From Liolophura sinensis (Eukaryota > Mollusca > Polyplacophora > Chitonida > Chitonidae): a DNA stretch of 64,000 bases. The stretch is from contig NC_088304.1 in NCBI RefSeq assembly GCF_032854445.1, positions 23,261,704 through 23,325,703 on the forward strand, given 5' to 3'. The notes under the pieces were generated by a model. The model was given only the letters and a program-made list of their open reading frames with translations, did no database searches and was not told the DNA's origin. Positions 1-64,000 of the stretch are shown piece after piece. The translations under genes and the position numbers were made by a program. Position 1 is the stretch's first letter. Each line of letters starts with the position of its first letter.

Positions 1-297
1 AATATGAGAACAATTCTTCCACTCTCACTTTTTATGAGACCTTGATAACAATATCGTAAGTAGATGACGGCCATCAAAGTTCCTTTAACATAGTTCCTTG
101 AATACAACTTGTTTCGACCAATATGGCGCAGGTACATATTATTGTTCGCCATCAACCTGCAAAAAGTCGGTGATTTACGCCCAGAACTCCGGCGTGCCGT
201 GCCTATAAAACTGACGGCCGTCGTACAAGTGAAATATGGCCTAAAACAAGAACCAATTATAGTACCAGAAGATACGTAAAAAGTTGTGCTCTGTTAC

Positions 298-3200
298 CCG
301 CATCGACCATTTCTAGGACAATGGCCTTGACATCTTCGTCGCTCAGCCACGACTCCCCATTTTGAGCACGCTCCTCCTCCTGTTGGCGCAGCAAGTAGTC
401 AATCATCCCACGGGTCACCTCGGGGTCATAGGTCGCCTTACAGTACACAAGATTGTGAATAAACATTGGCGTATTCTGTTACAAATATGAGCATCAATAG
501 CGCATTCGATCATAAATTTGAGAAAAAAACTCAAACATGAGGTACAGCATATGTCGGCTGAAAGACTATTAAACACGTTTAAGGAAAGTAGGTCCAAACA
601 CTTTTGTAAAAATCTTTTTGAACCTAGTGTCAATACCATTTGAATCAGGCGTCACATCAGGTTTTTGCCATTTAACACACATACAGACTGCTAGAATTCA
701 TCATTCAAAATGTATACAAGCTGCATAGCGAACTATAACTGTATTTGCCCAGTCGGCCATGAGTGCATAGAGAAATGTAACTGTATCTGACCAGTCGACC
801 ATGAGAACATAGAGAACTATGACTGTATTTGCCCAGTCGACCATGAGAGCATAGAGAAATGTAACTGTATCTGACCAGTCGACCGTGAGAACATAGAGAA
901 CTATGACTGTATTTGCCCAGTCGACCATGAGAACATAGAGAACTATAACTGTATTTGCCCAGTTGACCATGGGAACATAGAGAACTATAACTGTGTTTGC
1001 CCAATTGACCATGAAGCGAACTGTTTCAAGCCAAAAATATGGACGTAAGGTCACTGATACCCTGTGGAAATCAACAGGCCATGGTAGAGTCGGAAATTTG
1101 GAAACTATTTCAGGGTATATAAATTGTATATTGTCCAGCGATAAGTACAAAATAAATAAAGAAATAACCAAGATTCAGCGGTTTAAAACATTTAGCCTAC
1201 CTTAGTTTCTTCATAGACGTCTTTCAGGAACTGCTCGGCGGCTTGACAGGTTTTCATGGTGTATTTTCCGGGTCCTATGGGTATGTACCGGAGAAAAGGA
1301 AATTTTGATAGTAGAAGGTTGTTGACAGGGGAGAAGGAGAGATTCCCTGCGTCTACGAACACACGGATATTTGCCAAGACTTTTGAATCGTAGTCGTACC
1401 GTTTACCTACGAGCTGAAAAAAATAGAATAAGAATGCCTAGGAACGCACGAATAGTGGTCAGGAATTTTTAATTGTTGTCAAATCATTTACCTTTTGGCT
1501 GGAAAGGAATAAAAATGTATGTCAACGCATGAATATAATTGACACGACCTAATTATGAATATTCTCACCTTTGACCTTTTGGCTGAGAAGAAATCGACGT
1601 GAAACAATAAAAATTCAATAATAATGTATATTCGCCAAGACCTATGACCAAAATCCGAGGCCGTAACTTACAGCAGAAATCAAACCGGAGTAACCAAAAA
1701 TGGGCATTGGATGAGAAGAAAAACCGGTTCTTTGGATGTATGGCTTTTTAAAAAACATCATATTTCAGAATGTGTTTTCACCAGATTTATTTTACGCTAT
1801 TGCGATTTGAGGACCATCTTTTAATAACTTTTGTTTATATTTATTAGTCTGTTTTGTGTTTTGTTAACTTTATCCGTGTTAATTTCGCGATCGATGAAAC
1901 AGCAGCTACAGCCCAAGAGTAACACAGCTTTGGGCCTTCGTTGAAGCAGAGTGGAAATCGTCATGGTGCGTATGATGAGAGTGCTGGCGTCAACACAAAG
2001 TACTTCTCTCGAGCGCCACGTTTTTGGTGAATGTGTATGTATGCTTGGAGTTTTACGTAAAACTTTTGTTGACCTCACAATTTTATGACCGGCCCGGATA
2101 GCACAGTTGGTAGAGCGTCCGCTTCGGGACCGGTAGATCCAGGATCAATCCTTGATCGAGTCACACCTAAGACTTTAAAAGAGGAAGTTGTAACTTCCTC
2201 GCTTGGCGTTCAGCATGAAGGGGATAGTGCAACGACTGGTTGACCCGTATCAGTATAATGGCTCGGGCGGGGCGCCTTACTTGCCTTCGGTAAGTCGTCT
2301 CAGTGAAGCAGCACTAAATAAAAGAGCAGTGGAAATCCGTCCTGCAACAAGGAGGCACATTACACGTACATGCACCCTAATGATTCCTTCGTCGTCATAT
2401 GACTGAAAAATTGTTGAGTACGACGTTAAACCCCAAGCACTCACTCACTCACTCACAATTTTATGACGACCACGAGTCATTCTAGGTGTACATATACTGT
2501 GTCTTCTTGGGGCGGGGCGAAAGTGTTGCCGCAACTAAAGTATCCAGCCGAATACTACAGAGATGACACCCCACTCAGTCATATTATACTGACAACGGAC
2601 CAACCAGCCCTGTTTCAGAGCTGTGCGCCAAGCAAGTCAGCAATAAGGACACCCCACTCAGTCACATTATACTGACAACGGGCCAACCAGCCTTGTTTCA
2701 GAGCTGTGCGCCAAGCAAGTCAGCAATGAGTACTCAAAAATTGTATCTGTTAATTTTAACCGAAAGTGTGTTGTCTGAGCGATGCAAGAATGTATTCTGT
2801 TATTTTAACACAATATTCTGTGATATTCAACATAACATTCTGTTAGTCTTATAGAACCTTCCTGCTAAATTAATAGAATATGTGTGTTATATTTAACAGC
2901 ATAATCTGGTGCAATAATAGAATACATTCTAGAATCACTCAAACAACAGAATTTCTGTTAAAATTAACTCATTTTTTTAGTGTACCAATTTTGTTTTGTA
3001 TGACCCAACTCGGGTTTGATCCCGGGTTTCTCCCCACTTGTTTTTTTGACCTATAATTCTGTCATGATGTTGTGAGGCGTGTACAATTTACCTGTTTTTT
3101 ACCCGTGCCCTGCAATCACCAATGACGTCTAATAAATTGTAGTTAACTTCACTTCGTCTTTCTCTGCCTAATTCTGCCATGATGTTATGGGGTGTGTACA

Positions 3201-4528
3201 ATTTACACATTTACATGAACAGTTAGAATGAAACGCTAAATTAACCCTCGCGCACACGGTAGTTTACATCGTCTAACAAAGTGTGTTTAACATCACCGCT
3301 TTTGCCTTGTCTAATTCTGATAAGGACATCGTTCTGGGTGGGAGTGGGGGGGGGGGGAGGCATCTAAGTTACTACTTTCTAATTCTTAACAGTTAGAACA
3401 AAACCGTAACTAAGGTAAACTGCTTACATCACACTCTGGTCGCTGCCCTGGTTTTACTCTCCAAGCTGGAATCTCGAATGTTGCTAAATTATTTCCTTAT
3501 GTGAGTATACCCGAGTGAGCTGCCAGGCTTCTGCAGGACGTCTGGATATGTTTGCACATTCCAATCCAACTCCCCCTGTTGAGACAGCTTTTGTCAGGTA
3601 ACTGACGGGGTGGGGTGGTTTTTGACCTTTTGTATCCACCAATAAATCTAACCCCCACATAAATATAAGTGAGGTACATGCAGACCAAATTTACGCGTTC
3701 AAACAGATATTTCTACATAGGTCAACAACCATAATTGATCTTACCTAATCGCAATACCAATTTTCAAAACAACAATGCAACCTCCGGATGGTCGTGGGTT
3801 TCCTCCGGGCTCTTCTCAGCTTCCTATTGCCATAATGCTGGCCGACGTCGTATGAGTGAAACATTCGTGAGTTTGGTATAAAGATCCAATCAAATAAATA
3901 AATAATAAATGAAACAAGGTTCAAGGCATAAGCATCAACCAAATAAATTGAATATAGTTATAAGAGGCTTGCTCACCAGCATGGCGAGAATGTTGGAGAG
4001 TGAGGGATAAATCACGTGGTCCAGATTCACTAACCCCTTATGACTCTCTAACCACTGTACCACATGGGACAATTCATCATGAATCACACTCTCCATCTCA
4101 TGAACCCCCTCCCCGTACATGTTCAGGATCTTGTGGATCAGCTTCCTCTTTTTGGACCAGACCGGAGTCGGTTCAGCGAACATGGTACTGTGATCATAGT
4201 TAGAACTGATAGAGAGCGCCTGCTGCCTGCCGGAGAAAATTAACCCTGTGGCTTGAGAAGCGAATGCCTCCCTCATCGCTTCGGCAGAGTTCAGGCCGAT
4301 GTTTCGATCCCCAAGCATGTTGATAGACACGACATCCCCGAACTTACGCGACAACTCCGACAGTAAAACGTGCGTGTCTCTGAAGAGGAGCCACGGGCTT
4401 CCGATGACTGGAAGACCCCAGGGTCCTGGTGGAAAGTTCGGAGGCGTCTTCGAGGATCTGATCTTGCCCCAAAGATACAAACAAGAGATAAAGAGAACGC
4501 CTAAGAGCAGCCAAGACATGAGCTCCAT
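298..4528 (-). CDS. Cytochrome P450, CYP2-type, first three coding exons (partial gene)
   Basis: Microsomal haem monooxygenase, N-terminal part. Exon 1 is 4528-3977 (184 codons, phase 0), exon 2 is 1413-1201 (71 codons, phase 0), exon 3 is about 436-298. Exon 1 shows a hydrophobic anchor at residues 4-20, a proline-rich hinge FPPGPWGLP at 32-40 and the C-helix WxxxR (W124, R128). Exon 2 opens with LVGKRYDYD, typical of the family. Exon 3 contains ATYDPEVTRGMIDYLL and ends within the I-helix at MVDAG, phase 1. The haem-binding cysteine and the rest lie left of the window. The acceptor of exon 3 is uncertain: AG before 436 gives a shorter join, AG before 475 a longer one. Family placement (CYP2 clan) follows from the hinge and exon-2 motifs; the exact subfamily is unknown. 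Confidence 0.88.
705..1016. repeat. 42-bp tandem repeat in a P450 intron
   Basis: About seven copies of a 42-bp unit lie between P450 exons 2 and 3. Two unit versions alternate: one has 'actatgactgtatttgccc', the other 'aatgtaactgtatctgacc'. Because 42 is a multiple of three, the minus strand stays open and reads a 14-residue repeat (VDWANTVIVLYVLM-like). It carries no recognisable domain and is taken as non-coding. Confidence 0.85.
2091..2457 (+). mobile_element. SINE1 (tRNA-Pro-derived), full length
   Basis: The head has an A box ('tagcacagttggtagagcg') and a degenerate B box. In the sister copy at 7303 the anticodon arm reads CGCTTCGGGAGCG, as in tRNA-Pro(CGG). It ends in a (CACT)n tail. 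The flanks carry a direct repeat AATTTTATGAC, the target-site duplication, which is still identical on both sides and so suggests a fairly recent insertion. Confidence 0.82.
2736..2988. mobile_element. MITE-like insertion with GTTAATTTTAAC-type ends
   Basis: An AT-rich segment of about 250 bp interrupts SINE3. Its left end has CTCAAAAATTGTATCTGTTA and its right end, reversed, has CACTAAAAAAATGAGTTA; both continue into AATTTTAAC. The SINE3 sequence resumes with a shared TA or GTAC at the junction, suggesting a mariner-type non-autonomous element. Confidence 0.5.
3770..3909 (+). mobile_element. SINE2 fragment, 5'-truncated
   Basis: Matches the 3' half of SINE2 ('cggatggtcgtgggtttcct') and ends in an AAAT-rich tail, just upstream of P450 exon 1's donor in intron 1. 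Confidence 0.8.
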
Positions 4529-4576
4529 GGTTGTATCCTCAGTCGCCTTCCTTCTTCACTGGAGAGACGAAGTGAT

Positions 4577-4585
4577 CTATATATT
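4577..4585 (-). promoter_or_regulatory. Candidate TATA box of the P450 gene
   Basis: On the minus strand AATATATAG lies about 50 bases upstream of the P450 start codon. This fits a TATA box with a short 5' leader. It is based on motif and position only. Confidence 0.35.
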
Positions 4586-5028
4586 GCGTTTCAAAGCCAA
4601 CACCGAATTCACTATGTACTACCTCTCTCTCCCTAGCCCTGAATATTCAGTCCTGCTACATGTATACGCGTATCTTAATGTATGTCACTGCCCAGTTATT
4701 ACGCATAATATCAACCCTCAGATTCGCTATAGACATCAAGCTGTGACCTAGATATAGCTGTACTGAGAGAGACGAAAAAGCTGTTGTAGTTTCCGCCAAT
4801 TTAGTATATAATTTTTTTCCTCTTGACCATGCCTGACCATGCGCAGATCTGTTCGCCGGTATAGTGACATTTTACAATTGCAATGTCGTGTTATCAAATA
4901 GAACAAACACTACAGAACGACGATATTCTACATACAAATATGGCGGTGCTCCCAACTTTAATGTCATAAGAAGAAATTTGTAGATATCAGACATCAGGAG
5001 ATATTTAAGACGTTGTTTCCACAACAGG

Positions 5029-5155
5029 GCTCGGTTTCACGAAGCACTCTTAACTTTATGTTCACTTAACTACCACGGCAACCAGTACGTTAGGCAGTAC
5101 GTCGTCTTAGCAGTTGCTAACTAGTAACGCGAAGAGAACTTCGTGAAACGGGGCC
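5029..5155. mobile_element. Short palindromic MITE
   Basis: The ends are inverted: left GGCTCGGTTTCACGAAG, right (reversed) GGCCCCGTTTCACGAAG, enclosing about 95 bp. Small foldback elements with GTTTCACGAAG-like ends are common in animal genomes. Confidence 0.6.
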
Positions 5156-5385
5156 GTGATCTGGTTAAAACAAGGCGTGAACTCAGCAGATGTTTGATAA
5201 GATTCATCGAACGGATGATATGGATAAACACTAAGTTATACTGTTATGCGACGATTACGACCATGTGATGTCTGGTTGCAGGCGGGGGACATAGGTATTG
5301 TAAGCTTTATTTGAAGAAGGTGATATCTGTACAGAACATTTTCTCTTTATTTGTTCTGTTTATTTAATTCATGTTTTGTAAATTA

Positions 5386-5592
5386 CTGAAGAATATTTCA
5401 CTTATACGACGGCGGCCATGCAGCATTATGGTGGAAGGAAACTGGACACAACCCCGAGGAGGGCTACCACCACCTCATCTGGTTGCTGGCAGGTCTTATC
5501 ACGTACGACCGGAAAGGAAGCAAGCATGAGCTGGACTTGAACTGACAGCGATCGAATTTGTGAGAGCATACTAACCACTAGGCTACTCTTAA
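5386..5592 (-). mobile_element. SINE2 copy
   Basis: Minus orientation. It runs from 'aagaatatttcacttatacg' to the degenerate tRNA head near 5590 and is moderately diverged. Confidence 0.75.
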
Positions 5593-5790
5593 AAGAGGTC
5601 TACTCAAATCGAGGGATTTACCTCGAATGGGAAGGTAGTTTTGAAAGCTACTGGAAATTCGCTTCAAATGGTGGAAATTTAGGTGGCTGAACATGTGAGC
5701 GTAGAGTATAAGTGCATGAGTTGCATTCTAGAAAGTTATCAGTGGAAAATATGACACTTTTGTCATTTGGAAGTAGGATTAAGTGAATAG

Positions 5791-6345
5791 AATTTGATTG
5801 GTGTTTTACGCCGTACTCAAGAATATTTCACTTATACGATGGCGTCCATCATTGTGGTGGGAGGAAACCGGGCACAGCCCGGGGGAAACCCACTGCCATC
5901 CGCAGGTTGCTAGTTACCATTCCACGTACGGCTGGAGTGAGTGCGTGCTTGGGGTTTAACGTCGTACTTAACAATTTTTCAGTCATATGACGGCGAAGGA
6001 ATCCTTAGAGTGCATTTAATGTACCTCCTTGTTGAGGACGGATTTCCACCGCTCTTTTAACTAGTGCTGCTTCACGGAGATGCATTACCGAAGGCAAGTA
6101 AGCTGCATCGCCCGAGCCATTATACTGATACGGGTCAACCAGTCGTTGCACTATCCCCTTCATGCTGAACGCCAAACAAGGAAGTTACAACTTCCTCTTT
6201 TAAAGTCTCAGGTGTGACTCGACCCGGAGCTGACCCTGGATCTACTGCTCCCACAGCGGACGCTGTCCCAACTGTGCTATCGGGGCCAGTCGGCCGGAGA
6301 GCAAGGCAGCATGAACTGGACTTGAACTCAGCGACCGTCTGAGCG
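5791..6345 (-). mobile_element. SINE2 copy interrupted by SINE1
   Basis: The two halves, 5791-5937 and 6289-6345, are contiguous in intact SINE2 copies. They are separated by the SINE1 at 5938-6288. The duplicated target is CGGCTGGA (5929-5936) versus CGGCCGGA (6291-6298). Confidence 0.8.
5938..6288 (-). mobile_element. SINE1 copy nested in SINE2
   Basis: Minus orientation. The tail (GAGTGAGTG on plus) is at 5938 and the tRNA-like head ('gtgctatcggggcc') near 6285. It is nearly full length. Confidence 0.82.
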
Positions 6346-6999
6346 TCTCAGATACATTTTTAGATATAGACACTTTATATACTAGCATGGTACACGCTTC
6401 TCATACTGCTTTCACTCATTCGCCTAGAACATTCCTTTCAATGAGTATTTCCAACTTCATTTGAGTTCTTAGTTCTTTAGTACCAATGGTTGTGTTAAAC
6501 GTCGTTTTGCGAATTGACCTTTCGATCACTGACCTTGAAGATCTAAAATACTTTCATATATCTTTTCAGATTTTTTAACCTGTGTTGAAAGGCATCCAAA
6601 TATTTGAATACTGTGGTTGGCTTTATGAGCCATACTGTCGTATTATAGGAAATCTGACATCACCTTTTTCCCTGATGTTGACCAGAAGGAAGGAATTTTT
6701 GGGAAGTTGAGTGTTGAATAACCTTTCTGTGACGTCAGAGTTCCTAAAATCTGATTATATGGTCCACCTTAGAAAAATCCTTCACAAAAATCTCTAAAAA
6801 ATTAGTGAAAGTATATGCATGCATAAGTTGTCTATTTAGTGATGCTTACTATTTCCTTTAACATCAATGAGCAACGTACTGATTTTTGCAAACCATTATT
6901 TGTCTGCCATTTGACCCACTACCAGTAATTAAAGGACTGCATCACACACCGCTTATGAATTGGCCAGAGAGTAGCCACTCTTTATTTTCTTCTGGCGAC

Positions 7000-7162
7000 A
7001 GCTCATCCTGGCTTCCTCTCCGATCGTATATGGGAAGGCCTGCTAACAACCTGCGGATGGTCGTGGGTTTCCCCTCAGGCTCCTCCGATTTTTAATGCTG
7101 GCCACAGTCGTATAACTGAAATCCTCTTAAGTACGACGTAAAACACCAATACAAAAAATAAT
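7000..7162 (+). mobile_element. SINE2 fragment, 5'-truncated
   Basis: Plus orientation. It contains 'acctgcggatggtcgtgggt' and ends with the shared 3' domain and an A-rich tail. Confidence 0.75.
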
Positions 7163-7302
7163 AAATTTTTTTTCTGGCGACCGCTATCCGTGTATATCCT
7201 GCTATAATAGTCCAAATGCCTGACCAGATTGACACGGTATGTTGTCAGGACAGGGGTGGTAACAAGGGTCGAGAGACTAGACTACTTCTATACGAACTAG
7301 AC

Positions 7303-7617
7303 CGGCCTCGATGGCTCAGCTGGTAGAGCGTCCGCTTCGGGAGCGGTAGATTCAGGGTCAATCCTGGGTCGGGTCATATCTACTTACGACCCTTAAAGGG
7401 GACGACGCAACGACTTGTTGTCCTGTGTCAGTATGATGGCTCGGGTGGGCAGCTTACATTTGTCTTAGGGAAGTCGTCTCTGTGAAGCAGCACGAGATAA
7501 AAGGGCGGTGAAAATCCGTTCTGCAACAAGGAGGCATCATTACACGTAATTGCACTCTAAGAACTCGTCGTCATATGACTGGAAAATTGGTAAGTACGAC
7601 GTTAACCTCACTCAATC
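7303..7617 (+). mobile_element. SINE1 copy
   Basis: The head has A box TGGCTCAGCTGG, anticodon arm CGCTTCGGGAGCG and B box GGGTCAATCC, best matching tRNA-Pro(CGG). The body and 3' domain match the copies at 2091 and 5938, with a CACT-type tail. It is a SINE head, not a functional tRNA gene: the 3' half of the acceptor stem is absent. Confidence 0.82.
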
Positions 7618-8210
7618 ACTCTATACTTAAGAAATAATGTTCGCGTCAGGGTAGTCTAACGGTAGTTTTACATCAAATCGATGGGGAAGAGCTTATATTT
7701 TAGGTCGAAGGCGGTGGTGGTGTCTAAACTTCATCCACATTCAGCGCGTTTAGATCTTAACGATTACAGGTGTTCGTACAGGCTGCCTTGGCTAACGACC
7801 TTGCATGTTTGTACAGGATACATAATTACTCTGTACAATTGTCTGTATTTACTCAGGTAGGCATAAAGGGGGTCATATGACTCAAGACATTACAGGCTAG
7901 TTGTAAATCCTGCTTCCTGCAGCTCCTGCGTTCGGGCAAGCGCGAAGCACTATATGCCACTTATTACCACATGTAGCCCCGCACTGGATAAATAGTTTTG
8001 ACGGGGCAGCCCCCGCTCTGACCTTAAGCTATATTTCGCCCACAGCTCTAGTCTGGGACGGCTTAACCTAGACATTTTGAATAGCATGGCAGCTGCGACA
8101 TATATTAAGACCTGAGTTAAACGGAATATCCAGGGTCTAGTCAGCCAGCAAGAGCAGCTACACTCGTACGCGTTTGTTTTAAAACAGAAAATCTAGACCT
8201 CCTCGCGCCT

Positions 8211-8463
8211 GGGGCTTCCGTAGCTCAGTTGGTTAGCGCGCTAGCGCAGCGTAATCACTCAGGAGCCTCTCACCAATGTGGTCGCTGTGAGTTAAAGTGC
8301 TGGCTTCCTCTCCGGCCAGTAAGTCGGAAGGTTTTCCCGCAACCTGCAGATGGTCGTGGGTTTCCCCCGGGCTCTACCCGGTTTCCTCCCACCACCACGC
8401 TAGCCGCCATCGTATAAGTGAAATTTTCTTGAGTACGGCGTAAAACATCAATCAAAAAAATAA
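8211..8463 (+). mobile_element. SINE2, nearly full length
   Basis: The tRNA-like head is 'gtagctcagttggttagcgc' and a B-box-like motif follows. The middle region 'gcagatggtcgtgggtttcc' leads to the shared 3' domain and an AAAT-type tail. It ends about 50 bp before the P450 pseudogene start. Confidence 0.85.
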
Positions 8464-8511
8464 ATCTCCTCGTAACTTCAGCAAAGAAGGGAGGCGGCTG
8501 AAGATACAAGC

Positions 8512-9556
8512 ATGGAGCTGATGTCACGGGTGCTTTTAGGCCTTCTCTTCCTCTCATTGGGACAAGATCAGGTCCTCGGAGACGCCTCCGAACTTTCCAC
8601 CAAGACCTTGGGGTCTTCCCCTTATCGGAAGCCCGTGGCTTCTCTTCAGAGACACGCACGTCCCGCTGGCAGAGTTGTCGCGTAAGTTCGGGGATGGCGT
8701 GTCTGTCAATATGCTTGGGGATTGAACCATCGGCCTGAACTCTGCCAAAGTGATCAGGAAGGCATTCGCTTCCAAGGCCACAGGGTTAATGCTCACTCGT
8801 AGAATTCTCCGTGTATCAGATACGCCATTATCTTTGCTTTCACAAAAACCCACATGCTCTTTATTCTCCCTCATACCAGTATGACCGTGGGAAACGAGAA
8901 GTAAGCCAAATGTATGACTTCGCAAAATAAAGAGTTCTTCACCTTGGCATCAAGATATTTGTTATCACCATGCTTGGTTTTGCGTGGTGGAAATTGAAAT
9001 TTTGACGCAATTGTCTTAAGACAGCATTGATAAGGTGGTCACAATTTTAATTTGCAGGGTTCAAAATTAAGCTCTAAAACCATATTTCAAAGATTGACCG
9101 ACGTCAGAACTGGCTCTGTGGAATCGACCCAAGGACTGCTTAATTGTCTAGCTCTTATTCCTAGTCTGGTGTTTAATATACTGGAATACCTTATTTTCTT
9201 CAGCTAAAACGTCTTCTAAGGTCTTGACCAATATTCGTGTGTTCGTATACATTTTCCTTCCACCTTCTTTCACCTAAAAGGTCATCGTTACGACTACAAC
9301 TCTTGTTCTTATTCTTGTGTTTAATATATACATTCACCTTCCTGCTTTCACGTAAAAGGCCATGGCCATACAAAGGTCTTGGCCACTATTCACAGATTCT
9401 GGTAACAAGTCGTCCTTCACAGTCAACAACCTTCTGCTGCCCAAGTTTCCTTTCCTGCAGTATGTCTCCACAAAACCCAGAATACATGAATCACAAATGC
9501 CAAGCTGTTAATCAGTTTATGAAAGACTTCTTTGAAGAATCAAAAGTAAATCTAGT
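8512..9556 (+). pseudogene. Decayed inverted copy of the P450 gene (exons 1 and 2)
   Basis: The copy of exon 1 starts at ATG 8512 with MELMS and can be followed for about 290 bp. Frameshifts begin by codon 14 and the frame closes at a TGA near 8724. The 5' leader matches the functional gene as well ('aggcggctgaagatacaagc'). Exon-2 remnants lie at about 9205-9310 and 9385-9556, including LLPKFPFLQYV and a KCQAVNQFMKDFFEESK segment parallel to the functional gene's KTCQAAEQFLKDVYEETK, in different frames. Parts of exon 2 are repeated and scrambled. No exon 3 was found. Orientation is opposite to the functional gene, so the pair arose as an inverted duplication. No function is expected. Confidence 0.85.
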
Positions 9557-10145
9557 GGCACACTTGAATATACAATGTATATATCCATCGATAATGTATC
9601 CCATAGGAAGTTTAAAAAGTTTTTTTTTTTTGGGACCATATTTGAAGTCAATATTTTGATTTTGAAGTCAACTTGTCACCAAAAGAGTCACGTCCTGGGC
9701 CCGGTTGTTCAAAACTGGTTCAAAAAACTTAATACCAGATATAACTTTAAGCCAAATCTTCAAGTTTGAACAGTCTGAACAAAATTGTGCACCAGTATAG
9801 TAAATGATGTACTTTGACTTTGGCTGATGAGTTTGGCTAAAATTTTACATAAAATATGACTGAATTCCAGTATTAGCTAATACACATTAAAACAACTGAG
9901 CCCTTTAGCATCAAGAAAGCTGACAGTGCAAGTCTACAAACCAGCCTGAACTCAATTTTTGCTCCACTTTTATCAGATACGCCATTGCCTTTGCTTTCAC
10001 AAAAGCCCATATGCTGTTTATTCTCCAACATACCAGTATGATCGTGGGAAACGCCAAGTAAGCCAAATGTATGTAAATGGCTCAAAAATCAGCTCTAAAA
10101 TCATATTTCAATTTTGACCGACGTCAGAACGGGCTCTGTGGAAAC
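8808..10145. repeat. Duplicated segment around the P450 pseudogene
   Basis: Sequence at 8808-8930 plus 9058-9125 ('tcagatacgccattatcttt', 'gattgaccgacgtcagaact') recurs as one block at about 9975-10145 with the 127-bp middle missing. A local segmental duplication followed by deletion explains it. Confidence 0.7.
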
Positions 10146-10424
10146 CAAGCAGTGCTCCATTGTTTTGTCGTGTTCAATTTATTATGCTGCGTTTTTCAGA
10201 AGCCCTTTGGGTAAGATCATGTTGCAATCTCTGTAATTAGGCGAAGTACCTAAATCAGGACACAAATCGTTAAAGACCATTGTTTCTTTTATGAATTTTA
10301 TAAACATGCTTGGTTTCTTTTTAACTACTGTATATTAAGAGTTAGAACAAGAAAACACGCTGGTACTGTAATGTTGAACTTGTACTTACAAAGTTGTGTA
10401 CTGTCAGGGGACCTATAATCACCA

Positions 10425-10500
10425 TCATCTGTTGGTTGCTATCAGATCTTCCCAGGTACGACCGGAGAGGAAGCTGCATGAGCTGGACATGGAGATGAAC
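10425..10500 (-). mobile_element. SINE2 fragment
   Basis: A short minus-oriented piece containing 'gtacgaccggagaggaagct' and 'gcatgagctggac' from the SINE2 middle region. Confidence 0.55.
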
Positions 10501-12060
10501 TTTCCCAGGTATAACGAAAAGCGTTACGAGCCACTTTAGTGGATGAAAAGTGTTCTTCAGTGATCATGAGACTACCTTACCTGTACGCCGCATGTTGTCA
10601 CCAAGGCTAAACGTACAAATGGAGAGAGCATATCTACAATACCCTTGCCCAAGGCTGGATTTGAACCCGCACCTTGTTGTGGTTAGGAGTCGTTCACAGT
10701 ACCACGTAGTCACGTCTTGTTCGCCTGGCTTATTACAGACAGTGCTGTATCCACTCTGTAGCCAGTGGTCAGGTGTTGGCATATTGTCTCGTTTTAACAA
10801 AAGAGCAAGATACGTAGGCCTCATATCAACAAACAGTTTTAAATTCTAGAAAAAAACCCCTTGGCTTGTGTTTGAGCCAATTTCTTATCGTTGTAAACGT
10901 ACTTCATGAGTTTGTAGTAAAAATTTTCATGAAATGGCTGCGGTGAAACTTTGAAAATGGAAGAGAGAATTCCGGTGGAATAAAAACTGTCATTGTTTTC
11001 ACATAAATATATTGTAAGTATGAGTGTAATTGGCAGTCATCACACCTGATTATTAAATGCGTACGACAGGTGTTTTTGACCTATATGTACTTATGGAGGA
11101 CATTGTGAAAAACCTCTTTTTAACCTTAGATCTTCCTTCGCAATGTCTTCTTTAACCGCCCGGGGACCGTCTGTTGTCTCACTGCAAACAAACTGACGCT
11201 TTACCTGCAATGATTTTGACGTTAAACTCCGCTAGCTTGACTGTGTCTTTACATCTAGATATTTCTCAGGTACATATACTTGGTGAGGTGCGTTGAGGTG
11301 CAATGTTTCCTCCCCCAACCCTCACTCCACAACCCCAGGCACTTTTCGGTTTCCTGCGCCAGCAAACCGATCAACGCCAAATACTTTTGTTTCTTTAATT
11401 GTTGATTGATGTAAGTAACTCAGGATTTTTTTTTATTTGAAGCCAGTCATTTTTATGGGTGGAAGGAAACCCGTGTGCTTGAGATAAACCACCAACCTTT
11501 GGCAAGTTACTGACAAACTTTCTGTATCACGTCGGATATAATCGCTATCTACCTCCCGGCTGGACGGAATTTTCCTTTGTCCTAGTGGTAGAATCTTGGA
11601 CTTAAGACAGTTGATTCCAGTCTCAAGCTGGTTGGCCAGGTCACATTTGCCAAGTATGACAACAGAACTTCCACGCCATATTGGTGAAAGGCATGCAAGT
11701 CTTCAAAGAATGTAAATCTGCGCCGTCAGCGTTTACAGTGAAGAACTAAAGCCCGGGGATCAAGCGGTTGTCAGAATACCCATCTAAAGCGTTACCTAAT
11801 TCTGCTTAAGTCATGGTTCTAGAGGCGTGTAATTTGCTACAATTTATGCATTTACAAGAACAATTAGAATAATACGTCAACTGAGGTAACTGAGGTAACA
11901 AGAGGCCGTATTTCACCAGATACGTGTGACCGTTTGCCCACTATTGCACTGTCATCGCTATTTAGGTTTCCTACTCTATGGTACAAGTCTTTCATTATAT
12001 TATACAATTAAAATACAATACACAAAAATATGTCTAAAAAAGTTTTCCCTGAAATTCACA
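10500..12060. other. Intergenic region 3' of the rhodanese gene
   Basis: No coding exon is recognised. The stretch includes a minus-oriented tRNA-like motif near 10655-10730 (B box GGTTCAAATCC) and a SINE4-like fragment at about 11450-11560 ('ctttggcaagttactgacaa'). I found no clear canonical polyadenylation signal for the rhodanese gene close to its stop codon. Confidence 0.5.
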
Positions 12061-15000
12061 TCAAGATGGCTTTTCTCTCCTCAGCCGTTCAGAGAGAAGG
12101 CGTCCCCAGACCGCGCTGAATGGGTGGGCATAAATAGTCGGTTGGTTGTTATAGTCCACCATAGGTCGTCCCTCATTGGCCCACTTGAACAGGCTGCCCT
12201 CTAAGTTATATACCTCTACTGCTGGCTTGTCAACATTCCCTGTGAACAGAAAACACCACAAATTGGCAGATTTTACTCGAATTACACAGCTCCTGCTTAT
12301 CTACTGCTAGCCTGTCACCTCTCCTTGTATACAGAAAACACCACAGAATGGCAGATTTTGTTCTAATTACACCACTCATGCTTCTCTACTGCTAGCCTGT
12401 CACCACTCCTTGTGTACATATAGCACCACACAATGGCAGACTTTGCTCCAATTACACCACACATGCTTCTCTGCTGCTAGCCTGTCACCACTCCTGGTCT
12501 ACAGATAACACCACAGATTGGCAGTTTGCTCTAATTACACCACGCATGCTTCTCTGCTGCTAGCCTGTCACCACTCCTGGTGTACAGAAAACACCACAGA
12601 CTTGCAGATTTTGCTCTAATTACACCACTCATGCTTCTCTACTGCTAGCCTGCCACCAGTCATCGTGTACAGAAAACACCACAGAATGGCAGATTTTGCT
12701 CTAATTACACCACACACGCTTCTCTACTGCTAGCCTGTCACCACTCCTTGTGTACAGATAACACCACAGACTTGCAGATTTTGCTCTAATTACACCGCAC
12801 ACACTTCTCTATTGCTAGCCTGTCACCACTCCTGGTGTACAGAAAACACCACAGAATGGCAGATTTTGCTCTAATTACACCACTCATGCTTCTCTACTGC
12901 TAGCCTGCCACCAGTCATCGTGTACAGATAACACCACAGAATGGCAGATTTTGCTCTAATTACACCACACACGCTTCTCTACTGCTAGCCTGTCACCACT
13001 CCTTGTGTACAGATAACACCACAGAATAGCAGATTTTCTTCTAATTACACCGCACACACTCCTCTACTGCTAGCCTGTCACCACTCCTCGTGTACAGAAA
13101 ACACCACAGATTGACAGATTTTGCTCTAATTACACCGCACACACTTCTCTGCTGCTAGCCTGTCACCAGTCCTTGTGTACAGAAAACACCACAGAATGGC
13201 ACATTTTGCCCTAATTACACCACCCAAGCTTCTCTACTGCTAGCCTGTCACCACTCCTTGTGTACAGAAAACACCACAGAATGGCGCATTTTGCCCTAAT
13301 TACACCACCCAAGCTTCTCTACTGCTAGCCTGTCACCACTCCTTGTGTACAGAAAACACCACAGAATGGCGCATTTTGCCCTAATTACACCACCCAAGCT
13401 TCTCTACTGCTAGCCTGTCACCACTCCTTGTGTACAGAAAACACCACAGAATGGCAAATTTTGCCCTAATTACACCACGCATGCTTCTCTACTGCTAGCC
13501 TGTCACCATTCCTTGTGTACAGAAAACACCACAGAATGGCAGATTTTGCCCTAATTACACCACGCATGCTTCTCTACTGCTAGCCTGTCACCACTCCGTG
13601 TATACAGATAACACCACAGAATGGCAGATTTTGCCCTAATTACACCACCCAAGCTTCTCTACTGCTAGCCTGTCACCACTCCTGGTGTACAGATAACACC
13701 ACAGAATGGCGCATTTTGCTCCAATTACACCACCCAAGCTTCTCTACTGCTAGCCTGTCACCACTCCTGGTGTACAGAAAACACCACACAATGGCAAATT
13801 TTGCCCTAATTACACCACGCATGCTTCTCTACTGCTAGCCTGTCACCATTCCTTGTGTACAGAAAACACCACAGAATGGCAGATTTTGCCCTAATTACAC
13901 CACGCATGCTTCTCTACTGCTAGCCTGTCACCACTCCTTGTGTACAGATAACACCACAGAATGGCAGATTTTGCCCTAATTACACCACCCAAGCTTCTCT
14001 ACTGCTAGCCTGTCACCACTCCTGGTGTACAGATAACACCACAGAATGGCGCATTTTGCTCCAATTACACCACCCAAGCTTCTCTACTGCTAGCCTGTCA
14101 CCACTCCTGGTGTACAGATAACACCACAGAATGGCGCACTTTGCTCCAATTACACCACCCAAGCTTCTCTACTGCTAGCCTGTCACCACTCCTGGTGTAC
14201 AGAAAACACCACAGAATGGCAGATTTTGCTCTAATTACACTGCACACACTTCTCTACTGCTAGCCTGTCACCACTCCTGGTGTACAGAAAACACCACAGA
14301 CTGGCAGATTTTGCCGTAATTACACCGCACACACATCTCTACTGCTAGCCTGTCACCACTGCTGGTGTACAGATAACACCACAGACTGGCAGATTTTGCC
14401 GTAATTACACCGCACACACATCTCTACTGCTAGCCTGTCACCACTGCTGGTGTACAGATAACACCACAGACTGGCAGATTTTGCCGTAATTACACCGCAC
14501 ACACTTCTCTGCTGCTAGCCTGTCACCACTCCTTGTGTACAGATAACACCACAGACTGGCAGATTTTGCCGTAATTACACCGCACACGCTTCTGTGCTGC
14601 TAGCCTGTCACCACTGCTGGTGTACAGATAACACCACAGACTTGCAGATTTTGCTGTAATTACACCGCACACGCTTCTCTGCTGCTAGCCTGTCACCACT
14701 GCTGGTGTACAGATAACACCACAGAATGGCAGATTTTGCTCTAATTACACCGCACACACTTCTCTACTGCTAGCCTGTCACCACTCCTTGTGTACAGATA
14801 ACACCACAGAATGGCGCATTTTGCCCTAATTACACCACCCAAGCTTCTCTACTGCTAGCCTGTCACCACTCCTGGTGTACAGAAAACACCACAGACTGGC
14901 AGATTTTGCTCTAATTACACCGCACACGCTTCTCTACTGCTAGCCTGTCACCAATCCTTGTGTACAGATAACACCACAGAATGGCAGATTTTGCCCTAAT

Positions 15001-18000
15001 TACACCACCCAAGCTTCTCTACTGCTAGCCTGTCACCACTCCTTGTGTACAGAAAACACCACAAAATGGCGCATTTTGCTCCAATTACACCACCCAAGCT
15101 TCTCTACTGCTAGCCTGTCACCACTCCTGGTGTACAGATAACACCACAGAATGGCGCATTTTGCCCTAATTACACCACACATGCTTCTCTGCTGCTAGCC
15201 TGTCACCACTCCTGGTGTACAGAAAACACCACAGAATGGCAGATTTTGCCCTAATTACACCACCCAAGCTTCTCTACTGCTAGCCTGTCACCACTCCTGG
15301 TGTACAGAAAACACCACAGACTGGCAGATTTTGCTCTAATTACACCACACACACTCCTCTACTGCTAGCCTGTCACCACTCCTGGTGTACAGAAAACACC
15401 ACAGACTGGCAGATTTTGCTCTAATTACACCACACACACTCCTCTACTGCTAGCCTGTCACCACTCCTGGTGTACAGATAACACCACAGACTGACAGATT
15501 TTGCCGTAATTACACCGCACACACATCTCTACTGCTAGCCTGTCACCACTCCTGGTGTACAGAAAACACCACAGACTGGCAGATTTTGCCGTAATTACAC
15601 CGCACACACATCTCTACTGCTAGCCTGTCACCACTCCTTGTGTACAGAAAACACCACAGAATGGCAGATTTTGCTCTAATTACACTGCACACACTTCTCT
15701 ATTGCTAGCCTGTCACCACTCCTGGTGTACAAAAAACACCACAGACTGGCAGATTTTGCCGTAATTACACCGCACACACATCTCTACTGCTAGCCTGTCA
15801 CCACTCCTGGTGTACAGAAAACACCACAGACTGGCAGATTTTGCTCTAATTACACCACACACACTCCTCTACTGCTAGCCTGTCACCACTCCTGGTGTAC
15901 AGAAAACACCACAGACTGGCAGATTTTGCTCTAATTACACCACACACACTACTCTACTGCTAGCCTGTCACCACTCCTGGTGTACAGAAAACACCACAGA
16001 CTGACAGATTTTGCCGTAATTACACCGCACACACATCTCTACTGCTAGCCTGTCACCACTGCTGGTGTACAGAAAACACCACAGAATGTCAGTCAGTTTT
16101 TCAGTTACCCCACATATGCTTAGTAATTTGCTTGTAATTCATTTGCTGAGCACAAGGTACATGTATTTAGCAACAAATAAAGCAATAAGCAACATGAAAC
16201 AATATTAATATATACAATATACTACAATGAAATTGTCACCGTATCATAGATGAAAATACAGTATGAATGCGTGTTCAGCTCAGCAGCCAGTCGTGGATGA
16301 GATAATCCTAGATGTTAGAACATGTATAAAAAAAAAAATAATAAAATGAAAAAAAAAAATGGTGAAGAAATTGTCTATTACTTGCAATTTTGTGTGTAAT
16401 TTTGAACCTGATCAAATTGATCTGCAATCTTTTCAACCACCAAAGCAATTTTATCAGAGGAATTTGTGCATAGAACTATTACGAAAATGATGCTAAAAAT
16501 AATTTGTTTTTATCAATACAGATGCAAGCTTAATAAAACTGTGCAAACTATTTCTCTACACCCGATAGTCCTCTCAGAATGTTTCAAAACACTGGTTGCA
16601 GATGCGCCTGAAAAGGTCAAAGAATCAGTGTATGTTTCAGAAGATTTCAGCAACTTGAAGCTCAGCACTCCCCTGTTTGGGTATATGTGGTTATTTATGC
16701 CACTTAAATGCAGACTTCTATACGTATGTATTTATGTATGCTTGGGGTTTAACGTTGTACTTAACAATTTTTCAGTCATATGACGACATGGAGTCATTAT
16801 TTGCCTGTACCATATATTGTGTCTGCCACCAATGATACCAGACAGGACACCCCACCCAGTGACATTATACAGACACTAATCTGTCATGTTTCCTAGCTCT
16901 AACCTCTCACTGCAGAGCGCCACGCCAGGCAGCAGCAGCAGCAAGTACCATTTTCAAAGTCTTTGGTATGACCCGACCAGGCTTTGATCCCGGGCTCTTT
17001 CGACTCTGATGTTGGCACTCTAATGATCAGGCAGACTTCTGTAATGGAGTCTCATGATTTATTGAGTGAGGTTCACACGAAACAATGGTTTACCTGAGTT
17101 AGTGGCCAGGTAGTCTTGTAGTCTCTCCACCATCCTGGATGACCTGTAGCCCAGTGAGCAATAACATACTACGGTTATCCTTCGAGCATTGTCCGAATCT
17201 GACAAAAGAATCAGAGATCACCCTTGAAAAGACTAGACTCAACTGCCAACTTCTTGATTCATTCATTTATTTTATGCTATACTGGTATTCAATAATATTT
17301 CTCTTGCACAGCGGCAACCAGCATTATGATAGGAGGAAACCGAACAGAGCCCAGGGGAAACCCTCCAACCATCAGCAGGTTGCTGACAGACCTTACCAAG
17401 TACAAACAATAAAGGAAGCAAGCATGAGCTGGACTTGAACTCACAACAACTGCACTGGTGACAGTGTTCCCGCATAGAAGCAGTTCCAGTACAGTGTCAA
17501 GTTACATACTCAAAAAATTCAAATTCATATCTAACCATCCTGCATTTGATTGGTCAGATTCCAGTGACAATGATGGCTTAGACAATAAAATGAAATCTCT
17601 GATTTTTTTTCTTTTATCGCTGATTTTGTCTCTTTGTGCAGCATAAAAACTGAAGTGTTTATGAATTTCATGCCCACAAATTAAGAGATACACTAACTAT
17701 ACAGGTTTACAGGTAAGAGCAATCAAAAAGATGTGAATAATGGTCACCAAAATGGCCACCAAAACAGGACAAGAAAAGCTATAACCAGTCATGTAAGTCA
17801 CATGTCCTTCACATCCTGGTCAACTCTCTCTCTACCTCAACTTATCTGTGTCACGGTGTGACCAGGTGTGTGACAGAATGGACATGTCCTTCAGATCCGG
17901 GGTCAACTCTCTCTACCTCAGCTTACCTGTGTCACAACGTGACTCAGCTTACCTGTCTCACATGGTGACAGGTGTGTGATAGACTGGACATGACCTTCAC

Positions 18001-20021
18001 ATCCTGGTCAACTCTCTCTCTACCTCAGCTTACCTGTGTCACAACGTGACTCAGCTTACCTGTGTCACATGGTGACACGTGTGTGACAGACTGGACATGT
18101 CCTTCACATCTGGGTCAACTCTCTCTACCTCAGATTACGTATGTCACAGTGTGGCCAGGTGTGTGACAGACTGGACATGTCCTTCACATCCTGGTCAACT
18201 CTCTCTGTACCTCAACTTACCTGTGTCACGGTGTGGCCAGGTGTGTGACAGACAGGACATGTCCTTCATATCCGGGGTCAACTCTCTCTACCTCAGCTTA
18301 CCTGTGTCACGACGTGACTCAGTTTACCTGTGTCACATGGTGACAGGTGTGTGATAGACTGGACATGACCTTCACATCCTGGTCAACTCTCTGTACTTCA
18401 GCTTACCTGTGTCACATGATGACCAGGTGTGTGACAGACAGGACATGTCCTTCATATCCAGGTCAACTCTCTCTATCTCAGCTTACCTGTGTCAAGAAGT
18501 GACTCAGCTTACCTGTGTCACATGGTGACAAGTGTGTGATAGACTGGACATGACCTTCACATCCTGGTCAACTCTCTCTACCTCAGCCTACCTGTGTCAC
18601 ATGATGACCAGGTGTGTGACAGACAGGACATGTCCTTCATATCCGGGTCAACTCTCTCTACCTCAGCCTACCTGTGTCACATGATGACCAGGCATGTGAC
18701 AGACAGGACATGCCCTTCATATCCAGGTCAACTCTCTCTACCTCAGCTTACCTGTGTCACGACGTGACTCAGCTTACCTGTGTCACGACGTGACTCAGCT
18801 TACCTGTGTCACATGGTGACAGGTGTGTGATAGACAGGACATGTCATTCATATCCAGGTCAACTCTCTCTATCTCAGCTTACCTGTGTCACATGGTGACA
18901 GGTGTGTGATAGACTGGACATGACCTTCACATCCTGGTCAACTCTCTCTCTACCTCAGCCTACCTGTGTCACATGATGACCAGGTGTGTGACAGACAGGA
19001 CATGTCCTTCATATCCGGGTCAACTCTCTCTACCTCAGCTTATCTGTGTCACGACGTGACTGCTTACCTGTGTCACATGGTGACAGGTGTGTGATAGACT
19101 GGACATGTCGTTCACATCCTGGTCAACTCTCTCTACCTCAGCTTACCTGTGTCACGGTGTGACCAGGTGTGTGACACACTGGAGATGTCCTTAACATCTG
19201 GGTCAATTCTCACAGCTTCAGGTAAATGGCTGACCTCATACTCTTCCACTGGCCGTGTGTCCTGTTTGAATACCAAACCATTAAGATTTCTAAAACAGCT
19301 GTTTAAAAGTTAGGTCATATACAAACTGAAATTACAAACTGGGCACGGAAATAAGATATTAAGATGGATTAAGAATGACTGGTGTTTTACGCCCTACTCA
19401 AACATATTTCACTCATGCCACTGCGACCAGCATTTTGGAGAGGAAGCCAGGATGAGCCGGACTTGAACTCACAACCGCAGTGGTGAAAAGCTCTGGAGTC
19501 ATTGTGCTGCGCAGGTACGCGAACCACCTCAATTATCGAAGCCTCAGTTACAAATATGTATGTCCATTAATTGTGCATACATTATGCTATGATGACTTTA
19601 CTGACTGTAGTTTTTAATTTCTGACAAAACTGTAAAAACTTGTGTTAAAATATTGCTGTTAATATATTGCTAATAAAATGATTGTTATTCCAATTTACGA
19701 CCATGCGTGTAAATTGTCTTCAGTTCCTAGGAAAGAACCATTTTTTCTGTTTTGTGACCCTTACTTGTTTTGGGGTTACACACACTAAGACGCTCTCACA
19801 ACCACTCCACTTTCTGACCAATACCCTCGTACCAGTAAAACAACCTCTCTCTTCTCTGCTGACGATCTCTCTCCGGCGTTCTCTCCCCTTGGTTCCTTCA
19901 TCCACTGGGCTAACTTGTCGGTGGAGAGCTGACGGACATTTCTAAACCTGTGACGCACAGTTGACAACACCATCTTCATACTCAAACTAGGCTCACTATG
20001 TCCTGGTTGACCTTCAGCCAT
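12061..20021 (-). CDS. Single-domain rhodanese (sulfurtransferase-like), complete, four exons
   Basis: Exons: 20021-19833, 19261-19147, 17198-17094, 12239-12061; phases 0, 1, 1 join without a break to give 195 residues. The domain starts with RFRNVRQLSTDKLAQW (about 25-40). Exon 2 opens with DTRPVEEYEVSHLPEA, the D-x-R and SHL signature. Exon 3 carries the active-site loop CSLGYRSS with catalytic Cys115. Exon 4 has VYNLEGSLFKWANEGRP and then HPFSAVWGRLL, a C-terminal signature of a rhodanese group also common in bacteria. Rhodaneses carry sulfur as a persulfide on this cysteine; the donor and acceptor here are unknown. No targeting peptide is obvious. Introns 2 and 3 are filled with minisatellites copied from the gene's own splice junctions (separate entries). 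An in-frame ATG at 20063 is possible, but 20021 gives the cleaner start. Confidence 0.88.
12214..16090. repeat. 85-bp minisatellite derived from the exon-4 acceptor of the rhodanese gene
   Basis: About 45 copies with an exact 85-bp period, for example 'tgtacag' at 12666, 12751 and 12836. Each unit carries GCTAGC in most copies. The unit nearest the gene is not just next to exon 4: it contains the real splice acceptor and the first ~26 bases of exon 4. Read on the gene strand, both show GTGGTGTTTTCTGT, then CACA, then a stretch matching at 22 of 27 bases up to CAGCAGTAGAG or its TAGCAGTAGAG variant. A higher-order period of 340 bp (four units) is visible: the variant 'tgtcaccattcc' occurs at 13501 and 13841. 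The array fills most of intron 3. Confidence 0.93.
16735..17035 (-). mobile_element. SINE3 copy
   Basis: Minus orientation. The 3' domain 'gcttggggtttaacgttgta' is at 16741 and the tRNA-like head near 16970-17030 ('gctttgatcccgggctcttt', B-box-like on minus). It lies in rhodanese intron 3, about 60 bp past exon 3's donor. Confidence 0.75.
17265..17470 (-). mobile_element. SINE2 copy
   Basis: Minus orientation in rhodanese intron 2, from 'ggtattcaataatatttctc' to the head region near 17465. It is diverged and about 200 bp long. Confidence 0.75.
17800..19205. repeat. Minisatellite derived from the exon-2 donor of the rhodanese gene
   Basis: Fifteen units of about 80-105 bp ('gtcaactctct' at 17819, 17902, 18007, 18115 and so on), followed at 19147-19205 by the real exon-2 end. 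On the gene strand the exon reads IDPDVKDISSVSHTWSHRDT followed by the donor ACACAG/GTAAGC. The repeats read, for example, VDPDMKDMSCLSHTWSSCDT followed by ACACAG/GTAGGC or /GTAAGC. Longer units add a second copy of a short palindromic piece such as GTCACGACGTGAC or TGTCACATGGTGACA. The array fills most of intron 2, downstream of the true donor. Confidence 0.92.
19377..19530 (-). mobile_element. SINE2 copy with internal deletion
   Basis: Minus orientation in rhodanese intron 1: 'gtgttttacgccctactcaa' joins directly to 'gaggaagccaggatgagccg', skipping the middle. The tRNA-like head follows. Confidence 0.75.
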
Positions 20022-20639
20022 GGTCCATTTGGTCGTAGAATTTATTAGCTGGTGTAAACACAAATGGAAGTTTTCGTGTTTGTACCGGAACGTGAAAATT
20101 TATCACCTGTCCAGGACACCAGAAGAAATGTACATAAAACCTCCATAAGTGTCGATTTTTATTAAACAAATGCTAGATAATGAGGAAATCGATGACGAGG
20201 TACCTGTGTCGTATCGGTACATCGGTCGAATGAAAAAAAGAATCGAACTGATCAAATAACCCTTCCTGGCTTCCCCCTTACGCCCACGCCAGTGCTAACT
20301 TGTTGTGGCGAGCATTGTCTTTGTAGTGTCGCGAGCAAGGGGGAATAATTCATGTAATATAGCCTTTTCAGAGAAGTCTTCTGAAAGTCATTATTATTCA
20401 GCGCGGGAACACACTGGAAAAACATATATAATCGTATATCACGTCCGTCATGTTGGGGCCCATTCCTGGCTAAACAAAATTTTGCCGAATCCAACGTCTG
20501 AGCAGTCTATGACTAGATTTTAGGGCCTTGATACCATTTAAAAAGCCCTAGGAGCCTAGTTGTGGAAAATATCCACTCATAATACGCGGTAACTCTTTCC
20601 TGCAAATATGGTCGATTGTTTCAATCACATTTAACGCCA

Positions 20640-21060
20640 TACTCGTGTTCTGCACTTACACCTGTACAATGGCTGTCAGTTTCGTGCATTTAGGAAACCA
20701 GGAGTAAAACACCCACCATTGACAAGCTACTGACAAACCTTCCAACATGTGAGATAGGCCTACAGGTATCCATACTTTAACAAGCGTTACACTGCTCAAA
20801 CGGCCATCCAGTCATCTTCAACCTCTTCTTATTATCAACGCCCCACATACAGTGAGTGCGGAAGTACCAACAACCCTGGGGAAAACCACCGCCCTTTGGC
20901 AAGTTACTGACAGACTTTCCCACATCTGACTTAAGCCTACAGATATGCATACTACAACAAATATTAAGCTGCGTACACAGCCATCTTGGAATTACGCGTG
21001 AATTCCCTGCAGAAGGCTGGGATGAACCCTCGCCTTGTGCGTTCTAGTAATTTATAATAT
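20640..21060 (-). mobile_element. SINE4-like copies (two partial)
   Basis: Two related pieces, about 20640-20790 and 20850-21060, contain 'ttggcaagttactgacagac' or variants, as at 11530, 30350 and 38550. The second ends in a degenerate tRNA-like head ('gggatgaaccctcgcc'). Confidence 0.5.
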
Positions 21061-21837
21061 GATTGAGAGTTTAAAGCCGTAGTCAAGAATACTTCACTTG
21101 TACAACTGCAGCTGGTTGGTCTAACGCCCATACTCAGCCTAGCATTTGGCATACATACAATCCGTAAAAACATGAAAACCAAGTGATGTGAATGATCCAA
21201 GTCGAAACAGAATCGCAATGTGAAAAAGCTTTTTGTCGCATTACCACGATTTCTCAGGCACAAATGGGACAGACCCAAGGCCGACGTATTCAGTGTAGCT
21301 TTGCAGTAAAATCACACCAAAGACATCAGGCAGGACTCCCAACCATGTCATATACGGACACCACACTGGAAAGCCTACAGTGGAATCCCAGCCACCAGGA
21401 TTGACCTTTGCTGTCTATTACTGTAATTCTTCAACCTTTTTTCATGTTTGAAAGGTGTTTATTCAAGCATATTCTGAAGGCATCATTCAGCATTTACTGA
21501 TAAAACTATACTTTTTATGTAGCCCTGACACTGGGCAATCCAACAAATGTAATTTTCTTTTCCAAACAAAAAAAAAACACCCCAAAAATGGGCATAAATT
21601 GCACCGAAAGTTGCTCTTTCATATGCGAGAAGCTTGAAACATTAGGGTAATACATTTACAGCGGTGCCATGCAACCAGTCTGCCCACAAATCATCACCAC
21701 CAAGGAAGAAAGGCAGAATTTACTACACAACTTTGGACTGTACTTTAGCCCAGAAAGAATTCCCACTGAAAGACTAACATAGTAACTGCTCACTTCTTAC
21801 CAGCTTCTCTACAGAGCAAGCCAATAACAAACAATGA

Positions 21838-22092
21838 TTTATTTGTTTATATATTTGTGTTTTACGCTGTACTTATGAATATTTCTCTTATGCGACAGCA
21901 GCCAGCATTATGGTGGGAGACCCACACCCATCTGTAGGTTGCTGGCAGACCTTCCCACATACGGCCGGAAAGGAAGCCAACATGAGCTGAACTTGAACTC
22001 ACAGCAACCACACTAGTGAGAAGTTGTTTCACTGAGCCATTGAGCCATGCTCGCATGCTAACCCTTTTGGCCTCGGAGGCCCCCAACAAATC
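21838..22092 (-). mobile_element. SINE2 copy
   Basis: Minus orientation, from an ATTT-rich tail and 'ttacgctgtacttatgaata' to the head 'ctgagccattgagccatgct'. It lies downstream of the piwi gene. Confidence 0.8.
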
Positions 22093-22401
22093 ATGACATT
22101 AAAAACCAAAGAAAAAAGTCAAAATGAAATCATTTTTCATTTTTTTTTTTTTGAAGTTTCATAATATGAATATGAACAGTTTGCATGAATGACATGACTC
22201 CCAGTTGAGCAACGCCCCTTAACTTGCCATAAAGGATTTTCAACTGGTTCGATCTTTAACACAGCACCAAAACTATGATCAAATCTGGATCAATATGATG
22301 AAATGAAGATCATGAGATGTGTGAAACTTCCAAGAAAACTATCTTGGGAGACAAGTTAGCCTTGTTAACCTTAGCTAGGTTTGAGCAACTTAGAGGTCAG
22401 A

Positions 22402-22599
22402 TTATTTCATACAATATTTGCATCTCGCAAAGTTGGCTTCCATCAATGTTAAGTCGCATAAAAAAAAGAAATAAAAGACGCATTTAGCATCAAATACATC
22501 AAGGTAATAAAATGTTTTAACTAATGTAGGACATGACTGTCCAACCAGGAATGCCAGCTTGTGTGCATACTGACATGGGGCAGGAACACAGACGGTGCC
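22402..22599 (-). pseudogene. Second copy of the piwi terminal exon (decayed or alternative)
   Basis: It lies about 640 bp downstream of the true last exon. An acceptor TTTTCAG at 22600-22606 is followed in frame by [20 protein letters not shown] and then QS, which differs from the true exon at two of 22 positions and keeps the catalytic histidine. After this it diverges: the true ending [17 protein letters not shown] is replaced by SCPTLVKTFYYLD and about 30 more residues up to a stop at 22402. Intron sequence just upstream ('acacacaagacaaag' on plus) is also shared. Surrounding sequence is duplicated again (about 22437-22540 versus 22725-22835). It may be a relic or a usable alternative last exon. 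Confidence 0.7.
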
Positions 22600-23169
22600 C
22601 TGAAAACACACAAGACAAAGTAAAGAAAATAAGTAACAATCAAGGATTGAATCAATGTTCATTCCCTCTAATCCTGTTTTTGATAATCATGCAAGACATC
22701 CTGCATGCATATCCAAAGTATGCTTCCACCAATGTTAACTGTCACATAAAAAAAAAAAAAAAAAAAATCGCATTTAGCATCAAATACATCAATGATTAAG
22801 GTATAAAAAAGTTCCAAACAATATTGGATATGACTTCTTTTTAAAAACAGACTTATTTTTTTAAGAATGAACAGTAAAAGTTATTTCCTTAACATGGAGT
22901 CTCTTCCTTCCTATAAAAACCATAAAACTAAAGACTTCAATCTAAAACAATTTTCAAACTGCAATAAATTTAACAAATGGATCAATTCGATTTATGCATA
23001 TGCATAATCAACAATATAAGTCAAAGATGCTTCATGATCTTTTTTTGGGTGGGGGGGTGGGGGGCAAACTGAAAAATAATACCCCTGCTGACCTAAAGCA
23101 GCTCATATTCCTGCTCACTCCACCGTCAATGCAGAAATAATGACCAGAATGCAATGAGTAAAAAACATA

Positions 23170-23175
23170 AATTTA
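23170..23175 (-). terminator. Candidate polyadenylation signal of piwi
   Basis: ATTAAA on the minus strand lies about 63 bases after the piwi stop codon. It is a common variant of AATAAA. Only motif and position support it. Confidence 0.35.
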
Positions 23176-23237
23176 ATATTGTTCGGGATGGCGCAGAAGC
23201 TGTGACGAGTTTTGCTCTTTCCTCTGTTGTTACCGTC

Positions 23238-50415
<27,178 letters not shown>

Positions 50416-50457
50416 TTGAGGTCACTTCACTTAATTATGTCCTGTATAATGATACAC

Positions 50458-50678
50458 ATTTGATTTATTTATTTGATTGGTGTTTTATGCTGTACTCAAG
50501 AATATTTCACTTATATGACAGCGGCCAGCATTATGGTGGGAAAAAACGGGCCTTAGTGGAAGCCAGCATGAGTTGGGCTTAAACTCAAAGCGACCATATT
50601 GGTGGAAGGCTCCTGGGTCATTGCTCTGGGCTGGCATGCTAACCCTCTTCGTCGTGGAGGGCCCCCCCGATAAACATC
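50458..50678 (-). mobile_element. SINE2 copy just upstream of piwi exon 1
   Basis: Minus orientation, from an ATTT tail and 'gtgttttatgctgtactcaa' to the head ending near 50675. Its tail begins about 45 bp 5' of the piwi start codon, so it may lie in the leader or in an upstream intron. Confidence 0.82.
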
Positions 50679-53040
50679 TGTATGTCATGGTCAAAGAACT
50701 TATGTACCCCAATCACTTGTGGTAAAATGGAATATGATTTCGAAACTTTCAGTTTTAAACACACTTTCTCTGATTTTTTTTCCTCTTCTCTTTTCCATCA
50801 AGCCACAGCCCAAATAGATGTTAACAGGAATGTCTGAATGGTGAATGGCTAAATGCGTTTACCAAGGATTTTATACATTTCACAGGAACTGTATGTTCTG
50901 AATGTACCATGTTGGGTAGGGTTGATTGCTACGGGAGTGATTTGCATAACAGAAACCATTTTATACAAAGCTCTACTGTCTCTCCATTAACCAACGCAGT
51001 CACTAACCTTCAACGAACTGGTGTCAAATGTCACTCAGATCAATTTTTGAGATTCCTTTTTATGTTAACTGATTATTCGTCATTTTCCAGTCTCGATGTG
51101 TGCACATTTCACTGTCCTAACTTACTAAATTTCCTTCTGTCTATCACTGGACAGGTATGACAAGACTGACATAAAAGGCCCTTGCTAGGTCTCGTCAGAT
51201 TTGTGACACGCTCTGGCACACAGATCACTCTTGAAACTCAAAGGAATTGTTTGTCTGGCGACTTATAGCAGTGTACAGACAAGGGACGTACTGGAGTAAA
51301 TGCATCTTAAAAAATTAGACAACACGCTTCTAAAATTAAAGAGAGCCTACCAAATACACCTGAAAATTTGTTTGTACACTTTAGTTCCCGAAAGCTTGTG
51401 TAGATGCCAGATTTTATACAGCCAGTCCTTTCAAATTCAAAAGTAAATCTCCATGCGCTCAACGTTCTCGACCATGTGTTGGTTTCCAGACACTGTAGGC
51501 TGTAGCAAAAACTCCTGTGCCCCCATCCGCAGCAATGGAGAATACCTACCTTGATGTTTGTCTTTGTGACATTCTCAAGCGTTGGCCATGAAGAAGATGT
51601 AGCAAAGGGTTAAAAATGGTCTTTTAAGTCACTATACTGCAATTTCTGCTTCTGAATTGCACAAAAGTATCCTTATATCTCTCCAAAGTTTCAATTCCTT
51701 ATAGATTGTCAGCAAAGTTTGTAATGTTAAAGTATCATAGACGTTTCTCACATATATATATATATATATGTACCTTTGATTTCATGTGAAGAGAAAACTT
51801 ACTGCAATGGAATAAAAATATGAGGACAGCTAGCAACATATGCACTTCAGATATATATACTATATTCTGCCAATAATTAAAGCACATCAAAATGAATTCT
51901 TGTCTTCTAATGCACATTTGGATTTAGCCTGTATCAACAACTGCTTTATCAGTTTTGACCCCAGGACCACAGTTGTTTGCACGTTTAGCCAAGAAATGTT
52001 TAGACATAGCGGTTTGAGTTGAAATTTATCCAGTTTCCACTACAGTTTCCTACTTGTGTGGATTTAATAGTGATGGCACATGGGAGCACCTGCCTGGAAT
52101 TGATAGCTGAGACGACTGGGGACTACAGACAAATTATTTGGTGCCCTACAGTAGTATACTGAAGCCAGCAAGGGAAGTACAGAGGTGTTCAAGGTAAGCT
52201 AATAGAACAAGACAGGGCTGTGATTGTATACGTCATCACAGCCGTACAGAGCTAGGTGATGTGCTTCTAGTGCTAACCTCGTGGCCTAACTCTCTTGACT
52301 ATCGCAACTTGTAATATTTTGAAAGCAATCTAAAATAAAGGACGATTTAAAATAAATTCGCTGCACGACTCTTGCACAACTGATAATATCTAAGCGTACA
52401 TTTCAGTGGCTGTCACAGCCACGTTTTCAGCTTCTTAAAATAACTTGCTCCTAGTTGTTGGAAGATGGCGGCCGACATTCGACAGGGGAAAAGTATGTTG
52501 TTGTCACGCAGCCTACAACCTCGCCACTGCCCTTTGTCTTACACATTGTTGTCTCGTTCGCACGCCACACCCTTAAAGTAGCGCCCTCATCGAAAAGTAT
52601 CCAACAATTACCTGTGAAAACCACATAAACCCGCTGTACTACACCAACTGCTTTCAACCCCACGATCGCCATGCATACTGGTAGCACACTCGCCTCTACC
52701 CACGAGCTACAGTCACGTGACTGTAAAAGGCGCGGAAACCATTTCAACTGGCCACAGACCCCCATAAATTTTCCATAAGCGACAAACATTCCGTGGCCAG
52801 TAAGCTTTGGTGCATACATGCCCAGCCTGTGAGATAGAAGCCATTAAAATCTTGACATAGGTTGACCGTCAAAATCTTGACCTTTCTATGCCGGCAGCTG
52901 GGAGGGGTGACTAGCAACGCCAAGGGGACTCGCAGCCTCATCACCACCTATCTCCTGGTGTCCTCTCGTCCAGAATTTCAAACTTTCATCACGTATACTA
53001 AGAAATACAAAAAAAAAAAAACGTTTCACGCATCATTTAA
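50679..53040. other. Upstream region of piwi, no coding exon recognised
   Basis: AT-rich to about 52.4 kb, then richer in CpG at 52440-52930. The longest frame here (122 codons on minus, 52451-52819) shows no family resemblance. The piwi promoter and any 5' non-coding exon probably lie in this interval. Confidence 0.4.
52462..52472. promoter_or_regulatory. YY1-type motif, candidate promoter element
   Basis: AAGATGGCGGC is the classic YY1 core found at many animal transcription starts. It is about 2 kb upstream of piwi exon 1, in a CpG-richer patch. Assignment to piwi is inference. Confidence 0.3.
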
Positions 53041-53044
53041 ATCT

Positions 53045-53222
53045 TGGCTGGGGCTCGCTGTGAGTTCAAGTTCAGCTTCCTCTCCGGCCATAAGTGGGAA
53101 GTTCCTCCAGCAACCTACAGATTATCGTGGGTTTCCTCCGGGCTCTGCGCGGTTTCCTCTCACCATAATGCTGGCCGCCGTCGTATAAGTGAAATATTCT
53201 TGAGTACGGCGTAAAATACAAG
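53045..53222 (+). mobile_element. SINE2 copy, 5'-truncated
   Basis: From 'gctgtgagttcaagttcagc' through the middle region to 'cttgagtacggcgtaaaata'. Confidence 0.8.
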
Positions 53223-53794
53223 TTAAAGAAATTAATCTTGGCTCATGTCTCAAATAATCGTGTCACTCAGTCTCGTTTGAAACACTCAGCAGTCTGTTGT
53301 GAAACAAATTTCAGCTAAAATAACGGGAAGGACCATATGGCAAGATTAACGACTGACATTTTGATTTTAAGTCGAAGATCGCTTCGTTTTCCCGGGGCCA
53401 AGGGGTTAAAATACAGATAAATCTACAACTATAGGGCCTTAAAATTAATTGGTACATTACCTGAAACACCTCTAAATGGGGTGATGGCATTTTGTAGGCT
53501 TGTACACTCGATCTACCGTCAGAACATCTGTGCTGTGGCTAGGGCAATATGCATTCCGCGAGAGCCTTTCAAACTAAACCTGTGCAACATTGGCTTATGT
53601 CAGTGAAAACGGAAGTTGTAAATGTGGCACACTGCGAATGAGATCATTCTATAAATAGGCCTACACTGGAATGCACCGTAGTTTCTGTTTCGTTTCATAG
53701 ATCGTTGAATTCTTCGGCCAAGACAGGACCGCTGTATTGTATGATACTTTTATAGTCACCGATATACAGAAAACCAGCAGTCATTGTCCGCCAC

Positions 53795-54110
53795 GGGCTG
53801 TGCCACCACACATAAATGCTGACCCCGCTCACAATACAATTGTAAAACTTACCTCGGATGTGCTACACAATACTTGATGCAAAATACAAAAGTTTTGTTG
53901 TATTGCATAAATTACCTCATTTTGGTTTAACACAAGTTTGTATTTTATTATTTCGTAACACAAACATGAGTACTTCGCATTTATTCAACACAGTTTTGTG
54001 TTGAATGAGAACAACATAAGTTGCTTGTGTTAGTTTTCAACACAAGTTTTTTTTTTGTGTATGTGCACAGAGGTGAAATGTACTTGAGTAGGGCGTAAAA
54101 CATGAATAAG
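53795..54110 (+). mobile_element. SINE2 3' part with a ~240-bp insertion
   Basis: 'ccacgggctgtgccaccaca' and 'ggtgaaatgtacttgagtag' belong together in SINE2. Between them (about 53830-54065) lies AT-rich sequence with repeated ACACAA/TTGTGT motifs, such as CAACACAGTTTTGTGTTG, probably a MITE. Confidence 0.45.
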
Positions 54111-54446
54111 ATCAATCTTTCATTTCCTTTGTTAGCCATGCATACATTTAGCACACATACAACATGGATATTACAGTATTAGGAAGTAACATTTTGTTTT
54201 CCAAAATGTTATTTTCTATCTGACAAAAACAGACGCCCCATGCAGAGGGCTTATAATCCGTTAGTACTTTCTCCCTAGAAGAGCTGGTCAATGTAAATAC
54301 TTAGCTTACCAGTAATGTATACACTATACCTGGGACTAATGTAACAGTTATATCGTAAGGTATACCGCTTCCTATTTGACATTCACGCACTTATCCAGAA
54401 ACCTGTTATACATAACATTTATTAGGCATTGATTGACTGATTGATT

Positions 54447-54600
54447 TAGTTAGTTATAGTTGATTGGCTATTTGCGCCGTACTCAAGAAGATTTCACTTA
54501 TTCGACGACGGCCAGCACTATAGTGAGAGGAAACCACGCAGAACTCGGAGGAAACACGCGCCCACACGTAGGTTGCTGGCAGGCCTTTCAACAATGGCAT
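54447..54600 (-). mobile_element. SINE2 fragment
   Basis: Minus-oriented 3' half ('gcgccgtactcaagaagatt', 'acgtaggttgctggcaggcc'). Confidence 0.7.
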
Positions 54601-54879
54601 ACATTATCAATGGCATGCATGTGTATATATGTGTGTGAAACGCTGCTATCAAAATGCTACATACAGATTATATTAAGTATACTAAACATTTGGGTCTAAA
54701 ACTCTACATTGACTGCTATCTCAGGAAACTCCATGCCAGTCGTTTCAAATAACAGCTAGCCCTATTTCGACCACATGGCGACGGTCCAGGAAGTACATGT
54801 ATATACATGACACATCGTAAATCGTACATTGTATCTGTATATAAGGACAATTGTTATCGGAGTGTGTCCATGTGTATAC

Positions 54880-55135
54880 CAATTATGTATTATATATTTA
54901 TATTAATGTAAAGAATTATTGTATGATTTTACGTCCATATGCACATACTAAATAAGTGTGCATGCACATATCGGTATCGGTTAGGTATTACATAAATATA
55001 TTGATGTAAAGAAGTGGTGTATGATTCTATGCTCACAGGAACATGTGAATAAATTGTGGTATCAGTTAGGCATTACATTTATATATTAAAGTAAAGAATT
55101 ATTGTATGTTCATATGCGTATCAAGTCGGTATACA
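54880..55135. repeat. Imperfect tandem repeat, ~90-100 bp, three copies
   Basis: Each copy carries a TATTAnATATTnATGTAAAGAA-type segment (near 54904, 55003 and 55090). It adjoins the 3' end of the non-LTR element. Confidence 0.5.
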
Positions 55136-55461
55136 CATAGGAATTAATTGTGTATTTTTTTGAATTGAATTGAATGTTTATTCACCATACGCAAATATAT
55201 GTATAATTACATATCTCGTAAATGGCGGGAATAAAGTCCGAGGGACTTGTTCTATCCCTGACTCATTATTATCAAATAATAATGAAACATAATTGGTGAG
55301 GAGCGATAATTAGTGAACAACTGTATTGACAAAATCCAGTTTACTTGGGAAAACAGTGACAGAGAAATATAACACTACAAAAACCTGAGTTAACTATACA
55401 ATAGTGTGAATAATATTTTGTGTGACACCTTCTGTCTCGTAGATTGTATGACTAATGTGGA

Positions 55462-58099
55462 TCAAATATTGTTAATTAAAAAATCTTTTAACCTGGATTT
55501 GAATAAAGACGTAACATTGATTACTTTGAGGTTTGGAGGAAGCCTATTCCACTCCCTTGGGGCTGGTGATCTGATGAAATATGTAGATAGATTTGAAGTT
55601 AGAAAAGGTACACGGGGATTGAAAGAATAGGATCTGGTTGGGTAATTGTAAACGTCAGATTGTCTTGTGAACAGCTGTTGAAATTTGTGAGGAAGAGAAG
55701 GTGATTGGTGAGTAAATTTATGTGCGAGTAGCAAGAATGAGTATCTGTATATTTGTGCAAGTGCGAGGATTTTGAGGTTCTTTAATATTGGAGCCGCATG
55801 ATCCAGTCTTTGTGAGAAAGCGATGAGGCGGATGATGCGTTTCTGAAGAATTACTAAGGGATGGAGATGACTGATGTATGTGGTACCCCACATAACATTT
55901 GCATAGGAAAGATAAGGGAATATCAGAGAGTAGTACAAAATAATCAGTGTTTTTTTGTTGACATTTGCTCGAATGTGTTTGATGATGCCAATATCTCTGG
56001 ATACCTTCTTACTAATAAAGTTAATGTGAGATGTCCAAGACAGCCTTGAATTAAAATGAACTCCCAAGAACTTGTGTTCTTGAGGCTGGCTATTTCAACG
56101 CCATGCAAATATAACAATGGCGGAAGTGCCTTATTTTTGGATACATTTATGTGCATGCATTTTGTTTTACTAACATAAAGGGACAAGCGGTTAGCTGTCA
56201 GCCAATCGGAAATTTTATGCAACTCTACAGACATAGTGGATACAGCCTCAGCGCTTGTAGGCGCGTAAGTGCAGACACTTGCATCATCAGCAAATAATGT
56301 AAAATCCAGAACATCTGATGATGTGTGATGTCATTAATGTACAATAAAAATAATACCGAATAAGACCGAGAATAGAGCCCTGGGGGAAACCACAATTTAC
56401 CTTACGGTCTTTTGACATATTTCCCTAAAAGTGAACTGATTGGGATCGCCCAGATAGAAAGCTCTCGAACCATTGTGCGCTGTGAGCTCGAATCCGATTC
56501 GATTTTTTTAGAGGGATTTCGTGGTTGACAGTGTCAAAAGCTTTTGACAGGTCAAGGAAAGACTAGGTAATACTAGGGCTAGGTAATACCGAGATGGGAC
56601 GGTAGGTTCTGATGTTATTGGCGTCACCACATTTAAGACGGGGGTAATTTTTGCAGATTTCAACGAAGACTGTATACAAGCGCTTGTCCCTCAATAATAA
56701 GGGACAGATTAACTATATGTGCAAGGGGAGTTGAAATATCTTTTGCAACAAGTTTGAGATCAGACATGCAAATGTCATCTAAGCCTGGAGCTGATGACTT
56801 TAGACTGTGTATAGTGGTTTCAACAAGACCAGGCGAGACAGGAGAAAATTGAAAGTTTTCCTCTGCATGCTCACCTAGAAAATCTGAAAAATGTTTAGGG
56901 CTTGGTGGTATGTTAGCATCAAGACTGGAAGCAATAGTCGAAAAAAAAGATCATTAAATCTATTGGAAATGACACTTTTATCTGAAACAGATAACCCAAC
57001 AATATTAAAACATTTAGGCATGTTCTTGCATTTACCACGTCCCATCGGATCATTTAATACTTTTCAAGAACCTTTTACATTGTGATTTTGGTCGTTTATT
57101 TATTTTTTTTCTCCAAGTAATTCTTTCGCGAAAAACGGATCAAGTTGTTCAGTTTGTTCCCCTACGTCCTATATTTGACACGAGTCGGTATATCAGTGGA
57201 TTTCAAATACTTGCGATAAAGTTTGTTCTTCTCGAATACAGACCGTAAAATACCTCAATTCACCCAAGGTTTGCGAGTATGTTTTGATGGGCTGTTTATG
57301 GTCACAACAGGAAAGCATGTGTCGTATGTTATGGATAATTTCCCAGTAAAACAGGATAAAGCCTCATTAACACTATCCGATGATAGAACGTCATGTGAGT
57401 CTATATTTTGAACATTTTCTTTAAACAGATTGACTTGTTCTGGAGTCTTTTTTCGAAAAGAGTAAGTTGATGTTTCTTTCGAGAAGATATTGAATGTAAG
57501 GAAATGGTCAGATATATCTGTTAAAAATATACCCGGGAAATTGCGTTGAGCATGTAAGTTTGTGAAGATGTTATCTATAAGGGTAACAGATCCAGAACAT
57601 ACTGGAGTACGTTTTGTAATGGAAGGAAAAAGGTAATGACACTTCATTAGTTCAAAAAAATCTTTTGATGGTAAATGGCTATCACACTTGAATAAGTCTA
57701 TATTGAAGTCACCCAAGATAATACATTTTTTGTTTGCGGGTATATTACGAAGGACTGTGCTTAGTTTTTCATTAAAAAGACACACGTTTTTGCCTGGAGG
57801 GCGATAAATAATTCCATCAACATAGACATTTGACGGAGCAGCGATCTCCACAAAAAAGACTCATGTCCATAATCTTCACTGAAAAAAGAAAGATCATCGT
57901 GTATCTTGCAAGACTCAAAAGAGCTATTAACGTAGAGTGCAAGACCTCCTCCCTTCCGTTTATCTCGGGAGTCAGAATATAAAGTATAGCCTGGCATAGA
58001 ATATAAGCATTCGGTTAACGGGCTGAGCCATCTTTCCGAAAATCCAAGGACTGAAAAAGTTAAGATTGAGAGTATGGATAAAGCATGTAATTTCGTCAA
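55462..58099 (-). pseudogene. LINE ORF2 (endonuclease and reverse transcriptase), broken
   Basis: Endonuclease blocks: GGGLALYV, YRPPG, LGDFNIDL, LIDNIF and DISDH (58099-57400), split by a frameshift near 57850. The reverse transcriptase has FADDASVC, the catalytic aspartate pair, near 56285, with stops around it. The C-terminal part 56067-55462 reads LGVHFNSRLSWTSHI through REWNRLPPN and ends at a stop. Several stops and shifts show it is inactive. Confidence 0.85.
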
Positions 58100-59468
58100 A
58101 TTTTTTTGCTAAGCTACGAGCATTTAAATGAAAGGTTGAAAACTAATTTTGATTATCATAATCTAGGGTTTCTAGGTGTTGAGTAAAACTTTGAAGGCTA
58201 TAGTAGTTGGACAGGTAAGGGTCTAAATTACCCCAATAGGCAATTTCATGTTCGTTGTCATCAATATGTGTATTAGATGCATCATAGTCATTCAGTTCAG
58301 GTGGATTGAAGCACATCTGGTCAATAATATCACGATTCTATGTTGGGATGGTAGACGAGGCAGTTGATGATGAAGTAGGTGTTATGTAGGGAACATCATG
58401 GAATGGCAGGTGGGAGAATGAATTGTGAGGTGGAACAGGCATAAAAGAGTCTGTGTCATTATCCATATTTAGTTCAGTAATATGCGAATGATTCTGTAAA
58501 ATTTTTCCACATCAAAAAGCCGGGATGAGTGTTAATTATAGGTGTAAGGTAAACAAAGAGACGTAATACATTAAAAAAAAAACTAATGAATACAAATAAA
58601 GGGAAAAGCCGATTTGTAAAAGAGACACAATATATATACACAAAAACAAATATTAACCATACGGTTGTGTAAGATTTTCTACAAGTCACATGACAAGGTA
58701 AGTGGATGTAATTAACATGAGGTGTTAACATAGATTCGAAGGCACATAGTCCGTGCAGTGTGGGTGGATATAATGATGCACTCATTGTGGCTACGACACG
58801 GGAGTCACGAGCAGTGTCATGGCACAATTCATAAAGGGTTAGACCGGTTCTCACTGTACGAAGTCTTTCAGTAAGAATTTGTGCAAGGAGCAACGAAAGC
58901 AAACTAGTTTTGTGGTGTGCCATATTGAGGGAACTACCGACAGCTACCCTATACCACCAAGTAATGCAACAGGCGTTCACGGGTACCCATAGACTTGCTT
59001 ACATCAGGGTAGTTCTGCATGTATATACCTCTATTACATGAACATAAATATATACAGTTAAGATGAAATATACAGAGAAAATATACTGTTCAAAACAAGT
59101 GTTAAAATTAGAACATGGTATGTACATGTAAGATGCAACTGCGCATTATCCAATATATGCTGATTAACATGCAGCTGCACATTGTCTTGAGTTACTAATT
59201 GGGAAACGAAGGGAGGGGGCATATGTTTGGGTACTCAGTGAGCGAATCGCTAAGTTTTGGGGATAGACACTTCCTTATTGTCAACAAACAGTTTCCCTCG
59301 CGCAAAACGCACCCTTTTCCCTTCCATGTAGTATCTGTTCATGAGATCCCTGGCATTGTTCTTTCGACGCCTGTCTCCGGGGGCCAGATCTTCAGTTACA
59401 AATAAAGATGAATCTTTCAGAAGTTCCTTGGCTTTAAATAAAACTTCTCTTCGTTGGGGACGCGTAAT

Positions 59469-60275
59469 TTAGCCAAAATATGGCGATTTTGACCCTCTCT
59501 TTTGTTTTCCCACACAGTGTGCGTTTTCAATATTGATGTCCGTCAGATCTAGCTTGTCTTCAATAACAGACTTTACAATCTGGAAAGCATTTTCATCAGA
59601 CTTTTCATCAATTCCTCCGAAATGTAAATTATATCCCCGACTATACCGTTCCTGGTCAATGATTTTTTCCTGAAGGTCACGGTTTACCACAGAAAGTGCT
59701 TGCATATTGGATTTAAGTTTTTTCATTTCCTCAGCGTGACTCTTCTGCACTTTGTCTATGATTTGAATGATAGAGTCTGTATGCTGTAGGCTAGAAATGA
59801 GAGACTGTTGAGTTCTTTCAAGTTGAGAGAGGCGCTCCAGTGAACTTTGCTGGGTTGCATGTACCTTGTATAGAGTTTGCTGAATGTCACTCACCGAATT
59901 CATCATAAAATCACGGAACTTTTTGTCTTCCTCGGGTTGTTCTCATCTATCACCTCTCCCTCGTCGCCAGGATCACTGCAGTTTAGACCTTTGGATTGGC
60001 TTCTTGTTGTAGATCTAAGACTTTTGTTGGGGTTGTCCGCTTTCTGAGGCTTTGGTGGCATGGTGGTGGTTCTTGTTGTAGTTCTAAGACTTGTTGGGGT
60101 TGTCCGATTTCTGAGGCTTTGGGGGCATGGTAGTGGTTCTTGTTGTAGTTCTAAGACTTTTATCAAAGTTGTCCGATTTCCGAGGCTTTGGTGGCACGGT
60201 GGTATAAAGCAGGTCCCAGTATGTATGGATAGGGTAACTTTTGTTCACTGAACATTGCTGGGCCCCGCCGAGCAC
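59469..60275 (-). pseudogene. LINE ORF1 (coiled coil, RNA-binding), broken
   Basis: The C-terminal piece, 59906-59469, is a coiled coil (LERLSQLERTQQSLISSLQ) followed by RYSRGYNLHFGGIDEK, as in L1-type ORF1 RRM domains, and is cut by a stop after KSPYFG. The N-terminal piece, 60275-59903, contains three copies of a 66-69-bp repeat coding for PPKPxKSDN ... KSLRTTTRTTTM. The two pieces overlap at ATGA in different frames. Confidence 0.72.
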
Positions 60276-60639
60276 TGCCGGAGCTCAACAAAAAGCACGT
60301 CCTCACCCAAGCATTTATAAATATCAATATGGTCTTATTTTTAACAATTAAGATGTGGGAACAAGTTTGTATTATTTTGTCATGCTAAATGTGTAAGACT
60401 TATTAATGTTGATTTATTAGGTACATTGTTAAAATCAGTGCAAGCCTGCAGGCCTCGCTTTAATTTGGGTTTGTTTGATAATCAGTAGTCCTTTGGTTAC
60501 CATGTCTAATCAGACGGTGATTAGAGATTGGGCCACCACAGAGAACACATCACAAGCGTAACCTGAAGGGAGACGTCGTGGTTGACAACTGTTGTATATG
60601 TCTTCACAAGGACAGCCAGCAGTGAACACTTTACTCACA

Positions 60640-60925
60640 AACTGGTCTGCCCAGTAAAGATGAGAACTTATAGTCAACACGGTGTTTTCCCTTAAGCTAA
60701 GTTTGTAGCCCAGCACGAAAATGATAACTATAATTATGCCTCTGTGGTATTAGATCTGTTGACATAGACTTCGAGGGTGCATGTATTTGTAATTGAACTA
60801 TATTATATATTTGATTCTGTACATATTGTATGTAATATATTCTGATCATGTACTTGTAACGACTCACAACCTGGACTGCCCTATAAAGAGAAGAACTAAA
60901 GGTCAACACGGGGTTTTCCCTTCAG
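60640..60925. repeat. Duplicated ~50-bp segment
   Basis: 'gtcaacacggtgttttccct' near 60675 recurs as 'gtcaacacggggttttccct' near 60903, each preceded by a similar 30-base stretch. No gene is seen in 60300-62704 apart from repeats. Confidence 0.6.
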
Positions 60926-61448
60926 ATTATTATACGGAACACAACACAGTCCTCGACTTATCTACAGGGCGAGGAGTTGACGGATTGGGGTTGGAGGGGT
61001 GGGGGGGGGGGGGGGCGGGGAGCGTGCGAGTGGATTTGTCATTTAGTGTCTGGAGACACATAAAAGTTATCTTAAGGAAAGTAGCCATGCATGCTGCTGG
61101 CGGGGCTGTAATAAAAAAACCCACACGATACCGATAACGTTGTGCAAATCAACTCACGGGGTAGCCGTGTTAAAATGTTTTAAAAATTTGTATTGACACT
61201 ATTTTGCGCATCTGTTATTTCGCTATTCTTGATTTTTTCTACTGTCAACCATGCAGTAACGTCAGTATACGTGGGTGTCTTTTCACCTGTCGCATTAAAA
61301 GTAGGCGTGTACTCCAAGAGCTGATCTGTCACAAGCATCGAATTAAAGACGAGCTGGTTGTATTGTTTGACCGCAGAACGCTGTGCTATAAGTGTGTCAT
61401 AGCAATGCAGCACTCTGCGTCAGTCCTATACCCGTTGTAGCGTTATCT

Positions 61449-61740
61449 GTGGCAGGATAACCTAGGCAGTGATGATGGGATAATTTATGCCTTGTTTTAG
61501 TCCAGGCTTCCACGGCTACGTAAGCTAGCCATTGATGGCCGGATAACCTGGGCAAAGGTAGAAGGATAACGTAGGCTTTGACGGCAGGATAACCTGGGCA
61601 AAGACAGCAGGATAACCTACACATTGACGGCAGGATAACCTAGGCCTTGACGGCAGGATAACCTTGGCATTGATGGCGTGATGACCTAGGCATTGATGTT
61701 ATGACAATCTAGACATTGACGGAATTATAAACCAGTCATT
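61449..61740. repeat. 23-bp minisatellite
   Basis: About twelve copies of a 23-bp unit with core GGCAGGATAACCTAGGCATT, becoming more diverged towards the right end. Confidence 0.85.
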
Positions 61741-61797
61741 GGTAGCTGGATAAGCATTATAAGTTCAATCTGAAATACCGCTACATATATATACATT

Positions 61798-61850
61798 TAT
61801 GTGACTGGTGTTTTACACCCTGCCCAAGAATATTTCACTTTTTATATATA
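61798..61850 (-). mobile_element. SINE2 fragment
   Basis: Only the shared 3' domain remains ('ggtgttttacaccctgccca', 'agaatatttcac'). Confidence 0.6.
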
Positions 61851-62704
61851 TTTAGGAAATATTAGTGAAAGAAAGATATTCATATGACTACAAGAAAATG
61901 TATTGAGCAGATTAACATTCAGGCTTTATACACTGGGCAGGTATGTACTATGATAATATGAATTCAAAATGGCCACTGAATGAAGTAAAACTTGACATCT
62001 TAATACAATGAAACGGTGGGTCAATTTTCTGTCGATTTTTTACCATATCTAACACAGTAAAATTATTGTTCTGTGGTATTGTTCGCTCAGTAAAAATATG
62101 AAATGGCAGACCACAACTTGAAGGGATCTATGGGTTAGCGACTGTAAAGTCTAAAAACGCTTTAAACGGGATACTATGAAATGACTATCAGGTTTTAATC
62201 ATCATTCAGTGTCACAGATTGTGTCATAGATGGCAAAGATGGCAAAACTTTAAGACTACCTGTTATTTTTTCTTTGTATGAACTGTTAAGACAGTTATTC
62301 AGCAAATACACATCAAGATGTCCACAGGCGAGCAGAAAAATGCATGCAAAAAAACCAAAAAAAAAAAGAAAATCAGTATGTATGTTCAGATGAAATGTAA
62401 TTCTTCAAACAGTGAGCTACCAACAGTGCCTATGTACACCTTGGAATTCCACTGTCCTTTGTATTAGCTTCTGGGCTCACCCTAAGTGCTGAACCACAGC
62501 ATATAGCATAATCTTCACCCCCAAATCTCCACATTATAGAAAGGCGACACAATGCTGACAGGGTGACATAATGATTGGGCTTCAGTCTTCACTGAAAGAT
62601 GGTGTGAAGTTCACTGGTGCACCTGTTTAGTTGTGACATAACAACAGAGGACAAAGTTAACATAAATGTCTGCCTCTGAATAATGCATCAACACGCAGTC
62701 TCAT

Positions 62705-62910
62705 TCAAGTGTAGAGATCAAAGTCAATTCTCTTGGAGCTGTAAAATTGTCCGTCTGAGCCGACCTTCTTGCACAATACGCCCTTGCCAAAGTAGCCCTC
62801 GTCAGCCCAGTGGAGCATCTGTGAGCTGGAGAATGGTCCATGAAGCTCACAATCTTCTCTCTCCTCCCACTTGTACATCCACATTACCTCAGATGATTCC
62901 TCGGGTTTGT
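62705..62910 (-). CDS. CD2BP2: CD2BP2-like U5 snRNP protein, terminal exon (GYF domain), partial
   Basis: Last coding exon, acceptor TTTTCAG at 62911-62917, stop at 62705-62707. It encodes the whole GYF domain: [40 protein letters not shown] and the end [10 protein letters not shown]. The W-x-Y, GPF, M..W and GYF residues that form the proline-ligand pocket are all present. CD2BP2 (yeast Lin1) is a U5 small nuclear ribonucleoprotein component that binds proline-rich splicing partners. The exon starts with two bases of a split codon. Earlier exons lie beyond 64000. Confidence 0.9.
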
Positions 62911-64000
62911 CTGAAAATACGAAAATCCATGTGTATTCTAACGACCTGCTCTCTCCATGACAGATCATTCAAATCTATCCACCTAATGCTCTGTTGAGAA
63001 ACACCTGCTTTTCTAATACAAGCGAAAAGTGACGTCATCCATGTTAGCCAAAGAAGGCTGCGAACACGAAAAATAACGTGACAATCATTTCCAAAGAAAC
63101 AAAGAAAAACTTTACCAATATCTGATTTAACCGATTGCCCACATAGTGAATCATAAATAGTCCCCGTACCACGTGATGAAATTTGGCCTGTGTTCACCGT
63201 CCTGCTTTGTTCATTCACAGTAACTTTACAACAACAACATGCCTATTACAACAAAGGATGTTAATGTCGTTTCCATTAGTCAATCTGGATTATCAATATG
63301 TTAAATTAGCCATCTGTATCTGACTGTGAGTTCTTCCAGCAAAGGTACTCTTATAAAATTTGGGACAGATATTAGTAATGTTTAAAGTAGAATATTACAT
63401 TTCTTTACTAACCTTTTGGACAAGTAAAGATACAGTGTATGAGTACATTGTTCATTAGATGATCTAACCATGTGAGAAAAAGAAACTCAATATCCCTGAG
63501 TTTCCTGAGGTCGCTGGCGTCATGGTGATGATGCAGAAAGTTATATCAGAAAACGCAAACAATCCATCTCAGTCTTTGTCTCTAACAATACTTTCCATAC
63601 ATGTATAATCTTTATCTAGAATGTGTACAACATGATTCTAACCAAAGTCTAAAACAATTTTATTGATGAATGCCGATTAAATAGGTCCATGAGAGGACCT
63701 ATGTGTGTCTCTCAGGCTCCAAAGGTCAAGCTTGGTAGGTGGTGGCAGTGAGGTAAAGCACAAGGTACAGAGTGACACATGTGGTGTATTAAGGAGTCTG
63801 GGAGTAGACAACAACAAAATGGCCACTGTTGCCATAGATCTTAACTCCACACAGTGTGCATAATCTTCTTTAGTATCTTAACATTGATAGTTCTGCAGTC
63901 TACATACAGCTGCCTGTGTTTTTATTTATATGACAAATTTTAAATCTTTCCAGCCAGGAGAGTTTCTGACCGACCAATGAACAATCAGATAACAATCAAC
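62911..64000 (-). other. Intron of the CD2BP2-like gene
   Basis: No further exon with family resemblance is visible on the minus strand up to the window edge. The sequence is AT-rich with no clear repeat. Confidence 0.5.

Follow-up and report, generated by a model that had tools for sequence, protein, structure and literature searches.

The locus described here raises the question of how a gene comes to carry dozens of near-copies of one of its own 3′ splice sites upstream of the real one, and what such an array means for splicing. The window that we analyzed is a stretch of 64,000 nucleotides from the chiton Liolophura sinensis, and all positions below refer to it. Our preferred reading, to which we give a probability of about 0.8, is that this array (array A) and a second at the donor of the preceding intron (array B) are splice-junction minisatellites and belong with the "mirages" described in amphioxus. 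The founding mirage paper reportedly concerns amphioxus Adh. The features of the locus are collected in Table 1.

Table 1. The host gene and the two tandem arrays at its exon borders, in window coordinates
Feature	Position	Strand	Basis and remarks
Exon 1, coding part (start codon to donor)	20021-19833	minus	gene model and ORF
Exon 2	19261-19147	minus	gene model; 115 nt; real donor GT at 19146-19145
Exon 3	17198-17094	minus	gene model; flanked by arrays A and B
Exon 4, coding part with stop	12239-12061	minus	real acceptor AG at 12241-12240
Array A, acceptor side	12214-16092	minus	TRF: period 85, 45.7 copies, 92% matches
Exon-proximal unit of array A (real intron-3/exon-4 junction)	12214-12298	minus	59 nt of intron and 26 nt of exon 4
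Decoy acceptors: 44 full copies and a distal partial one, 45 in all	12299-16092	minus	AG kept in 42
Array B, donor side	17800-19211	minus	TRF; units of 79-82 bp and short units of 24-26 bp

The host gene lies on the minus strand and is predicted to encode a rhodanese-domain protein. Its three introns are all GT–AG with consistent splice phases, and the joined product is open over 195 aa. This protein matches Pfam Rhodanese (PF00581) with an E value of 9.4e-12, scoring 45.7 bits where the cut-off is 22.2. Residues 54-186 also align to NCBIfam NF045521 (9.5e-25), with a score of 87 bits that falls under this model's own cut-off of 145 bits. The NF045521 alignment spans exons 2, 3 and 4 and thereby supports the exon-4 acceptor. 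In a sequence search, no homologue of known structure was found at E 0.01. A protein search of the genome revealed no processed or second gene copy, its four matches all being this gene's own exons. Exon 3 sits between an intron with a donor array at its start (intron 2) and one with an acceptor array at its end (intron 3).

The intronic part of array A (12240-16092) measures 3,853 bp and forms the bulk of the 4,854-bp intron 3. The first-pass annotation had proposed that the exon-side unit of the array is the real intron-3/exon-4 acceptor and that about 45 near-copies lie upstream of it. Both proposals hold: the edge unit spans the junction, and we count 45 decoy anchors, one of the 44 full units being 83 bp long. 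The phases of the gene model, together with the rhodanese match across the junctions, support, at the level of sequence, the array-edge copy as the working acceptor. Across the 46 nt of the real junction the decoy consensus shares 39 bases, compared with a best of 28 among 2,000 mononucleotide shuffles, and in the exon-4 part alone 22 of 26, a value reached by 0 of 20,000 shuffles; the shuffles preserved base composition, not dinucleotides. The resemblance to exon 4 thus exceeds that of shuffled sequence, as had been asserted, and the 22 identical bases reported earlier stand over a length of 26 rather than 27.

Acceptor-like sequence is present in the units, but the earlier statement that every unit is a decoy acceptor has to be narrowed to the 42 of 45 that retain the AG. 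Relative to the real register, these AGs are displaced downstream by one base, in agreement with the shift first described, and occur as CAG (25), AAG (16) or GAG (1). When exon 3 was joined in simulation to any of the 42, translation continued for five residues before meeting the TAG of GCTAGC, which bears out the predicted early stop and yields a 141-aa product. Over positions -4 to -23, the real acceptor has 14 pyrimidines of 20 and the AG-bearing decoys 10-13; because the tracts are slightly poorer in all 42 decoys, they and the real site are not equal competitors. The two AG columns are conserved at 98% and 95%, close to the all-column mean of 93%, so the decoys seem to have been neither weeded out nor favored, and column conservation within array A gives no clear sign of selection for or against decoy AGs. 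These data bear on the alternative that the decoys are used, with some transcripts splicing into array A or from the decoy donors of array B and so tuning gene output. The retention of AG in most units would fit such use, and the 141-aa product, whose stop falls in the last exon, would likely escape exon-junction-dependent decay; the lack of a clear excess of conservation at the AG columns argues against it.

The first-pass description was right about the array at exon 4 and missed both the donor-side array and further arrays elsewhere in the genome. Each unit of array B consists of an exon-2-like tail followed by a donor. Counting the real donor, 22 donor-like sites are present at up to 3 mismatches, and under a strict pattern GT is intact at 19, the real donor and 18 decoys. 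Splicing from any of these 18 was simulated to give an in-frame stop just past the real donor and a 105-aa product. With its early stop, a transcript of this type would likely be decayed. Taken together, the two exon borders of this one gene present about 60 false splice sites in addition to the true ones. Of the 9 positions of the U1 consensus, the 18 decoy donors match 7-9 and the real donor matches 8; the simulated products within each array all terminate at one point. Both observations would suit functional decoys. Against this, amphioxus mirages are reported, in the accessible text of PMC3087553 and PMC3902484, to leave splicing unaltered, and we regard use of the decoys as improbable.

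Within array A, adjacent 85-bp units average 92.6% alike, exact copies occur at lags of 1, 4, 5 and 6 units, and the mean divergence among units is about 7-10%, a pattern of likeness that bears the signs of turnover. Of the 85 nt in the exon-proximal unit, 69 agree with the decoy consensus. As judged from these comparisons, the inner units evolve in concert whereas the border copy has diverged, as mirages do. Uniformity is slightly higher in the exon-derived columns (97.8%) than in those derived from the intron (91.5%). Long, near-identical arrays assemble poorly, and the copy number may be off; that array A as a whole was collapsed or expanded in assembly is nonetheless very unlikely, given that the mean difference between units anchors reads, that similar arrays are present at other loci and that the assembly is HiFi-based according to the accessible text of PMC11068029. 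That text presents the assembly as L. japonica, which was later corrected to L. sinensis (PMC12441733).

A search of the 609-Mb genome with the junction sequence returned at least 45 matches, every one of them inside array A, and the array B query returned at least 8, all at the locus; these counts are lower bounds, very common words having been skipped. We rejected a dispersed satellite or transposon-derived repeat as the source, since all of the returned matches (45 and 8, as lower bounds) are local. A different order of events would have the repeat come first, with exon 4 or its acceptor recruited from a pre-existing array. The border unit is equal in length to the other units, and the exon part of the array encodes only the stretch ahead of the YNLEGSLFKW core, as this order would allow. 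However, exon 4 encodes the continuation of the rhodanese domain, GCTAGC is found within the exon-derived stretch of all 44 full decoys, the unit has no match elsewhere among the genome hits returned (again a lower bound), and arrays at other genes stop at exons that encode ancient proteins, among them DNA-PKcs and RPC1. We therefore consider a repeat-first origin highly implausible.

For the origin of the two arrays as splice-junction minisatellites, we infer a tandem duplication with ends on either side of the intron-3 acceptor, which would have copied the last 59 nt of the intron together with the first 26 nt of exon 4, and a separate duplication at the intron-2 donor, which would have copied the tail of exon 2 along with the donor. 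The copies may then have been amplified within the intron through slippage and unequal exchange, with selection holding the exon-side edge while the remaining units drift. The exon-adjacent copy would have stayed the working site because only that copy precedes an intact reading frame, and we propose that the arrays are tolerated because splicing keeps to the outermost, exon-most copy. Exon definition most likely picks the real site, exon 2 being 115 nt long; exon 4 is terminal, and the choice of its acceptor may couple to 3′ processing. A slightly better pyrimidine tract would help the real acceptor. The two arrays differ in polarity: the acceptor decoys are all transcribed before the real site, while the real donor is transcribed before its decoys. 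This order makes the puzzle of site choice sharper for acceptors.

In the 1980s, engineered tandem duplications of two or three splice sites were used to test scanning and proximity models. The chiton gene resembles those constructs in presenting several near-identical splice sites in cis, one of which would normally be used, and differs from them in being natural and in having 45 copies. Its 42 AG-bearing decoy acceptors and 18 GT-bearing decoy donors in adjoining introns offer a simple read-out of site choice. If splicing is accurate, context beyond the splice site itself decides the choice; if it is leaky, copy number would be a natural dial on gene output.

The first-pass annotation knew of no described case with this layout, a statement that falls because tandem duplications of exon–intron borders have been published for amphioxus Adh3, globin, troponin C and PGBD5, as the accessible portions of PMC3087553 and PMC3902484 describe. 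The troponin C and PGBD5 cases appear in PMC3902484, and the name "mirage" is applied in these portions to the Adh3, globin and troponin C duplications. Like the cases of Adh3, BflGb6/BflGb9 and troponin C described there, the chiton arrays are minisatellite-like duplications of an exon–intron border, which may be either boundary; AG or GT is kept in many copies, the authentic border forms the edge of the cluster, and concerted evolution spares the cluster boundaries. The units of both arrays A and B span such a border. Unlike those cases, the host is a mollusc, of another phylum, and its two arrays, one acceptor-side and one donor-side, occupy neighboring introns of a single gene, with 45 and at least 18 decoys in place of the 6 and 3 units given for two globin haplotypes in the text available. 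The definition of a mirage also includes undisturbed splicing and a copy number that varies between alleles or cells; the chiton arrays are known from the sequence of one assembly.

Two further systems invite comparison. In segmentally duplicated human genes, variable internal tandem repeats at exon–intron boundaries can create new introns (PMC2812944). As presented in the accessible part of that paper, these are units of 30 bp on average, repeated four times, in recent paralogs and often with alternative transcripts; in contrast, the chiton arrays are long, in a gene for which we found no second copy. Earthworm metallothionein genes contain intronic minisatellites and untranscribed duplications of exon 4 whose status as mirages is not demonstrated in the accessible text of PMC12783039. 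Apart from the human boundary repeats, we recognized no mirage outside amphioxus in the literature as far as it was accessible, though others may be in print. What is new here is the host, a chiton, and the scale, the kind of repeat itself being already known from amphioxus. The presence of mirages in a mollusc as well as in lancelets makes it unlikely that they are a peculiarity of cephalochordates. Such arrays supply raw material for intron growth and are potential material for intron gain, as the available text on amphioxus globins proposes.

Profile and structure-database comparisons indicate that further exon-border arrays occur in the Liolophura genome, including in ancient, well-known genes such as those for DNA-PKcs and RPC1. 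We fetched all 16 donor-word clusters in the first 14.9 Mb of scaffold C1 and ran Pfam on ten 5′-edge ORFs from nine loci. Two loci gave matches above the cut-off, a Hyd_WA/tectonin propeller exon (L016; 1.3e-21) and a DNA-PKcs exon (L019; 7.5e-16, and 3.2e-12 against the PDB), each at the edge of a donor array. PDB searches, which the controls did not receive, added an RPC1 exon (L021; 3e-9) and, in L018, a TRPM-like exon that Pfam had missed and that matched TRPM5 at E 0.0015. TRPM4 or TRPM5 accounts for 20 of the 21 sequences listed for the latter, the top line being an unrelated repeat protein, so that this array edge is probably, on a weak match, a TRPM channel exon. Before the donor, the exon reaches into the array by 41 nt in L016, 71 nt in L019, about 32 nt in L021 and 17 nt in L018.

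The comparison with controls was not even-handed: among 16 control arrays, Pfam searches of ten hand-picked ORFs from nine loci, some cut to 90 aa, gave no hit over the cut-off and two sub-threshold matches at 0.03 and 0.09. From 12 acceptor clusters, we searched ten ORFs from nine and found, at two loci above the cut-off, the start of a DEP exon (L042; 7.6e-16) and of a diacylglycerol kinase accessory domain exon (L044; 1.2e-7) at the 3′ edge of the array. No recognized exon was present in 12 of the 16 donor arrays or 10 of the 12 acceptor arrays, 7 and 3 of which, respectively, lay outside the search. The sub-threshold Pfam names DUF3021, DUF7501, DNA_pol_A_exoN, DUF6418 and Amanitin were taken as chance. 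By eye and from their ORFs, none of the other arrays in the window (724-1014, 2565-2727, 31911-32012, 60001-60203 and 61521-61722) was recognized as an exon border. No array overlaps a kinase-domain match in any of the 28 best-matching kinase loci, a weak bound because these are only the best matches and mostly long open exons.

Word counts provide a crude test of donor/acceptor polarity across the genome. We counted matches in which a word recurs three times in succession at a spacing of 63-93 bp and divided them by its single occurrences; matches are not arrays, as a long array is counted many times, and the single-word totals include array copies. The donor word CAGGTAAG gives 1,757 tandem matches to 30,137 single occurrences (5.8%), compared with 276/14,616 (1.9%) for its reverse GAATGGAC, 540/38,803 (1.4%) for CAGTGAAG and 376/17,040 (2.2%) for GAAGTGAC, an excess per occurrence of 2.6- to 4.2-fold over the three controls. 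The acceptor word TTTNCAGG reaches 1.26% (1,599/127,358) against 1.00% for its reverse (741/74,155), below the 1.4-2.2% of the other controls, and so shows no clear excess. The 16 donor clusters on C1 compare with 4 and 4 for two control words, the only ones listed, after grouping by hand. It is possible, though we hold it rather doubtful, that splice donors in this chiton are preferred birthplaces of minisatellites, with acceptors not above controls. Such an asymmetry could reflect a duplication mechanism that acts at 5′ splice sites and is linked to transcription or splicing; alternatively, it could follow from a rule of polarity under which additional donors downstream of the real one do no harm, whereas additional acceptors upstream of the real one, being transcribed first, are selected against. 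The transcription-order polarity would be in keeping with an excess at donors that has no clear counterpart at acceptors. Were donors indeed the favored birthplaces, the acceptor array with its 45 copies would stand out as an extreme survivor, and this genome could serve as a natural experiment in spliceosomal choice between near-identical sites. One control cluster, C1:1309535, resembles by eye an antisense donor array.

Well over half of 100 plus-strand copies of the donor word CAGGTAAG lie in arrays, as judged by eye among the matches listed for the first 1.38 Mb of scaffold C1 of the chiton genome. Apparent antisense donors are also present in two arrays of control words. Read in antisense, the unit of locus L023 resembles the end of a cysteine-rich exon that carries a GGTGAGT donor, and a second such array (C2:3521453, control-word listing) contains CATACTTACC, an antisense donor.

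Across the decoy copies of the intron-3/exon-4 junction, uniformity is higher in exon-derived columns (97.8%) than in intron-derived columns (91.5%), even though the decoys are presumably untranslated. The short unit of the donor-side array in intron 2 carries an exon-like tail of its own, GTCACGTCGTGACACAG.

Arrays and repeats on scaffold C1 and in the window
Feature	Location	Unit or period	Source
Large donor-word array	C1:505639-510471	~49 bp	single-word listing
Large donor-word array	C1:535112-537903	~47 bp	single-word listing
L023, array of control word GAATGGAC	C1:1308200-1312200	81 bp	
Acceptor-side decoys	window 12299-16036	85 bp	
Donor-side array	window 17800-19211	79-82 bp mixed with 24-26 bp, donor to donor	
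Minisatellite	window 724-1014	42 bp, 6.9 copies	TRF
Repeat	window 31911-32012	15 bp	

The 42-bp minisatellite has two open frames on the minus strand, and no gene was recognised there by eye or from ORFs. The 15-bp repeat, which lies within an open stretch and starts with the donor-like AGGTGAGTGCC, could on its sequence be a small junction repeat.
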